This document shows, one piece after another, positions 1-64,000 of a stretch of DNA of 64,000 bases; the first letter of the stretch is position 1; every line of letters begins with the position of its first letter. The stretch is from the NCBI GenBank assembly GCA_020723345.1, contig DYJA01000002.1:207602-271601 (forward strand). The letters run 5' to 3'. The translations under genes and the position numbers were made by a program. The notes under the pieces were generated by a model, which worked only from the letters and a program-made list of their open reading frames with translations, had not been told where the DNA came from and did no database searches. Source of the stretch: Candidatus Aquidulcis sp. (GTDB taxonomy: Bacteria; Chloroflexota; Anaerolineae; UBA4142).

Positions 1-73
1 GGTGTTGTCGGCGGTACGAATCCCCGCATCGCAGTCGCCGGTGAAGCCGTAGCCGAGGCTGGGGTCGTCGGCG

Positions 74-1288
74 ATGCAAACGCCGACGCTGTCGCCCACG
101 CCGACCGAAATCAAGCCGATCAAAATCGGCGTGCTCAGCGATCAGTCGTCCGCGCTGCGCGATTACGCGCTGATGCTCGAGAATGGTTTCGCGCTCGGAC
201 TCGATTACGCGACGGATGGCAAAAACAGTATGAACGGGCGCGCGCTCCAGGTGATCGTCAAAGACAGCGCGGGGAAAAACGACGTCGGCGCGCAAGCCGC
301 GCGCGACCTCATCGAAAAGGAGCAAGTCGATATTTTGATCGCGCCGCCGACCGCGAGCGTCGCGCTCGCGGTATCCGATTTGGCGCGGCAGGCGAAAAAA
401 GTGGTGATTCACACGACGGCAAGCCCCGAGGTGACCGGCAAGCAGTTCAATCCGTACGCGTTCCGCGCGTCGCGCGCGACAACGCAAGACGCGCTCGCGA
501 TGGCAATTGCGCTGACGCGCACCGGGCGGAGTTTCACGCAGATTGCATTGGACAATCCAATCGGACAAGCCGCGGCGGCGGCATTTTACGGCGCGATCAA
601 AGCGCGCGGCGGGCGTTTTGTCATCAACGATACGCCGGACAAAGCCGGAACGACATTTATTCCGGCGCAGGTGCGCGATTTTCCGCCGTACTTTCAGGTG
701 ATTGTGAATCCGCCGCTGCCGGAGTACAAAGTAGATGTCGTGATCGTGTCGTGGGCGGGCACGGGCTTTGTGAGTTTGTACGGACAGATGCAGCAAGCAG
801 GGGTGTTCAAAGCGGCGACGGTCGCCGCGTTGATTCCCGACAATCAATCGCTCAAGTCGGGCTTTGGATCCGCGATTGGTCTGGTCGGCGTGACGAACTA
901 TCATTATACTTTGCCGCAAAACAAGGTGAACGATTGGCTCGTCGAAAAGCACAAGCAGAAATTCAACACGCCGCCGGATTTGTACACCGAAACCGGTTTT
1001 ACCGCCGCGCAGATGGCGGTTGCGGCGTTGAAAGCGGCGAATGGCGACACCAGCGCGGACACTCTGATCCCTGCGCTCGAAAAATTGAGTTTTGACGGGG
1101 TGAAGGGAAATTACACGGTGCGCGCGTCCGATCACATTTTGTTGCAGCCACTTTACTTTGTGAAAATTGCGAACACGAACAGCGCGGATTTCAAATTCCT
1201 CACGCCGATGTTTGAGATCAAGTCGGACGAAAGCGCGCCGCCGTGCGCGTTGGAAGGCGAGTACAAGAACCGGTGTACGGCAAAGTAG
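74..1288 (+). CDS. ABC transporter substrate-binding protein, Leu/Ile/Val (Peripla_BP_6) family
   Basis: Periplasmic-type binding protein of the branched-chain amino acid / amide class: it captures a small solute outside the membrane for an ABC importer. After a short Pro/Thr-rich stretch the chain begins the typical family fold with IKIGVLSDQSSALRDYALMLENG, and the family pattern continues (a VIVKDSAG strand; LIEKEQVDILIAP, then a TTASPEVTG loop), covering essentially the full mature length of about 395 residues. No signal peptide or lipobox Cys is visible: a stop codon lies in this frame at 50-52, so the first Met at 74 falls inside what is normally the lipoprotein linker. Either a frameshift separates the signal peptide or the true start lies upstream of the window. 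No permease or ATPase gene is adjacent downstream. Family assignment is firm; substrate is unknown. Confidence 0.8.
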   Translation: MQTPTLSPTPTEIKPIKIGVLSDQSSALRDYALMLENGFALGLDYATDGKNSMNGRALQVIVKDSAGKNDVGAQAARDLIEKEQVDILIAPPTASVALAVSDLARQAKKVVIHTTASPEVTGKQFNPYAFRASRATTQDALAMAIALTRTGRSFTQIALDNPIGQAAAAAFYGAIKARGGRFVINDTPDKAGTTFIPAQVRDFPPYFQVIVNPPLPEYKVDVVIVSWAGTGFVSLYGQMQQAGVFKAATVAALIPDNQSLKSGFGSAIGLVGVTNYHYTLPQNKVNDWLVEKHKQKFNTPPDLYTETGFTAAQMAVAALKAANGDTSADTLIPALEKLSFDGVKGNYTVRASDHILLQPLYFVKIANTNSADFKFLTPMFEIKSDESAPPCALEGEYKNRCTAK

Positions 1289-1380
1289 TGTGAACGCGGC
1301 GAGAACAGGGCTTGCATTGTCAGTGCGAATGTTTTCTTTCGCGTCCTTTCGCGTGTTCTCGCGCCAGGGTCTTTGACTCT

Positions 1381-3576
1381 ATGACAGGCGTCCTTTTTCT
1401 CGACTGGGCAACCCTCGCCGTCTCGCTTCACAACACGATTTTGTTGTTGTGGCTCGCGCTCGCCGTGTGGCTCAATGCGGAGCGCCGCACGCGCGGCATC
1501 GCGTTCGTGAGCGGCGCGTTGTTGCTCGCAAGTATATTCTTCTTCAGCCACACCGCGATCCTGGGTCTCGGCGTCACTGTGTTGAGCGACGCGCTCGACT
1601 TTTGGTGGCACATGGGTTGGATTCCCGTGATCGTGCTGCCGTTCGGTTGGTACGCCGTGTCGTTGTGGTATTCGGGATTCTTCGCGCAAGCCGCCTCCGA
1701 TTTGCGCCGACGCCAGCGCGCCTGGTTCGCGCTCGCGACGAGCTTGACGATTGCGTTATCCGCGTGGTTGCTGTTCGCGCATCCCTTGCCGACTGCCGCG
1801 CAAATCGCGAATCTCCAACTTGCCCCCGCGAATTTTCTCTTGCTCCCGCTCTACCTCGCCGATATTTTTCTCTGCGTGTTGCTCTCGCTCGACGCGCTGC
1901 GCCGCCCCGCGCCCTCCCCGCGCGTGATGGGCGAACGCGCGCGGCAGCGCGCGCGACCGTGGCTGATCGCGGCGGCAATCGTGTTGCTCGTCGTCGGCGC
2001 GTTTGTCGGCGCGTTCATCGTTTGGATCACGCAGGCGGCAGCGCGCGTATCCGTTGTCGATAGCGCGATGATCGTCACGGTCGGCGTGTTCGATTTCGTC
2101 ATCGCCACCCTGATCGCCGCGTCGATTCTTTGTATCGGTCAAGCCGTCGCGCTGTACGAGGTTTTCACAGGCAAGGTCTTACCGCGGCGCGGCTTGCTGC
2201 GGCATTGGCGGAACGCGGTCATCCTCGCGATGGGCTACAGCATCGTCATTGCGGGCGCGCTGTCCGCGCAACTCGAACCGATCTACGGTATCCTTTTGGC
2301 GACCGCGCTGATCGCGATTTTCTACGCGCTCCTCGGCTGGCGGACGTACGTCGAGCGCGATCATTTCGTGCGACAACTGCGCCCGTTCGTCGCGAGCGAA
2401 CGCGTGTACGATCAACTGCTGACCGCGACGCCCGCCGACATCGACGTGGCGATTCTGTTCCGCGCGCTCTGCGACGATGTGCTTGGCGCGAGCGCGGCGG
2501 TGCTTTCGGCGGTCGGTGCGCTCGCGCCGCTCGTGCCATCGTTGAAATTTCCTGACGACACAAATCTCGCGCCGCCAACGCCAAACGAAATCGCGCGACT
2601 CGATTCGCCGCAAACGATGTGTGCGCAACTCGACGCGGCGCGTTGGGCGGTGCCGCTGTGGAGCGCGCGTGGATTGATCGGCGTGCTGACACTCGGCGAG
2701 AAAAGCGACGGCGGCGTGTACTCGCAAGAGGAAATCGAAATCGCGCGCGCGAGCGGCGAGCGATTGATTGACACGCGCGCGAGCGCGGAACTCGCGCGGC
2801 GCTTGATGACGTTGCAGCGTCAGCGCGTCGCGGAAACGCAATTGCTCGATCAGCGCGCGCGGCGCGTCTTGCACGACGACGTGCTGCCACAACTCCACGC
2901 GGCGATGCTTGTCATTGCGAGCGAAGCGAAGCCATGCCCTGAGCAAAGTCGAAGGGAATCCCCAAATCGCGACGTGGAGATTGCTTCGTCGCATCCTTCG
3001 ACTCCGCAGCAAAACAACGCTGCTCCGCTCAGGACGCTCCTCGCAATGACAATCGAATCGCTCACCGCCGCGCATCGCCAAATCTCAAACCTCCTGCGCG
3101 ATCTGCCGACGACGAGCGCGCCGCAAGTCGCGCGGCTGGGCTTGATTGGCGCGTTGCAGCGCGCGGTGGACGAAGAATGGCGGCAATCGTTCGATAGCGT
3201 GACCTGGGACATCGCGCCCGACGCGGAACGCGCCGCGCGCGCGCTGCCGTCGCTTACTGCCGAGACGATCTTCTACGCCGCGCGCGAAGCGATTCGCAAC
3301 GCGGCGCGGCACGGGCGCGGCGAAGACGCGACGCGCGCGCTGAATCTGCGGATCGCGGTACGCGCGCAGACTTCCGAAATCTCAATCGTCATCGAAGACG
3401 ACGGCGTTGGGTTACACAAGACGGAATTGATGGAGGAGGCAAGCGGGCAGGGGCTTGCGCTTCACAGCGCGATGCTCGCGGTTGTGGGTGGAACGCTCGC
3501 GGTGGAGGCGAGAGCGGAGGGGGGAACGCGGGTGAGAATAACGGCGGAGGGGTTTATTCCTCCTCCTCCGTCCTGA
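1381..3576 (+). CDS. Membrane sensor histidine kinase, NarL/HisKA_3 class
   Basis: Inner-membrane sensor kinase of about 731 residues. ATG 1381 is chosen because it directly precedes the first membrane helix. The first ~340 residues hold seven or eight hydrophobic helices, followed by a GAF-like region (~345-480). The dimerisation/phosphoacceptor segment contains RRVLHDDVLPQLHA with His498 as the likely phosphorylation site. The ATPase domain shows an N-box (AIRNAARHG, ~residue 637), a G1 box (EDDGVGL) and a G2 box (GQGLALHSAMLAVVGGT). Between the phosphoacceptor helix and the following helix there is an in-frame palindromic repeat (2911-3050) that adds about 46 residues (…SEAKPCPEQSRRES…). 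No response regulator gene is adjacent, so the partner is elsewhere. Its last 23 bases overlap the convergent restriction gene. Confidence 0.85.
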   Translation: MTGVLFLDWATLAVSLHNTILLLWLALAVWLNAERRTRGIAFVSGALLLASIFFFSHTAILGLGVTVLSDALDFWWHMGWIPVIVLPFGWYAVSLWYSGFFAQAASDLRRRQRAWFALATSLTIALSAWLLFAHPLPTAAQIANLQLAPANFLLLPLYLADIFLCVLLSLDALRRPAPSPRVMGERARQRARPWLIAAAIVLLVVGAFVGAFIVWITQAAARVSVVDSAMIVTVGVFDFVIATLIAASILCIGQAVALYEVFTGKVLPRRGLLRHWRNAVILAMGYSIVIAGALSAQLEPIYGILLATALIAIFYALLGWRTYVERDHFVRQLRPFVASERVYDQLLTATPADIDVAILFRALCDDVLGASAAVLSAVGALAPLVPSLKFPDDTNLAPPTPNEIARLDSPQTMCAQLDAARWAVPLWSARGLIGVLTLGEKSDGGVYSQEEIEIARASGERLIDTRASAELARRLMTLQRQRVAETQLLDQRARRVLHDDVLPQLHAAMLVIASEAKPCPEQSRRESPNRDVEIASSHPSTPQQNNAAPLRTLLAMTIESLTAAHRQISNLLRDLPTTSAPQVARLGLIGALQRAVDEEWRQSFDSVTWDIAPDAERAARALPSLTAETIFYAAREAIRNAARHGRGEDATRALNLRIAVRAQTSEISIVIEDDGVGLHKTELMEEASGQGLALHSAMLAVVGGTLAVEARAEGGTRVRITAEGFIPPPPS
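2911..3050. repeat. In-frame palindromic repeat inside the histidine kinase gene
   Basis: A 140-bp segment bounded by a perfect 11-bp terminal inverted repeat (GTCATTGCGAG at 2911-2921, CTCGCAATGAC at 3040-3050). It contains a copy of a short word seen elsewhere in the window (CCCTGAGCAAAGTCGAAGGG, 2937-2956). The kinase reading frame stays open across it. The translated insert is hydrophilic and lies in the loop between the two dimerisation helices. Confidence 0.75.
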
Positions 3577-6500
3577 ATTTCAAATCGAAATTCTTGAGGT
3601 ACGCCACTTCTTCCTTGTCCAGCCCGTAGATCATTCCCAGCAGGTCGTCAATGCGATCAATGATCGCTTTGCTGCGGCGCGGATAAAATTCTTGGTACGT
3701 GATCACGCCCGTCGGATATTTGCCGCGCTTGAGCGCGGAATTCTTTTTGTAATCCACCATCAGTTCGTCCACTGCTTCGCCGAGTTTCTGATAGACCAGC
3801 GCGTTGCCTTTGTGGTAGGTGAAGGGAAAGCGTTTGAGTTCTTCGGGTGTGACGTGAAATTCGTCGCCGTACAAAATCCAGTACCAGAAAAACAGCGACG
3901 AGTTGACGATGGCGATGATCACTCTGCCGATTTCTTCCGATTGCGCGCCGAGTTCTTCGAGCGTCGAGGAACGACTTGGCTTGCCGTCGGCTTGAATGTA
4001 CGTCGGCTCGAAATCATACGCCTTCAACCAATATCGCCCGATGCTGTGCAAGAAAAATTTCCAACCACCGTTGAGGTAGTCGCCGATGTGTTTTTCTTGC
4101 GCGAATAATTTTTGCGCGATCTGTCTGCCTGTCTCGTCGCCCAGTTTCGCCCAGCCGAACTCTTGCGGCAACTTGCTGATTTCGCTGAACGACAGACTGG
4201 CGATCATCTCTTCTTCTTCACCTTCGTGCCAGCGATTCAACCGCGTTGCGTAAAGTCTGGTTGCTTGATCGGGCGAATCTTTGCGCCGCGCCAGCACAAT
4301 CGTGACGCGCTGATCGGCTTCTGGAAAAACCTTGGCGGGACGAATTCCAAAGTTGGCGAGTTTTACTTCGGAGCAATGTTGCTTGAACCAATCGCGCAGA
4401 ATGTTCATTCGTTCCGAGCAGACGAGCGACATCGGCACGATCATTCCCAGACGACTGCCCGCGTGACTGATGACGCCCGAGCGCTCGATGATGTACGCGT
4501 ACAAATTGCGCGCGGACGCGGTTTGGTAATAACGATTTGTGAATTTGTCGGCAGTCACATCCACATACGGCGGATTTCCAACAACCGCGTCAAAGCAGGG
4601 TAGTTCTTTCCACGTTGTCTTTTCGAGGTCAATGAAGACTTCGGGAAATTCCAAATCCCAGTGAAAGAATCGGCGCGCCCGATATTGCTTTTCGCGTTCG
4701 GCGTACACTTGCCGATACGGTTCGCCTAGCTTTTCGGATGGCGTTTTGAGAGCATCTTCGCGATACAGACGCAAAAATTCATCCGCGCGCTTGACGCCGA
4801 AATCGCGCATCACGTAAATATCGAGCAGGCGCTTGTACGGCAGTGCTTCTTTCTCGAAAAAGTCGAACAGGTTCGCGCTGTGTTCCACGTCCGCAATCGT
4901 CGCGTCGGACGAAAGCGAAATTTCTTGCATCGTCTTCGCGGCGGTCAGCACGCCTTCGAACGGACTGCCGAAGAGCGGCGCTTCGCCCAGAAATTCGCGC
5001 TGAACATTGCGCGCCATCGCGCCGACGAGCGAGTTGCCGCAGCGCAAATGATGATCGAGGAATGACAGCGGCGCGCCGACGGTGAACGAGTGCAGCCACA
5101 GCGAAACCTTTGCGAGTTCGACCGCCATCTCGTTCAAGTCCACGCCGTAGATGCAGCGCTTCATCACGACACGCATCAAGAGCGATGTGTCGTCGAGGCG
5201 CGCGGGATCAATTTCGACGCCCTGCTTTTTCATTTCCGCGCGAATCGTGCGGCGGATGCGCTCCAACATCGCGAGCACAGGATTGTTTTCGGGATACTGA
5301 TTGACGATGCGGATGATGCGGTCGGTGAGATAGTCCACCGTCTCGACGAGAAAATGCCCGCTGCCCATCGTCGGATCGCAAACCTTGATGTCGAGCAGAA
5401 TCTCGACCGCGCGATGATTTGCCTGTTCGAGTTGCTTGCCCAGCGCGCGCATCGTCGTGGGATTTTCGGCGGCGTCTTTTTTCTTGGACAGCGCGCGGCA
5501 TTTCTTGAGCGCGTCGGCGAATTGTTCCGCGCGTTCGTCGAGAATCGGCGCGAGCGTGTTGTGGACGATGTGCTTGACGATGTAATCGGGCGTGTAGTAA
5601 CTGCCTGAAGATTTTCTTTCGCGCTTGTCCTCCGCGAGATGAACGCGTCCCGCACTCGCGTCATCAATCTCCAATTTGTATTCGAGCAAGCCCTCGTAGA
5701 TCGCGCCGAGCGTTCGCACATCGATAAAGCCGTAATCAATCGGGTCGCCGTTCGCGCGCGCGAGTTTGTCGAGCGCGCGCCCGATGATTTCATCGGGGAG
5801 TTTGTATTCCTGGAGAAATTGATTCGCTTGCGACTTGGGGCTGAACAAGCCGCCGTTGTAGCGCGGCAATTGATAATTGCGGTCGCCGCGATCCACGACC
5901 TCGAACAGATTGAGCAAGTTGTTGTAAAACCGCGTGGATTTTTCGCCGAGCGGAGTTTGCTTGTCAACGCGCTCCGCGATTTGGCGCGCCATCGTCGTCA
6001 AACTGGAATCGCGATAGCCCGTGTGGTCAATCGGTAGCAGCGCGCGCGCTTCGGCGTAAAAGAGGAAGAGCAATTTGTAGAGGAGCGCCATCGTCGCCTG
6101 GAAAATTTCCTGGCGCGTTTCCTCGGTCTCGGACGCGATGCCGCGCGCGTGACGAAGCGCGGCGAATCCGCCCGCGAGAAGCGGAAACACTTCCGCGTAG
6201 ACCAACTCTTTCAATTTGTCGCCGACGACGCGCGCGTACGTCGTGGATTCTTCGCGCACGCGTTCGAGAAAACTTTTTCCCTGCGGATCGCGTTCGAACG
6301 CGGCGCGACGAAAAAAGAGGTAAAAGTACTTGAAGCGTTCGGGGTCGTCTTGCTCCAGCAGTTCGACGAGATTGACTTCGTAAAATTCCGTCGCGGTCGA
6401 AGACGCGAGGCGATAGTACAGCCGCCACGTTTCGCCGTTCGTCAGCACGCCCCAGTCCACGTTCGTGCCGAGCAAATAGTTGACCATCTGGAAACTGGGA

Positions 6501-6928
6501 TTCGCATTTTTGAACGCGTCGCGCGCATCGTCCTTGCGTTGCTCGCTCAGCGCGCGCGCCCAGTACTTGGCGTCGAGGAGCGCGAGTCCGCGCGGATAAA
6601 ACGCTTCCTCGCGCTTGACGTGCTTGAGCGCGTCCTTTTTCTTTTTGTCGTCGGCGAACAAGGTGTAATCGGGACGCTGCACCTTGCCCGCGCGTTTGAA
6701 CGCAGTTTGCGGAACGTAGGCGAATCCGAGCAAGTCGAGCACGGGGCGAATGAATTCTTGCTCGGTCTGCGCTTCGTTCAGATTCGGCAAAGAATTTTTC
6801 TTGCGTTCGTACAGCGCGCGCACGTCGCGCAGAATCGGCGCGGCATCGGTCTGCCATGCATCCATCGTCGGCAAGCAACGCGTGAGAATGTGCTGCGAGA
6901 AAAGCGAGCGGGATTGGATGCGGGGCAT
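3554..6928 (-). CDS. Type IIG restriction-modification enzyme (Eco57I-like, N6-adenine methyltransferase with nuclease domain)
   Basis: A single-chain restriction-modification protein of about 1124 residues. The N-terminal part carries a PD-(D/E)xK-like nuclease pattern (RPDYTLF near residue 84, then LLDAKYW near 115). A helical connector follows. The methyltransferase core has motif I DPTMGSGHFLVE (~residue 516) and motif IV GNPPYVDV (~780), the signature of gamma-class N6-adenine methylation. The C-terminal part (~900-1124) would be the target-recognition region. ATG 6928 is preferred because upstream in-frame Met residues fall in non-conserved sequence and a GAGG lies about 9 bases upstream. 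No separate specificity or methylase gene is nearby, consistent with a self-sufficient type IIG/IIL enzyme. A BREX PglX is the main alternative, but the nuclease motif and lack of brx neighbours argue against it. Confidence 0.85.
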   Translation of the reverse strand: MPRIQSRSLFSQHILTRCLPTMDAWQTDAAPILRDVRALYERKKNSLPNLNEAQTEQEFIRPVLDLLGFAYVPQTAFKRAGKVQRPDYTLFADDKKKKDALKHVKREEAFYPRGLALLDAKYWARALSEQRKDDARDAFKNANPSFQMVNYLLGTNVDWGVLTNGETWRLYYRLASSTATEFYEVNLVELLEQDDPERFKYFYLFFRRAAFERDPQGKSFLERVREESTTYARVVGDKLKELVYAEVFPLLAGGFAALRHARGIASETEETRQEIFQATMALLYKLLFLFYAEARALLPIDHTGYRDSSLTTMARQIAERVDKQTPLGEKSTRFYNNLLNLFEVVDRGDRNYQLPRYNGGLFSPKSQANQFLQEYKLPDEIIGRALDKLARANGDPIDYGFIDVRTLGAIYEGLLEYKLEIDDASAGRVHLAEDKRERKSSGSYYTPDYIVKHIVHNTLAPILDERAEQFADALKKCRALSKKKDAAENPTTMRALGKQLEQANHRAVEILLDIKVCDPTMGSGHFLVETVDYLTDRIIRIVNQYPENNPVLAMLERIRRTIRAEMKKQGVEIDPARLDDTSLLMRVVMKRCIYGVDLNEMAVELAKVSLWLHSFTVGAPLSFLDHHLRCGNSLVGAMARNVQREFLGEAPLFGSPFEGVLTAAKTMQEISLSSDATIADVEHSANLFDFFEKEALPYKRLLDIYVMRDFGVKRADEFLRLYREDALKTPSEKLGEPYRQVYAEREKQYRARRFFHWDLEFPEVFIDLEKTTWKELPCFDAVVGNPPYVDVTADKFTNRYYQTASARNLYAYIIERSGVISHAGSRLGMIVPMSLVCSERMNILRDWFKQHCSEVKLANFGIRPAKVFPEADQRVTIVLARRKDSPDQATRLYATRLNRWHEGEEEEMIASLSFSEISKLPQEFGWAKLGDETGRQIAQKLFAQEKHIGDYLNGGWKFFLHSIGRYWLKAYDFEPTYIQADGKPSRSSTLEELGAQSEEIGRVIIAIVNSSLFFWYWILYGDEFHVTPEELKRFPFTYHKGNALVYQKLGEAVDELMVDYKKNSALKRGKYPTGVITYQEFYPRRSKAIIDRIDDLLGMIYGLDKEEVAYLKNFDLKFRTEEEE

Positions 6929-6988
6929 GTGGTTTGTCCTCGATGACCAAGTATACCACAGGATTTGAAATTTGAGTGAATGTAAAAA

Positions 6989-7020
6989 GACCTGTCGGGT
7001 TTTCGGAAAACCGACAGGTC
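6989..7020 (-). terminator. Intrinsic terminator after sodB
   Basis: Perfect hairpin with arms GACCTGTCGGTTTTC-like (6989-7004) and its complement (to 7020), followed on the minus strand by TCTTTTTACATT. It lies just after the superoxide dismutase stop codon and before the restriction enzyme start. Confidence 0.7.
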
Positions 7021-7032
7021 TCACTTGGCGGA

Positions 7033-7608
7033 CTAGAAATTTCCCGCGACAAACTTCCAGTTCACCAAATTCCAAAACACCTCCACGTACTTCGGTCGCG
7101 CGTTGCGATAGTCAATGTAGTACGCGTGCTCCCACACGTCGCACGTCAGCAGCGGCTTTTTGCCGGCGGTCAGCGGATTGCCCGCGTTGCTCGTGCTTTC
7201 GAGCGCGAGCGAGCCGTCGGCGTTTTTCACGAGCCACGCCCAGCCCGAGCCAAACGTGCCGACCGCGGTCGCGGTGAATTTCTCTTTGAACGCCGCGAAC
7301 GAGCCGAACGCGAGACCGATCGCTTCCGCGAGCGCACCCGCCGGTTCGCCGCCGGCTTTTGGCGCGAGGCAGTTCCAATAAAATGTGTGATTCCATACTT
7401 GCGCCGCGTTGTTGAAAATGCCGCCGCTCGCGCGCTTGACGATTTCTTCGAGCGGCAGATTCTCAAACTCGGTGCCGACGATCAACTTGTTCAAGTTCGT
7501 CACGTACGTCGCGTGGTGCTTGCCGTAATGAAATTCGAGCGTCTCCGCCGAAATGTGCGGCTGCAAAGCATCTTTCGCGTACGGTAGTTCGGGCAATTTG
7601 TGTTCCAT
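7033..7608 (-). CDS. sodB: Superoxide dismutase, Fe type
   Basis: Cytosolic enzyme that converts superoxide to oxygen and hydrogen peroxide. The 191-residue chain matches the family length. The four metal ligands are all visible: His27 (LEFHYGKHH), His74 (WNHTFYW), Asp157 and His161 ([13 protein letters not shown]). The pattern [19 protein letters not shown] is characteristic of the iron-type branch; metal choice cannot be proved from sequence. The start is supported by GGGGAGG upstream of ATG 7608. A perfect hairpin (7622-7648) lies directly upstream in the leader. A terminator follows the gene, so it appears monocistronic. Confidence 0.95.
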
Positions 7609-7621
7609 TCGATTCCTCCCC

Positions 7622-7648
7622 GTAGGACAATTTTGAAAATTGTCCTAC
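7622..7648. repeat. Perfect 27-bp palindrome in the sodB leader
   Basis: GTAGGACAATTTT-G-AAAATTGTCCTAC forms a 13-bp stem with a one-base centre, 14 bases upstream of the sodB start. It could be an operator or an RNA hairpin in the 5' leader that affects the adjacent ribosome binding site; no second copy occurs in the window. Confidence 0.6.
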
Positions 7649-7786
7649 AAAAAATACCGACCGCGTCTCTCGCGAACAGCCGAGAGAACGAGATCGGCAA
7701 TCATCACCGCATCTCAAACCTGGGAATATTCTAGCACGGCTCGCGCGATTACGCAATGCCCCCGTACACTGAACACTGATTGCTGA

Positions 7787-10033
7787 TTATTGATTACCGG
7801 TCGCCATCAATCTCTGCGCCAACCGCGAATTCCGCTGCGCGATTTTGTTGTTTCTGACCGCAATCGCGATTGCCTTTTGCGTGCCGACGAGCACGACGAG
7901 TTCTTTCGCGCGCGTGACGGCGGTGTAGAGCAAATTGCGTTGCAGCATCATAAAATGTTGCGTCAGTAGTGGAATGACAACCGCGCGATACTCGCTCCCT
8001 TGCGATTTATGGACGCTCATCGCAAACGCGTGCACGAGTTCGTCCGCCTCGCCAAATTCGTACTCGACGCGCGCGCCGTCGAAGTTGACGACGACGCGCT
8101 GTTCCTCCGCGTCGATCTCGACGACGCGTCCCAGGTCGCCATTGAAGACTTGCTTGTCGTAATTGTTGCGCGTTTGCAACACTTTGTCGCCGATGCGAAA
8201 GACGCGGCTGCCGTGCCGCCATTCGCGCTTGCGTTCTTCGGCGGGATTGAGCGCGTCTTGCAGCGCGCGATTCAGTTCGCTCACGCCGACTGTGCCGCGA
8301 TGCATCGGCGCGAGCACTTGAATATCGTCCACCGCGTCCAAGCCGAATTTGCGCGGGATACGCTGCTTGACCAACTCGACGACGCGCGTCGCGGCTTGCT
8401 CAGGTTCCGTTTCGGTGAAAAGGAAAAAGTCGCGCGTCGTTTTCTCGAAGAGCGGCATTTGTCCCTGATTGATCCGATGCGCGTTCACGATGATGTGGCT
8501 CTCCTCCGCCTGCCGAAAAATCACATCGAGCGCGGTGACGGGGATAAAGCGCGACGCGATCAAATCTTTCAGCACATTTCCTGCGCCAACCGACGGCAAT
8601 TGATCGGGATCGCCGATGAGCAAAAGGTGGCTCGTAATGTCGACGGCTTTGAGGAGCGCGTTCATCAGCAGCAGATCGATCATCGAGAGTTCGTCCACGA
8701 TGATGAGATCGGCGTCGAGCGGATTCTCGCGGTCGCGCGCAAACTTGTTGCCTTGAAACGGTTTGAACTCGAGCAAACGATGGAGCGTTTGCGCGGGTTC
8801 GCCGGTCGCCTCGCTCAAACGCTTTGCCGCGCGTCCGGTCGGCGCGGCGAGTTTGAACGATTTGCGTTTCGCTTTCAGCAACTGAATCAACGCGCGCACG
8901 CTCGTCGTCTTGCCGGTGCCGGGTCCACCCGTGAGAATCGAAATCTTGTTCGTCAGCGCGGCGCGCACCGCGTCTTGTTGTTTTGCGGTCAACGCGATTT
9001 TGCTTTTCGACGCGACCCACTCGAACGCCGCGTTCCACCCTTCGACTCCGCTCAGGGCGAGCGCGCGAAATTCCGCGAGGCGGCTGTGCGGACTCGCGGC
9101 GATTTGCTTGATGCGATTCGCGACGCCGATTTCCGCGTAATAGAACGGCGTGAGGTACACCGCATTGTCACCCCCACCCAACCCTCCCCTGTCACCGACG
9201 GGGGAGGGCAAGGGTGGGGGTTCAACCACAACCTCTTCCATTTTTTGCAATCGCGCAATCGCGTCTTCGACCAAATTCGGCGCCGCGCCGAGCGTTTGCG
9301 CGGATTCGCGCGTGAGGTCGTCGCGCCGCGCAAAGACGTGTCCGTCGTCGGAGAAACTGCCCAGCACGTACCGCGCGCCCGCTTCGATGCGCGCGGGATC
9401 GTCGGGCTTGACGCCGGTCGCGCGCGCGATCTTGTCGGCGGTGAGAAAGCCAATGCCCCAGATATCGCGCGCGAGGCGGTACGGATCATTCCGCACGACG
9501 TTGAGCGCGGCGTCGCCATACGCCTTGTAGATTTTCACCGCGAGCGTCGTGCTGACGCCATGACTTTGCAGAAACAACATTACTTCTTTGATCTGCTTTT
9601 GCTCCGTCCAGCCGCGTTTGATCATCTCGATGCGTTTCGCGCCGACGCCTTCCACTTCGCGCAGTCGTTCGATTTCCTTTTCGACGATGTCGAGCGTCGC
9701 GAGTCCGAAATGATCGACGATTCGTTCGGCGGTGACGGGACCGACGCCTTTGATCAATCCCGACCCCAAATATTTTTTCAAGCCGACAACCGTCGCGGGC
9801 AGTTGAACCGCAAAGCGTTTGATTTCGAATTGCGGTCCGTACTCGGCGTGCGTTTTCCAAACCCCGTCGAGCGCGAGCGACTCGCCGACATTCACGCCCA
9901 TCAAATTGCCGACGATGGTGACAGGCAGTGTTTTGCCTTCGGGCACGAAACGCGCGACAGTGTACCCGTTCTCTTCGTTGTAGAAAGTGATCCGTTCGAT
10001 TGCGCCGCGCAGCGATTGAAATGGAGTGCTCAT
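7787..10033 (-). CDS. recD2: RecD2-type ATP-dependent DNA helicase
   Basis: A 5'-3' superfamily 1B helicase of about 748 residues, acting in DNA repair independently of RecBC. The N-terminal OB-like region (ITFYNEENGYTVARF) and helix-hairpin-helix stretch (GVGPVTAERIV) precede the motor domain. Helicase motifs seen: Walker A GGPGTGKTT (~residue 366), motif II IIVDELSMID (~443), motif III GDPDQLPSVG (~470) and the UvrD-like C-terminal motif SVHKSQGSEYR (~675). Two repeat-derived stretches interrupt the pre-motor region in frame: PPPLPSPVGDRGGLGGGD (9170-9221) and an ALSGVEG word (9038-9057). No strong Shine-Dalgarno sequence precedes ATG 10033. Confidence 0.92.
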   Translation of the reverse strand: MSTPFQSLRGAIERITFYNEENGYTVARFVPEGKTLPVTIVGNLMGVNVGESLALDGVWKTHAEYGPQFEIKRFAVQLPATVVGLKKYLGSGLIKGVGPVTAERIVDHFGLATLDIVEKEIERLREVEGVGAKRIEMIKRGWTEQKQIKEVMLFLQSHGVSTTLAVKIYKAYGDAALNVVRNDPYRLARDIWGIGFLTADKIARATGVKPDDPARIEAGARYVLGSFSDDGHVFARRDDLTRESAQTLGAAPNLVEDAIARLQKMEEVVVEPPPLPSPVGDRGGLGGGDNAVYLTPFYYAEIGVANRIKQIAASPHSRLAEFRALALSGVEGWNAAFEWVASKSKIALTAKQQDAVRAALTNKISILTGGPGTGKTTSVRALIQLLKAKRKSFKLAAPTGRAAKRLSEATGEPAQTLHRLLEFKPFQGNKFARDRENPLDADLIIVDELSMIDLLLMNALLKAVDITSHLLLIGDPDQLPSVGAGNVLKDLIASRFIPVTALDVIFRQAEESHIIVNAHRINQGQMPLFEKTTRDFFLFTETEPEQAATRVVELVKQRIPRKFGLDAVDDIQVLAPMHRGTVGVSELNRALQDALNPAEERKREWRHGSRVFRIGDKVLQTRNNYDKQVFNGDLGRVVEIDAEEQRVVVNFDGARVEYEFGEADELVHAFAMSVHKSQGSEYRAVVIPLLTQHFMMLQRNLLYTAVTRAKELVVLVGTQKAIAIAVRNNKIAQRNSRLAQRLMATGNQ
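9038..9057. repeat. Short repeat, CCTTCGACTCCGCTCAGG family
   Basis: CCCTTCGACTCCGCTCAGGG inside recD2, translated as the ALSGVEG peptide. Related copies occur at 2937-2956, 24563-24582, 61872-61891 and, interrupted, at 21628-21657. Confidence 0.7.
9170..9221. repeat. GC-rich palindromic repeat in frame in recD2
   Basis: Imperfect palindrome with ACCCCCACCC at one end, GGGTGGGGGT at the other, and inner arms CCCTCCCC / GGGGAGGG. A longer relative sits at 23538-23643. Both are in frame and code for Pro/Gly-rich peptides (LPSPVGDRGG type). Confidence 0.7.
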
Positions 10034-10390
10034 CGTGGGTGAGTATACTATTGCTGTTTCAGAGAGTCAACACGGACATTCATAGTCAGCGCTTCAGCGC
10101 AAGGGCGGCGATGAATCGCGCGCTACGAGCAGGCAAGTCCCATAGGCAATCTGAATCTGAGCGCAGAAAATTATTCGACCGAACATCCGTTTGTAGAAGA
10201 ATTGGCGGTTGCCCAATTTGGAATCGTGTCAAATTGGGTGGTACGTTTAGCGCGAAATCGTTGTATAATTAGTCCGCACGATCCTTCACACGGATTCCCC
10301 AGTATCTGCGTACAAGTGTTGTTCCTTTCCACAGATAATCTAACGGCTCTACTCATCGGCTTTTCGATAGTTTGCTGGTTGGAGGTGGAT
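10034..10390. other. Intergenic region upstream of the HypA-like gene
   Basis: No convincing coding sequence. A TATAAT box at 10264-10269 could serve the plus-strand gene at 10391, but no good -35 box is seen at the right distance. The start of recD2 is at its left end. Confidence 0.5.
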
Positions 10391-10678
10391 ATGGACGAAA
10401 AAGAGGTCGCGCACAAAGTTTTGCGATCGATGCTTGGCACAGTCGAACCTTTGGGGACACATCGGGTCCGTATTGTCAACCTTTCGGTGTACGATCAACA
10501 CTTTGATCCCGATGCGTTTACGACATCGTTCGAGACGTTGGCGCACGGGACCATCGCCCAAGACGCGCGTGTCAATTTGCGTTTTCCCGCAGGCGAAGCG
10601 CTGGGCAATCTGCCTGCCGTTATATCCGCAAAACTGATATCGGACCGAGTATGCCTGGATAGCGTCGAAGTCGATTGA
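10391..10678 (+). CDS. HypA-like N-terminal domain protein (degenerate)
   Basis: A 95-residue protein that resembles the nickel-binding first domain of the hydrogenase/urease maturation factor HypA: an N-terminal helix (EKEVAHKVLRSML), a strand (VRIVNLS), then a segment of the form FxxxFETLAxGT and a final strand. Two hallmarks are missing. Residue 2 is Asp rather than the nickel-binding His, and the zinc-ribbon Cys pairs are absent. It may therefore be a diverged regulator or a remnant. ATG 10391 follows GGAGGTGG at a suitable distance. No hydrogenase genes are nearby. A strong hairpin terminator follows. Confidence 0.5.
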   Translation: MDEKEVAHKVLRSMLGTVEPLGTHRVRIVNLSVYDQHFDPDAFTTSFETLAHGTIAQDARVNLRFPAGEALGNLPAVISAKLISDRVCLDSVEVD

Positions 10679-10710
10679 TCCGCGCAACGCGTGACATGCT
10701 GGCTTGAAAT

Positions 10711-10744
10711 CAGAGGGCAATGTTCGACGAAACATTGCCCTCTG
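10711..10744 (+). terminator. Intrinsic terminator
   Basis: Stem CAGAGGGCAATGTT / AACATTGCCCTCTG around a short loop, followed by ATTCTTTCTT. It ends the HypA-like transcript and precedes the next promoter. Confidence 0.75.
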
Positions 10745-10783
10745 ATTCTTTCTTCCGCGGCAGTCGCACGCGCGCGGTCGAAT

Positions 10784-10811
10784 TTGGCGCAGCCGGGTTT
10801 TGCGATATAAT
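10784..10811 (+). promoter_or_regulatory. Putative sigma70-type promoter for the peptide-binding lipoprotein
   Basis: TTGGCG (10784-10789), 16-base spacer, then TATAAT (10806-10811). It lies between the upstream terminator and the start of the gene at 10858. Confidence 0.5.
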
Positions 10812-10857
10812 AACCCAAGTTTGCGAATCGGCACGAGAAAATTCGATGAGGATGGAA

Positions 10858-12654
10858 ATGGCACAACGAGTTGTTGCGATTCTGTTTTTGCTTGGAGTGA
10901 TCTTGGCTTTGGCGATAGCGTGTACGCCTGCGCCCACGCCGACGCCCGTCAAGGAAACGGTCGTCGTCAAAGAAACTGTCACGGTGAAGGAAACCGTGTC
11001 CGTCGTCGTCACGCCCACGCCGACCGCGCTGCCGATCAAAAAGGGCGGCGGCATCGCCATCGGCACGCCGATGTTGACTGCCAGGCATTTTAATCCAATT
11101 TGGTTGAGCAGCGCGCCGCAGTATTTGGCGTTTCCGCTGATTCTTCCCGCGCTCACCTGGTTCGACGACAAAGCGCAGCCGATCCTCGATCTCGCGACCA
11201 AGGTCGAAGCCGCGCCGAACGCGATAACCTACACATTCACATTGCCCAAGAACGCGGCGTGGAGCGACGGTACACCGTTGACCGCGAAAGATGTCGCGTT
11301 TACGTACAAACTCGCGCTCGATCCGGCGATCAATTCGACGCTCTGGGCGATGAACCTTTCCAGCATCAAAGGCGCGTTGGACTATCAGCGCGGCGCGGCG
11401 AAAGATGTCGAAGGGATCAAGGTGGTCGACGATCAGACGATTCGCTTCGAGTTGCGCGAGTCGAACGGCACATTTTTGTTCAACACGTACCTCGGCATTT
11501 TGCCGTCGCACATTTTGGGCAAGGTGAATCCGCGCGAGATCGAAAAGCAAACGTACGTCGACGCGCCGACGGTGACCTCGGGCGCGTACGAATTCGTCAA
11601 ATACGAATTGGGGCAATCGATCCAACTCAAAAAGAAATCGAATTATTGGGGCAAGTCTGTCGCGATTGACGAAATCACGGTGCGGATGTTCGATTCCAAC
11701 GCCGCGCTGCTCGCCGCGCTCGAAGCGGGCGATGCGCAGATCGCGGCGGTTCCGCACGAAGAGATCGCGCGCCTTCGCAAGATTCCGTACCTCGACGCGC
11801 TGTCCGCCAAAGGCGCCAGCAATTACGCGCTGCACGTCGACGCGCGCACGAAGGATCAGATCGCCGCGCTGAACAAATCGAAAGATCAGGGAGGGCGCGG
11901 TTACGCAATCGCGCGCGCGCCCAAACCGTACCTGGCGGACAAGCGCTTTCGCCAGGCGTTGAGTTATGCGCTCGACCGCAACGCGATCATCCAGGCGGTC
12001 GTGAACGGCGAAGGCGCGCCGATCTACAGCCCAATGTTCGGTCCCGATTGGGCGATCAATCCGAATCTGAACAAGTACGATCCGAATCTCGACAGAGCCA
12101 GGACGTTGATGAAAGAGGCGGGCATCACGTTCGACGCGCAGGGTATCGCGCTGTTCGACAACAAGCCGATCGCGCTCGTCTATCTCGCCAGCACGAGCGA
12201 AGACGCGCGCAAACTGGGCGAGGCGATTCAAAACCAGTTGCTCCGGATCGGGATTCGCGTCGACATCAAACTCGTGCCGTACGAAGTTTTCCAGCAAGCC
12301 GCGATTGACGGCGAAGGCGATCTCATTCGCGGCATCGGCGCGCGCTTCGGCGTGGATCCAAGCGTCAGCGCGTTGTATTACACTTGCAAAGCGGGTTGGG
12401 CGGAATTGGTGCTGGGGTATTGCAACGCCAAGTTCGACGATTTCATCGTCAAAGGGAACGCGGCGAGCAAAACCGAGGATCGCCAAAAATCGTATTGGGA
12501 CGCGAGCGCGTTGCTCAACGACGAGCTGCCGAGCATCTTTCTCTTCGCGCCGAATGTTTTTGTCGGCGTCAACAAAGGGTTGAGCGGCATCAAGCCCCTC
12601 GCCGATCCGAATTACCTGATGTGGAATATTCAGGATTGGAGCGTCCAGAAATGA
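10858..12654 (+). CDS. Peptide/oligosaccharide ABC transporter substrate-binding lipoprotein (SBP_bac_5)
   Basis: OppA/DppA-class binding protein of about 598 residues, expected to be anchored outside the membrane. It has a lipoprotein signal peptide (AQRVVAILFLLGVILALAIAC) with the lipidated Cys ending that segment, then a Pro/Thr linker and repeated VKETV words. The body shows the family hallmarks: WSDGTPLTAKDVAFTYKLA and, further on, RFRQALSYALDRNAII. ATG 10858 has GAGGA at a good distance; ATG 10846 is an alternative start. No permease genes are adjacent, so it is an orphan binding protein. Confidence 0.88.
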   Translation: MAQRVVAILFLLGVILALAIACTPAPTPTPVKETVVVKETVTVKETVSVVVTPTPTALPIKKGGGIAIGTPMLTARHFNPIWLSSAPQYLAFPLILPALTWFDDKAQPILDLATKVEAAPNAITYTFTLPKNAAWSDGTPLTAKDVAFTYKLALDPAINSTLWAMNLSSIKGALDYQRGAAKDVEGIKVVDDQTIRFELRESNGTFLFNTYLGILPSHILGKVNPREIEKQTYVDAPTVTSGAYEFVKYELGQSIQLKKKSNYWGKSVAIDEITVRMFDSNAALLAALEAGDAQIAAVPHEEIARLRKIPYLDALSAKGASNYALHVDARTKDQIAALNKSKDQGGRGYAIARAPKPYLADKRFRQALSYALDRNAIIQAVVNGEGAPIYSPMFGPDWAINPNLNKYDPNLDRARTLMKEAGITFDAQGIALFDNKPIALVYLASTSEDARKLGEAIQNQLLRIGIRVDIKLVPYEVFQQAAIDGEGDLIRGIGARFGVDPSVSALYYTCKAGWAELVLGYCNAKFDDFIVKGNAASKTEDRQKSYWDASALLNDELPSIFLFAPNVFVGVNKGLSGIKPLADPNYLMWNIQDWSVQK

Positions 12655-12657
12655 AAA

Positions 12658-12690
12658 AGAAACCAGGTTTCAGCGAGAAACCTGGTTTCT
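12658..12690. terminator. Bidirectional terminator between convergent genes
   Basis: Perfect stem AGAAACCAGGTTT / AAACCTGGTTTCT with a 7-base loop, placed between the stop codons of the lipoprotein gene and the cytochrome c gene. Confidence 0.75.
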
Positions 12691-12694
12691 GATT

Positions 12695-13606
12695 TTACGG
12701 TACTCCTGACCACGACCGCGTGTAAATCAACACCTTCCACAACGCGTCGTCGCCTAACGCTTTCCACGGCGCCATCCCGGTGCCGCGGACGCCTTCCGCG
12801 ATCACGAAGAATTCGCAGTCGACCGGCAGCGTCTGCATGAAATTCTTGTCGGCGAGATTCGCGGGCTTGGGGTTGAGCGCGGCAGCGGCGGGACCGTCGC
12901 CTTTGCCGTTCGCGCCGTGACACGCCGCGCAGCGATCATCGTAAATCTGTTTGCCTTGCGCGAGAATCGTCTTGTCGTCCATTTTGTACGGCGGCTTTTT
13001 CCCGGCATACGGTGCAGCCAGCCCCTGACACACTTTGGCGAGACCGTTTTGTTGCGCGCCGGTCGTCGTCCCCGCACCGGGCGTGCGCGCCGGAACAGGA
13101 ATGAGCGTCCACGCGTTCACCTCCGGCGCTTGATCGCGCCAGTTTTGCAAGAACGCGACAAGTGTTTCGATCTGATCGCCGCGCAATGCTCCCCCGAATT
13201 CTTGACTCCACGTCGGCATCCGCGCCGAATACAAATCCGGGCGCGATTGAATCGGGCGTCCGGCGGCAATCGCGTTTTGCAGAAACGCGTCAATCGTACC
13301 GAGCCAGCGCGCGTCCTTCGCGCGTCGACCATCGAACAAATCTTTGCGATTGAGCGCGGGCGCGACTTGCGCGACGCCTTCGCCGCGCTGGCCGTGGCAG
13401 TTCGCGCACGCGCGGCTGTACAACTCCGCGCCCGTTTCGATGGCGCGACCTTGCTGGGCGCGCGCGCGCTGTTCGAGCGCGGTTCGTTCTTCTGGCGGCG
13501 CCGCGTTCAAGTCGTGACCCAGATCGTTCAGCGCGACCGCGCCGAGCGGCAAGCAGGTCAGCAGCGTAAAAATAAATCCGACGAGAATTTTTTGTTGGGT
13601 AGACAT
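12695..13606 (-). CDS. Dihaem c-type cytochrome
   Basis: Membrane-anchored or exported cytochrome of 303 residues with an N-terminal hydrophobic helix (VGFIFTLLTCLPLGAVAL). Two covalent haem sites are visible: CANCH (~residues 67-71) and CAACH (~224-228), each followed by the typical G.G.G spacing. Met ligands are plausible but not certain. It is the last gene of a minus-strand group Rieske - cytochrome b - cytochrome c, so it most likely accepts electrons from that quinol-oxidising complex. A 90-base hairpin region separates it from the cytochrome b gene. Confidence 0.9.
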   Translation of the reverse strand: MSTQQKILVGFIFTLLTCLPLGAVALNDLGHDLNAAPPEERTALEQRARAQQGRAIETGAELYSRACANCHGQRGEGVAQVAPALNRKDLFDGRRAKDARWLGTIDAFLQNAIAAGRPIQSRPDLYSARMPTWSQEFGGALRGDQIETLVAFLQNWRDQAPEVNAWTLIPVPARTPGAGTTTGAQQNGLAKVCQGLAAPYAGKKPPYKMDDKTILAQGKQIYDDRCAACHGANGKGDGPAAAALNPKPANLADKNFMQTLPVDCEFFVIAEGVRGTGMAPWKALGDDALWKVLIYTRSWSGVP

Positions 13607-13630
13607 AGTTGTTCGGTAGTGTACTAGTCC

Positions 13631-13693
13631 GATAGTGCAATCGTGCGATAGTTGGTGAGTACGAACTAACGCACTATCTCACGATTGCACTAT
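13631..13693. repeat. Word-repeat hairpin between cytochrome b and c genes
   Basis: Imperfect inverted repeat (GATAGTGCAATCGTG... and ...CACGATTGCACTATT) built from near-copies of GATAGTGCAATCG. It lies between two co-oriented genes and may attenuate transcription or stabilise RNA ends. Confidence 0.6.
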
Positions 13694-13700
13694 TGCACTC

Positions 13701-15398
13701 TTATTCGTATGCCGAATCCTTGTGCAAGTAGATGCTTTTCTCAAACGCGCCGGAATCGCCCGCGTCGCGCGGCGTCCAAGTGATTCGCAGCGTGATCATT
13801 TTCAGATTCGTCTGCCAATCTTCGACGATGAGAGTGCCTTTCGCGTCAGCGAGTCCGGCGGCATCTGCCTGCTGAATGCGGGTTTGAATTTTCGATAGCA
13901 GATTTGGAAAACGCTCCGCGCTTGGCGCGGCGTATTTCGCGAGATCATATATCCCGACCGGCAAGCCCGCGTAACCGATTTGGCGCACTTCGCCGCAATC
14001 AGCGGGCAAGAGCGGCAGCGGCGCGAGCGCGCAATCGTCCGGCAGAAATTCGCGGCTGATCGCGGCAGCGGGCGAGAGCGCGGACAAAACATTCGCCGCC
14101 CCGATGTACGTGAACGCGGCGAGCCAGAGCAGCGTGAGCACTCCGAGCGCGATTCCCAATTTGCGATTTCGTCCGAGCCGCGACGATGAGCGTCCCCAGA
14201 ATTTGTCCCACCAAGAGTCGAGGTACGGCACGCTGAGCAAAAGCAGCACAAAGAGCGTTGGCAAAATCAGACCTTGCCACGCCGCGCTATCGTAAAATTG
14301 CGCGAGGTCAATCCAAAGTACGTCGCGCAGCCAGAGCAAAACTGGCAAGACGATGGGATCTTTCAACATTCCTTGTCGCCACAGGAGAAACCAGGGCGCG
14401 GCGGCGGGCGCGCGCGTTGGATCGGCGGGACTGGCGAGCGGCGCGTGAATTGCGAATGCCGCGAACGCGAGCAAAACGAATAGCGCAATCGCGATCCACA
14501 TCAATTCGCGCGTCCAAATGTCGGGCAGGAAATTCACGCGCGCGCGCGCGTGTTCGCGGACGGATTCGTCCGACGATTCTTCTTCGCTCGCGGGCAAACT
14601 GATGCCGTGCAAACGCGAGACGCGATAATAATGCGCGGCGACGAGAATCAGTCCCAGCCCCGGTACAAGTCCGGTGTGCAAGAGATACAATCGCAGCACG
14701 TTTGTCGGATTGATCGCGAAATTGATTCCCCAGAACGCCGACTGATCCATCGGCAGGAGTGAGCCGGTGAACGCGTTGGCGATGACGAGGACGAGCAGTA
14801 GTACGCCGATGACCCAGGTAAAGCGGCGCGGCGGTTTGAACGCGCCGGTCAAATAGACACGCAGCAGATGCAGAAAAACGACGAGCACCAATAAATTCGC
14901 GCTGATGTAATGCACGTCGCGAATCAGTTGACCGAAAGGTACTGCGGCGATCATCTTGATCGTGGACGAGTATGCGCGATCGGGCGATGGCTCGTAGAAA
15001 ATCATCATTAGCGTGCCGGTGATGAGTTGGACGACGGCGAAAAAGACGCTGAAGAATCCGAGTCCGAGCGTGTGCGAGAATTTCGTCGCCGATTTTTGGT
15101 ACACGTGCGGGCGAAAGTGCGTCCAGAACGCGCGGCTGAGCGCTTGCTCGCGCACGGTTGTTTTTTCGACCGGCGGGTCGCCGCGCACGAGTGCGCGCAC
15201 ATCGGCGATACCAAGTCCGGCGGACAGCGCGCGCACGGTCTCGTCCGCGGCGCGCCACGCGGATTCGCGCGTTTGCTGTGCGACGTGCGCGCGTCCTTCG
15301 GCGGTTCGCAGATCGCCGAGCGCGGTAAGAAGATTTTTTATGCCGACCGGCAAACGTTTGCCGGCGCGGGAACGTCGACGCTCTTCGCGTTGAAACAT
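13701..15398 (-). CDS. Cytochrome b/b6-type subunit of a quinol:cytochrome c oxidoreductase
   Basis: Integral membrane subunit of 565 residues. Two histidine pairs for the b haems are visible: VHYISANLLVLVVFLH with 13 residues between the His, and LHTGLVPGLGLILVAAH with 14 between. The 13/14 spacing is that of cytochrome b6 rather than mitochondrial cytochrome b. A subunit IV-like part follows with further membrane helices. The usual PEWY quinol-site motif is not seen; the matching area reads APWFLLW. The N-terminal ~90 residues and the C-terminal soluble ~120 residues are additions. It sits 14 bases downstream of the Rieske gene, so the two are co-transcribed. Confidence 0.9.
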   Translation of the reverse strand: MFQREERRRSRAGKRLPVGIKNLLTALGDLRTAEGRAHVAQQTRESAWRAADETVRALSAGLGIADVRALVRGDPPVEKTTVREQALSRAFWTHFRPHVYQKSATKFSHTLGLGFFSVFFAVVQLITGTLMMIFYEPSPDRAYSSTIKMIAAVPFGQLIRDVHYISANLLVLVVFLHLLRVYLTGAFKPPRRFTWVIGVLLLVLVIANAFTGSLLPMDQSAFWGINFAINPTNVLRLYLLHTGLVPGLGLILVAAHYYRVSRLHGISLPASEEESSDESVREHARARVNFLPDIWTRELMWIAIALFVLLAFAAFAIHAPLASPADPTRAPAAAPWFLLWRQGMLKDPIVLPVLLWLRDVLWIDLAQFYDSAAWQGLILPTLFVLLLLSVPYLDSWWDKFWGRSSSRLGRNRKLGIALGVLTLLWLAAFTYIGAANVLSALSPAAAISREFLPDDCALAPLPLLPADCGEVRQIGYAGLPVGIYDLAKYAAPSAERFPNLLSKIQTRIQQADAAGLADAKGTLIVEDWQTNLKMITLRITWTPRDAGDSGAFEKSIYLHKDSAYE

Positions 15399-15412
15399 GA
15401 AATTGCCTCTGG

Positions 15413-15973
15413 TTAGCGCGGTTCGCCTGGAATGATTTTGCGTGTGTCCACGACGACTTGCGCGTTTGGTTCACCTGGAATGACAAGCGGATCGCCGTAG
15501 CCGTTGGTCGTTTCGAGAATTCGATTATCGGCGACAAACGAAATCGCTATCCTGTCCAAATTGCGCGGCGCGGGTCCGCCGACGGCTTTGCCATCTTTCG
15601 CGAATTTGGAACCGTGACAGGGACATTCAAATCGTCCTGCGTTCGACTGCCAATCGTACAAGCAGCCGAGGTGCGGGCAGACATCGTACAGCGCGAGAAT
15701 CGCGCCGTTGACGTTCGTCAGCCAGAATTTGCCGGTCGGGTTGTGAATCGGCGGATCGTTTGGTTTGGGCAGCGCGCTGCCGGCGTTGCCGAGCAGAAAG
15801 AGACTGCCGAACGCGCCGTCCTTGACGCGCGGAAACGCGAACAGGTACGCCGCGCCGCCAAATCCGACGACGAACAGGAACCCCAAACTGCCCAGCCACG
15901 CGTAATTCAAAAACTCGCGGCGGGTGAGAGGTGGCATCGGTGGGATGGTCGGGCTTGCGGCTTGTTCAGCCAT
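15413..15973 (-). CDS. Rieske iron-sulfur protein
   Basis: The 186-residue Rieske subunit carries electrons from quinol to cytochrome c on the outer face of the membrane. It has a twin-arginine-like N-terminus (TRREFLNYAWLGSLG) with one membrane helix. The 2Fe-2S ligands are CPHLGC and CPCHGS, at the expected ~18-20 residue spacing, and both Cys of the disulfide pair are present. It is the first gene of the operon with cytochrome b and the dihaem cytochrome. Confidence 0.95.
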   Translation of the reverse strand: MAEQAASPTIPPMPPLTRREFLNYAWLGSLGFLFVVGFGGAAYLFAFPRVKDGAFGSLFLLGNAGSALPKPNDPPIHNPTGKFWLTNVNGAILALYDVCPHLGCLYDWQSNAGRFECPCHGSKFAKDGKAVGGPAPRNLDRIAISFVADNRILETTNGYGDPLVIPGEPNAQVVVDTRKIIPGEPR

Positions 15974-16040
15974 TTATGCGTACTCCTTCGGGGAATGTCA
16001 TTCGGATGCGGCACAAATTATAGCATAGCGCGATTGAAAC

Positions 16041-16454
16041 TCAAAACACGGCGTTCGTCGGATAGGCGCAGACCTCGACGACGACGCGCGGCAGAAACCA
16101 TTTCAGGATCGGAATCCGTGACGTGCGCGTCAAGTACAGCCACCACGTCATGCCTTGGACATTGTGATAGAACCAGGTTTCATACGCTTGGAATTGTGGA
16201 ATCGTGCGCGGCGCCGGTCCGAAAGAGTATGCCCGCAGCGTCCTTCCCGATGAATCACGCACAATAACGTCGTGTGAGGGCGGATCGGTTTGCCATTCCG
16301 CGCCCGCGCGTTTTTCATCCGGCGGACCCAGTTTCTGCAAGACGTGGAATTCGGACCAACCGACTAGGTCGTCCAAATTGAAATTGAATTGCTTGAGTCG
16401 GAATCGCGCGCTCCGACTTGGAGGAGGTAATGGAGGAGATGGAGGAGATTTCAT
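16041..16454 (-). CDS. Hypothetical protein
   Basis: A 137-residue protein I do not recognise. After a Pro-rich, low-complexity N-terminus encoded by tandem CTCCTCCAT-like words, it has a compact region with NLDDLVGWSEFHVLQKLGPPDE, which resembles the start of small lipoprotein-like folds, then aromatic-rich strands. There is no clear signal peptide. The real start may lie after the Pro-rich part. Confidence 0.5.
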   Translation of the reverse strand: MKSPPSPPLPPPSRSARFRLKQFNFNLDDLVGWSEFHVLQKLGPPDEKRAGAEWQTDPPSHDVIVRDSSGRTLRAYSFGPAPRTIPQFQAYETWFYHNVQGMTWWLYLTRTSRIPILKWFLPRVVVEVCAYPTNAVF

Positions 16455-16711
16455 TTGAATAGATTTTCCCTGCGTGCCGCTATTCCAGATTCGCCGCGCA
16501 GTTCAATCAGCCATGCGTCTGAAAGCAAAAAGGCGGATTGATTATCGCAACCGCTTCAGCAGTCTGCCTTCAGCCACAACGTCGTGGACAATATTTCCAG
16601 TTTCATTCTAGCAAGAATTTTGCGGCGTGTCAAAACGCATTCGTCTCGATTTTCTAATCTCCCAAACTGTGGTATCATACGAGCAGGTTTTTCTCATCTT
16701 TTGGAGGCGAA

Positions 16712-17680
16712 ATGGCTTTCTTCGATTTCTCACTTGACGAGTTACGCACGTACAAACCGCCGCGCGTCGAACCGGACGATTTCGACGCGTTCTGGCGCGA
16801 CACGCTCGCCGCCGCGCGCGCGTTTCCGCTCGACGCGCGCTTTGAACGCGCGGACTGGGACTTGCGCGCGATGGACGTGTTCGACGTGACGTTCAACGGC
16901 TACGGCGGTCAGCCGATCAAGGGCTGGTTTCTGTTGCCGCGCGAACGCGCGAACAAATTGCCGTGTGTCGTCGAGTACATCGGCTACGGCGGCGGGCGCA
17001 GTTATCCGTACAACTGGCTCGTGTACGCGAGCGCGGGGTACGCGCATCTCGTGATGGACACACGCGGGCAGGGCAGCACCGGGCTGCACGGCGACACGCC
17101 CGATCTCGATGGTTCGACGCCGCAAGCGCCTGGGTTTATGACGCGCGGTGTGTTGTCGCCGCACACGTACTATTACCGCCGTGTGTTTACCGACGCGGTA
17201 CGCGCGGTGGAAGCCGCGCAGAGTCATCCCGCCGTGGACGCGGAGCGGATCGCGGTCGCGGGACGCAGTCAGGGCGGCGGCATCACACTCGCGACCAGCG
17301 GCTTGCTGCCGAATGTTGTGAAAGCCGCGCTGCCGGAAGTGCCGTTCCTGTGCCACTATCGCCGCGCCGCGCAGATCATTGACACCGATCCGTATGCAGA
17401 AATCGCGCGCTATTGCAAAAGTCACTGCGATCAGGTCGAACAAGTTTTCCGCACCCTGTCGTATTTCGACGGCGTGAATTTTGCGACGCGCGCGCAGGCG
17501 TCCGCGCTCTTTTCGACGAGTTTGATGGATAATATTTGTCCGCCTTCGACGGTGTTCGCGGCGTACAATTATTACGCCGGGCAAAAGCAGATCAAGGTGT
17601 ACGAATTCAATCAGCACGACGGCGGCGGAATTCATCAAGTCGTGGAGAACCTGAAATTCCTTAGCGCGGCGTGGAAGTAG
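16712..17680 (+). CDS. Acetylxylan esterase / cephalosporin-C deacetylase (CE7 family)
   Basis: Alpha/beta-hydrolase of 322 residues that removes acetyl groups from xylo-oligosaccharides or related esters. The nucleophile elbow is GRSQGGG, the catalytic Asp is in [10 protein letters not shown] and the His in NQHDGGG. The family's DTRGQG motif forms the oxyanion area. A TTTTGGAGG Shine-Dalgarno sequence precedes ATG 16712. There is no signal peptide, so it acts in the cytoplasm. It appears monocistronic. Confidence 0.92.
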
Positions 17681-17774
17681 TAATTCGCTTCGTTTCTCTC
17701 GACTCTATTCACAATTGCTTCACAATTGGATGCGATATTCCTGGAAGAGTCGGATTTCACAGCACGGAGTGTAG

Positions 17775-19613
17775 ATGCAAGCCCAAGCCACAATGAATTT
17801 TCAACAGCGGCGCGGCGCGCGCGGCGACCGCGTCAATTTTGCGGGATTGCGGCGCGCGATTCGGTACTTGTTCCGCTACCGCCGCGTCGCCGCGATTGCG
17901 TACGCGAGTCTCTTTGTTTCGACGCTCGCGCAATTGATGGTGCCGCAACTCGTCCAGGCGACGATTGACGCGATCACGCGCGGCGGCGCGCTTGCCGCGA
18001 TGCCAACTGCCGCGTCTGCGCCGTTCACGCGCGCCGATCTGGAGGCATGGTTGATCGCGGCAGCCGTCGGCATCGTCGGTTTTGCGGCGATGCGCGGACT
18101 GTTCGCGTTCGCGCAATCGTACAACGCAGAACGCGCGTCGCAAGGCGTCGCGTTCGATCTGCGAAATGAATTGTTCGCCAAGATTCAGCGGCTCTCGTTT
18201 TCCTATCACGATCAAAATCAGACGGGTCAACTGATGATCCGCGCAACCGACGACGTGGAAAAGACGCGCATGTTCATCGGACAGGGTTTGATGATGGCGC
18301 TGCAAGCGTTCATCCTATTGTTTGGTACGCTGCTTGTTTTGTGGCTGACGAACGCGTCGTTGACCCTCGTCGTTCTGCCAACGCTGCCGGTTGCGCTGAT
18401 CTTGTTTCTGGCGTTTGGCGCGGTCGCTCAACCGTTGTTTACGCGCGTGCAACAAAAACTTTCGACGCTCAACACGATCTTGCAGGAAAATCTCGCAGGC
18501 ATCCGGGTGGTCAAAGCGTTCGTCCGCGAAGCGAACGAGCAAGCCCGCTTTAATCGCGCGGCGGAAGATTTGATGCAGCAGCAACTCGTCGTGAGCCGCG
18601 TCTTTTCGTTTCTGTTCCCGTTCATTTTTCTGATCATGAACCTGGGGCAAGCCGCCGTGCTGTACTTTGGCAGTCGGCAAATTCTGGGCGGCACACTGAC
18701 GCTCGGCGAGTGGCAAAAATTTTCGCTGTACTTGATTTACGTTTTCTTCCCGATGGGCATGTTGGGCATGATCATCTCGCAAATGTCGCAAGCCGCCGCG
18801 TCCGCGTCGCGCATCTTTGAAATTCTCGACGCCAAGAACGATGTCGCCGACAAACCGAACGCGCGCGCGCTGCCGCCGATTCAAGGACGCGTGAAATTCG
18901 ACGGTGTCACGTTTCGATATTTCGGCAGCAGCGAGCCGGTGTTATCGCGCGTCAGTCTTGAGGCGAACCCAGGTCAAACAATCGCGCTGCTCGGCGCGAC
19001 GGGCAGCGGCAAGACGACGATCATCAATCTCATTCCGCGTTTTTACGACGCGAGCGAAGGACGCGTGACGATTGACGGGTACGACGTGCGCGAGGTAAAA
19101 CTTGATTCGCTTCGGTCGCAAATCGGGATCGTCTTGCAAGACACGACGTTGTTCAGCGGGACGATTCGCGACAACATCGCGTTCGGTCGTCCTGACGCGA
19201 CGATGGAGCAGGTGATCGCGGCGGCGCGCGCCGCCGAGGCGCACGACTTCATCAGTGATTTTCCGCAGGGGTACGACACGCTCGTCGGCGAACGCGGCGC
19301 GACGTTGAGCGGCGGGCAAAAGCAGCGCGTCGCGATCGCGCGCGCGCTCTTGCTCGATCCGCGCATCCTGATCCTCGATGATTCGACGAGCAGCGTTGAT
19401 CTCGCGACCGAGTATCGCATCCAAAACGCGCTCGATACATTGATGAAGGGGCGCACGAGCTTCGTCATCGCGCAGCGCATCAGTACGGTGCTGAACGCGG
19501 ATCAGATTCTCGTGCTCGACAAAGGCGAAATCGTCGCGCGCGGCAAGCACGAAGAGTTGATGGAAGAAAGCGAGATTTACGCGGAGATTTATCATTCGCA
19601 ATTGATTCAGTGA
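17775..19613 (+). CDS. ABC exporter half-transporter with degenerate ATP site
   Basis: A 612-residue fusion of a six-helix ABC exporter membrane domain and an ATPase domain. Motifs: Walker A GATGSGKTT, signature LSGGQKQR, Walker B ILILDDSTSSVD and switch region IAQRIST. The catalytic Glu after Walker B is Asp and the switch His is Gln. This is the usual mark of the non-hydrolysing partner in heterodimeric exporters such as TM287/288. The next gene encodes the canonical partner 89 bases downstream. Confidence 0.92.
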   Translation: MQAQATMNFQQRRGARGDRVNFAGLRRAIRYLFRYRRVAAIAYASLFVSTLAQLMVPQLVQATIDAITRGGALAAMPTAASAPFTRADLEAWLIAAAVGIVGFAAMRGLFAFAQSYNAERASQGVAFDLRNELFAKIQRLSFSYHDQNQTGQLMIRATDDVEKTRMFIGQGLMMALQAFILLFGTLLVLWLTNASLTLVVLPTLPVALILFLAFGAVAQPLFTRVQQKLSTLNTILQENLAGIRVVKAFVREANEQARFNRAAEDLMQQQLVVSRVFSFLFPFIFLIMNLGQAAVLYFGSRQILGGTLTLGEWQKFSLYLIYVFFPMGMLGMIISQMSQAAASASRIFEILDAKNDVADKPNARALPPIQGRVKFDGVTFRYFGSSEPVLSRVSLEANPGQTIALLGATGSGKTTIINLIPRFYDASEGRVTIDGYDVREVKLDSLRSQIGIVLQDTTLFSGTIRDNIAFGRPDATMEQVIAAARAAEAHDFISDFPQGYDTLVGERGATLSGGQKQRVAIARALLLDPRILILDDSTSSVDLATEYRIQNALDTLMKGRTSFVIAQRISTVLNADQILVLDKGEIVARGKHEELMEESEIYAEIYHSQLIQ

Positions 19614-19615
19614 AC

Positions 19616-19678
19616 AGTGTTCAGTGTTCAGTATTCAGTATTCAGATGGACCAACTGAACACTGAACACTGAATACTG
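19616..19678. repeat. Word-repeat hairpin between the two ABC genes
   Basis: Tandem CAGTGTTCAGTATTCAG words on one side and their complement (CTGAACACTGAACACTGAATACTG) on the other form a long stem between the stop of the first and the start of the second exporter gene. Confidence 0.65.
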
Positions 19679-19702
19679 CTGACTGACTTGGAGGTTCGAT
19701 AG

Positions 19703-21607
19703 ATGTTTCACGGTCCTGGTGGTCCACGTTTTATATTAGAGCAAGAATCGCGCAAAGCAAGTGACGTCGGCGCGACGCTTGCGCGGCTGGGTTCATATTT
19801 CAAACCGTACTGGTTCATGCTCGTCCTCGTCGCGGTGCTGATGATCGTCAATGCGTGGGCGCAAGTTATCACGCCCGATCTCACGGGGCAGGTGGTTGAC
19901 TGTTTTCTCGCGCCGCGCGCGGCGAATTGCTGGTACACGACGGTCAGCCCGACGCGCGCGCTGGACGAAACGATTGTGGGCTTGGGCGGTTTGGTCGCAA
20001 CGCTCGTGGGAATTTACATCCTCGGCGCGATTCTCGGCGGCATGATGTTTTACGCGATGACGTGGACGGGGCAACGCGTTCTCAAAAAATTGCGCGTCGA
20101 TGTTTTTCAACACCTGCATCGTTTGTCGGTTGGATTTTACGCGGAGAACGAAACAGGCAACCTGATGAGCCGCATCACGAACGACACCGACACACTTCAG
20201 CAGGCGGTCAACTTTACGCTCGTCCAAGTCGTGAGCGGCGCGCTGCTGCTCGTCTGGATCGCGTGGGTGATGCTGACCAAGAGTTTCGCGTACGGGCTCG
20301 TCAGTATGGCGGTCGTGCCGCTGATGATTCTCGCGACGACGTGGTTTTCGGATCAAGCGCGGCGCGCGTTTCGTCGCACGCGCCAAGAGATCGGCAATGT
20401 GAACGCGAATTTGCAAGAGAGCATCGCGGGCGTGCGCGAAGTGCAGGCGTTCAATCGCGAAAACGCGAACATCGCGGAATTCGAACGCTCCAGCGCGGCA
20501 TATCGCGACGCGAACATTCGCGCGGTTGCGTTCACCTCCGCGCTCGCGCCGACGCTCGAAGCGCTCGGCTATCTCGCGATCGCGCTCGTCGTCGTGGTTG
20601 GCGGGATCGCGTTCTTGCGCGGGCAGGATTTGTTCGGCACGACGATGTCGCTTGGCTTGATCGTCACGTTCCTGGGTTACGTTCAGCGTTTCAATCAACC
20701 GATTCAGCAAATCTCGGTGATGTGGACGAACATCCAAAGCGCGGTCGCAGGCGCGGAGCGCATTTTCGAATTGCTCGACACGCAGCCCGACGTGACCGAC
20801 AAGTCGAACGCGCGCGTCATGCCGCCGATTCAAGGCGCGGTCGAATTTGATCGCGTCGACGCGGAGTACAAAAAAGGCGAGCGCGTACTGTGCGGCGTCT
20901 CGCTGCGCGCCGAACCGGGGCAAACGATTGCGATTGTTGGACCGACGGGCGCGGGCAAGACGACGATCATCAATTTGATTCCGCGCTTTTACGACGTGGT
21001 CGGCGGCGCGGTCAAGATCGACGGCATTGACGTGCGCGATGTGACGCGCGCGTCGCTCCGCCAACAAATCGGCATCGTGCTGCAAGACACGTTTTTGTTC
21101 AGCGATACGGTAATGAACAACATTCGCTACGGTCGCTTGGACGCGACCGACGACGAGGTGATCGCGGCGGCGAAACTCGTGCGCGCGGATTCGTTCATCG
21201 AACGGTTACCTAAGAGATACGAAACGGTGTTGGGCGAACGCGGGACGGGGTTGAGCCAGGGGCAGCGGCAGTTGATTTCGATTGCGCGCGCCGCGCTCGC
21301 GAATCCGCGCATCTTGATTCTCGACGAAGCCACGTCGTCGGTGGATACGCGCACCGAGCGCTTGATCCAGCAGGCATTGGAAAAATTGCTGCACGGGCGC
21401 ACGTCGTTCGTCATCGCGCATCGCTTGTCCACGATTCGGAACGCGGACCAAGTCATCGTCATCCAAGACGGCGCGGTCGTCGAGCGCGGTAAGCACGACG
21501 AGTTGCTCGCGCGCGACGGCGTGTATCACGATTTGTACATGAGTCAGTTTAGGCGGGAGGTGGAGGAGGAGCCAGCGCGGCAAGAAGTGATGGTCGCGGC
21601 GACGTAG
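19703..21607 (+). CDS. ABC exporter half-transporter, canonical ATP site
   Basis: The 634-residue partner of the preceding gene. It has six membrane helices, then Walker A GPTGAGKTT, signature LSQGQRQL, Walker B ILILDEATSSVD with the catalytic Glu, and switch IAHRLST. Together the two proteins would make one asymmetric heterodimeric multidrug- or lipid-type exporter. The Shine-Dalgarno sequence is TTGGAGG. The stop codon TAG is the start of a palindromic element (GTAGGGG..., 21604). Confidence 0.93.
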   Translation: MFHGPGGPRFILEQESRKASDVGATLARLGSYFKPYWFMLVLVAVLMIVNAWAQVITPDLTGQVVDCFLAPRAANCWYTTVSPTRALDETIVGLGGLVATLVGIYILGAILGGMMFYAMTWTGQRVLKKLRVDVFQHLHRLSVGFYAENETGNLMSRITNDTDTLQQAVNFTLVQVVSGALLLVWIAWVMLTKSFAYGLVSMAVVPLMILATTWFSDQARRAFRRTRQEIGNVNANLQESIAGVREVQAFNRENANIAEFERSSAAYRDANIRAVAFTSALAPTLEALGYLAIALVVVVGGIAFLRGQDLFGTTMSLGLIVTFLGYVQRFNQPIQQISVMWTNIQSAVAGAERIFELLDTQPDVTDKSNARVMPPIQGAVEFDRVDAEYKKGERVLCGVSLRAEPGQTIAIVGPTGAGKTTIINLIPRFYDVVGGAVKIDGIDVRDVTRASLRQQIGIVLQDTFLFSDTVMNNIRYGRLDATDDEVIAAAKLVRADSFIERLPKRYETVLGERGTGLSQGQRQLISIARAALANPRILILDEATSSVDTRTERLIQQALEKLLHGRTSFVIAHRLSTIRNADQVIVIQDGAVVERGKHDELLARDGVYHDLYMSQFRREVEEEPARQEVMVAAT

Positions 21608-21678
21608 GGGCGAAGCATTTTTCCGCATCCTGAGCGGAACGCAGTGGAGTCGAAGGACGCAAAATGCTTCGCCCTTAC
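21604..21678. repeat. Palindromic element, copy 1
   Basis: Ends GTAGGGGCGAAGCA... and ...TGCTTCGCCCTTAC. The centre carries an interrupted copy of the CCTTCGACTCCGCTCAGG word (21628-21657). It supplies the stop codons of both the ABC gene (plus strand) and the transposase gene (minus strand). Confidence 0.85.
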
Positions 21679-22253
21679 GCGGGGTTCTCTTCATCGTGCA
21701 GCCAATTGGCAGGATTGTTTTCGACGTAGCGACGAATCGCGTCTAAAGATTTTTCGTTGCGAATGATGTGCTCGTAATAGTTGCGATGCCACACCGGCGT
21801 GCCCGCTGTCTTGCGCGATTGGTTGACCTTGCGCGTCGAAACCGCTTTGAAATTCTGAATGATTGCGCCGATTGAACCCGATTGGGTGCCGCGCGGTGGC
21901 GCGTGTGTGGGTTGTAGGGGCGAAGCATTTTTCGGTTTGAACTGCAAACCGAAAAATGCTTCGCCCTTACCATCACGGGGCATGGCGACGATAACGATAA
22001 TCGCGTGTACGTGATTTGGCATCACGACAAACGCGTCCAGTTCCACATTGGGAAAATGCGCGGGCAGCGCGTCCCAACATTCCGCGATGATTTGCCCCAA
22101 CGCGTTCGCGTGCATTTCGCCGTTCACAACATCCCCAAACCGACATTCGCGGTTGTGCGTCAGCAACGTGACAAAATACGCGCCCGCTTGCGTATAATCA
22201 TATCCGCGCAGACGGATGGAACGCCGGTGGTGTTTGAACGGGTCGTATGGCAT
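21675..22253 (-). CDS. REP-associated tyrosine transposase-like protein (RAYT, Y1/HUH family)
   Basis: A 192-residue IS200-type single-strand endonuclease. The HUH metal site is PNHVHAIIVI and the nucleophile Tyr is probably in WHRNYYEHII. RAYTs act on hairpin-forming REP repeats, which fits the seven palindromes around this gene. ATG 22253 is chosen for the GGAGG five bases upstream; the longer reading frame before it is only read-through of element copy 3. Copy 2 of the element lies in frame inside the gene between the HUH motif and the Tyr helix and codes for GEAFFGLQFKPKNASPL. Its stop codon comes from copy 1. Whether the enzyme is still active with the insert is unknown. Confidence 0.85.
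   Translation of the reverse strand: MPYDPFKHHRRSIRLRGYDYTQAGAYFVTLLTHNRECRFGDVVNGEMHANALGQIIAECWDALPAHFPNVELDAFVVMPNHVHAIIVIVAMPRDGKGEAFFGLQFKPKNASPLQPTHAPPRGTQSGSIGAIIQNFKAVSTRKVNQSRKTAGTPVWHRNYYEHIIRNEKSLDAIRRYVENNPANWLHDEENPA
21914..21970. repeat. Palindromic element, copy 2 (inside the transposase gene)
   Basis: 57 bp: conserved ends plus inner arms TTTTTCGGTTTG / CAAACCGAAAAA. In frame in the RAYT gene. Confidence 0.9.
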
Positions 22254-22286
22254 GTTGTCCTCCAATGGATGCCGCGCATCACGAGC

Positions 22287-22343
22287 GTAAGGGCGAAGCA
22301 TTTTTCGGTTTGAACTGCAAACCGAAAAATGCTTCGCCCCTAC
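22287..22343. repeat. Palindromic element, copy 3
   Basis: 57 bp, same inner arms as copy 2. It lies between the transposase start and the 3' end of the CHAT gene, whose TAG stop codon is in its right-hand end. Confidence 0.9.
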
Positions 22344-25300
22344 GACAACTGCGCCACCAACCTCCGCGTCCTCTCAATCTCCTCCGCCGCGCGGTCTCCG
22401 AACGTCTCATAATTCCGCAGCGCCGCGAGCGCGTACTCCCGCGCGTCCGCCAAGCGACCTGCATTCGCGAGCGCGAGCGCGACGTTGAAGCGAATCTGCC
22501 CTGCTTGGTAGAGATTGCCCGTCGCTTCCGTGTAACGAATTGCCTCGCGGTAGTGCGGCAACGCGCGGTCAAGGTCGCCTGCGTTTTTGTAGATGACGCC
22601 GAGTTGGTTGTGCGCCACCGCCAAATCATTCACCGCGTTCGGCGGCAGGAGGTCGAGCGCTTGCTGGTAGAATTTCACCGCGTCTTGTAGGGGCGAAGCA
22701 TTATTTTCGTTTGTTGGCAAACGAAAATAATGCTTCGCCCTTACATCCGCGTCACGCGCTTCTTTGAAGCGTTCATAAGCCACGTTGCCCAATGTGATGG
22801 TGCACTTGCCGCACCCCAAACTGTCGCGCGCGTCGTGCAGTTCCAGACTACGCCGATACCACCGTTCCGCTTGCGCGAGGTCGCGGAGCGCGGGGAGTGT
22901 CAAGTACGCGTGACCGAGGTTGAAGGCGATAATCGCTTCTTCGGGTTTGTCGCCAATCCGCTGACACAGTGGAATCGCTTCTTGATACGTTTTCGCACAT
23001 TCGGGCTTGCTTTGCTCACGTTGAATGTTACCCATCACCTCCAGCGACACCGCCAGCGTCCGAATCGCGTTGCGTTGCGCGTCGTCCAACGCGTTCGGCG
23101 GCACGGCAAGCGCGGGCGCGGCGCGTTGGCGTAGCACATTCACTTGAGCAATTTGCAACCGCTCTGCTTCTTGCCATTGTCTTGCTTCCCTTGAAAGTTG
23201 TGTGCGATATTGCATTACAAAATGCCATTGCTCTTCGCGTCCCGCGCGCGGACCGTCGGTCGCGGGGTCAACGAAATCTGGCACAATCTCGTTCACCAAC
23301 CGCGCCCACTCCACGCGGCGTCCCGTGTGCCCGTAGAGTTGGCGCAATCCCTGCATCGTGCTAATTACCCCTCGCCAATTACCACTTTCCTTTGCCATCC
23401 GCCGCGCGTGCAAAAGATTCGCTTCCTCGGCGGTCAGCGCGCCAATCACATCACGGTTGCCGTGTGCATATTCGGCGGCATAGTAGTTGCCCAACTCGCC
23501 CATCGCTTCGACGAAAGCGCGCGCAGCAACCCCCATCCCCGTCCCTTCCCCCATTGGAACTGCACCAACAGGGGAAGGGAGTCCGCTTTCCCCCTCCCCT
23601 GTTCGGTGTTTTTCCGAACGGGGGAGGGTTGGGGTGGGGGTCGGGTAATACTGCTCAAACAGACTACGGAAATACCACGGCAGCGCGGGATGAATCGAGT
23701 AGTAGCCGCCACCGTGCGCGGTGAGCAAGCCAATTTCCGCCGCGCGGTCAAGGAGCGCGATGCCTGCTTCGCGCGTCAAGCCGCGCACTTCGGGTAAGCA
23801 GTAATCGGCTTCGGGATTGCCCATCGCGCGCAACGCGTCCACATCCACAAACCCTTGAAAGAAATGGAGGAGCGCGAGTTGCTTGCGTTCGGTTTCGGTG
23901 AACGCGTTTTCAAAGCCGTAACTGAGCGACGCGCCCAGTGATTTGCTCCTGGCTTCGCTCTGCTCGTCTTCAAATGCGCTCTCGCCTTTCCGCAATCGCT
24001 CGACGAAATCTCTAATCTCTAATCTCGTTTTGATTCCCTTGCGCAACGCCTCGCCCACCACGACCGTAATCGTCAGCGGATTGCCCTGCGTGAATTCCAA
24101 GAGCGGTCGCCAATCCTCCACCTCAAAAAAACGATGCGCGAATTTTTCCGCGAGCGCGCGCGCCAACTGCACCCGCTCTTGCATCGGCATCGGCGGAACG
24201 ATAATGCGGCGCGGCAAATCGCCCAGCCATTCGCGCTCATCGCGACGCGAGGTGAGCAGGAATTTCGCTTTCGTCTCGCGCGCCGCCGCCAGAAATTCCT
24301 TCAGTTCTCTTTGTTCCCTCTCGTTCCATTTCGATTCCGTTCCCGTCGGAAATCCCGCAATCGGCTCGACGTTATCCCAAATCCACAGCATCGGCACCTG
24401 CTGCATCACCTGGAGCGCGACCGCGCGGCGATGCTCGTCCGTCAGCGCGAGCCAATGCACGCCCGATTGTTCGAGCGCGTCGTTGAACGCGCGCCCAATC
24501 GTTTCGTTCAACGCTTCGGTCAGCGTCTTGCGATGCTCGAACGACGTGAAGAAGAGCGCAGCCCCTTCGACTCCGCTCAGGGTGACACCGCCCGTCAGCG
24601 CGTACCAGCGCGCAAACTCGGCGGCAGTCGTCGTCTTGCCGCTCCCCGCGAACGCGTGCAGCAAAACGATTTGCTGCGTGTCAAACGCGCGGTCGAGCGC
24701 GTACAAGGTTTCATCGCGCCCGAAGAAACCGACATCAGGACGCGGCGGCAAACCGATTTCCATCGCGCGCGTGATTTGTAGGGGCGTTTGAAAAAACGCC
24801 CTGATGGACGACCCGGTGGGCGTTTTTTCAAACGCCCCCACGCGCGGAAACAATTCAATCGGCATCGTCTCGTACACAATCGGCACCGACCAATCTTGCA
24901 GCGCGATGGGTTGGTACGCGATTTCGCGCTGCGGATTCGTCGCCAACTGTTTGCGCCCAAACGTCACGGCTTGCCCCAACGATTGCCCTTGCGCGAGCGC
25001 GGCGTACAAATCCGCGACGAAGCGCTTTGCCGTTTCGACGTACAAAATGTATCGCATCGCGACGACGCCCGCCACGCCCGTGTCCATCACCTCTTGCGCG
25101 AGCGAACCGAACGCGCGCACCTGCGCGCCGACCTCACTCGATTCACTTGCGGCGAGCGGCGCGGTCGGCGCTTCCGCCATCGCCGATTGACACGCATTCA
25201 GCACCAGCGTCGCCACATCATTCTCGACCAACAACTTGCCGAGCGACGAGCCATCAACCAGCATCAGATTTTCTGGCGATTCGGGATTCTCGAAAATCAA

Positions 25301-26041
25301 ATAGCCGTGCTTGCCCGCGCGCGGCGCGCCATAGTGTAAGGGCGAAGCAATTCTCGCTTGAACTTCAAGCGAGAATTGCTTCGCCCCTACGTCCGCGTAC
25401 AAACCGTGCCCATCGAAATGAACGACGTGGTACGGCTCGCCGCGCGCTTTGGCTTGGCGCAACACCTTGCCCAACTGCTCGAACGTCGGCGGGCGCAGCA
25501 CGTCGAGTTGCACGAACTCGCGCGCCTCGTCGCTCAAACTTTTGACGATGCGGCTCGCGACCGAACGAAACGGCACATCCTCACCTGCTTTGGGACGACA
25601 GATGACGAGGAGGATGCGGATTTTCGTGTTGCGTGATGCGTGATGCGTGACGAGGTTGTGTTTAATCGGACTGAGCGGCGCGCGAACGAACGCGGGCACA
25701 CTGAGCGCAAGCGGCAAATCGCCGCGCGGCTCACGCAGTAATTCCCAGGGAACGCTCGTTGCCTCTTTCACCTCGGTTGCAACGTGGATGCGCGTTTGAT
25801 TCAGGTTGCCGCGCAATTCGTACCACAACGCACGCGCGTCATCGTTCGAATCAAACACCTTGCGAAACAAATCCTCGCCGACATCGCACATCCGCGCTTG
25901 AATGCGCGCGACGACACCTGGCGGAGCAAAAGGCGACTGTTGCAAATAATCTTCGAGGTACCAGCGCAGGTCTTCATCATCTTGCGGGGAAAGTTGAAAT
26001 TTGAAAGGAGGAACGCGGACGACGTGACTATCGAGCGACAA
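22340..26041 (-). CDS. CHAT protease - NTPase (NB-ARC/STAND-like) - TPR protein
   Basis: A 1233-residue protein of the kind used in signalling or defence. The CHAT (caspase-like) domain spans ~160-390 with catalytic His in VVHFDGHG and Cys in LNACQSA. A STAND-type NTPase follows with Walker A HAFAGSGKTTT (~455), Walker B-like LWIWDNVE and LLTSRRDE. The C-terminal ~400 residues are TPR repeats. Repeat insertions lie in frame: one just after the CHAT His (copy 6), one between CHAT and NTPase (copy 5), one in the TPRs (copy 4), plus a GC-rich palindrome and an LSGVEG word. The listed start is TTG 26041, but conserved-looking sequence continues upstream to ATA 26116, seven bases after a perfect AAGGAGG (26124-26130), so the true start is probably there. 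Confidence 0.85.
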   Translation of the reverse strand: MSLDSHVVRVPPFKFQLSPQDDEDLRWYLEDYLQQSPFAPPGVVARIQARMCDVGEDLFRKVFDSNDDARALWYELRGNLNQTRIHVATEVKEATSVPWELLREPRGDLPLALSVPAFVRAPLSPIKHNLVTHHASRNTKIRILLVICRPKAGEDVPFRSVASRIVKSLSDEAREFVQLDVLRPPTFEQLGKVLRQAKARGEPYHVVHFDGHGLYADVGAKQFSLEVQARIASPLHYGAPRAGKHGYLIFENPESPENLMLVDGSSLGKLLVENDVATLVLNACQSAMAEAPTAPLAASESSEVGAQVRAFGSLAQEVMDTGVAGVVAMRYILYVETAKRFVADLYAALAQGQSLGQAVTFGRKQLATNPQREIAYQPIALQDWSVPIVYETMPIELFPRVGAFEKTPTGSSIRAFFQTPLQITRAMEIGLPPRPDVGFFGRDETLYALDRAFDTQQIVLLHAFAGSGKTTTAAEFARWYALTGGVTLSGVEGAALFFTSFEHRKTLTEALNETIGRAFNDALEQSGVHWLALTDEHRRAVALQVMQQVPMLWIWDNVEPIAGFPTGTESKWNEREQRELKEFLAAARETKAKFLLTSRRDEREWLGDLPRRIIVPPMPMQERVQLARALAEKFAHRFFEVEDWRPLLEFTQGNPLTITVVVGEALRKGIKTRLEIRDFVERLRKGESAFEDEQSEARSKSLGASLSYGFENAFTETERKQLALLHFFQGFVDVDALRAMGNPEADYCLPEVRGLTREAGIALLDRAAEIGLLTAHGGGYYSIHPALPWYFRSLFEQYYPTPTPTLPRSEKHRTGEGESGLPSPVGAVPMGEGTGMGVAARAFVEAMGELGNYYAAEYAHGNRDVIGALTAEEANLLHARRMAKESGNWRGVISTMQGLRQLYGHTGRRVEWARLVNEIVPDFVDPATDGPRAGREEQWHFVMQYRTQLSREARQWQEAERLQIAQVNVLRQRAAPALAVPPNALDDAQRNAIRTLAVSLEVMGNIQREQSKPECAKTYQEAIPLCQRIGDKPEEAIIAFNLGHAYLTLPALRDLAQAERWYRRSLELHDARDSLGCGKCTITLGNVAYERFKEARDADVRAKHYFRLPTNENNASPLQDAVKFYQQALDLLPPNAVNDLAVAHNQLGVIYKNAGDLDRALPHYREAIRYTEATGNLYQAGQIRFNVALALANAGRLADAREYALAALRNYETFGDRAAEEIERTRRLVAQLS
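22687..22744. repeat. Palindromic element, copy 4 (in frame in TPR region)
   Basis: 58 bp with a different inner stem, TTATTTTCGTTTG / CAAACGAAAATAA. Codes for RAKHYFRLPTNENNASPL within a TPR. Confidence 0.9.
23538..23643. repeat. GC-rich palindromic repeat in frame in the CHAT-NTPase gene
   Basis: About 105 bp with CCCCCATCCCC at one end and GGGTTGGGGTGGGGG at the other, and inner arms CCCTCCCC-like. Codes for a Pro/Gly-rich peptide (PTPTLPRSEKHRTGEGESG). Related to 9170-9221. Confidence 0.7.
24563..24582. repeat. Short repeat, CCTTCGACTCCGCTCAGG family
   Basis: In frame in the CHAT-NTPase gene after Walker A, translated as TLSGVEG. Confidence 0.65.
24778..24841. repeat. Palindromic element, variant copy 5
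   Basis: GTAGGGGCGTTTGAAAAAACG... and ...CGTTTTTTCAAACGCCCCCAC. It shares the GTAGGGGCG end but has a different stem (GTTTGAAAAAACGCCC). In frame between the CHAT and NTPase domains. Confidence 0.8.
25336..25390. repeat. Palindromic element, copy 6 (in frame in CHAT domain)
   Basis: 55 bp, inner arms ATTCTCGCTTGAA / TTCAAGCGAGAAT. Codes for GAKQFSLEVQARIASPL directly after the HFDGHG catalytic motif. Confidence 0.9.
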
Positions 26042-26123
26042 CTCAACGCGAAACGTGTCCGCTTGCGTTTCGGCAAACTGCGACAGGCGTAGGACGTGCG
26101 ACGATTGACTCGATATCGAGCGA

Positions 26124-26130
26124 CCTCCTT
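26124..26130 (-). promoter_or_regulatory. Strong ribosome binding site deciding the CHAT gene start
   Basis: AAGGAGG on the minus strand. The only in-frame codon at the right distance (7 bases) is ATA 26116-26114. No Shine-Dalgarno sequence precedes TTG 26041. Confidence 0.5.
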
Positions 26131-26169
26131 GTTGCGTTCGTAGGCGCGCACATTATACCACACGTTCGT

Positions 26170-26226
26170 GTAAGGGCGAAGCATTTTTCGGTCTGCACTG
26201 CAGACCGAAAAATGCTTCGCCCTTAC
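26170..26226. repeat. Palindromic element, copy 7
   Basis: 57 bp, inner arms TTTTTCGGTCTGC / GCAGACCGAAAAA. The T-to-C change in one arm is matched by a G in the other compared with copies 2 and 3. Lies upstream of the CHAT gene. Confidence 0.9.
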
Positions 26227-26418
26227 CATCGCGCCGTCGCGGACATCAGCGCCACGGCGCGCGCGAGGTCTCGCCGCGAGCATCTTGGGCGGCGGCGCAG
26301 GTGGCGCTGCCACAATCTCCGTAAACGGAAACGCCTGCCGCCGACGCGCGTCCTTCGATCATGCTTGAGACACACGCCGAGCCACAGGCGTACTGATTCG
26401 CGCCGTCAAAACCAATCT
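26227..26418. other. Non-coding spacer
   Basis: Together with copy 7 this makes about 300 bases without a supported gene between the SPFH stop and the CHAT leader. Nothing else recognisable is seen in it. Confidence 0.4.
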
Positions 26419-27474
26419 CTACAATTTGGTTCCGTCGTTGCTGCAAAATTTCGCGCCCGCTGGATTTTCTGTGCCGCACGTCGGACACTTGACGGTGCCG
26501 CCAAATTTTGTGCCGCAACTGTTGCAGAATTTCGCGCTCGCCGGATTCGCGGTGTTGCAGTTCGGACAAACGATCGTGCCCGCCGCAGGTTTCGCCGCGC
26601 TCTGTTGCGCGCCTTGCATCGCTTGCGCCATCATCCCCGCGAGTCCCGCGCCCAAGCCCGCGCCTGCGCCCAAGCCGACGCCCAGCCCCAAGCCGTTCGC
26701 CGCGCCTCCGCCGCCGGGATTGACGGCGGCGTCGCCCATCGCGCGCGCGGCTTTGAATTTCAGGTACTTGTCCATGTCGCCGAGTGCGCCCATCGCCGCG
26801 CGTTCGTCAATCGCTTTCGCGGTCTCATCGGTCGGCGTGATCGCGTTGACGTACAACGCTTTCAGGTTCAAGCCGATTGCCGCGAAATCGTCCGTCAGTT
26901 GCGCCTTCGTCCCCGCGCCGATTTCGCTGTAGAGTGATGGCAGATCGAGCACCGACTTTTTCTGCTCGCCGAGCAAATCGGTCATCTTGGCGATGATCAT
27001 GCTGCGAAGATAATTTTCCAGCGCGCTCGTCGTGTAAATGCCTTGCTGACCGACGATCCCGTTCACAAAGAGCGATGGATCTTTGACGACGAACGAAAAG
27101 ACACCGAACGAACGCAGTCGAACCATATTCAGTTCCGGATCGCGGAACGCGATCGGTTCCGGCGTGCCCCACTTTTGATCGAGGAACTCTTTCATGTTGA
27201 CGAAGACGACTTCGGCGGGGAAGGGCGATTTGCCGCTCGTCGCGAGTCCGATGATGCTCGCGAGAATCGGAATGTTCGCGGTCGTGATCGTGTGGCGTCC
27301 GGGTCCGAATGTGTCGAGCGCTTTACCGTCGCGAAAGAACACGGCGGTCTGGCTCTGACGGACGATCACTTGCGAGCCAAGTCGAAAATCGCCGGGACCA
27401 TCTGGCGGCTCGCGGTGGACGATTTCGTTTCCGGTGTTATCGAGAAACTCGACAACGTCAATAATTCTTGCCAT
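26419..27474 (-). CDS. SPFH-domain protein with two C-terminal zinc ribbons (YdjI/virion-core-like)
   Basis: A 351-residue cytoplasmic protein. The SPFH/band-7-like part covers ~20-230 (LGSQVIVRQSQTAVFFRDGKAL, then FGVFSFVVKDP). A Gly/Ala-rich linker follows, then two zinc ribbons near the C-terminus (CPNCNTANPASAKFCNSCG and CPTCGTENPAGAKFC with a last ligand replaced by ND). Such proteins are found beside PspA in membrane-stress groups, as here: the pspA gene is next upstream. It lacks a membrane helix, so it may be recruited by partner proteins. Confidence 0.85.
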   Translation of the reverse strand: MARIIDVVEFLDNTGNEIVHREPPDGPGDFRLGSQVIVRQSQTAVFFRDGKALDTFGPGRHTITTANIPILASIIGLATSGKSPFPAEVVFVNMKEFLDQKWGTPEPIAFRDPELNMVRLRSFGVFSFVVKDPSLFVNGIVGQQGIYTTSALENYLRSMIIAKMTDLLGEQKKSVLDLPSLYSEIGAGTKAQLTDDFAAIGLNLKALYVNAITPTDETAKAIDERAAMGALGDMDKYLKFKAARAMGDAAVNPGGGGAANGLGLGVGLGAGAGLGAGLAGMMAQAMQGAQQSAAKPAAGTIVCPNCNTANPASAKFCNSCGTKFGGTVKCPTCGTENPAGAKFCSNDGTKL

Positions 27475-27509
27475 GTTAATCTCCTGGTCTTGTAGTCACA
27501 TAGTCATTT

Positions 27510-27563
27510 GGTCAATCGGTCAACTAGTCAATCGGTGGCTGATCGCCCAATTGACCGATTGCC
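27510..27563. repeat. Word-repeat hairpin between pspA and the SPFH gene
   Basis: GGTCAATCGGTCAA... pairs with ...TTGACCGATTGCC; the neighbouring words AGTCAATCGG and AGTCA repeat in tandem. Confidence 0.6.
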
Positions 27564-27570
27564 CGATCGA

Positions 27571-28230
27571 CTATTTTCCAAGTTTTTTCTTGAGCTCCGC
27601 CAATTTCTGATCGACCGAGTCATCCGCGCCCAGTTGCTCGAATTGCGCGTCGGTCGAAGTGGAGCGGATTTCTTGTTGCGCGGCGACGCGCGCTTCTTGT
27701 TCCTGAATGCGGCGTTCCATCCGCGCGAGATCGGACGAATAGTCCACGTTGGACAATTTCGCCGCTGCGGTTGCGATTTGCTTTTGCGCCGTGGCGCGCT
27801 TGGCTCGCGCGATCAGCATGTCTTTGTTGCGCCGCGCGTCGTCGTACTTTTTCTCCAGCGCGGCGAGATCGGCTTTGAGTTTGGCGACGGCTTGATGCTG
27901 CACGTCGAGTTGCTTTTGATAAATTTCGACTTGCTGCTCGTAGTCGTCTTGACGCCGCAGCGCCTCGCGCGCGAGATCGTCCATTCCTTTCGTCACCGCG
28001 AGTTCGGCTTTTTTGCCCCACTCGCCCACGTTCTTTTTTGCCGCGTCGAGATCGGCTTGGATCATTTTCTCTTGCGCGATCTGCTCTGCGACTTGCGACT
28101 GCCCTTGCCGCAGCGATTCTTCCATGTCGCGCAGAATTTGGTTCAGAATTTTCTCCGGGTCTTCCGCGTGATCCAAAAGATCGTTGATGTTTGCGCGCAA
28201 GACCTGACCGATGCGATCGAGTACGCCCAT
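27571..28230 (-). CDS. pspA: PspA/IM30 family membrane-stress protein
   Basis: A 219-residue, almost entirely coiled-coil protein. The N-terminal amphipathic helix (MGVLDRIGQVLRANINDLLD) and the segment EDPEKILNQILRDMEESL are typical of the ESCRT-III-like PspA/Vipp1 family, which coats and repairs stressed membranes. No PspF-type regulator is near. The neighbours on the same strand (DUF4178-like protein upstream, SPFH protein downstream) match a known PspA-associated gene group. Confidence 0.92.
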   Translation of the reverse strand: MGVLDRIGQVLRANINDLLDHAEDPEKILNQILRDMEESLRQGQSQVAEQIAQEKMIQADLDAAKKNVGEWGKKAELAVTKGMDDLAREALRRQDDYEQQVEIYQKQLDVQHQAVAKLKADLAALEKKYDDARRNKDMLIARAKRATAQKQIATAAAKLSNVDYSSDLARMERRIQEQEARVAAQQEIRSTSTDAQFEQLGADDSVDQKLAELKKKLGK

Positions 28231-28255
28231 GGTGTTCCTCCTTGTGGAAATTAAG

Positions 28256-28327
28256 AATTCAAATTTCGTAATTCAAAATCCAAAATACCCGCGCGGATAG
28301 CGAATTTTGAATTTAGAATTTTGAATT
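28256..28327. repeat. Word-repeat hairpin upstream of pspA
   Basis: AT-rich words (AATTCAAAATCCAAAAT) on one side and GAATTTTGAATTTAGAATTTTGAATT on the other, around a GC centre. It partly overlaps the stop of the upstream gene. Confidence 0.6.
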
Positions 28328-29336
28328 ATCGCCGATATGTTTTCAACTCATCTATGCCGATGACTTGCCCCGCCATCGCGCGCGTCTCTGCGCCGAAATC
28401 TTCCAGCCACAATCGATTGCCCGCGTCGGAATTGTAGCGCGCGTAATTTACCGAGCCGCGCTTGACGCCGCCCGCGCCTTCGACGGTGACCTTGGCTTGT
28501 CCCGCGTCCGCGCGCGTGAAAGTTTGATTGTCGTGTGTCAGCGTTTCCGGCAGCGGCGATGGTACACTAGATTTTACTTCTTGGCAAACGGCAATTTCTT
28601 CTCCAGGTCCGACGCGCACCCAAAGTTTTTTTCCGCCGTCTTGCAAAAGAAAAGCCCAGAACGATCCCGCCGTGTTGCTGTACGTGATTTTGCCTGCGAC
28701 GATATAGTCCGCGCCGCCGAACGAAACCGCGTCGTTCAATTTGAGATTTGCGAGCGCGACGATTTCCGCGTCGAGTTGTTTTTTCGCTTCCAGCGCGCCG
28801 AGCGGCGACGCGCCGGGTTGGCTTGGCGGCAAGATCGTCAGCGCGGGCTTTTTGCCGGTTGCGAGAAACTGCTCGCGCGCGTCGAACCGCGCGTTCAAAC
28901 CGTCGAGCAGTTCCGCGCACGCGCCGATGGCATCGTCTACGCCTTCATCGGATTTTAGCGCGGCGGCGATCTTGTCCAGCGCGGCTTGTATCTGCGGCAC
29001 GCCGTTCGCGAGTGCAGCGTCGAATTGCGTCAGCGCGTCAATGTCGTCTTCGACGATTTGCGCCGCGTCGAACCAACCGGCGTAGCCGGTCAGCGCGGTG
29101 TTCAGGCGCGCGATGAGACGTTGCAGTTTCTGATCAAGGTTCTCCAAATCTACGACGACATCGAGCGGCGCTTTTTTCTGGATGCGCGCGAGGTACGTGT
29201 CCAACTCGCCGTACTTTTGCGCGAGTTGTCCGCGCGTGTACTTGTCCATATCGCGCCGCCGCTCTTTCGCCTCGTAGCCGAGATAGCCGGGCAGTTGCGC
29301 CGCGATTTCGAGAATGCGTTGCTGAATGAGGTCCAA
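28326..29336 (-). CDS. DUF4178-like protein of the PspA gene group
   Basis: A 336-residue protein. The N-terminal ~180 residues are helical and probably coiled-coil. The C-terminal part matches the DUF4178 pattern (LNDAVSFGGADYIVAGKITY, then W.FLLQDGGKKLWVRVG), a beta-rich domain found with PspA and SPFH proteins. There are no membrane helices. Function is not established; the context suggests membrane-stress response. The gene lies six bases from the upstream HepT stop. Confidence 0.65.
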   Translation of the reverse strand: MDLIQQRILEIAAQLPGYLGYEAKERRRDMDKYTRGQLAQKYGELDTYLARIQKKAPLDVVVDLENLDQKLQRLIARLNTALTGYAGWFDAAQIVEDDIDALTQFDAALANGVPQIQAALDKIAAALKSDEGVDDAIGACAELLDGLNARFDAREQFLATGKKPALTILPPSQPGASPLGALEAKKQLDAEIVALANLKLNDAVSFGGADYIVAGKITYSNTAGSFWAFLLQDGGKKLWVRVGPGEEIAVCQEVKSSVPSPLPETLTHDNQTFTRADAGQAKVTVEGAGGVKRGSVNYARYNSDAGNRLWLEDFGAETRAMAGQVIGIDELKTYRR

Positions 29337-29342
29337 TTTGAA

Positions 29343-29699
29343 TTACGTCCTTTGCATCGGCTCGTACAGTTTCTTGATCTGCGCGATCTGCCGTTTCAAT
29401 TTGGGAAGTTCTTTCTTGACGACGTTCCAGGTGAGTTCCATGTCTACGCCAAAATATTCGTGAATCAATACATTGCGCATACCGGCGATCTTTTGCCAGG
29501 GTACTTGAGGATATTTTCTCCGCAGATCCGTTGGGATATTCTTTACAACTTCGCCGATGATCTCGATGCGGCGCACAATGGAATCTTGGGTCTGCTTGGA
29601 CGCCAAGAATTCCTTTTTGGATAAGTGCGCCGCGTAAGATTCGATCAGCGCGATGCTATCGAGAATATCGTTGAGGAAAAGGCGAAGATCGCGTGTCAT
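29343..29699 (-). CDS. HepT-like HEPN ribonuclease toxin (DUF86)
   Basis: A 118-residue all-helical protein with the HEPN catalytic motif RNVLIHEY (R-x4-H) followed by FGVD, typical of HepT toxins that are modified by MntA-type partners. It overlaps the upstream nucleotidyltransferase by four bases (ATGA), so translation is coupled. Probably a toxin-antitoxin or anti-phage module. Confidence 0.88.
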
Positions 29700-30028
29700 A
29701 GAATCGCTACCTGTTCCTTCAGAACTTGATCTCGAATTACAGGGTGTAACGCGCGGTAGGTCACGACATCAACTTTCCGCCGGAACTCTTTCTCCAACTC
29801 CAATTTCAGTCCAACAAGATCGAACAAGCTCTTTTGCCCCTTGAATTCAATCAACAAGTCGAGATCGCTGTTTTTGGTATTCTCGCCACGCGCAAACGAT
29901 CCGAACAATGCCGCGCGTTTGACATCGTGCCGCCGGAGGACAGGCAGCGCGGCGCGGCGAATGCTAGCCAGAGCGCGTTTCTTGTTTTTGTTGCGCGCAT
30001 GCGCGCGCACGCGCGTTTGGGTTTGCAT
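29696..30028 (-). CDS. MntA-like minimal nucleotidyltransferase antitoxin
   Basis: A 110-residue protein with the nucleotidyltransferase signature [20 protein letters not shown], which is exactly GS-x10-DxD, and a later strand with Asp (KVDVVTY). Members of this family AMPylate or otherwise modify the HepT toxin. The N-terminus is very basic ([16 protein letters not shown]). It is coupled to the downstream toxin gene and follows the FkbM gene by six bases. Confidence 0.88.
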
Positions 30029-30034
30029 ATTCGC

Positions 30035-30802
30035 TCAATCCATCCTTCTGATCAACTGACACACGCCGCCGTACTGTTTCTGCTCGAACAGATCGGGATA
30101 GAGCCGGTTTTGCGGCGGCGATTCGAAATAAATGCGCTGGATGCGCTCCAAATATTCGCGCCGAATCGCTTGCACAATGTCCAACTCCGCGCCTTCGGTG
30201 TCGATCTTGAGAATGTCGATGCGTTGTTCTTTGTCGAGTACTTGTTCAAGAACGGTGTTGATGTGAACGCACGGGACTTGAATCGTCTCCGCAAGTTCGA
30301 GTCCGATTCCGCCATAGCGCCCCGATGGCTCGGTGCCAAACTCAACGATGCTGCACTTGTTCGCAACGGCGACCGGTTCCAGAACGTAACGCGCTTCGTG
30401 CGCCGCGAGATTCGTTTTCAAACGCGCGAGGTTGCGCGGGACGGGCTCGTACAAGTAGCAGCGACTCGTTTGGTTGCGCGTCAAGAAGTAGAGCGCGCTG
30501 ATTCCGATGTTCGAGCCGATATCCACGACGACTTGTACTTTTTCATCGGCGAAGTAATCGTGCCGGCAGAATACTTCGTTCACCGTCAAGAGATCGTGCA
30601 GACTGTACAAAATCGGCTGAACGATCCCGGCGGCGGGCGTCCGAATTCGAATGTGGTAGGGATAGTTGCCGCTGTCGAAAATATAGCGCTGAAAATTCTC
30701 GGCAAAGTCAGGATAGAACCGCACCATATTCCACAGCGCGATGTAATGATGCCGCCCAAAGAATGCGCTGAGGATTTGCGTAAGGGAACGATGTCCGATC
30801 AT
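30035..30802 (-). CDS. FkbM-family methyltransferase
   Basis: A 255-residue SAM-dependent methyltransferase. The SAM loop is VVVDIGSNIGISALYFL, and the family motif near the middle is IDILKIDTEGAELDIV. Known relatives O-methylate sugars or other small molecules; the substrate here is unknown. Its start overlaps the end of a HEPN gene by four bases, placing it inside a chain of toxin-antitoxin-like genes, which is unusual. Confidence 0.88.
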   Translation of the reverse strand: MIGHRSLTQILSAFFGRHHYIALWNMVRFYPDFAENFQRYIFDSGNYPYHIRIRTPAAGIVQPILYSLHDLLTVNEVFCRHDYFADEKVQVVVDIGSNIGISALYFLTRNQTSRCYLYEPVPRNLARLKTNLAAHEARYVLEPVAVANKCSIVEFGTEPSGRYGGIGLELAETIQVPCVHINTVLEQVLDKEQRIDILKIDTEGAELDIVQAIRREYLERIQRIYFESPPQNRLYPDLFEQKQYGGVCQLIRRMD

Positions 30803-31281
30803 GTCGATGTTGATTGGCTCCCGGCTCCGCTAGTCACGCATTGGATGAAAATATTCGCCGTGTCGAACGATCGTCGCGCTCGCGCTACCAAATCTTCGGC
30901 GACCGGTTGTGTACACAAATCTATTGCAGGAATCCAGTTGTCATCTTCTTCGCTGCGTCCATACATTGACCATCCATGCCACGGCGCAACATCGTCTGCC
31001 TCGCGCGCTAATTGCTCAAGCAACTGGCGCATCGACGCGTCCAGTCGCAGCGTACTCTGGTTGACTTGTTCCTTCAGCAGGCGCGACAATTGCTTGCCGG
31101 GATCGTGTCGCCAGGCAGGTTCCGCAAAAAAGGCAATGACTGATTTGGCAGCTAACTCGATGCACAATTGCGCGTTTTGGACCGCGACGCGGAAATCGCT
31201 TGCTTGGAGTGCTTTTTCGGCGCTGGCGAGCGAGGCGCGCGCGTCTTTGATCCAACGTTCGATTTCCGATAGATTAGTCAT
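30799..31281 (-). CDS. HEPN-domain protein
   Basis: About 160 residues, helical, with the HEPN front half IKDARASLASAEKALQASDFRVAVQNAQLCIELAAKSVIAFF. A canonical R-x4-6-H motif is not evident in the back half, so ribonuclease activity is doubtful. ATG 31281 is chosen because it overlaps the upstream nucleotidyltransferase stop by four bases. It forms the second nucleotidyltransferase/HEPN pair of the region. Confidence 0.8.
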   Translation of the reverse strand: MTNLSEIERWIKDARASLASAEKALQASDFRVAVQNAQLCIELAAKSVIAFFAEPAWRHDPGKQLSRLLKEQVNQSTLRLDASMRQLLEQLAREADDVAPWHGWSMYGRSEEDDNWIPAIDLCTQPVAEDLVARARRSFDTANIFIQCVTSGAGSQSTST

Positions 31282-31781
31282 CGTACTTTGACTTCGAAGA
31301 TCTCGCCCAAGGGCTGCTTTTTCCAATACTGCATCCCTTCGATCTGATCTTCGACCAAGCCCGCGCGGAGTGCCGCGGCTTTGATCTCGGCGAACAACTC
31401 GGCGATGCCGCCGCGATCATAAATTAGCACGCCCTCGGATGCCAAGCGCAGAACGTACCAATTTGAAATCGCTTCCAAACCACGGCGCGCATAGACGAGC
31501 ACGGTTACATCGCGATTGAACGGATCGAGCGCATCGCGGACGCGCTGCCACCAGAGCCGATCTGTTTCGCCGTTTGGCGCGAGATGTTCGACGACGACGA
31601 AAACGTCAATGTCGCTGCGCGCGCCCCACGCGTCCGGGCGAACGAGCGACCCGCAGACGCCGATGGCAGCGGCTTCTTCTAGCGCAGAGCCGAGAGACAA
31701 GAGCGCGCGACGTACTTGCTCCAACGTCTCGTGTTGGGTCAGCGATTGCTCTTGGGTTGTAACTGAAAGTCTGGTTTGCAT
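31278..31781 (-). CDS. Nucleotidyltransferase-domain protein
   Basis: A 167-residue protein with GSLVRPDAWGARSDIDVFVV, the nucleotidyltransferase metal site with a slightly longer loop than the minimal antitoxins, and a third acidic strand (RDVTVLVY). First gene of the chain nucleotidyltransferase - HEPN - FkbM - MntA-like - HepT, all spaced or overlapped like an operon. Confidence 0.8.
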   Translation of the reverse strand: MQTRLSVTTQEQSLTQHETLEQVRRALLSLGSALEEAAAIGVCGSLVRPDAWGARSDIDVFVVVEHLAPNGETDRLWWQRVRDALDPFNRDVTVLVYARRGLEAISNWYVLRLASEGVLIYDRGGIAELFAEIKAAALRAGLVEDQIEGMQYWKKQPLGEIFEVKVR

Positions 31782-31809
31782 GCCCGTTCAATCCGATCCT
31801 GTTCGTTGT

Positions 31810-32340
31810 TTAGCTCTGCGGGAGGAACAATTCGACGCCGCAGTACGGACACTTGACCAGTCCCTTGCCGACGGCTTCGCGCTGTCCGCCGCAATTCGGG
31901 CATTTGGTTGATTGCATTTGTGACAGGTCTTTCGAGTAAAACATTTGCTCTTGCCAATTGATAAACCCGCTGAACAAACCCTGGTTCACCAAATCGAGAA
32001 TCGCGGTCTTGACTTGATCGCGCGTCATCTTCAATTCGATTGCCGCGCTCGCGAGCGACACTTTACCGGCGGCTTGGATCATTCCCATCAAGCGTTCTTT
32101 CTTGCGAACGTCTTCCATCTCCACGGCTTCTTGCCCGCCTCTGATGAACATGAACCCGCCGACGCCGCCCAAGATCAAGAATGGCACAATGCCAAATAAC
32201 GCGATGCCAAGAATCGCGCCCGCGCGACTCACGCCCGGACCTTCGCCTGCCGCGAGCGCGCCGACGCCCATAAAAAGCGTGACAACACCGCAGATCAAGA
32301 CGCCTGCTGCGATCAAAATGATGCCGATGGTTCGACCCAT
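31810..32340 (-). CDS. Membrane protein with winged-helix-like and zinc-ribbon regions
   Basis: 176 residues. Two membrane helices come first (IGIILIAAGVLICGVVTLFM and ILGIALFGIVPFLILGGVGGFMF). A helical segment resembling a winged helix follows (GKVSLASAAIELKMTRDQVKTAILDLVNQGLFSGFI). A zinc ribbon (CPNCGGQREAVGKGLVKCPYCG) ends the chain. Similar small proteins sit beside SPFH/PspA genes, so a role in the same membrane-stress group is likely. Confidence 0.65.
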   Translation of the reverse strand: MGRTIGIILIAAGVLICGVVTLFMGVGALAAGEGPGVSRAGAILGIALFGIVPFLILGGVGGFMFIRGGQEAVEMEDVRKKERLMGMIQAAGKVSLASAAIELKMTRDQVKTAILDLVNQGLFSGFINWQEQMFYSKDLSQMQSTKCPNCGGQREAVGKGLVKCPYCGVELFLPQS

Positions 32341-32355
32341 TGTAGCCCCCGAGGA

Positions 32356-32445
32356 AATCTAAGATTTATGATTTTCGATTTATGATTTATGACTCGCTCG
32401 GCTATGTGATCTGAAATCTGAAATCCTAAATCATAAATCCGAAAT
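32356..32445. repeat. Word-repeat hairpin upstream of the membrane protein
   Basis: Tandem GATTTATGATTT words face their complement AAATCCTAAATCATAAATC; it fills the spacer between the DUF2207 stop and the next gene. Confidence 0.6.
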
Positions 32446-32449
32446 GGTT

Positions 32450-34366
32450 CTATCCGACGCTGGAGGAGCCGCCGCCTCCACCGCCGCCGCCACCTCCACC
32501 ACCGCCGCCGCTCCAGCCACCGCCACCGCCGCCGGAACTCGACGGCGCGCTGCTAAAAACCGACGCGGTCGAATCGAGCATCGAGAACAAGCCGGAGCTC
32601 ATCGCATCGAGTCCGCGAAACGCGCCATCCGCCGCGCTGTCGAGCGAAGGCACGCTGGGCGCGCCGCCGCTCGAAACGCCGCCGCCGCTGCCGCCGATTC
32701 CTTCGCTCGGAAAATCGCGGCGACGATGCGGATACGGAACGCCGTAGCCGATGGGTGGATACGTTTCGTACCACATCGGCGCGGGCGCGCCGACTGCCGC
32801 GAATTTTTGCGTCCACGATTTTTCCAAGCCAAAGCAGATCGCGTACGGCAGATACTTGTCGAACAACTCTTTTGCTTGATCGAGTTGCGTGAACTTTTCG
32901 ATGCTTTCGAGATAGCGCTTGAACGCCATCCACTTTGCCTTTTCGTTTGCGCCCTTGAGCGAGCGGCGCGGCATGAATGGGCTGACGACGATCAAACCGA
33001 TCGCGGCGATGATGAGCGCGGCAGGAGGACACCACGCGAGATCGGCATAGTCGGAGAGCGCACCGAAAAGCAGAAAGCCGCAGCAGCCGAAGAGGATCAG
33101 CGCGGCGACGCCCAGCCCGGCGTATTTCGCACGCGTCACATTCGGATTGCCGGAAAAGAATCCGAGTCTCGTGACCTCTTCGTACATTTGCTTTTGCAGC
33201 GTGGGGATCGCGGTATAGAACTTGTTCTTGAGATCGGAGAGTTCGCGCGTTGTACCGCCGCTGAAGACATGCGCGAGCAACGTTCGTTCGTACGGGAACA
33301 GGTTGGCTTTGTCGGCGACGAGTTCGAAAACAAAATCGCGGTTCGTGCCGATGCCGAGAAAGCCCGGCTCTTCTTTTTCGGTCATTTTCATCACGCCGCG
33401 TCGCGCCAGATCGATAATTGTCGCGATAATGTCTTTCATCTCCGCTTTTTCGTCAATCAGCGTTCCGACCATCCCCGCCGGGAGATCGCCGGGCGGCGCG
33501 CTCATCTGCGCGACCTTTGCAACGGGCTTGTCGCGTCCGAGCGTGTACCACAACAAATATACGCCGAGCAAACCAACCAAAAGCAAAACCAGTCCGATGA
33601 AAAGGAAACCCAGGTTGAAAAGCGGTTTGTACTTGTCGCGCTCGGCTTGCGCCGCGGCTTCCGCATCTGCGACGGCTTGCCACGCCGGTGGCGCGACAGT
33701 CACAACGCCGTGCGGAAACTGCACGCGCGTTTCGAGACCGTTGCCGTCGCGGAGATTGTTCGCGGTAAAGACGACCGTTTGCCCATCTTTGATCGTGGCG
33801 GTGCCGGAGCCGGTGGTCACGGCGGCTTTGATTTGATCGAGCGGAAATTGCGCGGGCAGATGGACGGTGATCGTCGCCGCGCCAATCGAATAGCCGCGGC
33901 TGTTTTCGATCACGTGCCACCAAAACTGATCGCCGCCATCGTAAATGCGGAGCGCGCCGCGCAGCGTGTAGCGGATCGCGAACGTGCGCGATTGATTCGT
34001 GGCGGGCGTGTAATACCACTTGATAATTTGCTGGCTGCCTTCGCGATAAATTTGGTACGTGCCGGGCGTCGTACCGCCGGTGCTGGATTGGTACGCGCGC
34101 CCGCTTTCCGAGACGGACATATCGGTCACCGCGTCAACTTTGTCCAAGCCCACGCCGCGCGTGGCGAACGTAAACGGTCCGCCGGTGAATTGGAATTGCC
34201 ACGTTTCGATAAATTGCACGTCGCCGTTTTTCTGAATCGTAATATCAACATCGCGGCGCGTTTGCGCCGCGGTTTTAGTTTGCGCGTCGGCGGGAAGCGC
34301 GAGCGCGAGCAAGGCGAGAACAAACACGAACGCAAGTAGGATGCGGATTACGCGCCTGGGTTGCAT
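32450..34366 (-). CDS. DUF2207 membrane protein
   Basis: A 638-residue exported and membrane-bound protein. A signal peptide (ILLAFVFVLALLALALPADAQ) leads to an extracellular beta-rich DUF2207 domain (DVDITIQKNGDVQFIETWQ). A membrane helix follows near residue 250, then a cytoplasmic part, two further helices near 430-470 and a Gly/Ser-rich tail with long Gly runs. The low-complexity tail is typical of the family. Function is unknown. Confidence 0.85.
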   Translation of the reverse strand: MQPRRVIRILLAFVFVLALLALALPADAQTKTAAQTRRDVDITIQKNGDVQFIETWQFQFTGGPFTFATRGVGLDKVDAVTDMSVSESGRAYQSSTGGTTPGTYQIYREGSQQIIKWYYTPATNQSRTFAIRYTLRGALRIYDGGDQFWWHVIENSRGYSIGAATITVHLPAQFPLDQIKAAVTTGSGTATIKDGQTVVFTANNLRDGNGLETRVQFPHGVVTVAPPAWQAVADAEAAAQAERDKYKPLFNLGFLFIGLVLLLVGLLGVYLLWYTLGRDKPVAKVAQMSAPPGDLPAGMVGTLIDEKAEMKDIIATIIDLARRGVMKMTEKEEPGFLGIGTNRDFVFELVADKANLFPYERTLLAHVFSGGTTRELSDLKNKFYTAIPTLQKQMYEEVTRLGFFSGNPNVTRAKYAGLGVAALILFGCCGFLLFGALSDYADLAWCPPAALIIAAIGLIVVSPFMPRRSLKGANEKAKWMAFKRYLESIEKFTQLDQAKELFDKYLPYAICFGLEKSWTQKFAAVGAPAPMWYETYPPIGYGVPYPHRRRDFPSEGIGGSGGGVSSGGAPSVPSLDSAADGAFRGLDAMSSGLFSMLDSTASVFSSAPSSSGGGGGGWSGGGGGGGGGGGGGGSSSVG

Positions 34367-34505
34367 TATTTTTCCTCCGAGAGAATTTTACTTTGCTAAT
34401 CGCACTGTTTGGTTCTTGAAGTTGAGCGACAAGAGCGATCCTGTCGCATCACGTACCCCTTGAAGGCGGGGACAAAATTCGTAATCGCGCCTCGGACAAC
34501 CGTTT

Positions 34506-34745
34506 TCATACGCGATGCAGCCCTCCTTTGTGTGCGTGCGCGGAGGAATATCCGACTCGAACAAAATAGAAAGTACACTGAGGGCACTTTCTTTTTCCTT
34601 TCTCAAGCGCCTCTAGCACATTCTTTCCCAGAAACCAGTTTCCGGTTTTGGGTTCGATGGCAACGATCATTCCCTTTTTACCCTTTAGGGATTGAACCCT
34701 TTTCAGAATTGTTGGTGAGGGTCGTCTTACTTTAGGGATTTTCAT
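34506..34745 (-). CDS. Small basic protein, possible DUF5678-like antitoxin
   Basis: 79 residues from ATG 34745, with GGAGGCG seven bases upstream. The central segment GMIVAIEPKTGNWFLGKNVLEALEKGKRKCPQCTFYFVRVG resembles DUF5678 proteins, which are usually paired with a small aspartyl-protease-like gene. The sequence after it (34388-34505) has only short open stretches in two frames, so a partner may have decayed. Assignment is tentative. Confidence 0.5.
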   Translation of the reverse strand: MKIPKVRRPSPTILKRVQSLKGKKGMIVAIEPKTGNWFLGKNVLEALEKGKRKCPQCTFYFVRVGYSSAHAHKGGLHRV

Positions 34746-34866
34746 TTCACGCCTCCGTTCCTTCCTCATTATAAGCGAAATTCTGGGAAAAGAAAAGTAC
34801 TTCTCTGACATTTCTCCGACATTTTGACATCTCGGCAAGCCAATGGTAATATGAACACAAATTCAG

Positions 34867-34971
34867 AGGATGAAGGATGACAACGGACGTAGTTGGATTG
34901 AACGGACAAATCCGCATCAACGTGTTCGCTAAATCCGATTCTGTCCGTTGTTATCCTTCCGCCTTCATCCT
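34867..34971. repeat. Long inverted repeat in the phosphoglycerate mutase leader
   Basis: AGGATGAAGGATGACAACGGAC (split here as AGGATGAAGG + ATGACAACGGAC) pairs with GTCCGTTG...CCTTCATCCT. Its right end abuts the TTTAGGAG ribosome binding site of the next gene, so it could influence translation. Confidence 0.6.
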
Positions 34972-34985
34972 TTAGGAGTGACATC

Positions 34986-36191
34986 ATGGATTTCGATTTT
35001 CTCAAGAACCTGGTCGTACCGGCGCAAACCAAGATTGCATTGATTCTGATGGACGGACTCGGCGGATTGCCGCTGGAGCCAAATGGCAAAACGGAACTCG
35101 AAACCGCGCGCACGCCGAATCTCGACGCGCTTGCCGCGCAGTCCGCGCTTGGGCTTGCCGATCCGGTCGCGCCGGGCATCACGCCGGGCAGCGGGCCCGG
35201 TCATCTCGGCATCTTTGGTTACGATCCGCTGCAGTACGAAATTGGGCGCGGCGTGCTGGAAGCGCTCGGCATTGATTTCGATTTGGGACCGAAAGACGTC
35301 GCGGCGCGCGGCAATTTCGCGTCGGTGGACGCGGCGGGCTTGCTGACCGACCGGCGCGCCGGGCGCATCGCGACCGAAGTGAACGCGGAACTCGTCAAGC
35401 TTTTGCGAACGATCAAAATTCCCGCTATCGAAATTTTCGTCGAGACGGTCAAAGAGCATCGTTTTGTTTTCGTGATGCGCGGCGCGGGCTTGGGTGACGC
35501 GTTGAGCGAAACTGATCCGCAAAAAATCGGCGTGCCAGCGCTGCCGGTTAAAGCGCGCGATGCCAAATCGCGCAAAGCCGCGAAACTCGCGAATCAGTTC
35601 ATCGCCAAAGCGCGCAAACTGCTCGCGGACAAACATCCGGCGAATATGCTTTTGCTGCGCGGTTTTGCCAAGCACCCGGCGATTCCGTCGTACCAAGAAG
35701 TTTTCGGCTTGCGCGCGGCGGCAATCGCGGTGTACCCGATGTATCGCGGCTTGGCGAAACTGCTTGGGATGAAAACGTTGAAGGTGGACGGCGAAACCGT
35801 CGCCGACGAATTCACGACGCTCGAAAAAAACTGGAACGATTTCGATTTTTTCTACCTGCACGTCAAGAAGACCGACTCGTCGGGCGAGGACGGCGATTTC
35901 GCGCGTAAGGTTCACGTGATCGAACAAGTGGACGCGTTGATCCCGCGCTTGCTCGCGCTCAAGCCCGATGTCGTCATCGTCTCAGCCGATCACTCGACGC
36001 CCGCGCTGCTCAAATCGCACAGTTGGCATCCGGTACCGGTGCTGCTTTACAGCAAATTCGTCCGCGCGGATGGTGTCGTGGAATTCAGCGAACGCGTGTG
36101 TGCGCGCGGCGGGTTGGGGCATTTGCGCGCGCAAGAGTTGATGCCGATCGCGCTCGCCAACGCGCAGCGACTCACCAAGTTCGGCGCATAG
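34986..36191 (+). CDS. apgM: 2,3-bisphosphoglycerate-independent phosphoglycerate mutase, archaeal type
   Basis: A 401-residue cytosolic glycolytic enzyme converting 3- to 2-phosphoglycerate. Alkaline-phosphatase-fold motifs are clear: ILMDGLGGLP with a metal Asp, the catalytic Ser in GSGPGHLGIFGYDP, YLHVKKTDSSGEDGD and the metal His pair near VIVSADHSTP and HSWHPVP. This is the aPGAM branch, found in archaea and several bacterial phyla including Chloroflexota. The Shine-Dalgarno sequence is TAGGAG. Confidence 0.95.
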   Translation: MDFDFLKNLVVPAQTKIALILMDGLGGLPLEPNGKTELETARTPNLDALAAQSALGLADPVAPGITPGSGPGHLGIFGYDPLQYEIGRGVLEALGIDFDLGPKDVAARGNFASVDAAGLLTDRRAGRIATEVNAELVKLLRTIKIPAIEIFVETVKEHRFVFVMRGAGLGDALSETDPQKIGVPALPVKARDAKSRKAAKLANQFIAKARKLLADKHPANMLLLRGFAKHPAIPSYQEVFGLRAAAIAVYPMYRGLAKLLGMKTLKVDGETVADEFTTLEKNWNDFDFFYLHVKKTDSSGEDGDFARKVHVIEQVDALIPRLLALKPDVVIVSADHSTPALLKSHSWHPVPVLLYSKFVRADGVVEFSERVCARGGLGHLRAQELMPIALANAQRLTKFGA

Positions 36192-36236
36192 AAGTCCCTC
36201 CGAGTTCTCCGATGTTTTCCAGGAACTTGACTTTTT

Positions 36237-36265
36237 TTGACACACTTTTCATTTGCGACTATAAT
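36237..36265 (+). promoter_or_regulatory. Consensus sigma70-type promoter
   Basis: TTGACA (36237-36242), 17-base spacer, TATAAT (36260-36265). A perfect match to the consensus, 165 bases upstream of the next gene. Confidence 0.75.
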
Positions 36266-36271
36266 GATGTC

Positions 36272-36369
36272 GCACTGAGATGGCATTAGCGCCAACGCCG
36301 ACAGTGGTAAACTAAAGTTTCCGCCTGTCTCCGCGCGACCGGAGGTTGCCGCGAGACAGGTTTTAATTT
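36272..36369 (+). ncRNA. Candidate small RNA or attenuated leader
   Basis: Starts at the predicted start site of the consensus promoter and ends about 98 bases later in a terminator-like hairpin (CCTGTCTCCGCG / CGCGAGACAGG, 36324-36360) followed by TTTTAATTT. No reading frame is present. It may be an independent small RNA or a leader controlling the membrane protein gene at 36431. No known RNA family is recognised. Confidence 0.45.
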
Positions 36370-36430
36370 ATTCGCGATTGGTGCGAGTGGTCATTGCCGC
36401 GATTTTGCATTTGTATGTTAGATTACCCGA

Positions 36431-38227
36431 ATGTCAAAAAGATTTGCTCTCCTCGGTTTGTTCACAATCGGCGCAGTAGTTTTGTTGGCATTTCAGACTA
36501 GTCTGTCCAGCGGTTTTTTTCTCGACGATTGGAGATTTTTGCGAATTGCCGGCCTGTCTGTGCTGGAAAATCTCTCGATATATCTCGACCCGCGTCAACA
36601 ATTCCAGTGGTATCGTCCGCTTCACGGCGCGCAGTACTTGTTGGGTTATCGCTTGTTCGGCGGGAACGCCGTACCATTCCACTTTGCGCGCACGCTGCTC
36701 CATTTGGCGAGTTGCGGTTTGCTTTTTGTGCTAGTGAAGGAAATGTCCGGCAAATGGCGAATCGGACTTGTCGCCGGACTGGTTTTCGCGGTGTTCCATG
36801 GCGATGCCTGGGCGGTGATCTGGATTGCCGATGAGTCTCTGTATCAAGTCACCTTCTTTTTGCTCGCGCTGTATCTGTGGTGGCGGTTTCTGCAAACCGA
36901 GAGTGTTTTCGTTTATTGGTTGTCGTTTAGCGCATCTATTCTCGCCTTGTTGAGCAAGGAAGCGAGCATATCGCTGCCGGTGCTATTTTTCCTGATGGAG
37001 TATTTTCTCAGGCGAAAAGAATTCAAGTGGCGCGCGGCGTTCCGCCGATATGCAGCGATTGGAGTCGTTTGGATCATCTACCTACTGATCGAGATTTACA
37101 TTCGACTCAGTGGAACGCCGGATTGGTTTTTCGAGCGGTACTCGCCTGGAATTCACATTTTCACGAGTGTCATTGACTATCTGGCGCTGGTTGTATTCCC
37201 GTGGGGGTTGCCCTCCCCATTTAACTATCTATGGCTAATTCTAGCAACCGGTATCTCGGCATATCTGGTCATTTTCAAAAAGAATCGTGTGTTGGTTTTT
37301 CTCGCCATCGGCGCACTACTGGCAATCTTGCCGTTCGCGCCTTTTGGCGGCACAAAAGGACGCTATTTTTATATGGCGTCGCTTGTCTCTGCCGTTCTCT
37401 TGGGAATGGTGGCTGAACGCGCCAGCGAAATCCTTGCTCGCTATCGATTGCAATGGGGCGTTGTCGGGGCGATAGTCGGCATTTTGATCCTAGCCGGTTA
37501 TCAGGTCGCGGATACCGCGCACCATTTTGCCGGGCAGGCGCGCGTTGATCGCGCGCCGCTGCGCGCGATTACTGCCGCGTACCCCCGATTGCCGTCGGAC
37601 ACACGCGTTTTTTTCATCGAGTCGACCAACGACTTGCGCGATTTGTCCGGGATGTTATTCGTACGGTACGGTGCGGGTGTGGTCGCGTACAGCACAGAGC
37701 ATGATGGACGCGCGCGACTGCGCGAACAATCGAACGCGTTGGTAGTTTATCGCGACGAAACGAATGAATATCGCATTGTCCAGGTCGAGCGCGCCGACCC
37801 AACACAGGCAACTCCCGCCTTGCCGCGCGATTTTGAGGATGGCATTCGATTGATCAACTACGAACTTGCGCGTTCGACACTGCGACGCGGCGAACCGATT
37901 GTCTTGTTCTTCAATTGGGAGGCGAGCCAGGTGATTTCCCGCGACTATACCGTGTTTGTGCATTTGATGGATCAAGCCGGCAGCATGGTGGGCGGCTATG
38001 ATAGCGAACCGCGCGAGGGAAAATCCCACACGAGTCGATGGCTACCGGGTCAAGTCATTCTCGACTGGATCATTTTCCCATCGCCTGCAGATGTTCCGTC
38101 GGGTGATTATTACTTGGAAATTGGATTGTACCACGCGCCAACGATGCAACGGCTGGCTGTGCTCGGCGCGGATGGGAATTCGGTAGGCGACAGAATCGTC
38201 GTCAGCCCATTGCGAATATTGCCATAA
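36431..38227 (+). CDS. GT-C-type membrane protein with C-terminal extracellular domain
   Basis: 598 residues. Nine or more hydrophobic helices cover residues ~5-365. The first loop has the acidic pair FLDDWRFLR, typical of polytopic lipid-linked-sugar glycosyltransferases (GT39/GT-C). The C-terminal ~230 residues form a soluble, beta-rich part (LRRGEPIVLFFNWEASQ, then DYTVFVHLMDQAG) seen in other Chloroflexota membrane proteins. The donor and acceptor are unknown. Confidence 0.7.
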   Translation: MSKRFALLGLFTIGAVVLLAFQTSLSSGFFLDDWRFLRIAGLSVLENLSIYLDPRQQFQWYRPLHGAQYLLGYRLFGGNAVPFHFARTLLHLASCGLLFVLVKEMSGKWRIGLVAGLVFAVFHGDAWAVIWIADESLYQVTFFLLALYLWWRFLQTESVFVYWLSFSASILALLSKEASISLPVLFFLMEYFLRRKEFKWRAAFRRYAAIGVVWIIYLLIEIYIRLSGTPDWFFERYSPGIHIFTSVIDYLALVVFPWGLPSPFNYLWLILATGISAYLVIFKKNRVLVFLAIGALLAILPFAPFGGTKGRYFYMASLVSAVLLGMVAERASEILARYRLQWGVVGAIVGILILAGYQVADTAHHFAGQARVDRAPLRAITAAYPRLPSDTRVFFIESTNDLRDLSGMLFVRYGAGVVAYSTEHDGRARLREQSNALVVYRDETNEYRIVQVERADPTQATPALPRDFEDGIRLINYELARSTLRRGEPIVLFFNWEASQVISRDYTVFVHLMDQAGSMVGGYDSEPREGKSHTSRWLPGQVILDWIIFPSPADVPSGDYYLEIGLYHAPTMQRLAVLGADGNSVGDRIVVSPLRILP

Positions 38228-38258
38228 AGCAATTTATTCCGACACGGAGTTGTGCCGC

Positions 38259-39251
38259 ATGATTGATTTACCCTTTACGCTCGTTTTGCTGGTCGCGCTT
38301 GCGCTTGTCTTCGATTTTTTGAACGGCTTTCACGACAGTTCGAATATTGTCGCGACGATGATCGCATCGCGCGCAATGGATGGTCAACTGGCGTTGGCGA
38401 TTACCGCGGTCGCGCATTTTATCGGACCGTTTCTCTTCGGCGTGGCGGTGGCGACGACGATCGGACACGAAGTCCTGAACGATGTCGAGATCAAGTTGTC
38501 CGTCACGATGGCGGCGCTGATTGCCGCGATCATTTGGAATTTGTTGACCTGGTATTTGGGCATCCCGTCCAGTTCATCGCACGCGCTCGTGGGCGGAATG
38601 TTGGGCGCGGCGATTATCGAAAGCGGTTGGGAAGTGGTCAAGATGGCGGGCTTGATCAAAGTTCTCGTCGCGCTCACCACGTCGCCGCTCATCGGTTTGG
38701 TGATTGGTTATCTCGTGATGAAAACGGCGTTGTTCTTGGCGCGTCCTTTCCCGCCGAGCATCAACACTTTTTTCAAGCGCATTCAGATTGTTACCGCGCT
38801 CGTCCTCGCGTTGTCGCACGGCACGAACGACGCGCAAAAGACGATGGGTGTGATCACGATGGGTTTGGTCTCCGCTGGCGTGTTGAAAGAGTTCCATGTT
38901 CCGCTTTGGGTCATCGCAATTAGCGCGGGCGCGATTGCCTTTGGGACTTGGATCGGCGGGTGGCGTTTGATCCGCACGCTCGGTGGCAAGTTTTTCAAGA
39001 TTCGTCCGATCCATGGATTTACCGCGCAAGTCACATCGGCGAGTGTCATCTTGACCGCTTCATTTCTCGGCGGTCCTGTCAGTACGACCCAGGTTGTTAG
39101 TTCCGCGATCATGGGCGTCGGTTCTGCCGAACGCGTTTCCAAAGTGCGCTGGGGCGTCGCGGGACAAATCGTAACCGCGTGGTTTACCACGATCCCGGCT
39201 TCGGCGATCATGGCGGCTTTGATTGCGTTAGTTTTGAGACAGTGGTTCTAA
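38259..39251 (+). CDS. pit: Inorganic phosphate transporter, PiT family
   Basis: A 330-residue integral membrane permease for phosphate (metal-phosphate/H+ symport). Both family repeats are visible: DFLNGFHDSSNIVATMIASRA near the N-terminus and SHGTNDAQKTMGVI in the middle. ATG 38259 has CGGAG eight bases upstream. The gene is followed by a terminator and a second, very similar copy. Confidence 0.93.
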   Translation: MIDLPFTLVLLVALALVFDFLNGFHDSSNIVATMIASRAMDGQLALAITAVAHFIGPFLFGVAVATTIGHEVLNDVEIKLSVTMAALIAAIIWNLLTWYLGIPSSSSHALVGGMLGAAIIESGWEVVKMAGLIKVLVALTTSPLIGLVIGYLVMKTALFLARPFPPSINTFFKRIQIVTALVLALSHGTNDAQKTMGVITMGLVSAGVLKEFHVPLWVIAISAGAIAFGTWIGGWRLIRTLGGKFFKIRPIHGFTAQVTSASVILTASFLGGPVSTTQVVSSAIMGVGSAERVSKVRWGVAGQIVTAWFTTIPASAIMAALIALVLRQWF

Positions 39252-39275
39252 GCAGGAAGATGCTTTTGTTTGGAG

Positions 39276-39302
39276 AAACCTGTCTCGGGGTGAGACAGGT
39301 TT
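39276..39302 (+). terminator. Intrinsic terminator between the two pit genes
   Basis: AAACCTGTCTC-GGGG-TGAGACAGGTTT followed by T residues. The same CCTGTCTC / GAGACAGG stem occurs at 36324-36360. Confidence 0.75.
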
Positions 39303-39317
39303 TTGATTTTTGCGATT

Positions 39318-39344
39318 GTCATTTCGAGTGAGACGAGAAATGAC
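39318..39344. repeat. Short palindromic repeat at the second pit start
   Basis: GTCATTTCGAG...CGAGAAATGAC. Its right arm supplies the ATG of the next gene. A relative with the same end word lies at 60647-60724. Confidence 0.6.
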
Positions 39345-40356
39345 GGAAAGTGTAATTTGGGTGACAGAGATTCCATTGTCAATTGTCCCTTTGCTGGCGC
39401 TCGCACTCTCATTCGATTTCTTGAACGGTTTTCACGACAGTTCGAACATCGTCGCGACGATGATCGCGTCGCGCGCTTTGTCGGGACGGCAAGCGTTGGC
39501 GATTGTGGCGATTGCTGAATTTATCGGGCCCTTTTTGTTTGGCGTAGCGGTGGCGACAACGCTTGGCAACGAAGTGCTGAACCTCAAAGTGATTACCCTG
39601 TCGGCGACGCTCGCCGCGCTCGGCGCGGCGGTCGCGTGGAATATTTTCACGTGGTGGCTCGGCATCCCGTCGAGTTCGTCGCACGCGCTCGTCGGCGGGC
39701 TGATCGGCGCGGCAGTTGTCGAAAGCGGCTTGGAAGTTGTGAAACTCGCGGGATTAGGCAAAGTCCTGCTCGCGCTCGTGATTTCACCGCCGCTTGGTTT
39801 TTTCGTCGGCTATCGCGTGATGAAATTGGTTTTGTATCTCGCGCGCGACGCGCACCCGAACATCAATTATTTTTTCAAACGGATTCAGATCGTCACGGCG
39901 ATCACGCTCGCGCTGTCGCACGGTACAAACGACGCGCAAAAGACGATGGGCGTGATTACGATGGGTTTGGTCGCGGCGGGCTTTCTGCCCAGTTTCCAAG
40001 TTCCGCTGTGGGTCATCGGGATCAGCGCGACGGCGATCGCGCTGGGGACTTGGTTCGGTGGCTGGCGGTTGATCCGAACGCTCGGCGGCAAGTTCTACAA
40101 GATTCGCCCGATTCACGGCTTTACCACGCAAATCACATCGGCGACGGTGATCTTGGGCGCGGCGCTGCTCGGTGGTCCCGTCAGCACGACCCAGGTCGTC
40201 AGTTCCGCGATCATGGGCATCGGTTCGGCGGAACGTGTCTCCAAAGTGCGCTGGGGTGTCGCGGGTCAAATCGTGACCGCGTGGCTCACGACGATTCCCG
40301 CCGCGGCAGTGATGGCGGCAGGAATCGCGTTGGTGCTGAAGCAAGCAGGTTTCTAG
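39340..40356 (+). CDS. pit: Inorganic phosphate transporter, PiT family (paralogue)
   Basis: A 338-residue paralogue of the preceding permease with the same DFLNGFHDSSNIVATMIASRA and SHGTNDAQKTMGVI motifs. The proteins are alike along their whole length, so this is a tandem duplication. ATG 39340 is used because the upstream reading frame is only repeat sequence. Confidence 0.92.
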   Translation: MTESVIWVTEIPLSIVPLLALALSFDFLNGFHDSSNIVATMIASRALSGRQALAIVAIAEFIGPFLFGVAVATTLGNEVLNLKVITLSATLAALGAAVAWNIFTWWLGIPSSSSHALVGGLIGAAVVESGLEVVKLAGLGKVLLALVISPPLGFFVGYRVMKLVLYLARDAHPNINYFFKRIQIVTAITLALSHGTNDAQKTMGVITMGLVAAGFLPSFQVPLWVIGISATAIALGTWFGGWRLIRTLGGKFYKIRPIHGFTTQITSATVILGAALLGGPVSTTQVVSSAIMGIGSAERVSKVRWGVAGQIVTAWLTTIPAAAVMAAGIALVLKQAGF

Positions 40357-40378
40357 GTTCGGTGTCAACGAATAGAGT

Positions 40379-40427
40379 AACGAATAAACGAATCCCTCGT
40401 GTTCGCGAGGGATTCGTTTATTCGTTG
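40379..40427. terminator. Bidirectional word-repeat hairpin / terminator
   Basis: Perfect 21-bp stem (AACGAATAAACGAATCCCTC G on the left, complement on the right) between convergent genes; the word CGAAT repeats inside. Confidence 0.65.
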
Positions 40428-40441
40428 TTGATTCGTTGATG

Positions 40442-41377
40442 TTATCGCGGTACCGTAATTTCCCACTTGGCGTTCTGAACGCGCCCGGCTTTGGCGACGA
40501 CGACGAAAATCTTGTTGACCTTGTCGTCTAACTGTCCGCGCGCCTGCACGGTAATTCCAAATGTCTTTCTTCCGCCGAGCGCGGGCAAGAAACTCGCGCC
40601 TGGCAACGGAATGTACCGGGCGCAGTCCGTCGTCGCGGGCGATGGCTGAAACAGCGTTTGAGGATAGGGGATGTCTTGATCGTTTTTCACCGCGACATCA
40701 TCCCCGCGCCAATTCACGACGAGTTCGTTGGGTTCAAAGTTTTCCAGAGTCAGATCGAATTCCAAAAATCCGCCGCAGCTCACCTCCGCGAATTTTTGCC
40801 GTTGCAGCGTGAGCATCATGTTATTTTGCCGCCACGTCTCGCCGGGTTTGAGCGTTGCGCTGGGTGGCGTGTCGGGCACGAATGCTGCCGTCGGCGTGAT
40901 CGTCGGGGTGGCTGTTAGCGGCACAGGTGTCGTCGACGGTGGAATTGGCGCGCTTGTCGGCGCGGCGATTGTCGATGTAGATAACGGCGGTGGAAGCACG
41001 CCGAATGGCGTCGGCGTCGTTACGGGAAGCATCATAGTTGGAGACGGCGGCGCAAGCACGCGCGAAATTCGATCGCGCAACAAAAACGCGATGGCGCCGC
41101 ACGCGCACAGCGCGAGCACGACGACGACGATCAAAACTTGCCACCACGCGATCCACGCTCGCCGGCGCGCCTTCGGAGCGGGCTGCGCCGGTTGACGTGG
41201 CGGTGGTGGCATGGGCGGCTGTCGCGGCGCAGCCGGTGGTTGAGGAACCGGTTTAGGTGGCGGCGGCGGTGTTGGCGCAGGCGGTTGCGCGGCAAGTGGC
41301 TTGCCGCACCCCGCGCACATTTTTGCGTTCGGACGATTGACACGTCCGCAATTGGAACACGTGGGACCCGTTGGCAT
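40442..41377 (-). CDS. Zinc-ribbon, proline-linker, single-pass membrane protein
   Basis: About 311 residues. An N-terminal zinc ribbon (CSNCGRVNRPNAKMCAGCGKPL) is followed by a long Pro-rich stretch, one membrane helix (VLIVVVVLALCACGAIAFLL), a second Pro/Thr linker outside the membrane, and a C-terminal beta-rich domain (ETWRQNNMMLTLQRQKF). ATG 41377 has GAAAGGA upstream. Last gene of the signalling island; it may be a sensor-like or substrate protein of the adjacent kinase. Confidence 0.75.
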   Translation of the reverse strand: MPTGPTCSNCGRVNRPNAKMCAGCGKPLAAQPPAPTPPPPPKPVPQPPAAPRQPPMPPPPRQPAQPAPKARRRAWIAWWQVLIVVVVLALCACGAIAFLLRDRISRVLAPPSPTMMLPVTTPTPFGVLPPPLSTSTIAAPTSAPIPPSTTPVPLTATPTITPTAAFVPDTPPSATLKPGETWRQNNMMLTLQRQKFAEVSCGGFLEFDLTLENFEPNELVVNWRGDDVAVKNDQDIPYPQTLFQPSPATTDCARYIPLPGASFLPALGGRKTFGITVQARGQLDDKVNKIFVVVAKAGRVQNAKWEITVPR

Positions 41378-41402
41378 TGCGAAATCCTTTCTTGAATTCC
41401 AA

Positions 41403-42809
41403 TTAGGTTCGGATGACAAGCGTTCCCGCGATTTTATCGTGGAGCGCTTGTTTTTGATCGTCCCAGAGGGGCCACAAAAATCCCAGGTACAGAATCAAAC
41501 CGCTGATCCAATATCCGATCAGGCGCAGAGTTGCCACGCCGAGATCCGGTGTCGCGCCATTTTTGATCTGAACGATCTTGATGCCCAGCGCCTTTTTCCC
41601 GATGGTTTGACCGCCGTGGCTGTGCTGGAATACGAAATAGAATGGAACGAGCAAAATCCACAGGCATTGACAGCACGAAGTGAAACAAGCCGAAGAACTC
41701 GAACCGTAGGATCGCGAACCTGCTCCAGCGATGGTCGCGTCCATAATGATTCCTGCGACGAGGGCAACCACAAAAGCCACGCTCAGCAGGAACCAATCGA
41801 GGAGGTACGCCACCGCGCGGCTGCCCCACGATGCCAGCGTTACGTGTGTCAAATGTGCGGGCAAGGGCGTTGGGCGATAAAGGGGCTGCGGCGCGGGAAT
41901 TGCCTGCGCGGGAGGCGCGACATTCGGATATGCTCCGGCGGTCGGCGCGAGCGCGGTCGCGGCGACCGTCTGGCTCGACGCGCGCGCTTGCGTCGCGGCT
42001 TGCGGATTGAGCGCGTCGCGAAATTCGCGCGCGGATTGAAAGCGATACTGCGGCGACATCGCGAGCGCGCGCAAGATCGCCGCTTCGACCGGCTGACTGA
42101 TCGTCGCGCCGTACCGCGACGGCGGCACGAGCGCTTGCGGATTCGACGCGATCAGCGTTGCCTCCGGGAGAATTTGCGCGGTCAGCATAAAGTACAACGT
42201 CGCGCCGACGGAGTACAGATCGCTGCGTGCGTCGGTCACGCCAAACCCGTACTGCTCGATGGGCGAGTAGCCACAAGTCACCGCGCGCGCGCCGGCTTGC
42301 GTCTTTTGCGTCGGATCATACATCTTGGCGATCCCGAAATCGACCAAAAAGACTCTGCCGTCCGGACGAATCTTGATATTCGCCGGTTTAATATCGCGAT
42401 GAATGATCGCCGGGCGATGCGAGTGCAAATATTCCAGACCATCCAGCACATGGCTGATCCAGGCGATGGCTTGCGCCTGATGGATGCGTCCGCGCGTCAC
42501 GACGATCTTTTCCAAATCGTCGCCCTCGATGAAATCCATCACGAGATATTGCCTGCCGCTGGCTTCGATGAAATGATCGGTGACGCGCGGCAGCGTCGGG
42601 TGATTGAGGTTCGCGAGGAGCGCGGCTTCGGTTTGGAATTGCGCTTGCGCGGTCGGCGAGTTGTCGAAATTTTCCTTGACCGCGAGCACGTGACCTTGCA
42701 GCCGTAGATCGAACGCCTGATACACCGCGCCCATACCACCTTCGCCGAGCAAGCGCGTGATGCGATAGCGATTTTGCAGGACGGTGCCGGGCTGTAGACT
42801 GGTTGGCAT
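41403..42809 (-). CDS. Ser/Thr protein kinase with C-terminal RDD membrane domain
   Basis: 468 residues. The kinase domain (~10-270) has all key residues: GEGGMGAVY loop, VKE lysine, HRDIKPANI catalytic loop and VDFGIAK metal motif. A Pro/Ala linker leads to an RDD-type membrane domain with helices (WFLLSVAFVVALVAGIIM; ISGLILYLGFLWPLW) and the motif GQTIGKKALGIKIV. Unlike PASTA-type kinases it has no large outside domain. A hairpin precedes it and the FHA gene lies upstream. Confidence 0.92.
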   Translation of the reverse strand: MPTSLQPGTVLQNRYRITRLLGEGGMGAVYQAFDLRLQGHVLAVKENFDNSPTAQAQFQTEAALLANLNHPTLPRVTDHFIEASGRQYLVMDFIEGDDLEKIVVTRGRIHQAQAIAWISHVLDGLEYLHSHRPAIIHRDIKPANIKIRPDGRVFLVDFGIAKMYDPTQKTQAGARAVTCGYSPIEQYGFGVTDARSDLYSVGATLYFMLTAQILPEATLIASNPQALVPPSRYGATISQPVEAAILRALAMSPQYRFQSAREFRDALNPQAATQARASSQTVAATALAPTAGAYPNVAPPAQAIPAPQPLYRPTPLPAHLTHVTLASWGSRAVAYLLDWFLLSVAFVVALVAGIIMDATIAGAGSRSYGSSSSACFTSCCQCLWILLVPFYFVFQHSHGGQTIGKKALGIKIVQIKNGATPDLGVATLRLIGYWISGLILYLGFLWPLWDDQKQALHDKIAGTLVIRT

Positions 42810-42824
42810 GAGTCATTCCTTCTT

Positions 42825-42857
42825 AGACTGCCGAAGTTTTTCAAACTTCGACAGTCT
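42825..42857 (-). terminator. Hairpin after the FHA gene
   Basis: AGACTGCCGAAGTTT / AAACTTCGACAGTCT with one mismatch, overlapping the FHA stop codon. It probably limits read-through into the kinase gene. Confidence 0.6.
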
Positions 42858-43393
42858 TACTGCGCGAAGAACGTGATCTCTAATTTACCGATCTGGAATA
42901 CCTCGCCGTTATTGATGGGCGTCTGCGTTCCGGGAAACAACCGCTGCCCGCGCAAGAATGTGCCATTCGTCGAATTCATGTCTTCGATCACCCAGCGTCC
43001 TTGCCAGATAATTTTGGCGTGCCCGCGTGACACACCCGCTTCCGAGGTGCCGCCGTACGGCGTCAAGTCCACATCGGGATTCGCTCCGCCCACATCCGCG
43101 CGCCCCAGCACCACTTCTTTCTTGAGCGGAATTGCGACTGACTGATTGCCGACCATCAAATGAAATGGCACCACCGGCGTCGCGACTGACTCCGGGGGCG
43201 GCGGCGGCGCGCCGGGGGCGGACGGCGCGCGCGGTTGTGGCGGCGCGACTGGCGGCGCGATGGGGGACTGCGCCGGAATGGGTTGAGGCGCGCCTGCGCG
43301 CGGCGTTGGCGCGGCTGCGCCGAGCGCCGCGCCGCACTGATCGCAAAACGCGGCGGTCGGTTCGTTTTCCATACCACAGGTTGGGCATTTCAT
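42857..43393 (-). CDS. Zinc-ribbon FHA-domain protein
   Basis: 178 residues. A zinc ribbon (CPTCGMENEPTAAFCDQCG) is joined by a Pro-rich linker to an FHA domain with the phosphothreonine-binding residues VLGRADV, GVSRGHAKI and NSTNGTF. It should dock onto Thr-phosphorylated partners, most likely products of the adjacent kinases. Shine-Dalgarno AAAGGAG. Confidence 0.92.
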   Translation of the reverse strand: MKCPTCGMENEPTAAFCDQCGAALGAAAPTPRAGAPQPIPAQSPIAPPVAPPQPRAPSAPGAPPPPPESVATPVVPFHLMVGNQSVAIPLKKEVVLGRADVGGANPDVDLTPYGGTSEAGVSRGHAKIIWQGRWVIEDMNSTNGTFLRGQRLFPGTQTPINNGEVFQIGKLEITFFAQ

Positions 43394-43443
43394 GATTTTG
43401 TCTCCTTTCCGGTGTAATAACGATTCATTGCGTTGGTTTTTGT

Positions 43444-45090
43444 TTATTCCACTTGAACGACGATCACGGTAATGTTATCTTCGCCGCCGTTGCGGTTTGC
43501 CGCGGAGACGAGCGCGATGCACGCTTTCTGCGGTTCTGGGTTGCGCCGCAAAATTTCGGTGAATTGCGTCGGACGTACCATCTCCCACAAGCCATCGGAG
43601 CAAAGCACCAGCCGATCATCGGCTTGCAGCGGCACCGGATTGAAAATGTCGGCGTTGACCTGCGCTTGATTGCCGACCGCGCGCAAGATTTCGTTGCGCT
43701 GCGGATGCGTGTACACTTGCTCCGGTTTGATAATTCCTGCTTGCGCCAGCCCCGCGACGAGCGAGTGATCGTGGCTGAGCGGATAGAGTTGTCCGTTGCG
43801 AAACAAGTACGTGCGACTATCGCCGACGTTGACGACGTACACTTGTCCGTTGAGAACGAGCGCGGCGGTAAGCGTCGTTCCCATCGAATCGCTGCGCGCT
43901 TGGGCGGCGGCAAAAATGTTGTCGTTCGCGTGTTTGATCCACACGCTCAGAATTTCGCGGACGCCCTCCGGCGCTTGCGCGGTTGTGACGGCGCTCCATT
44001 GCGCGACCGCGCTGGCGTACATCACGTCTATCGCGATCTTGCTCGCGTCTTCGCCGGAGGCGTGCCCGCCCATTCCGTCGGCGACGACGTACAATCCATT
44101 GACTTGTTCAAATGGCTGTACGAGGTAGTGGTCTTCGTTCTGTTCGCGCACTTTGCCGACATCGCTCAACACCCAACTGGTGAGTTTAAGCGGCAAGCGT
44201 CGCGTTTTTGCGCCGCGCGGGAGTTGCGGGAGCGGAATCGTCGCGCCGGGTTCAGGTGTGTGCGTGAGTTGCGCGAATTTCTGTCCGAGTTCCTCGAAAC
44301 TCAAGTGCGGTTCTTGCAGGGTATTGATGATAAATTGTTCGATTTCGCCGGATTTTTTTCGCAGCGTTTCCAAATCTTTGGTCAAGCGTCCCGAGGTGTG
44401 CAGCCAGTATAACAATCCGATGGTCAAGCGAATATCCTGTTGGACGCGTTCGGCGCGTTCGGCGAGCGCAGGCGGCGCGGGCTCCCAGATCGTGAAATCG
44501 AACATCGTCGGATTGTCTTGCGCGTCGAGCGCGAACGCCTGTTGAAAGCGCCGGATCGGATCGTATTCCGGCAGGTCCGACGACGGGTTGCCGCTGAGCA
44601 AATTTTCGATTTGCCCGATGAGTCCAGCCGGATGTCCATTTTTCTGGACGACGACCCAGCCCTGTTCGTGCAGATAGATCAGCGCGTTGAGAATTTTTTC
44701 AAAGACACGCGTCGCGCGCGGCGCGCCCAATTTTTCTTGAACGACGTCGAGCGGTTCGCCCAGCAGATCGTCGATGATCAGGTACCAGTGCCCCTGTTTG
44801 TTTTGCGTTTGCCCCAGCACGCGCGCGAGGCGGGGATGGCGCAGCGCGCCGAGATGATTCAGCGTCGCGCGCGCCAGTCCGCGCGGCTGGCGAATCGCGA
44901 GGTAGCGCGTCCGGGACGCGTTTCGGATCGGTTCGATCCAGAAAATCGGCGTGGGGTCGCGCCAGCGTCCCGCGACGCGATAGGAACCGATCAGCATCTC
45001 GCGTTTTGGCAGCGGCGTCAGCAGTTGACGGCAGTATGGACAAAGCGTGGCATTCGTGCGCACGTCGCGATTGCAGTTGGAACAAATCAT
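43444..45090 (-). CDS. Zinc ribbon - pseudokinase - PP2C phosphatase
   Basis: 548 residues. An N-terminal zinc ribbon (CSNCNRDVRTNATLCPYC) is followed by a kinase-like region (~35-260) that lacks the HRD and DFG motifs (catalytic-loop area reads WVVVQKNGHPAGLIGQ). The C-terminal PP2C domain is complete: VADGMGGHASGE, GTTLTAALV, NVGDSRTYL, CSDGLWEMV and GGEDNITVIVV. It likely removes phosphates added by the neighbouring kinases, with the pseudokinase as a docking or sensing part. Confidence 0.88.
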   Translation of the reverse strand: MICSNCNRDVRTNATLCPYCRQLLTPLPKREMLIGSYRVAGRWRDPTPIFWIEPIRNASRTRYLAIRQPRGLARATLNHLGALRHPRLARVLGQTQNKQGHWYLIIDDLLGEPLDVVQEKLGAPRATRVFEKILNALIYLHEQGWVVVQKNGHPAGLIGQIENLLSGNPSSDLPEYDPIRRFQQAFALDAQDNPTMFDFTIWEPAPPALAERAERVQQDIRLTIGLLYWLHTSGRLTKDLETLRKKSGEIEQFIINTLQEPHLSFEELGQKFAQLTHTPEPGATIPLPQLPRGAKTRRLPLKLTSWVLSDVGKVREQNEDHYLVQPFEQVNGLYVVADGMGGHASGEDASKIAIDVMYASAVAQWSAVTTAQAPEGVREILSVWIKHANDNIFAAAQARSDSMGTTLTAALVLNGQVYVVNVGDSRTYLFRNGQLYPLSHDHSLVAGLAQAGIIKPEQVYTHPQRNEILRAVGNQAQVNADIFNPVPLQADDRLVLCSDGLWEMVRPTQFTEILRRNPEPQKACIALVSAANRNGGEDNITVIVVQVE

Positions 45091-45136
45091 TTTCGTCGGT
45101 TACATTTTACCACAATGTTTGAAATTTGCAGATTGT

Positions 45137-46696
45137 CTATGCCCATGGCTTTTGCGCGCGCGCCTGAAAGACGTGCTGAACGAGATCGCCGCAGAACCAG
45201 CCGACGCCGCCCAAAACGAGCGAGATGAGCGCGAGAAACGGATTGAACCAATACTCCAGCCGGTACGGCACGCGCACGAGCGCGCCGACGATCATCGCTA
45301 GCGGCATCAGCCACAGCAATTCCCAGAGCCAAACGTCGGACGATTTCTTCTGCGGCTTGAGCGCGAGCAGCCACACTTCGACGAACGCGCCGCAGACGAA
45401 CGCGATCAGGATCGCGCTGAACGCGGACAGCGTGGCATAGCCCAGTCGATTTTGCGTAATGATGCCGCCCGTCGCGGCAATTGCGATTTGCGCGATGCCC
45501 GCCGCGCCGCGCCGCCGGATCGCGGCGTACGCCAGCGGCGCGATCAGCGCGCTAAATTCGACGTTGTTCCAAAAGAGCGGGACCTTGACGAGCACCGGCG
45601 TCAGCACGTACATCGCGATCGCGATGACGGCGGTGAACGCGCTCAACGCAAACGCGATCTGCGCGTTGCTCCATCGCGCGATCAGCGCGCCCAGTTTTTG
45701 CGTCGGCGAACTCATTGGCTTGCCGACTTGCGCGGCGTGCGAAAGCGCGGGTTTGGTCGGCTGCAGGTCCGGCGGCAACGGCGCGCCGGGAATCTGCGTC
45801 GCCATGTGTTGGACGGTTTGCCAGCGGTTGGCGGGATTGTAATCCAACCCGACGCTGATCACGCGCTCGGTGGCTGGCGAAACTTGCGGCGCGATCTGAC
45901 GAATCGGCGGGAGATTGAACGGCGACGCGGCGATGTCGTAGCCGGAGAGCGCGGCGTACATCGTCGCGCACAACGCGTAAATGTCGCTGCGCGCGTCGGT
46001 TTGTCCCTGCCCGTACTGTTCCGGCGCGGCAAAGCCGGGCGTGCCCATCTGCTGCGTGTCTTTGACTTTGCCGACTTTGAACGTGCGCGCGATGCCAAAG
46101 TCGATCAACTTGACGCGCCCGTTCCGGTCGATCATGATGTTGCTCGGTTTGAGATCGCGAAAAATGACGGGCGGGCGCTGCGTGTGCAAATAATTGAGCG
46201 CGTCGCAAACCTGATGAATCCACGGCAGCAATTGGTATTCGGGAATCACGCGCTGGCGCGTCAGAATTTCCTCCAGTGTCATGCCGTCGATAAAATCCAT
46301 CACCTGGTACTGCCGTTCGCCCTCCGCGAAATAATCGCTGACCTTGGGAATGGATGGATGATCGAGCCGCGCGAGCGTCTGCGCTTCGGCGCGAAACATT
46401 TCGGCGGCGGGCAGGCGTTCGGCGGGATTCGCGATGCGCTGCGGATCAAGTTCTTTGATCGCGACGCGGCGTCCTGGTAAATTGTTGTCGAGCGCGCCAA
46501 AGACCGTGCCCATCGCGCCCGCGCCAAGCAATTTGCGAATTTGGTAGCGTCCGCGCAGCCACGCGCCGGACGCGAAATTAATCACGGTGACGTACGACAG
46601 CGGCGCGCCGTCGAGCAAGGGCGCGGCGCAGACGCTGCAAAAGCGCGCCGTCGCGCGAACGGTTGTATTGCCACACCAATTGCAAGCCATTGCCAC
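45137..46696 (-). CDS. Zinc-ribbon Ser/Thr kinase with multi-pass membrane domain
   Basis: 519 residues. The zinc ribbon (CNWCGNTTVRATARFCSVC) precedes an active-looking kinase domain: GAGAMGTVF, AIKE, FRDLKPSNIM (HRD with Phe for His, common in this type) and LIDFGIAR. The C-terminal ~190 residues hold about six membrane helices. It lies eight bases from the upstream kinase stop. Confidence 0.9.
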   Translation of the reverse strand: MAMACNWCGNTTVRATARFCSVCAAPLLDGAPLSYVTVINFASGAWLRGRYQIRKLLGAGAMGTVFGALDNNLPGRRVAIKELDPQRIANPAERLPAAEMFRAEAQTLARLDHPSIPKVSDYFAEGERQYQVMDFIDGMTLEEILTRQRVIPEYQLLPWIHQVCDALNYLHTQRPPVIFRDLKPSNIMIDRNGRVKLIDFGIARTFKVGKVKDTQQMGTPGFAAPEQYGQGQTDARSDIYALCATMYAALSGYDIAASPFNLPPIRQIAPQVSPATERVISVGLDYNPANRWQTVQHMATQIPGAPLPPDLQPTKPALSHAAQVGKPMSSPTQKLGALIARWSNAQIAFALSAFTAVIAIAMYVLTPVLVKVPLFWNNVEFSALIAPLAYAAIRRRGAAGIAQIAIAATGGIITQNRLGYATLSAFSAILIAFVCGAFVEVWLLALKPQKKSSDVWLWELLWLMPLAMIVGALVRVPYRLEYWFNPFLALISLVLGGVGWFCGDLVQHVFQARAQKPWA

Positions 46697-46704
46697 TACC
46701 TCGA

Positions 46705-48249
46705 TTAGTGCCCAACGTAAACTGTGTATTGACAGGGCGCGAGATTTGAGCCGTCGTTGAGAAATACGATCAATGTAAGATTATAGGATCCGGTTGGCAC
46801 GGTCGTCGTGTTCCATTCCATCAATTGACCATTGACGACCGGCGCGCCCCACTGATAGAGAATCACTCCGGCATCCAGGTCTGAGCGGATCCGACCGACG
46901 GACTTGGCGCCCACAACATATCCCGCGAAATTCTCAGCCGACGCCGTGCCGTAGACGCGATGATAGCGGTCAAGCCGCTGATTGTTTTGGAGCGCGAGTT
47001 GCGCGCCCGGATCCGCGCAATTGCCGACCGGACGCGGCGTTAACGACGGGGTCGGCGTAATCGTCGGTGTGGGCGTGATCGTGGGCGTCGCTGTTTGCGT
47101 CGGCGTGAGTGTTGGCGTCGCGGTCGGCGGTAGCGGTGGCGCGAGCGTGATCGTCGCCGCGCGGGTGATCGTCGGCACGATAATCGGCGCGCGTGTGGGC
47201 GTGGGTTCGGCGCGCGACAGAATGAACGCGAAAATCGCCGCGCCCAGCGCGATGCTGAGACACAATCCCAGGACGCCGCCAGCGATTGCGAACCAGATGC
47301 GCCGATCGCTTCCGGCGCGCGGCGGCTGCGCGGTCGCAAGTTGCGCGGTGAACGGCTGGGTCGTGGCAAGTTGCGCGGAATACGATGGCGTCGGCGCGGC
47401 GCGCGATGACATCGGGGTGGCAAACGGCGCCGTCAACGCGAGTTGCATTTCTTCCGCGCTCTGAAAACGATTTTGCGGATGAACTTGCATCGCCTTCAAA
47501 ATCACCGTTTCGAGTTGCGGCGAAATTTGTGGATTGAGTGCGCGCGGCGCGGACAGCGCGGCGGGATTCAACACGCGTTGCTGCACTTCGCACGGCGGGC
47601 AGCCGGTCAACAAACGATACATCGTCGCGCCGAGCGCGTAAATGTCCGTGCGCGCGTCCGTGTGTGCGGTTCCGGACGCGTATTGCTCGATTGGGGCGTA
47701 GCCCAGCGTGCCGACGCCGCGCAGCATCGTCGAGGTGTGTGGGTGAGTCGGATCGAGCAGTTTGACCAAACCAAAATCCACCAGCACGACGCGCCCATCC
47801 GGCGTGAGGACGATGTTGTGCGGCTTGATGTCGCGGTGAATCACGCCGCGCGCGTGAATGTACACGAGCGCGTCGAGCAGTTGGATTGCCCACTGTCGCA
47901 CCGTCTGCTCGGGTAACGCGCCGCGTTGCTGCGCGAGCGCTTCCAACGATTGCCCCGCGATAAATTCCATCACGAGATATTCGTTGTCGCCAACCGCAAA
48001 GAAATCGGTGACGTGCGGCAGGTTCAGATGTTCGAGATTCGCGAGGATAACGGCTTCGCGCTGAAACTGGGTGCGCGCGTGCGCGAGCGCGGCGGGCGTC
48101 GCGGTCGGATCGGGAAATTGCTCTTTGATCGCGACCTCGCGATTGATCGCCGTGTCGTGCGCGCGATACACCGCGCCCATTCCGCCTTGTCCGAGCAAAG
48201 CGAGAATTCGGTAGCGATTGTTCAGAACTTGCCCAGGTTGCAGAGACAT
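46705..48249 (-). CDS. Transmembrane Ser/Thr kinase with extracellular sensor domain
   Basis: 514 residues. Kinase motifs GQGGMGAVY, AIKEQFPD, HRDIKPHNIV and LVDFGLVK are intact. One membrane helix (~320-345, WFAIAGGVLGLCLSIALGAA) leads to a Pro/Thr linker outside the membrane and a ~115-residue beta-rich sensor domain (RVYGTASAENFAGYVVGAKS). This is the classic receptor-kinase layout. Confidence 0.92.
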   Translation of the reverse strand: MSLQPGQVLNNRYRILALLGQGGMGAVYRAHDTAINREVAIKEQFPDPTATPAALAHARTQFQREAVILANLEHLNLPHVTDFFAVGDNEYLVMEFIAGQSLEALAQQRGALPEQTVRQWAIQLLDALVYIHARGVIHRDIKPHNIVLTPDGRVVLVDFGLVKLLDPTHPHTSTMLRGVGTLGYAPIEQYASGTAHTDARTDIYALGATMYRLLTGCPPCEVQQRVLNPAALSAPRALNPQISPQLETVILKAMQVHPQNRFQSAEEMQLALTAPFATPMSSRAAPTPSYSAQLATTQPFTAQLATAQPPRAGSDRRIWFAIAGGVLGLCLSIALGAAIFAFILSRAEPTPTRAPIIVPTITRAATITLAPPLPPTATPTLTPTQTATPTITPTPTITPTPSLTPRPVGNCADPGAQLALQNNQRLDRYHRVYGTASAENFAGYVVGAKSVGRIRSDLDAGVILYQWGAPVVNGQLMEWNTTTVPTGSYNLTLIVFLNDGSNLAPCQYTVYVGH

Positions 48250-48279
48250 ACAATTGCCCTGAATTCCCCAGAGTTCTCA

Positions 48280-48337
48280 CCCCTGCGAAGGTTGATCGCG
48301 TGTCCAACTTGCGCTTCGAAATCAACCTTCGCAAGGG
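48280..48337 (-). terminator. Hairpin after the PP2C gene
   Basis: CCCTGCGAAGGTTGAT and ATCAACCTTCGCAAGGG form a long stem with a large loop, directly after the stop codon at 48338. Confidence 0.55.
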
Positions 48338-49960
48338 CTACGCGCCTTCCACGCGCACGATCACACAAGTGATGTTGTCGTCGCCGCCGTTTTCGTTCGC
48401 GACTCGAATCAACTCGCGGCACGCGTCCTGCGGATTCGCGTGCTGGTTGACGATCTCGCGAATCTGATCCTCGAGTACCATTTCCCACAAGCCATCGCAG
48501 CACAGCAGCAGACTTTGTCCGGGTTCCAGGATCGCTTCGAACAAATCGACTTGCAGTTGCGGCTTGTCGCCGACGTTCCGCAAAATGATATTGCGCTGCG
48601 GGTGTGTGCGAATGTCCGCTTCCGCAATCGTGCCGCGATCTGCGAGCGCTTGCACAAGCGAATGATCTTTGGTGAGTTTGGTGATTTGATCGCGTGCGAT
48701 CAGGTACGCGCGGCTGTCGCCGACATTCGCGATGTACGCGTGACTGCCGACGAGGAGCGCGGCGACGACGGTCGATCCCATGTCGGTGTGCGCTTGCGTG
48801 CGCGCGGCAAGCACTTGCGTGTTGGCTTGTTCGATGGCGATTCGCAGAATCTCGGCGTAATCCAATGCCACGTCGGGAGTCGTGAAACGCGGCGCGAGAA
48901 TTTTTTGCGTGACCTCGCGCGCCAGCGTCTCCGTGACGATTTTGCTCGCGACTTCACCGGCGGACGCGCCGCCCATTCCATCGGCAACCGCGTACAGACC
49001 GATGACCTGGCTGCCGGTTTGCGAATACTGCGCGATCTCCGTCGTCAGCAGCGAATCCTCGTCCAGGTCGCGCTTGCGTCCCACGTCCGACAAACGACCG
49101 ACGATCGTTGTGATGTGCGCCGGATGTCGCAGCGCGTCGACGGCTTGCTGTAAATCGGCTTGAAGCGCGCGCGCGTCGCGATAGCGTTGTTCCGCCGCGC
49201 CTTGCACGATTTTCAGCGCGGCAGGCGAGAGCGCGGGCGCGTTCTTGCCGCGTGGAATCGCAAGCTGCGAGAGCGTGTACGCCAGTTGATGAATATCCTG
49301 CGCGGCGGTCTCGGGTTTCAATTCGGTGATGGTCGAATAGCCGCCCAACTTGATCTGATTTTCCGACAAGTAGAGATTCGCGGGCTGGATGTTGCCATGC
49401 GCGATTTGTTTATCGTGCAAATGCGCGAGCGCACCGGCGATCTGCGCGCCCCACTGCAAAACCGCGATTTCGCGATGATCGTTCGGCGCGATTTGGCTCA
49501 GCGGAAATTCCTGCGCGAGGTACGCGCGCCTCTCGTCGCCGTACGCGATCTGGAACGCTTCGTACAGTTCGACGAGCGCGGCGTGATGGACGCCATATTC
49601 GAGGAGGCGTTGCTCGCGTTGATAGCGTTGCAGTTCGCTCGATTCCAACAACATACATTGGCGGGCGCCGTGCGCGTCGGCAACCAAGTACGAGTTCGCA
49701 TGCGGCTGGGCTTCCAAAACCTGGATGACTTCAAATCGTTTGTGGACGATTGCGCCGCGCGGCAATTCGGAAAAGCCGGGCGCAGGCAGGCGGCGTGTCG
49801 CGCCTTTTTGCGGCGCGTCGCTCGGCGCGACCGGTTCGGTCGTCGCAAGCAGCGCGGTCGGTTCGGGCAGGCGCGTGCCGCATTGTTTGCAGACTTTGGC
49901 GGCGCGGCGATTCAGCGTTTGGCACTTGGGACAACGGATGCCTGGGTCGGCGTGATTCAT
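48338..49960 (-). CDS. Zinc ribbon - pseudokinase - PP2C phosphatase (second copy)
   Basis: 540 residues with the same layout as 43444-45090. The zinc ribbon is CPKCQTLNRRAAKVCKQCG. The kinase-like part is closer to real kinases but inactive: the catalytic loop is AHGNIQPANLYL (HRD becomes HGN) and DFG becomes GGY. The PP2C domain is complete (VADGMGGASAGE, GSTVVAALL, NVGDSRAYL, CCDGLWEMV, GGDDNITCVIV). Its ATG overlaps the FHA gene stop by four bases, so translation is coupled. Confidence 0.88.
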   Translation of the reverse strand: MNHADPGIRCPKCQTLNRRAAKVCKQCGTRLPEPTALLATTEPVAPSDAPQKGATRRLPAPGFSELPRGAIVHKRFEVIQVLEAQPHANSYLVADAHGARQCMLLESSELQRYQREQRLLEYGVHHAALVELYEAFQIAYGDERRAYLAQEFPLSQIAPNDHREIAVLQWGAQIAGALAHLHDKQIAHGNIQPANLYLSENQIKLGGYSTITELKPETAAQDIHQLAYTLSQLAIPRGKNAPALSPAALKIVQGAAEQRYRDARALQADLQQAVDALRHPAHITTIVGRLSDVGRKRDLDEDSLLTTEIAQYSQTGSQVIGLYAVADGMGGASAGEVASKIVTETLAREVTQKILAPRFTTPDVALDYAEILRIAIEQANTQVLAARTQAHTDMGSTVVAALLVGSHAYIANVGDSRAYLIARDQITKLTKDHSLVQALADRGTIAEADIRTHPQRNIILRNVGDKPQLQVDLFEAILEPGQSLLLCCDGLWEMVLEDQIREIVNQHANPQDACRELIRVANENGGDDNITCVIVRVEGA

Positions 49961-51108
49961 CGCGCGCCTCCTTGCGACATGGGGATCCCAGTTGTCGGAA
50001 GATGAAAACGCAATTTTAATTCGCCGAACGCGATTTCATCGTCCTCCGACAAATAATTTTCGAGCGTGCGCTTGCCGTTGACGTAGACGCCGTTCGTCGA
50101 TGGCTGATCGTCCGCGATGCCGTCGACGACGATCCAGCGCGTATCGCGTTTGGTCAAGCGCGCGTGCTGACGCGAGACGGTATCCACGCCGGGTAAATTT
50201 TCCGCGAGCCGGAGATCGCAATTCGCGCCGCGCCCCAGGGTCAGAGTGTCGCGCGTGAGATCAAGCCGCAAGCCGGTGCTTTCGAGTTCCAGGTACGGCG
50301 TGCCGCGCGGCGACGCGCCGTGCGCGCGGCGCAGCCAGAGCGCGAGGAGGACGATCAAAAGCACGATGAATCCGCCGAAGCAACCGGCGACTCCGACAAA
50401 CGTAAGCCCGGGACGCGCTTGTGCGGTCTGGATGATTCCTTCAATTGGATTTGGTGTCTGTGTTGGAATGGGCGTGAAAGTTGCAGTTGGCGTGGTGATT
50501 GGAGTTTCAGTTGCCACCGGCGGACGCGTTGGCGACGATGTCGTCGGCGGCGCGAGGGTGAGTGTAACCGGCGGCTTTGGACTTGCGGTTAGAGTCGGCG
50601 GAACAGATGTTGGCGGTTCGGTGATCTGGCGGCGCAATTTGTCCAATTGAGTCCGCAATTTCGCCAAATCTTGTTCTGTTCCAACGTACACGCGCGACTC
50701 AGGTACGTCGGAGACAGGGCGCGTTTGTCCGATAAGAACTGTTTTGTCTGCCATGAGTGGACTAACGCGCAAAATATATTCTTCGTTGCGTTCCGTGAGC
50801 AGATGGATTTCGAGCACCGCCAGAAAAACCTTGATCTCGCTCGGCGTTGTCGATGAGATTGCCTGAATGACCTTGAGCGTCGCGGTGATCTCCGCCGCAC
50901 TCCGCCGCCAGATGGCGGGCGTGTTTTGTCGACTCAGAGACACAGGCAGTTTGTCGATTTCGTTGATTTGAAGTCGGACTACTTCCTCCGGCTTGAAATC
51001 GAAAAAGAGGTCGGGTTGTTGCGCCCAAACTTCTCCGCGCCCCAGTCCCAAGATCAACAGCGCGAGCGCGCCAGCGGCAAATCCAAACGCGAGCAGTTGC
51101 TTTGGCAT
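49957..51108 (-). CDS. Single-pass membrane protein with cytoplasmic FHA domain
   Basis: 383 residues. A signal peptide (LLAFGFAAGALALLILGLG) leads to an outside domain of ~130 residues, a Pro/Thr linker, a membrane helix (~240-262, CFGGFIVLLIVLLALWL) and a cytoplasmic FHA domain with LGRGANCDLRL, VSRQHARL and STNGVYVNG. It could recruit phosphorylated cytoplasmic partners to the membrane. It is coupled to the downstream PP2C. Confidence 0.88.
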   Translation of the reverse strand: MPKQLLAFGFAAGALALLILGLGRGEVWAQQPDLFFDFKPEEVVRLQINEIDKLPVSLSRQNTPAIWRRSAAEITATLKVIQAISSTTPSEIKVFLAVLEIHLLTERNEEYILRVSPLMADKTVLIGQTRPVSDVPESRVYVGTEQDLAKLRTQLDKLRRQITEPPTSVPPTLTASPKPPVTLTLAPPTTSSPTRPPVATETPITTPTATFTPIPTQTPNPIEGIIQTAQARPGLTFVGVAGCFGGFIVLLIVLLALWLRRAHGASPRGTPYLELESTGLRLDLTRDTLTLGRGANCDLRLAENLPGVDTVSRQHARLTKRDTRWIVVDGIADDQPSTNGVYVNGKRTLENYLSEDDEIAFGELKLRFHLPTTGIPMSQGGAR

Positions 51109-51139
51109 CTTGTTTCCCCCGTGTCTGCGTCGACGTTGA

Positions 51140-52285
51140 TTATTCCCCAGCGTCGCGTTTGGCGAGATCGATCAGCGCGCGCGCCAGATTGATCGGGCGA
51201 ATCAAACCGATCTTGCCGGGCACCGTCGCGCTCGTATCGCGGATTTTGGCGGCGGACGCGATCCCGATTTGTTCGTACGCCAAGTTGAACGCGGGACCGC
51301 CGCTGTTCCCCGAATTGATTTCGGCATCCGTTTTGATGTACCCATCGTCCAGGAGAAAGCCGGAGATAATGCCGCGTGTAATCGTGAGCGTATCGCCGCC
51401 CAAGCCCGGAAAACCCAGGATGGTTACTTCGTTGCCGCTATCCACCCGATCCGAATCGCCGGTCGGAATCACCGCCAAACCGAGATCGGCGGGCAGCGCG
51501 CCGCCATCGCGCGTCGCGGAGATTTTGAGCAAGGCGAGATCGTTTTTGAGTTCGTTGCGCACCAGCGTCGCGCGATAGTAAATCTCGACGCTTGCTTTGA
51601 GATTATCGCGCGGCGGGAAGGCGATGTAGATGCGTCCTTGCGCGTTGTACAGTTTGCCGTTCGAATCGGCGATGATGTGGTTGTTCGTCAGAATGTGTCC
51701 GCGCTTTGTGATCACGCTGCCGGACCCGGAGACGCTGCCGCCGGAATCGCGCGGCACCAAAATCGACACGGTGCCGCGTTTGGCGCGGTCGAGCGCGTCT
51801 GTGCTGGAAAGCGGCGCGCCGACGGTTGGCGTGGGTGGATTGACCGGGCGCGTTGGGCTGGCGGTCGGCGGTGGTACGGCGGTGTTCGTACGGGAAGGCG
51901 TGACGCGCGCAACAGTGAGGATCGTGGGCGTGAGTGTCGCCGTCGGATTATCCATCGCGATTGACAAGTATCCGGTGCCGAGCACCCCGGCGAGCAGCAA
52001 TACACAGACGAGACACAGCATGATCAGCGCGGCACCCGCGACAAGCATCGCGTTGTTGCTCTTTGCGCGCGCGGGCGGCGTGGGCTTGGCAGCGGGCACA
52101 TTCTCGGCGGGCGTGCCGAGCGCGTAGCCGCACTTGACGCAGAATTTCGCGCCGACGCGATTCGCCGTCTGGCAGCGCGGACACGGCTGCATCGGCGCGT
52201 CAGACAGCGGCGTTTGGCAGCGCGCGCAGAATTTCGCGCCCGCGCGATTGGACGCGCCGCAGTGAGGGCATTGGGATTGTTGCAT
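51140..52285 (-). CDS. Zinc-ribbon membrane-anchored trypsin-like serine protease
   Basis: About 381 residues from ATG 52285, with AAAGGAGGTG upstream. Two zinc ribbons (CPHCGASNRAGAKFCARC and CPRCQTANRVGAKFCVKC) lie on the inside, then a membrane helix (~85-110), a Pro/Thr linker and an HtrA-like protease domain with the triad His (LTNNHIIAD), Asp (NDLALLKI) and Ser (NSGNSGGPA). No PDZ domain. First gene of the signalling island in transcription order; the ribbons inside and protease outside suggest signalling across the membrane. Confidence 0.9.
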   Translation of the reverse strand: MQQSQCPHCGASNRAGAKFCARCQTPLSDAPMQPCPRCQTANRVGAKFCVKCGYALGTPAENVPAAKPTPPARAKSNNAMLVAGAALIMLCLVCVLLLAGVLGTGYLSIAMDNPTATLTPTILTVARVTPSRTNTAVPPPTASPTRPVNPPTPTVGAPLSSTDALDRAKRGTVSILVPRDSGGSVSGSGSVITKRGHILTNNHIIADSNGKLYNAQGRIYIAFPPRDNLKASVEIYYRATLVRNELKNDLALLKISATRDGGALPADLGLAVIPTGDSDRVDSGNEVTILGFPGLGGDTLTITRGIISGFLLDDGYIKTDAEINSGNSGGPAFNLAYEQIGIASAAKIRDTSATVPGKIGLIRPINLARALIDLAKRDAGE

Positions 52286-52316
52286 GGTTGCGCACCTCCT
52301 TTCGACAACGCGGCGC

Positions 52317-52562
52317 TCACGACGCCGATTGTAGCGATGGGGGTTGGGATGTCGATACGCGCGGCGGCTCGATCGGCGATTCGATCTGCCCCCGCGCTTG
52401 ATTGGCAGAGCGCAATAACGATTGATATTCCTCGATGCCCATAATGATCGCCACGGGTTTCCCAAAGGCGTGGACGATGAATCGTTCACCGCGGAAACGG
52501 GCAGACTCGATGATTTCACGAGTGTGGACTCGGAGATCCGTCGCCTTGATCGCTTTTTCCAT
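52317..52562 (-). CDS. Phd/YefM-type antitoxin
   Basis: An 81-residue protein. The first ~50 residues match the Phd/YefM DNA-binding fold (KATDLRVHTREIIESARFRGERFIVHAFGKPVAIIMGIEEYQSL). The remaining tail is Pro/Ser-rich. No toxin gene (RelE, PIN or Doc) lies next to it, so it is an orphan or regulates nearby genes. Confidence 0.85.
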   Translation of the reverse strand: MEKAIKATDLRVHTREIIESARFRGERFIVHAFGKPVAIIMGIEEYQSLLRSANQARGQIESPIEPPRVSTSQPPSLQSAS

Positions 52563-52883
52563 TCTTTGCCTCCGTAACTTGACCAGCCGGTATCAAACAG
52601 GATCAACTCAAAATCTTGCTTCAAAAAACAAAGACACAAATCCCGGAATGATCAGCGATGGGTGACATCCGGGTTTTGTGTCTTGCGAACAGGGATGGGG
52701 GAGCGAAATCGTCGGCACTTGTCCCCGCCAAAAATCTGATCGGGTCAACGATTCAGCGCATTTGGTACGACTCGTGCAACTCGCACAACTTGTATAGCGT
52801 GTGTGATACTATTCTAGGCGTGCGGGGTCTTAGAATGGTCAAAGCCGGGTCAAATATTTGCGGGGCGAGAGAACTTGCGTTGA
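52563..52883. other. Intergenic region
   Basis: About 320 bases between the antitoxin start and the next gene's stop. A GACTCGTGCAACTCGCACAACTTG-like stretch of short repeated words (52770-52795) is the only pattern seen. No supported gene. Confidence 0.4.
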
Positions 52884-53261
52884 TCAGCAACTCTCAAGCA
52901 GGCGGAATTGACCGAAGGACAATTTGGCTGCCAGCGATTTGGCGTTCAGCTCCTTCTTCGGGGCTACGGTAACCAATGGCTCAAAATAGCGATTTAGCCC
53001 TTGCGAGGCGAATTCCGCCAAATCCGCGCCATCGGATTCCAGCGTCCAAACAAGGAGGGACGCCGTCCCATTCTGAAGCAGAAAAGGACCTCCCTCGGCG
53101 CGCGCGCCATTCTGACGGCGCATGCCCATCGCTTCAGCCAGCCGACTGAAGATCGCTTGCCGTTCGCGGGGCGATTGGGTAAGCCAGTTTGTGGTGGACT
53201 TCCAGATCTGGATCGTGGTTTGTTTGTTCGAATGACCGGGATCAAAGTAAACGTACGACAT
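52884..53261 (-). CDS. Hypothetical protein
   Basis: 125 residues, not recognised. It starts MSYVYFDPGHSNKQTTIQIWKSTTNWL and ends with a basic segment; no signal peptide, membrane helix or metal motif. Composition and the lack of stops suggest a real, soluble alpha/beta protein. It is divergent from the sigma operon. Confidence 0.55.
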   Translation of the reverse strand: MSYVYFDPGHSNKQTTIQIWKSTTNWLTQSPRERQAIFSRLAEAMGMRRQNGARAEGGPFLLQNGTASLLVWTLESDGADLAEFASQGLNRYFEPLVTVAPKKELNAKSLAAKLSFGQFRLLESC

Positions 53262-53412
53262 CGTTCAAAGACTCCTATTGGAATTTGACGATTGACACGA
53301 TTGACACGCTGGTGATTGCGCGCATCTCGTTGTGGAGCGGGCAGCCGTGCCTGCTGACTAGCCGCCGACGAGCCATCGGCGCCACATGTGTACAATCACC
53401 AGTGACACGCCA

Positions 53413-53441
53413 TTGACACCGCGCCGAATGTATGGTACAGT
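53413..53441 (+). promoter_or_regulatory. Putative promoter of the sigma / CHAT operon
   Basis: TTGACA (53413-53418), 17-base spacer, TACAGT (53436-53441). Upstream there are repeated TTGACACG words and an inverted pair CTGGTGATTG / CAATCACCAG that could bind a regulator. Confidence 0.5.
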
Positions 53442-53538
53442 CCGCGCAGCATTGTGCTGTTATCCATTCTATCTAGCATGATGCAAAAAATGTAGGAATT
53501 CTTTCACCTGAAAATCTCGATTTGGGATTTTCGTTGCA

Positions 53539-54357
53539 ATGCCCAAACGTTCTGACGATTCTCTGCGCGCGCTTTGCCGCCGCCGGATAGCTGCCTGTCG
53601 CGATGTCGCCGATTTGCCTGTCCAGTTTGAAGAGCGCGTCACGCAACTTGTCTCCGCGAACATTGCGACCGGACGCTTCGAGCGGTTCACGGCGGGCGAC
53701 TCTCGACGCTCTGCGACGGTGCTTGCCGAGTACGTGGACGCGGCGATCTACCACGCGCGTCGCGAGTCCGCGCGGGTGAGCGCGTTGGAGCGGGGCGATG
53801 AAACTGCGTGGAATCAACTGCGCGATCTGTTGATCCGCCGCGCCGATCGGATGGTGCGCCAGTTTCACCAGAGCGATGCGGTTCATGCTACCGCGCTCGA
53901 TTTCGCGCAGCAGACCTGCTTGGTTATCTTCGATCAGCGTTACCCATTCGACGTTTCGTTGGACGCGTGGGCGGTCACCATTCTCAAAAATATCGTTTTG
54001 GAGCATTTCACGCGTTCGTCCGATGTTTTGCGGCATCCCAACACGCCTGACTCGCTCGACCGCCCGGTCGACGGAGAGAGCGGCGCGCCGACTGCGCTCG
54101 GCGATTTCATCCCCGACGCGCGCGCGCGTGTGCCATTCGACCGGATCGACGATCAGACCTTGCTCATCGACGCGCTGAACCGCTTAAACAGCCAGGCGCA
54201 GCAGCAAGTTATTCTGTGGACGTTTCTCGACGAGTTGGACGACGACGAAATCGCGCGTCGCTTGGGCAAGAGCAAGCAAGCCGTCTACAACCTGCGTCAA
54301 CGGGCGCTCCGGCGACTTGAAAAAATCGTCCAAACGCCGCGCAAGAAATCGCGCTAA
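53539..54357 (+). CDS. Sigma-70 family (ECF-like) RNA polymerase sigma factor
   Basis: 272 residues. Region 2 includes the DFAQQTCLVIFDQRYPFDVSLDAWAVTILKNIV segment (~125-160). Region 4 is a helix-turn-helix at the C-terminus (DDEIARRLGKSKQAVYNLRQRALRRL). The N-terminal ~90 residues are an extra helical part. First gene of an operon with a zinc-finger protein (41 bases downstream) and a TPR-CHAT protease. There is no clear Shine-Dalgarno sequence. Confidence 0.85.
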   Translation: MPKRSDDSLRALCRRRIAACRDVADLPVQFEERVTQLVSANIATGRFERFTAGDSRRSATVLAEYVDAAIYHARRESARVSALERGDETAWNQLRDLLIRRADRMVRQFHQSDAVHATALDFAQQTCLVIFDQRYPFDVSLDAWAVTILKNIVLEHFTRSSDVLRHPNTPDSLDRPVDGESGAPTALGDFIPDARARVPFDRIDDQTLLIDALNRLNSQAQQQVILWTFLDELDDDEIARRLGKSKQAVYNLRQRALRRLEKIVQTPRKKSR

Positions 54358-54385
54358 ATTTGCATACAGTAAATAGGAGGAGTTT

Positions 54386-54418
54386 ATGGGAGGTTTCGAT
54401 GACACACTCAAATTCTAG
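54386..54418 (+). CDS. Possible 10-codon leader ORF
   Basis: MGGFDDTLKF with AGGAGG five bases upstream, a better ribosome site than that of many genes here. It overlaps the start of the next gene in another frame, so it could couple or attenuate translation of the zinc-finger gene. It may also be chance. Confidence 0.3.
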   Translation: MGGFDDTLKF

Positions 54419-55184
54419 AACGCGACCCAGAAAGCGGACGCGCGTCCAATCCGCGGCTCTGCGATCTACGCTGCTCGATCTGAAGAAACTGTCGGCGGGA
54501 TTGCGACGACTCAGTCGCGCGCTCGCGGCAACGCCGTCAGTTGCGATCACACATGCTGACTGCGAAGCGCAACTTGAATTTTACATCGACGCCGAAAGAC
54601 GCAACGAAAATATCCGCGCGCGCTATCCTTCCGTCTGGCAACATCTACAGACTTGTCCACAATGCCGATTGTCGTACACCTTATTAGCCGATTCTAGATC
54701 AGATTCTTTATCCGAAACTGCGACTGCTGCTCTGCCTCCTCTGCCTTTTCTCGTTCCCGCCGATAGCCGGAATGCCTGGATGCGCCAAATTCGTTCGCGC
54801 ATCGGCGGCGCGCCGCTCGGTTTCGGGTTCATCATCCAGCCCGCCCACTTGGCGCACGCGCTTGCGCCCACTTCCGCGCTCGTGACGCGCGGCGAAGCCG
54901 AAGCGAGCGACAAGTCGCTTTTGCTTTCGGACATGTTGACGTTAGGCGCGCGTGATGTGACGGTGGACATTTGGGTCTATCGCGCGGCGCACGCGCCGAC
55001 CGCGCGTCTCGAAGTTGCGCTTGCCGCCTCCGCGCCGCTGCCCGAGCCATTGCGCGCGACGCTCAAATGGAACGATCACCAATTTTCCGATCTCGTGCGC
55101 GACGGTGTCTGCGCGTTCGACGCGCTCCCGGTCGCCGCGATTGAAAACGCGCGCGACTTGCGCGTCGAAATCGACGCGGGCTAG
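54399..55184 (+). CDS. Zinc-finger, anti-sigma-like protein
   Basis: About 261 residues. The N-terminal part has a ZAS/zf-HC2 pattern: a Cys (HADCEAQLEFYID) then HLQTCPQC, giving C...H-x3-C-x2-C. This motif is typical of zinc-binding anti-sigma factors. The C-terminal ~140 residues are beta-rich with no membrane helix, so it is cytosolic. ATG 54399 follows GGGAGG. Position between the sigma and CHAT genes suggests it holds the sigma factor. Confidence 0.7.
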   Translation: MTHSNSRTRPRKRTRVQSAALRSTLLDLKKLSAGLRRLSRALAATPSVAITHADCEAQLEFYIDAERRNENIRARYPSVWQHLQTCPQCRLSYTLLADSRSDSLSETATAALPPLPFLVPADSRNAWMRQIRSRIGGAPLGFGFIIQPAHLAHALAPTSALVTRGEAEASDKSLLLSDMLTLGARDVTVDIWVYRAAHAPTARLEVALAASAPLPEPLRATLKWNDHQFSDLVRDGVCAFDALPVAAIENARDLRVEIDAG

Positions 55185-55189
55185 CCGCG

Positions 55190-58100
55190 ATGGCTGATCT
55201 CGTCGATGCCGCGCGCGCGCTCGCGCGTGGTGGGCAGACCGACCCCGCGGCCTTGTCCGATGAACTCGCGCGCCTGCTCGAAATCCCCGCCGCGCGCGCT
55301 CAACTCTCTGATTGTATTGTCGCATTGCAACGCGATGCGCATGCCGCGCTCGACTGCGCGCCGCGTGAGGCCGCCGCGTCCGCGCGCGTCGCGCACGAAC
55401 TTGCGCGCGCGGGCGCGCCCGCGCCCGCGCGCGCCGACGCCGCGCTGGTACTTGCGACTGCCTTGAATCGCTTGGGCGAATTTCGCGACGCGCGCGCGCT
55501 GGGCGAGTTTGCGCTCTCGGAATTTACCGCGCGCGGCGACAACGCAAACGCCGCGCGCGCGCTGGCTGAGGCGGCGTGGGCGGACGCGTTGCGCGGCGAT
55601 TTCCGCCGCGCCGGCGCCGCGGTGGGACGCACCCGCGCGCTCACCGCGGCGCCGCTTGTTCGCGCGCAGTGCGACTGGATTCAGGCGCGCGTTTTTTTCG
55701 ACCAGGCGCGTTATGGCGAAGCCGCGACTCTTTTGAAGCACGCGCGCGAAGTATTCGATACGGAGCAATTGCCGTTACAAGCCGCGCGGTGCGAGTGCGA
55801 TCTGGTCGAATTCGATCTTGCGGGCGATCTAGCAGCGCTGCTAGCGCGTCTGGCGCGCGCGCGCGAACTGTTCGAGTCGGCAGACTGTGCGTTCGATGCC
55901 GCGCGGTGCGATTTGACCCGCGCGTTCCGGCTGGATTTGGCGAATCAAGATTCCAGCGCGCTCGAAATTCTGTCGGCATTGCCTCAGAGATTTTCGCAAT
56001 TGGGCGCGCCTTTTTTTGCCGCCCAGTCCAATTTGCTCTTGGGCATCGTCTATCGTCATCTCAATCGGTTTGGCGAATCGCTCAAGGCATCGCATCAAGC
56101 GCGCGATTATTTTCAGGCGCAGGAGATTCGCGCGCAGGTGTCGGCGTGCGACATCAATTTGGGCAATGCGTATTTTGCGCTGAATCGTTACGACGAAGCG
56201 TTGACATTGTACGAGCAAGCCGCAACGTTCGCGCTGGCGGAGGGACGCGCGCGCCGCGCCGCGCGGATTTACAACAACATTGGTTTGATCTACGCCAAGC
56301 AAGGACGATTCGCCAACGCGCTCGATCTGCACCAGCGCGCGTTGCAAATTGCGACGCGTGAAAATCTGCCGACTTTGGCGGCAGGCATTCACGCCGGGCT
56401 TGCCGCGTGCTATCGCCAACTGGGGCAACCCGACGCCGCGCTCGCGCATTTACGCGAACGCGAAACGCTCGCGCCGCCCAATTCGAATGAGCGCATCGCC
56501 AGCCGCCAAATCGATTTTGCGGACGCGTACCTGGCGCGCGGCGATCTCGCGCAAGCGGTCGAGTGTTTGCGCGGCGCGCGGCGCGCGGCGGACGCCGAGA
56601 ATCTCGATTCGTACGTCGCGTTGTGTGATCGCTTGCTCGCGCAGACGAATACGCTGACGCCCGAACGCGCCCGCGCACAAATCGCCAACGCGCGTTCACT
56701 CTTTTTGAAACACAACCAGGTTGTGGATGCCGCGCTGTGCGATCTGACCGAAGGCGAGTTGCGGCTGGCGTGGAATGAGCCGATAGCGGCGTGCGACTGT
56801 TTCGCGCGCGCGCGTGCGATCCTTGCGCCGGGCTTTCCCGATTACGCGTGGCGCGCCGATTATGGATTGGCGCGCTGCATGATCGGTTCCGCGCAACGCG
56901 CCGCCGCGCTCGCGCACTATCGCCGCGCGACGCAGACGATTGCGGAAGCGCGCGCGATATTGGTGAGCGAACAGATCAGCAACACCTTTTTCGCGCAGCG
57001 GCAATCGGTGTACGACGACGCGCTCACTGCCGCGCTCGCGCAGGACGATCACGCCGCCGTGCTCGAAATCATCGAGGCGAGCAAAGCGCGCGCGTTCTTG
57101 ACGCTCATCCAGCATCGCGGCTGGAAACTGCGCGAGGATCGACGCGATCCGTACGTGGTGGAGTTGATCGCGCGCGAACGCGATTTACGCTACCAACTCG
57201 ACGCGCAGCGCGCGCGCGCGCTGCGCCAAACCGGCAAAGCCGAAGGCGACACAGTTCCGGCGGCAGGCGCGGCGAACGAATTGTCCGAACTGAACGCGCT
57301 TAGCCAGGCGTACGAATCAGTCGTCACGCGTTTGCGGCTCGCAGCGACGGGCTTGGCGGGCGTCGCTGCGCCTGCGCCGTTCGCGCTCGATCAATTTCGC
57401 GCGGCGGCGAACGCGGCTTTGGGCGACGATTGGAGCGCGCTCGACTATTATCTTTCGGGCGATGATCTGGCTATCGCTGTTGTCACGCCGACTGAAGTGC
57501 GCGTTGAGCGCAAAACACTTTCACGTTACGACCGCGCGATCCTCGATAAATGCGCGAGTCAGGAAACCGATTTGCGCGAATTGGTTTATCGCGGCACTTT
57601 GCGCGGTTCTGACGCGCCGTCGCCCGGCGCGAACTACTTGCGGCATTTGTATCGTCTGCTCATCCCCGCGCGTTTGGGACGCACCGTGATCATTTCGCCG
57701 CATCGTTCACTACACGCGCTGCCGTTTCACGCTTTGATGGACGATGACGCGTATTTGATCGAACAGCATGTCGTTGTCTACGCGCCGAGTTTGCAAATCA
57801 GCCAACTCTTGTTGGAAGGAAAGCGCGCTGGCGCGGTGACGAATCCGTTGATTGTTGGTTTGTCGCAATTTGGCGAAGGGATGCGCGCGCTGCCTGCGGC
57901 GGCGACGGAAGCCGCGAGAGTCCATGAAGCGTTCGGCGCACGCGGCGCGCTGTTGCGCGAGGCGGACGCGACGCGCCAAGCCATCCTCGCGCTCGACGCG
58001 TCACGCGAGTTGGCGAAATTCGACGTGCTCCATTTCGCGACGCACGCGATCCTCGATCGCGCCGCGCCGCATCAATCGCGCGTCCTGTTGTGCGGCGATG

Positions 58101-58429
58101 CCTTGACTGCGCTCGACATCTTGGACATGACGCTCGACGCGCGGCTCGTCACGCTGTCGGCATGTCAGAGCGCGTTAGGGCATGGCGGCGCAGGCGATGA
58201 GTTGATCGGCATCGCACGCGCGTTCTTTTACGCGGGGGCGCGCGCGTTGCTCGCATCGCTGTGGCACGTCGAGGATGAAGCCACGACCAAGTTACTAACG
58301 CACTTTTATCGGCAATTGATCGCAGGGAAAGACGCGGCAAACGCGTTGCGCTGCGCACAGATCGGATTATTGCACGCGGGACATCCGCCGTATCATTGGG
58401 CGGCGTTCGGATTGCTGGGCAAACCATGA
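55190..58429 (+). CDS. TPR-CHAT protease
   Basis: 1079 residues. The first ~750 residues are helical TPR-like repeats (clear at YDEALTLYEQAATFALAEG and GRFANALDLHQRALQIA). The C-terminal CHAT domain has catalytic His in VLHFATHA and Cys in LSACQSALG, with the typical GIARAFFYAGARALLASLW that follows. The ATG is five bases after the zinc-finger stop, so translation is coupled. By analogy with TPR-CHAT proteases elsewhere it may cut a specific partner, possibly the anti-sigma-like protein. Confidence 0.9.
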   Translation: MADLVDAARALARGGQTDPAALSDELARLLEIPAARAQLSDCIVALQRDAHAALDCAPREAAASARVAHELARAGAPAPARADAALVLATALNRLGEFRDARALGEFALSEFTARGDNANAARALAEAAWADALRGDFRRAGAAVGRTRALTAAPLVRAQCDWIQARVFFDQARYGEAATLLKHAREVFDTEQLPLQAARCECDLVEFDLAGDLAALLARLARARELFESADCAFDAARCDLTRAFRLDLANQDSSALEILSALPQRFSQLGAPFFAAQSNLLLGIVYRHLNRFGESLKASHQARDYFQAQEIRAQVSACDINLGNAYFALNRYDEALTLYEQAATFALAEGRARRAARIYNNIGLIYAKQGRFANALDLHQRALQIATRENLPTLAAGIHAGLAACYRQLGQPDAALAHLRERETLAPPNSNERIASRQIDFADAYLARGDLAQAVECLRGARRAADAENLDSYVALCDRLLAQTNTLTPERARAQIANARSLFLKHNQVVDAALCDLTEGELRLAWNEPIAACDCFARARAILAPGFPDYAWRADYGLARCMIGSAQRAAALAHYRRATQTIAEARAILVSEQISNTFFAQRQSVYDDALTAALAQDDHAAVLEIIEASKARAFLTLIQHRGWKLREDRRDPYVVELIARERDLRYQLDAQRARALRQTGKAEGDTVPAAGAANELSELNALSQAYESVVTRLRLAATGLAGVAAPAPFALDQFRAAANAALGDDWSALDYYLSGDDLAIAVVTPTEVRVERKTLSRYDRAILDKCASQETDLRELVYRGTLRGSDAPSPGANYLRHLYRLLIPARLGRTVIISPHRSLHALPFHALMDDDAYLIEQHVVVYAPSLQISQLLLEGKRAGAVTNPLIVGLSQFGEGMRALPAAATEAARVHEAFGARGALLREADATRQAILALDASRELAKFDVLHFATHAILDRAAPHQSRVLLCGDALTALDILDMTLDARLVTLSACQSALGHGGAGDELIGIARAFFYAGARALLASLWHVEDEATTKLLTHFYRQLIAGKDAANALRCAQIGLLHAGHPPYHWAAFGLLGKP

Positions 58430-58433
58430 AAAA

Positions 58434-58466
58434 AGATCGGGCGAGTTCCGAGAACTCGCCCGATCT
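58434..58466. terminator. Terminator after the CHAT operon
   Basis: Perfect stem AGATCGGGCGAGTTC / GAACTCGCCCGATCT with a 3-base loop, between convergent genes. Confidence 0.7.
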
Positions 58467-58480
58467 GATGTCACCCTGGA

Positions 58481-58678
58481 TCAGCAATCAAACGAACAGT
58501 CGCAGGGCGGCGGGTCGCACAAGGGAACGATGTACGTGGGCGGCGTCGGCTTGACTTTCGGGATGCCGGGCGCATCGAGTGATGGCGTGTGAGTGTACGC
58601 GGTGAGCATCGGAAGTACAGTCGCGACCAGCGCAATCGCCACGAGCGCGACGATCAAAAGCAGGCGCATCGATTTCAT
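58481..58678 (-). CDS. Small exported Cys-rich peptide
   Basis: 65 residues from ATG 58678, with AAAGGAG upstream. One hydrophobic helix (LLLIVALVAIALVATVLPML) is followed by a Pro-rich stretch and a Cys-rich end (PLCDPPPCDCSFDC). It looks like a secreted or anchored peptide; no family recognised. It is convergent with the CHAT gene. Confidence 0.55.
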   Translation of the reverse strand: MKSMRLLLIVALVAIALVATVLPMLTAYTHTPSLDAPGIPKVKPTPPTYIVPLCDPPPCDCSFDC

Positions 58679-58869
58679 TGTGCCGTGTCTCCTTTCCATT
58701 GGGATTTCACTGGAAAGGACGCGCAAGTGCGGCGAAATCTTACAACGCCGGACTCGATGAAATCGACTTGAGTTCGCGTGTTATTCGCGTAGGCAATCAA
58801 CTAAACTCAAGCAACACCGAAAATTTTTGAAGAGGAAAAAACACTACGCGAATTTCAGATTTTAAAAAA

Positions 58870-58899
58870 ACTCCCGACGTATTGCCAAACGTCGGGAGT
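58870..58899 (-). terminator. Intrinsic terminator after mtnP
   Basis: ACTCCCGACGT / ACGTCGGGAGT stem followed on the minus strand by a run of T. Confidence 0.8.
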
Positions 58900-58903
58900 T
58901 TTT

Positions 58904-59818
58904 TCACTTCTTTGATTTGCGTCCGTCACGTGCGTGCTTTTCAGGCGGTAGATATTGGTCGAGCAACAGAGCCAGATCGCGGCGAATCTTGGGCGGGACG
59001 CGATCGCGCGCGGTGATGATCGCGGACTGCAACGCAGTGGGGCAGGGGCAATGTTCGCGCGCGCTTGGAATTTCGGCGACGGCATAGCGCACGATGCGCT
59101 TGCCCATCTCCGCGTTCTTGAACAAATTCTGCACGATCATCTCGACCGTCACCGCGTCGTGCGCGGGATGCCACACGTCGTAATCGGTCACCATCGCAAC
59201 CGTCGCGTAACAAATTTCGGCTTCGCGCGCGATTTTCGCTTCCGGCAGCGCGGTCATGCCGATGATGTCCATTTTCCACGCGCGGTACGTTTCGGATTCG
59301 GCTTTAGTCGAGAACGCGGGACCATCAATCACGACGAGATTCCCGCCTTGATGCACGCGCGCTCCAGCTTGACGCGCGGCTTGGTACAGCACCTGGCTCA
59401 ATTCGGGACAGAACGGATCGGCGAACGAAATGTGGACGACGAGACCGGGCGGAAAGATCGTCGAGGGGCGCAACTTGGTGCGATCGAACAACTGATTGGG
59501 AATGACAATGTCGAGCGGCGCGTAATCTTCGCGCAGACTGCCGCACGCGCTCAACGAAATGATGCGTTCGACGCCAACCAATTTGAGCGCGTAGATATTC
59601 GCGGCGACCGGCAATTCGTGTGGCTTGATGCGATGCCCGCGTCCGTGCCGCGGCAAAAACGCGACGCGTTGGTTACCTAAGGTGCCGAGAATGAGCGCAT
59701 CGCTCGGATCGCCAAAGGGCGTTCGGATTTTGACTTCTTTGATGTCGGTCAGCCCGTCCATTTGATAAACGCCGCTGCCGCCGATAATGCCGATAGTTGC
59801 CTTTTCGATCTTTGCCAT
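58904..59818 (-). CDS. mtnP: S-methyl-5'-thioadenosine phosphorylase
   Basis: 304-residue cytosolic purine phosphorylase that splits methylthioadenosine into adenine and methylthioribose-1-phosphate (methionine salvage). Family motifs: GIIGGSGVYQ, FLPRHGRGHRIKPHELP, SLSACGSLRED, VVIDGPAFSTKAE, and MTALPEAKIAREAEICYATVAMVTDYD. The chain is complete. Its own terminator lies right after the stop. Confidence 0.95.
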   Translation of the reverse strand: MAKIEKATIGIIGGSGVYQMDGLTDIKEVKIRTPFGDPSDALILGTLGNQRVAFLPRHGRGHRIKPHELPVAANIYALKLVGVERIISLSACGSLREDYAPLDIVIPNQLFDRTKLRPSTIFPPGLVVHISFADPFCPELSQVLYQAARQAGARVHQGGNLVVIDGPAFSTKAESETYRAWKMDIIGMTALPEAKIAREAEICYATVAMVTDYDVWHPAHDAVTVEMIVQNLFKNAEMGKRIVRYAVAEIPSAREHCPCPTALQSAIITARDRVPPKIRRDLALLLDQYLPPEKHARDGRKSKK

Positions 59819-59918
59819 TGGTGTTCTCCTTGCTGGGTTTAGGTCGCATTATAATTCAAAAGAGTGGAAACGCAAACGCAGCGCGAAATAACGCGAAAGG
59901 TCGCGAAAGAGCGCGAAA

Positions 59919-60620
59919 CTAAAACCGGATGACGCGAAATCCTTCCGCGTAAAAATCGCCGTCCACATCCGCGCGGCGCAAACGTTCGCGGATCCGCTTT
60001 TCCAGCGCGGCGGGATCTTTGATCTGACTTTGGTGCGCGCGCAGCGCGGCGAGTTTGATCTCCAGTGTGTCGTTTACATTCACCCAGGTGCTCGGCTCGT
60101 TCGTCACGCTCAGCCAAACTTCTTTCGGCGCGTGCGGCGCCAAACCTTCCGCGAGTAGTTCGGGAAAATACATTCGATTGCCTGCCGCGGGAAAGACCGC
60201 GTCAATCGTCGCCGCGCCTGCCGCGCGATGGTCAGGATGATTGACGCCGGCATTGTTCGGACGAAAGAGGGTAGTGGGATCGCAACTGACGACGATGTGC
60301 GGCTTGACGCGGCGGATCGCGCGGACGATGTCGCGCTGAACGTCGCGCGCGTTCGCCAGTTCGCCATCGAGATAATTGAGGAACACCACATCGTGCGCGC
60401 CGATGATCTTCGCCGCGGCGCGTTGTTCGGCTTGACGGTCCACGCAGAGCGATTCAGGCGTCATATCAGGATTGTCGCTCCCTTTGTCGCCGCAAGTCAG
60501 CAGAAAATAGTGAATCTCTTTTCCGGCGCGCGCCCATTTGGCGAGCGTCGCGCCGCAGAAAAATTCAGGATCGTCGGGGTGCGCGAGAACGACGAGGACG
60601 CGTTGAGGTTGATCGGTCAT
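59919..60620 (-). CDS. PIG-L family deacetylase (LmbE-like)
   Basis: A 233-residue zinc-dependent deacetylase. The metal site AHPDDPEFFCG is near the N-terminus and the second His is in NHPDHRAAG. Relatives act on N-acetylglucosaminyl lipids, mycothiol or bacillithiol precursors. ATG 60620 is the first Met of the conserved part; upstream sequence is a repeat (60647-60724). Confidence 0.92.
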   Translation of the reverse strand: MTDQPQRVLVVLAHPDDPEFFCGATLAKWARAGKEIHYFLLTCGDKGSDNPDMTPESLCVDRQAEQRAAAKIIGAHDVVFLNYLDGELANARDVQRDIVRAIRRVKPHIVVSCDPTTLFRPNNAGVNHPDHRAAGAATIDAVFPAAGNRMYFPELLAEGLAPHAPKEVWLSVTNEPSTWVNVNDTLEIKLAALRAHQSQIKDPAALEKRIRERLRRADVDGDFYAEGFRVIRF

Positions 60621-60646
60621 GATTGCCTCAGTGAGATGTTTGGCTT

Positions 60647-60724
60647 GTCGTTTCGAGCAAAGCGAGAAATCTCGCCGTCGCCTCATTGAGATTTCTCGAC
60701 GCAAAAACCGCGCCTCGAAATGAC
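60647..60724. repeat. Palindromic repeat with GTCxTTTCGA ends
   Basis: GTCGTTTCGA at one end and TCGAAATGAC at the other, with inner GAGAAATCTCG / GAGATTTCTCG arms. Related to 39318-39344. Confidence 0.65.
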
Positions 60725-60747
60725 ATCATACCAAGTATACCACAAAA

Positions 60748-60781
60748 GAAACTGCCCACCAAACACTTGGCAGGCAGTTTC
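60748..60781 (-). terminator. Terminator of the tmRNA transcript
   Basis: GAAACTGCC / GGCAGTTTC stem with inner CCA / TGG pairs, four bases after the mature CCA end on the minus strand, followed by TTTTGTGG. Confidence 0.75.
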
Positions 60782-60807
60782 AGATTGGTGGAGATGGCGG
60801 GAATCGA

Positions 60808-61471
60808 CACGCAGCCCTCGGTTTTTCAACCGAGCGTTGACTATCTCTTCGAGTGGATGTATCATCTTCACATTCACTCGCCCGGCGTTTTGTAAGGAGG
60901 AATGCCCATAAGACTCAGCGACACAGAGGCTGCCTATGCCGCAGGCATTTTGGACGGAGAAGGATCCGTCGTGCTTACCCGTTGTCGGAAAGACCGCTGG
61001 CCTTCGCCTGTTGTTTCGGTCACATCAACCGATCGCGAGTTACTCGAATGGTTTCGTTCTCGTTGCGGTGGAACAATCATTCGCAAACGCACCTACCAGC
61101 CACATCACTCCGCCTCATTCGATTGGAAGTTGACTGATCGGCGAGCACTGGAATTCCTTAAGATTGTCCGACCGTTTCTCGTCATCCGTAGAAAGATCTC
61201 CCGTTGCGATTTGCTTCTTGCGGATTACTTGGTTTGCACTCCACGCAATGGTCGCTACAACGCAGAGATGTCAAGCAGAAAACGAAAACTCGTCGAGCGA
61301 TTTTCCTCCTTACCCTAGTGCTCCATTTGAGGAGTCTATGAGTCGATGCAGGGCTTACCTCTTTCGAGTTCACCCCTCAGGATTAGCATCGGCGCCTTGC
61401 CGGAAGCCTTTCCTGATTAAGCCGGGTTTGCATTGAGCGTCACCGTTCAATGGGGCTCGTCTTTGCAGAGA
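60808..61471 (-). other. Group I intron in the tmRNA T-loop
   Basis: 664 nt. P1: exon GGGU and intron UC pair with GAGCCC (61458-61453), with a U.G pair exactly at the 5' splice site. P2: CAUUGA / UCAAUG. P4: UCAGGA / UCCUGA, in the context UCAGGAAAGGC ... UAAUCCUGAG, close to the P and Q elements of tRNA-type (IC3-like) introns. P3: GGCUU / AAGCC. P7: GACU (61344-61341) / AGUC in GAUAGUC (60845-60839). P9: CUCGGUU / AACCGAG. The intron ends in G (60808). A 3-pair P10 (UCG with CGA) is possible. The P8 region carries the endonuclease gene on the opposite strand. Confidence 0.9.
60902..61318 (+). CDS. LAGLIDADG homing endonuclease, antisense within the tmRNA intron
   Basis: 138 residues, single-motif type, so it should act as a homodimer. 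The LAGLIDADG helix is AAYAAGILDGEGSV with Glu20 in the catalytic acidic position. The rest follows the family pattern (VVSVTSTDRELLEWF; DWKLTDRRALEFLKIVRPFL; EMSSRKRKLVERF). Such enzymes cut intron-free alleles to drive intron homing. The gene runs opposite to tmRNA and fills the P8 region. AAGGAGG (60894-60900) lies only one base from ATG 60902 but seven from an in-frame ATA at 60908, so the true start is uncertain. Confidence 0.88.
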   Translation: MPIRLSDTEAAYAAGILDGEGSVVLTRCRKDRWPSPVVSVTSTDRELLEWFRSRCGGTIIRKRTYQPHHSASFDWKLTDRRALEFLKIVRPFLVIRRKISRCDLLLADYLVCTPRNGRYNAEMSSRKRKLVERFSSLP

Positions 61472-61721
61472 ACCCGCGTCCGAAAAGTTCGCCCCAGAGT
61501 TACTACAAGCGTAGTCGGTTTTTGTTGCTCACGCGACCGGACTCAGCCGACAAAGTTGATCGCGCCAGCCGTGTTGGGTGTTACCCCGCTTTGACAGTCG
61601 TTACCGGCGTGGCGACCGCCGCACCCCGACTTGGTTTCGCCCAGCGCGCATCCTTCGGGGGAGAACGCGCGTAGACGTCGCAACGCTAGGTTGCGAACCA
61701 GGTCGCTAATTCAGCCGACGC

Positions 61722-61766
61722 TTACGCGGCAACTGGAAGAGCGGCGAGGTTGGTGCGAGTGTTCGC
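61722..61766 (-). other. tmRNA tag-peptide reading frame
   Basis: Resume codon GCG at 61766-61764, then AAC ACT CGC ACC AAC ..., ending GCC GCG TAA. Encoded tag: ANTRTNLAALPVAA, with a hydrophobic -VAA end expected of ClpXP degrons. It resembles tags of other Chloroflexota, as far as I recall. Confidence 0.85.
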
Positions 61767-61871
61767 ACTTACGTTTTGCTCGTTTTAACGCGGTCGAGCG
61801 CCGCGGCTTGCAACTCTGAAACAGCCCTCCCCGTCGAAGCCATGCATCCCCAAACCATTTTGGATTTTCGA

Positions 61872-61891
61872 TCCTTCGACTGCGCTCAGGA
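61872..61891. repeat. CCTTCGACTCCGCTCAGG-family repeat in the tmRNA leader
   Basis: TCCTTCGACTGCGCTCAGGA lies between the tmRNA promoter and the mature 5' end, so it is transcribed and removed during maturation. Confidence 0.65.
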
Positions 61892-61929
61892 CAGGTTTCT
61901 GATTTAAGATTGATCGGAAATCCGCGCGT

Positions 61930-61958
61930 ATTATACCACGCGCGAAGCGCGGAGGCAA
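61930..61958 (-). promoter_or_regulatory. Putative tmRNA promoter
   Basis: On the minus strand TTGCCT (61958-61953), 17-base spacer, TATAAT (61935-61930). It predicts a ~70-nt leader before the mature tmRNA end and starts just after the smpB stop. Confidence 0.6.
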
Positions 61959-61966
61959 ATCGAAAA

Positions 61967-62428
61967 TTATCTGTTGCGCGTCTTGACCGCGCGTTCCATC
62001 TCGCGCGCGGCATCGCGCTTGCTGATTGCTTCGCGCTTGTCGTACTGCCGCTTGCCGCGCGCCAAACCGATTTCCAGTTTGGCGCGATTCTTTTTCAGGT
62101 ACATCCGCAAGGGAACGAGCGTGAATCCTTTTTCCTGAACGCGTCCGAACAACCGTAAAATTTCCTTGCGGTGCATCAGCAGTTTGCGGTCGCGGTACGG
62201 ATCGACGTTCTGCCGACTTGCCGGTTCGTACGGCGCGATGTGGACGTTCAGCAGCCACAACTCGCCGTTCTTCACTTGCGCGTACGAATCGCGCAGATTG
62301 ACGCTGCCCGCGCGCACCGATTTGATTTCGGTACCCGTGAGCGCAACACCGGTCTCGTACGTTTCTTCGATGTGATAATCGTGGTACGCTTTGCGATTGG
62401 TTGCGAGAGTTTTGGTAGAATCTGCCAT
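61967..62428 (-). CDS. smpB: SsrA-binding protein SmpB
   Basis: 153 residues, the usual size. It binds tmRNA and brings it to stalled ribosomes. Motifs: NRKAYHDYHIEETYETGVALTGTEIKSVRAG, LLNVHIAPYEPAS, RDRKLLMHRKEI, LVPLRMYLKKNRAKLEIGLARGKRQYDKRE. The basic C-terminal tail is present. It lies directly upstream of the tmRNA gene on the same strand. Confidence 0.97.
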   Translation of the reverse strand: MADSTKTLATNRKAYHDYHIEETYETGVALTGTEIKSVRAGSVNLRDSYAQVKNGELWLLNVHIAPYEPASRQNVDPYRDRKLLMHRKEILRLFGRVQEKGFTLVPLRMYLKKNRAKLEIGLARGKRQYDKREAISKRDAAREMERAVKTRNR

Positions 62429-62442
62429 CTTAAGTTACACAA

Positions 62443-62518
62443 GACCGCCGACCACCGACAGCCAACCGTGCCCGCCACTACAAGATGTACGGCGGTCTGC
62501 GGTCAGCCGTCGGTGGTC
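62443..62518. repeat. Word-repeat hairpin between ctpA and smpB
   Basis: GACCGCCGACCACCGAC faces GTCGGTGGTC and GGCGGTC; imperfect long stem overlapping the protease stop. Confidence 0.6.
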
Positions 62519-63719
62519 ATTTTCCGGTTTGCAAAAACTTGACCGCCGCGTCCAGTTGCGGGTCGCGCTTGTTCGCGGTGTCCTCTTCCGTCAGCTTGAC
62601 TTCGATATCCGGCGCGACGCTCACACCGTTGATCTCGTTGCCCAACGGACTGAAAAAGCGCGCGATGGTGACGCGCAGTTCCGATTTGTCGCTCAAGGTG
62701 TGGACGTTTTGCACCGATCCTTTGCCGTACGTTTTCACGCCGATCAACGTCGCGCGTTTGTGATCTTGCAACGCCGCCGCCACGATTTCCGACGCGCTCG
62801 CCGAACCGCCATCAATCAGCAGTACCAGCGGAATGTTCGTCGCCAAGCCGCCATTTTTTGACTTGAGTTCCTGCACGACGCCATTCTTGTCCTTTTCGAT
62901 CAGGACAATCTGGTCGCCTTTGAGAAATTGGCTCACGACATCGACTGCCACGCCGAGGTAGCCCCCCGGATCGCGCCGCACATCGAAAATCAAGCCGGTC
63001 GGATTCTGCGCCAGCAATTCGCGGAGCGCGGCGCGCATTTCGTCCGGCGCGGTCGCGCCAAATTGATTCAGCCGTAAGTACGCGATGGTCGTCCCTTCGA
63101 GCATGCGCGACTCGACGAACGGCGTGCGAATCACGTCGCGCACAACCGTTACTTTGAAGGGCGCTTGCGTCCCGCGCTGAATCCGCAGCGTCACCTCGGT
63201 CCCTTTCGGTCCGCGCACCAGCGCAATCGCCTGCGAGACGTCCATGTTTTGGATCAGCGTATCGTTCACTTGCAAGATAATGTCGTTCGGCAGCAAACCG
63301 GCTTTTTCGGCAGGCGATCCTTTGATCGGCGAGACGATGGTGAAACGCCCCTCGCGCATTTCGACGGTCGCGCCAATCCCTTCGAACGATCCTTCCAGCG
63401 TAGTCCGCGAGATCGCCGCGCGCTTGGCATCGGTGAACGCGGTGTGCGGATCGCCGAGCGCGCGCACCATTCCGGCGACTGAACCATCGACTAGCGCGTC
63501 AGGGTCGAGCGGCGCTTTGTAGAAATCTTGCTGAACATAGCGCCACGCCTCCCATAAAACCGGCATGTACGGTTTCCATTCTGCCGGAGCCCCGCCATCC
63601 GGCGGTAGGGGAGGGGGAAACATTGAGCGACTGGCGACAAACCCGCCGCCGTACGCGCTGGCGACCAGCACGGCGACGAATAACATCACCAGCGCGATGC
63701 GAATTATTCCACGAACCAC
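62517..63719 (-). CDS. ctpA: Carboxy-terminal processing protease (S41), CtpA-like
   Basis: 400 residues. A signal/anchor helix (IIRIALVMLFVAVLVASAYGG) precedes a PDZ domain (~100-190, GIGATVEM...GLLPNDIILQVNDTL) and the S41 catalytic core with Ser in GGSASASEIVAAAL and the general-base Lys in TYGKGSVQ. It degrades or trims exported proteins. A second S41 gene ends five bases upstream, so this is a tandem pair. Confidence 0.95.
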   Translation of the reverse strand: MVRGIIRIALVMLFVAVLVASAYGGGFVASRSMFPPPLPPDGGAPAEWKPYMPVLWEAWRYVQQDFYKAPLDPDALVDGSVAGMVRALGDPHTAFTDAKRAAISRTTLEGSFEGIGATVEMREGRFTIVSPIKGSPAEKAGLLPNDIILQVNDTLIQNMDVSQAIALVRGPKGTEVTLRIQRGTQAPFKVTVVRDVIRTPFVESRMLEGTTIAYLRLNQFGATAPDEMRAALRELLAQNPTGLIFDVRRDPGGYLGVAVDVVSQFLKGDQIVLIEKDKNGVVQELKSKNGGLATNIPLVLLIDGGSASASEIVAAALQDHKRATLIGVKTYGKGSVQNVHTLSDKSELRVTIARFFSPLGNEINGVSVAPDIEVKLTEEDTANKRDPQLDAAVKFLQTGK

Positions 63720-63724
63720 GTTTG

Positions 63725-64000
63725 CTATTTGCCTTTCTGCAAAAACTTGACCGCCGCGTCGAGTTGTGGATCGAATTTTTTCGCGATGTCGTCCTCGGTC
63801 ACTTTGACTTCGATATCCGGCGTGATCCCCACTTCGTTGATTCCGTTTCCATTGGGGCTGAAGAAATGCGCGATCGTCACGTTCAATTCCGATTTGTCGC
63901 TGAGGGTGTGAACGCCTTGCACTGAACCCTTGCCAAAGGTCTTGGTGCCGATCAACGTCGCGCGTTTGTGATCCTTCAACGCAGCGGCGACGATTTCGGA
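63725..64000 (-). CDS. S41 protease, C-terminal part (runs off the window)
   Basis: Only the last ~91 residues are inside the window: SEIVAAALKDHKRATLIGTKTFGKGSVQGVHTLSDKSEL in outline, containing the catalytic Lys in TFGKGSVQ. It is closely similar to the C-terminus of the downstream gene, indicating tandem duplication. The start lies beyond position 64000. Confidence 0.85.
   Translation of the reverse strand, partial: SEIVAAALKDHKRATLIGTKTFGKGSVQGVHTLSDKSELNVTIAHFFSPNGNGINEVGITPDIEVKVTEDDIAKKFDPQLDAAVKFLQKGK

Follow-up and report, generated by a model that had tools for sequence, protein, structure and literature searches.

The tmRNA gene of this genome lies on the minus strand of the 64,000-nucleotide stretch of DNA analyzed here (the window), with its 5′ end at 61851 and its CCA end at 60786, and is divided into two exons by an intron. 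Exon 1 (61472..61851, minus strand, 380 nt) runs from the 5′ strand of the acceptor stem to the first T-loop base, a U at 61472 (position −1), and contains the tag frame ANTRTNLAALPVAA* at 61766-61722 on the same strand. It was identified by the tmRNA model RF00023, which matches 61844-61464 with 100.6 bits (gathering score 47) and E=4e-38, and its extent follows from ARAGORN on the joined exons and from the coordinates. Exon 2 (60786..60807, minus strand, 22 nt), assigned from the sequence and from ARAGORN on the joined exons, supplies the remaining T-loop, the 3′ strands of the T-stem and acceptor stem, and the CCA. The two acceptor strands read GGGGAUG/CAUCUCC, and the T-arm is split into GCGGGU (to 61472) and UCGAUUCCCGC (from 60807) on the minus strand.

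When the exons were joined in silico by removing 60808-61471, ARAGORN accepted the resulting 402-nt RNA as a tmRNA with a resume site; the acceptor stem, the T-arm, and the tag ANTRTNLAALPVAA were all restored. The same tag occurs in two intronless relatives within the family. An initial sequence-only reading of the locus had placed the tmRNA ends, acceptor stem, tag frame, and T-arm halves and had predicted that excision of this segment would restore the T-arm; all of these elements are present, and the prediction was borne out. ARAGORN called no tmRNA in the unjoined window because the gene is split. A whole-genome search found no other tmRNA gene in the 95.5%-complete genome, and the intact second ssrA gene that could have spoken against the sequence-only reading did not appear. 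The seven strongest of the weaker matches overlap or adjoin ARAGORN tRNA genes and were rejected as second ssrA candidates.

The gene for SmpB, the partner protein of tmRNA, is located directly upstream (smpB, 61970..62428, minus strand; PF01668, E=2.6e-62). Roughly 80 bp ahead of the tmRNA 5′ end, a consensus scan identified a site of the form TTGCCT-17 nt-TATAAT (61930..61958, minus strand) with 10/12 consensus matches; the region contains only one other such site. It is promoter-like, which alone is no proof of function. Past the tmRNA gene, a hairpin with a 15-pair stem and a T run (60748..60781, minus strand) resembles a terminator. A 20-base repeat, TCCTGAGCGNAGTCGAAGGA, with 44 exact copies in the genome, lies between smpB and the tmRNA gene at 61872-61891, and a sequence that resembles an intergenic repeat (CGAGATTTCTCGCTTYGCTCGAAA, 60651-60674) is found between the tmRNA gene and a PIG-L family gene. 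At 62517-64000, the window contains two tandem, similar C-terminal-type proteases (PDZ and S41 peptidase), the second of which runs off the window.

A group I intron in the T-loop

The segment that separates the exons is a group I intron of 664 nt (60808..61471, minus strand). It interrupts the T-loop after the first loop base (GCGGGT|TCGATTCCCGC), that is, at T-loop position 2, in a host from Anaerolineae, and it ends in a G at 60808. For comparison, a set of 20 introns was assembled, comprising the window intron, the intron of locus L045 (genome G019), and 18 from Anaerolineae or Chloroflexi assemblies; all loci compared are metagenome assemblies. The boundaries are conserved throughout: 20/20 introns start after GCGGGT and end in G, and the exon resumes with TC[GA]A[TA]TCCCGC.

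Covariance models, which the sequence-only reading had named as a check, gave a clear result for the tmRNA (RF00023, above) and a divided one for the intron. The group I model RF00028 matches the window intron, which contains a homing-endonuclease gene (HEG) described below, at E=9e-6, but the score of 30.9 bits lies below the gathering score of 50, as expected from the insert of about 400 nt in the core. The HEG-less sister intron in L045 reaches 54.6 bits and passes the gathering score of 50. No second group I intron was found in the genome by a weak search, which missed the window intron too, probably through its HEG insert.

The fold was examined in a core alignment of the 20 introns, in which P1, P3, P4, P6, and P7 are 100% paired (all intron coordinates are on the minus strand). 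P1 (61453..61475) joins exon GGGU and intron UC to GAGCCC, with a U.G wobble at the splice site in 20/20 introns. The P2 hairpin (61432..61451) shows changes on both sides in 7/7 pairs, and P3, formed by CCCGGC (61421..61426) and GCCGGG (60886-60881), shows such changes in 4/6. P4 (UCAGG/CCUGA), within the P4/P5 domain (61377..61416), and P6, within P6/P6a (61350..61377), are invariant. The guanosine-binding helix P7 is likewise invariant in the 20 introns, with the 5′ strand GACUCAU at 61338..61344 and the 3′ strand AUAGUC at 60844-60839. The P7.1 hairpin (61321..61334) is 99% paired, with both-side changes in 3/4 pairs. P7.2, formed by UAAGGAGG (61305..61312) and CCUCCUUA (60900-60893), is 96% paired, with both-side changes in 4/8 pairs; it closes the loop that holds the HEG, and in L045, which lacks the HEG, this stem is capped by a short loop instead. 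Both-side changes were also found in 8/10 pairs of the P8 hairpin (60851..60879) and in 6/7 pairs of the P9 hairpin (60817..60834). Manually drawn helices P5a and P6a were a poor fit (58% and 62%) and were dropped.

The element in the window is thus a real group I intron, and the T-loop location, boundaries, stems, splice-site U.G, and terminal G that the sequence-only reading had recognized recur across the set. The group I fold suggests that the intron is active in splicing. Alternatively, splicing might have been lost and the tmRNA gene might be dead, the cell living without trans-translation or on another rescue system. We consider this extremely improbable: the exons, tag, and acceptor stem are intact, as is the adjacent smpB; pairing in P1, P3, and P7 is complete, and several stems show compensatory changes; and the arrangement persists in 20 introns across several families.

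An antisense LAGLIDADG gene within the intron

The main additional feature of the intron, which the sequence-only reading had overlooked, is a gene of 138 codons' worth of protein (138 aa; 60902..61318, plus strand) that runs antisense to both the intron and the tmRNA and occupies almost two-thirds of the intron. The Pfam family PF14528 (LAGLIDADG_3) matches the window protein at E=5e-4, with 20.6 bits against a gathering score of 22.5, and matches 10/10 aligned members of the family (best E=8.5e-8). A profile search matched I-MsoI and I-CreI. The AlphaFold model (pLDDT 93.5) has I-MsoI at rank 1 in Foldseek (E=4e-7) and I-CvuI at rank 4 (TM 0.75). Both the LAGLIDADG fold and the motif, here AYAAGILDGEG, are present. 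D18 and E20, the acidic residues of the motif, do not vary among the ten proteins of the first alignment, and the protein of G013 has D instead of E; this conservation fits DNA cleavage. Together, these matches suggest that the protein is a LAGLIDADG homing endonuclease of the I-CreI/I-MsoI type, for which cleavage is predicted. A search for phage or plasmid carriers of the HEG returned distant phage relatives only (LAGLIDADG genes with 25–42% identity) and no plasmid match.

Differences between HEGs are distributed over codon positions 1/2/3 as 2794/2192/6193, and the median dN/dS is about 0.11 (16 pairs with dS < 2), values that indicate purifying selection. These numbers bear on the idea that the antisense frame is no gene at all and results as a by-product when selection acts on the ribozyme strand. 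In about 1.5% of shuffled introns, an open frame of 140 codons does arise (31/2000, one strand only). Against this stand the third codon positions, which differ about 2.2–2.8 times as often as the first and second, the low dN/dS, the profile and fold matches to I-CreI and I-MsoI, and the intron of L045, which shows that the ribozyme core does not need the HEG segment. The protein-family match and the codon pattern refute the by-product idea in practice, and its probability is close to nil. On the sense strand of the intron, the longest frame has 72 codons and contains no gene.

The orientation of the HEG is uniform: in 19/19 HEG-bearing loci (the window and 18 from Anaerolineae), it is antisense to the tmRNA and lies in the P7.2 loop. 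The reading frame is frameshifted in L089, and the HEG of L088 is apparently disturbed near the LAGLIDADG motif; both look like copies in decay or misassemblies.

A maturase role is generally known for some LAGLIDADG proteins and is restated in PMC3073962. The protein might therefore, in addition or instead, bind the intron RNA and aid splicing, so that the antisense gene would be kept for splicing and not for spread. Its conservation, intact motif, and low dN/dS would agree with such a role. Yet genome G019 retains the intron without the HEG and the HEG of L089 is frameshifted, which means that splicing cannot strictly need the HEG in cis. A HEG-less intron is, moreover, a prediction of the homing cycle, and the near-invariance of D18 and E20 fits DNA cleavage. 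Maturase function is accordingly an unlikely explanation for the gene.

Sequence elements shared by ribozyme and HEG

Several putative expression signals of the HEG coincide with parts of the ribozyme. The Shine-Dalgarno sequence of the HEG, TAAGGAGG (60893..60900, plus strand), is complementary to the 3′ strand of P7.2. A Shine-Dalgarno-like P7.2 arm is present in all 19 HEG loci, and in 18/19 a start codon follows a few bases downstream. In the window, the conserved start place is occupied by ATA, and the nearest ATG lies 1 base after AGGAGG; this copy might therefore be weakly translated. At the other end of the gene, the stop codon, read in 13 loci, is TAG and falls in the ribozyme core segment CUAGGGU.

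A consensus scan further revealed a promoter-like site for the HEG (TTGACT, 17 nt, TATCAT; 60837..60865, plus strand; 10/12), one of two such sites in the region. Its TTGACT is complementary to the 3′ strand of P7, and its TATCAT lies within P8. In 8/20 introns, mostly from one clade, a good −10 hexamer lies 17 nt from the TTGACT/CTGACT that P7 provides, and the site is not conserved in the other 12/20; for this reason, we regard the HEG promoter as suggestive only.

Distribution and horizontal spread

The intron-end pattern was matched in 11/396 genomes of the class, 10 of them with the HEG and one without. Several states occur within one genus: G016 and G017 carry intron and HEG, G019 carries the intron only, and G015 and G018 have intact intronless tmRNA genes. 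In G014, which belongs to the genus of G016, G017, and G019, the intron pattern is absent and no tmRNA was called by ARAGORN. The HEG-less version in G019 (L045, about 786-1069 of the locus) is 283 nt long.

Sequence identities do not follow the relatedness of the hosts. The window HEG shares 79% identity with that of G040 and 77% with that of G102 (other family), compared with 79% and 82% with genus mates, whereas SmpB identity is 90–93% with genus mates and 58–61% with G040 and G102. In the SmpB tree, host families f1 and f2 group together (86/93) with f23 outside; in the HEG DNA tree, f1 is joined with f23 (100/99), and grouping by host order is rejected (AU p=0.008). The ribozyme-core tree likewise rejects it (AU p=0.0125). 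With the shorter HEG protein alignment, grouping by host order was not rejected at 0.05 (AU p=0.07), and for host family f1 alone the AU test gave no rejection (p=0.07 for protein, 0.34 for DNA). All introns (20/20) are found in a GCGGG/CCCGC T-stem, which is also present in 27/39 matched intronless T-arms of relatives. The conflict of the intron and HEG trees with the hosts, together with the coexistence of empty, HEG-less, and frameshifted copies, characterizes the element as a mobile intron that appears to be in mid homing cycle, and the trees indicate that intron and HEG have spread horizontally.

This distribution also bears on the proposal of the sequence-only reading that splicing gates ribosome rescue. 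The proposal holds in a trivial sense: an unspliced tmRNA lacks the T-arm and, by the known rules of tRNA identity and the structure of tmRNA, could not be charged normally. As a regulatory switch, the intron is less convincing. It occurs sporadically in the class and is missing from close family members, no sensor domain was seen, its sequence and trees resemble those of a mobile element, and the antisense LAGLIDADG gene speaks for a selfish mobile element, not for a rescue-gating device. A switch is therefore very unlikely. Overall, the observation made in the sequence-only reading is confirmed, and its interpretation is partly supported.

A model for splicing and homing on opposite strands

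The explanation that we favor, with a probability of roughly 90%, is that a mobile group I intron with an antisense HEG interrupts the tmRNA gene of this genome at T-loop position 2. At the RNA level, the intron would fold through P1–P9 and excise itself with an external guanosine; excision would restore the T-arm and thereby allow maturation and charging of the tmRNA. As a DNA element, the intron would spread by homing. The LAGLIDADG endonuclease would be made from a transcript of the opposite strand; since tmRNA is not translated like an ordinary message, the HEG needs a transcript of its own. The enzyme would act as a homodimer that binds and cuts the near-palindromic T-arm (GCGGGTTCGATTCCCGC) of a tmRNA gene lacking the intron, and repair of the cut gene would copy the intron in. 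The T-arm is a natural inverted repeat and would thus suit a homodimeric enzyme, and the antisense placement of the HEG would keep translation off the folding ribozyme. Splicing in vivo, the HEG promoter and its expression, and the cleavage site are steps that we infer. For homing by cleavage of the intronless allele, the tree conflict and the coexistence of empty, full, decayed, and HEG-less states provide indirect signs.

A more far-reaching reading is that this bacterial mobile intron separates splicing from homing by strand, with the P7.2 arm doubling as Shine-Dalgarno sequence, the P7 strand as −35 box, and a core segment as stop codon, and that HEG expression opposes tmRNA production. 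We put this forward tentatively, as an idea that is rather less likely to be right than wrong. If it is true, the HEG would be transcribed antisense to the tmRNA precursor, and endonuclease expression and tmRNA production would be set against each other.

Relation to known introns and endonucleases

Since tmRNA is near-universal in bacteria, an intron in its gene must splice well. For a HEG within such an intron, expression is a difficulty, since tmRNA does not serve as an ordinary message. One answer would be a HEG that is conserved on the antisense strand, so far described in the searchable literature for eukaryotic rDNA introns.

The intron itself belongs to a published group. The statement of the sequence-only reading that just a few bacteria are known to have T-loop introns has been overtaken: a 2025 study counts 883 unique intron-form tmRNA genes across 21 phyla, with four T-loop subsites (PMC11915505). 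According to the same study, position 2 introns are all from Anaerolineae with one exception, and the window intron resembles them in gene, subsite (loop bases 1/2), host class, a U at −1 that pairs with G in P1, 3′ G, and a size of <700 nt. HEGs are reported there in 36/883 intron-form genes, 19 of the first 23 being in the P7.1 region, and some of these introns resemble the present one in carrying LAGLIDADG HEGs in that region. The main text of that study is silent on HEG orientation, strand conflict, a shared Shine-Dalgarno sequence and stem, and transfer; the window copy may be in its supplement. No report of an antisense HEG in a bacterial intron was found in open-access text, and the antisense HEG is apparently an undescribed variant feature of the group. 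The tmRNA gene in L080 (genome G017), with its intron, is about 1130 nt long, which exceeds the 1116 bp given in PMC11915505 for the second-longest known.

HEGs on the antisense strand have precedents in nuclear rDNA introns of eukaryotes (PMC9548176, PMC3073962, PMC2585584). In Didymium Dir.S956-2/I-DirII, Dsq.L2066/I-DsqI, and Porphyra S1506, the HEG likewise lies opposite a structural RNA and a ribozyme in a peripheral stem, and for some nuclear rDNA cases in vivo expression from the antisense strand has been documented (PMC9548176, PMC3073962). Those cases are eukaryotic, with His-Cys enzymes in P9 or P1 extensions, whereas the window combines a bacterial tmRNA intron, a predicted LAGLIDADG enzyme in P7.2, and a bacterial Shine-Dalgarno sequence within the stem. 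The window protein resembles I-CreI, I-MsoI, and I-CvuI in size, single motif, predicted fold, and the expected homodimeric action at a near-palindromic target within a structural RNA gene; it differs in its identity of only about 20%, in its target gene, and in its orientation antisense to the host intron, and its cleavage activity is a prediction. The phage LAGLIDADG genes are sequence relatives at a distance.

The Anaerolineae set, in which empty, full, decayed, and HEG-less states coexist, several of them within one genus, offers a natural series for a bacterial homing cycle. ARAGORN missed every HEG-bearing intron gene on which it was run here, so that tmRNA can be wrongly taken to be absent from genomes of this kind.

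Finally, group I introns at T-loop position 7 of tmRNA genes are found in Bacillota and others (Williams 2002, cited in PMC11915505); they share with the window intron the type and the location in the T-loop but differ in the insertion subsite. Within the class of the host, locus L069 (genome G192, about 1105-2300) has a tmRNA gene with an intron that by inspection fits position 7 and has no HEG inside. A free-standing, sense-oriented HEG relative (40% identity) lies downstream, between two copies of the tmRNA 3′ end (GCCGCCTCCACCAATT), and looks like a separate insertion at the ssrA end.
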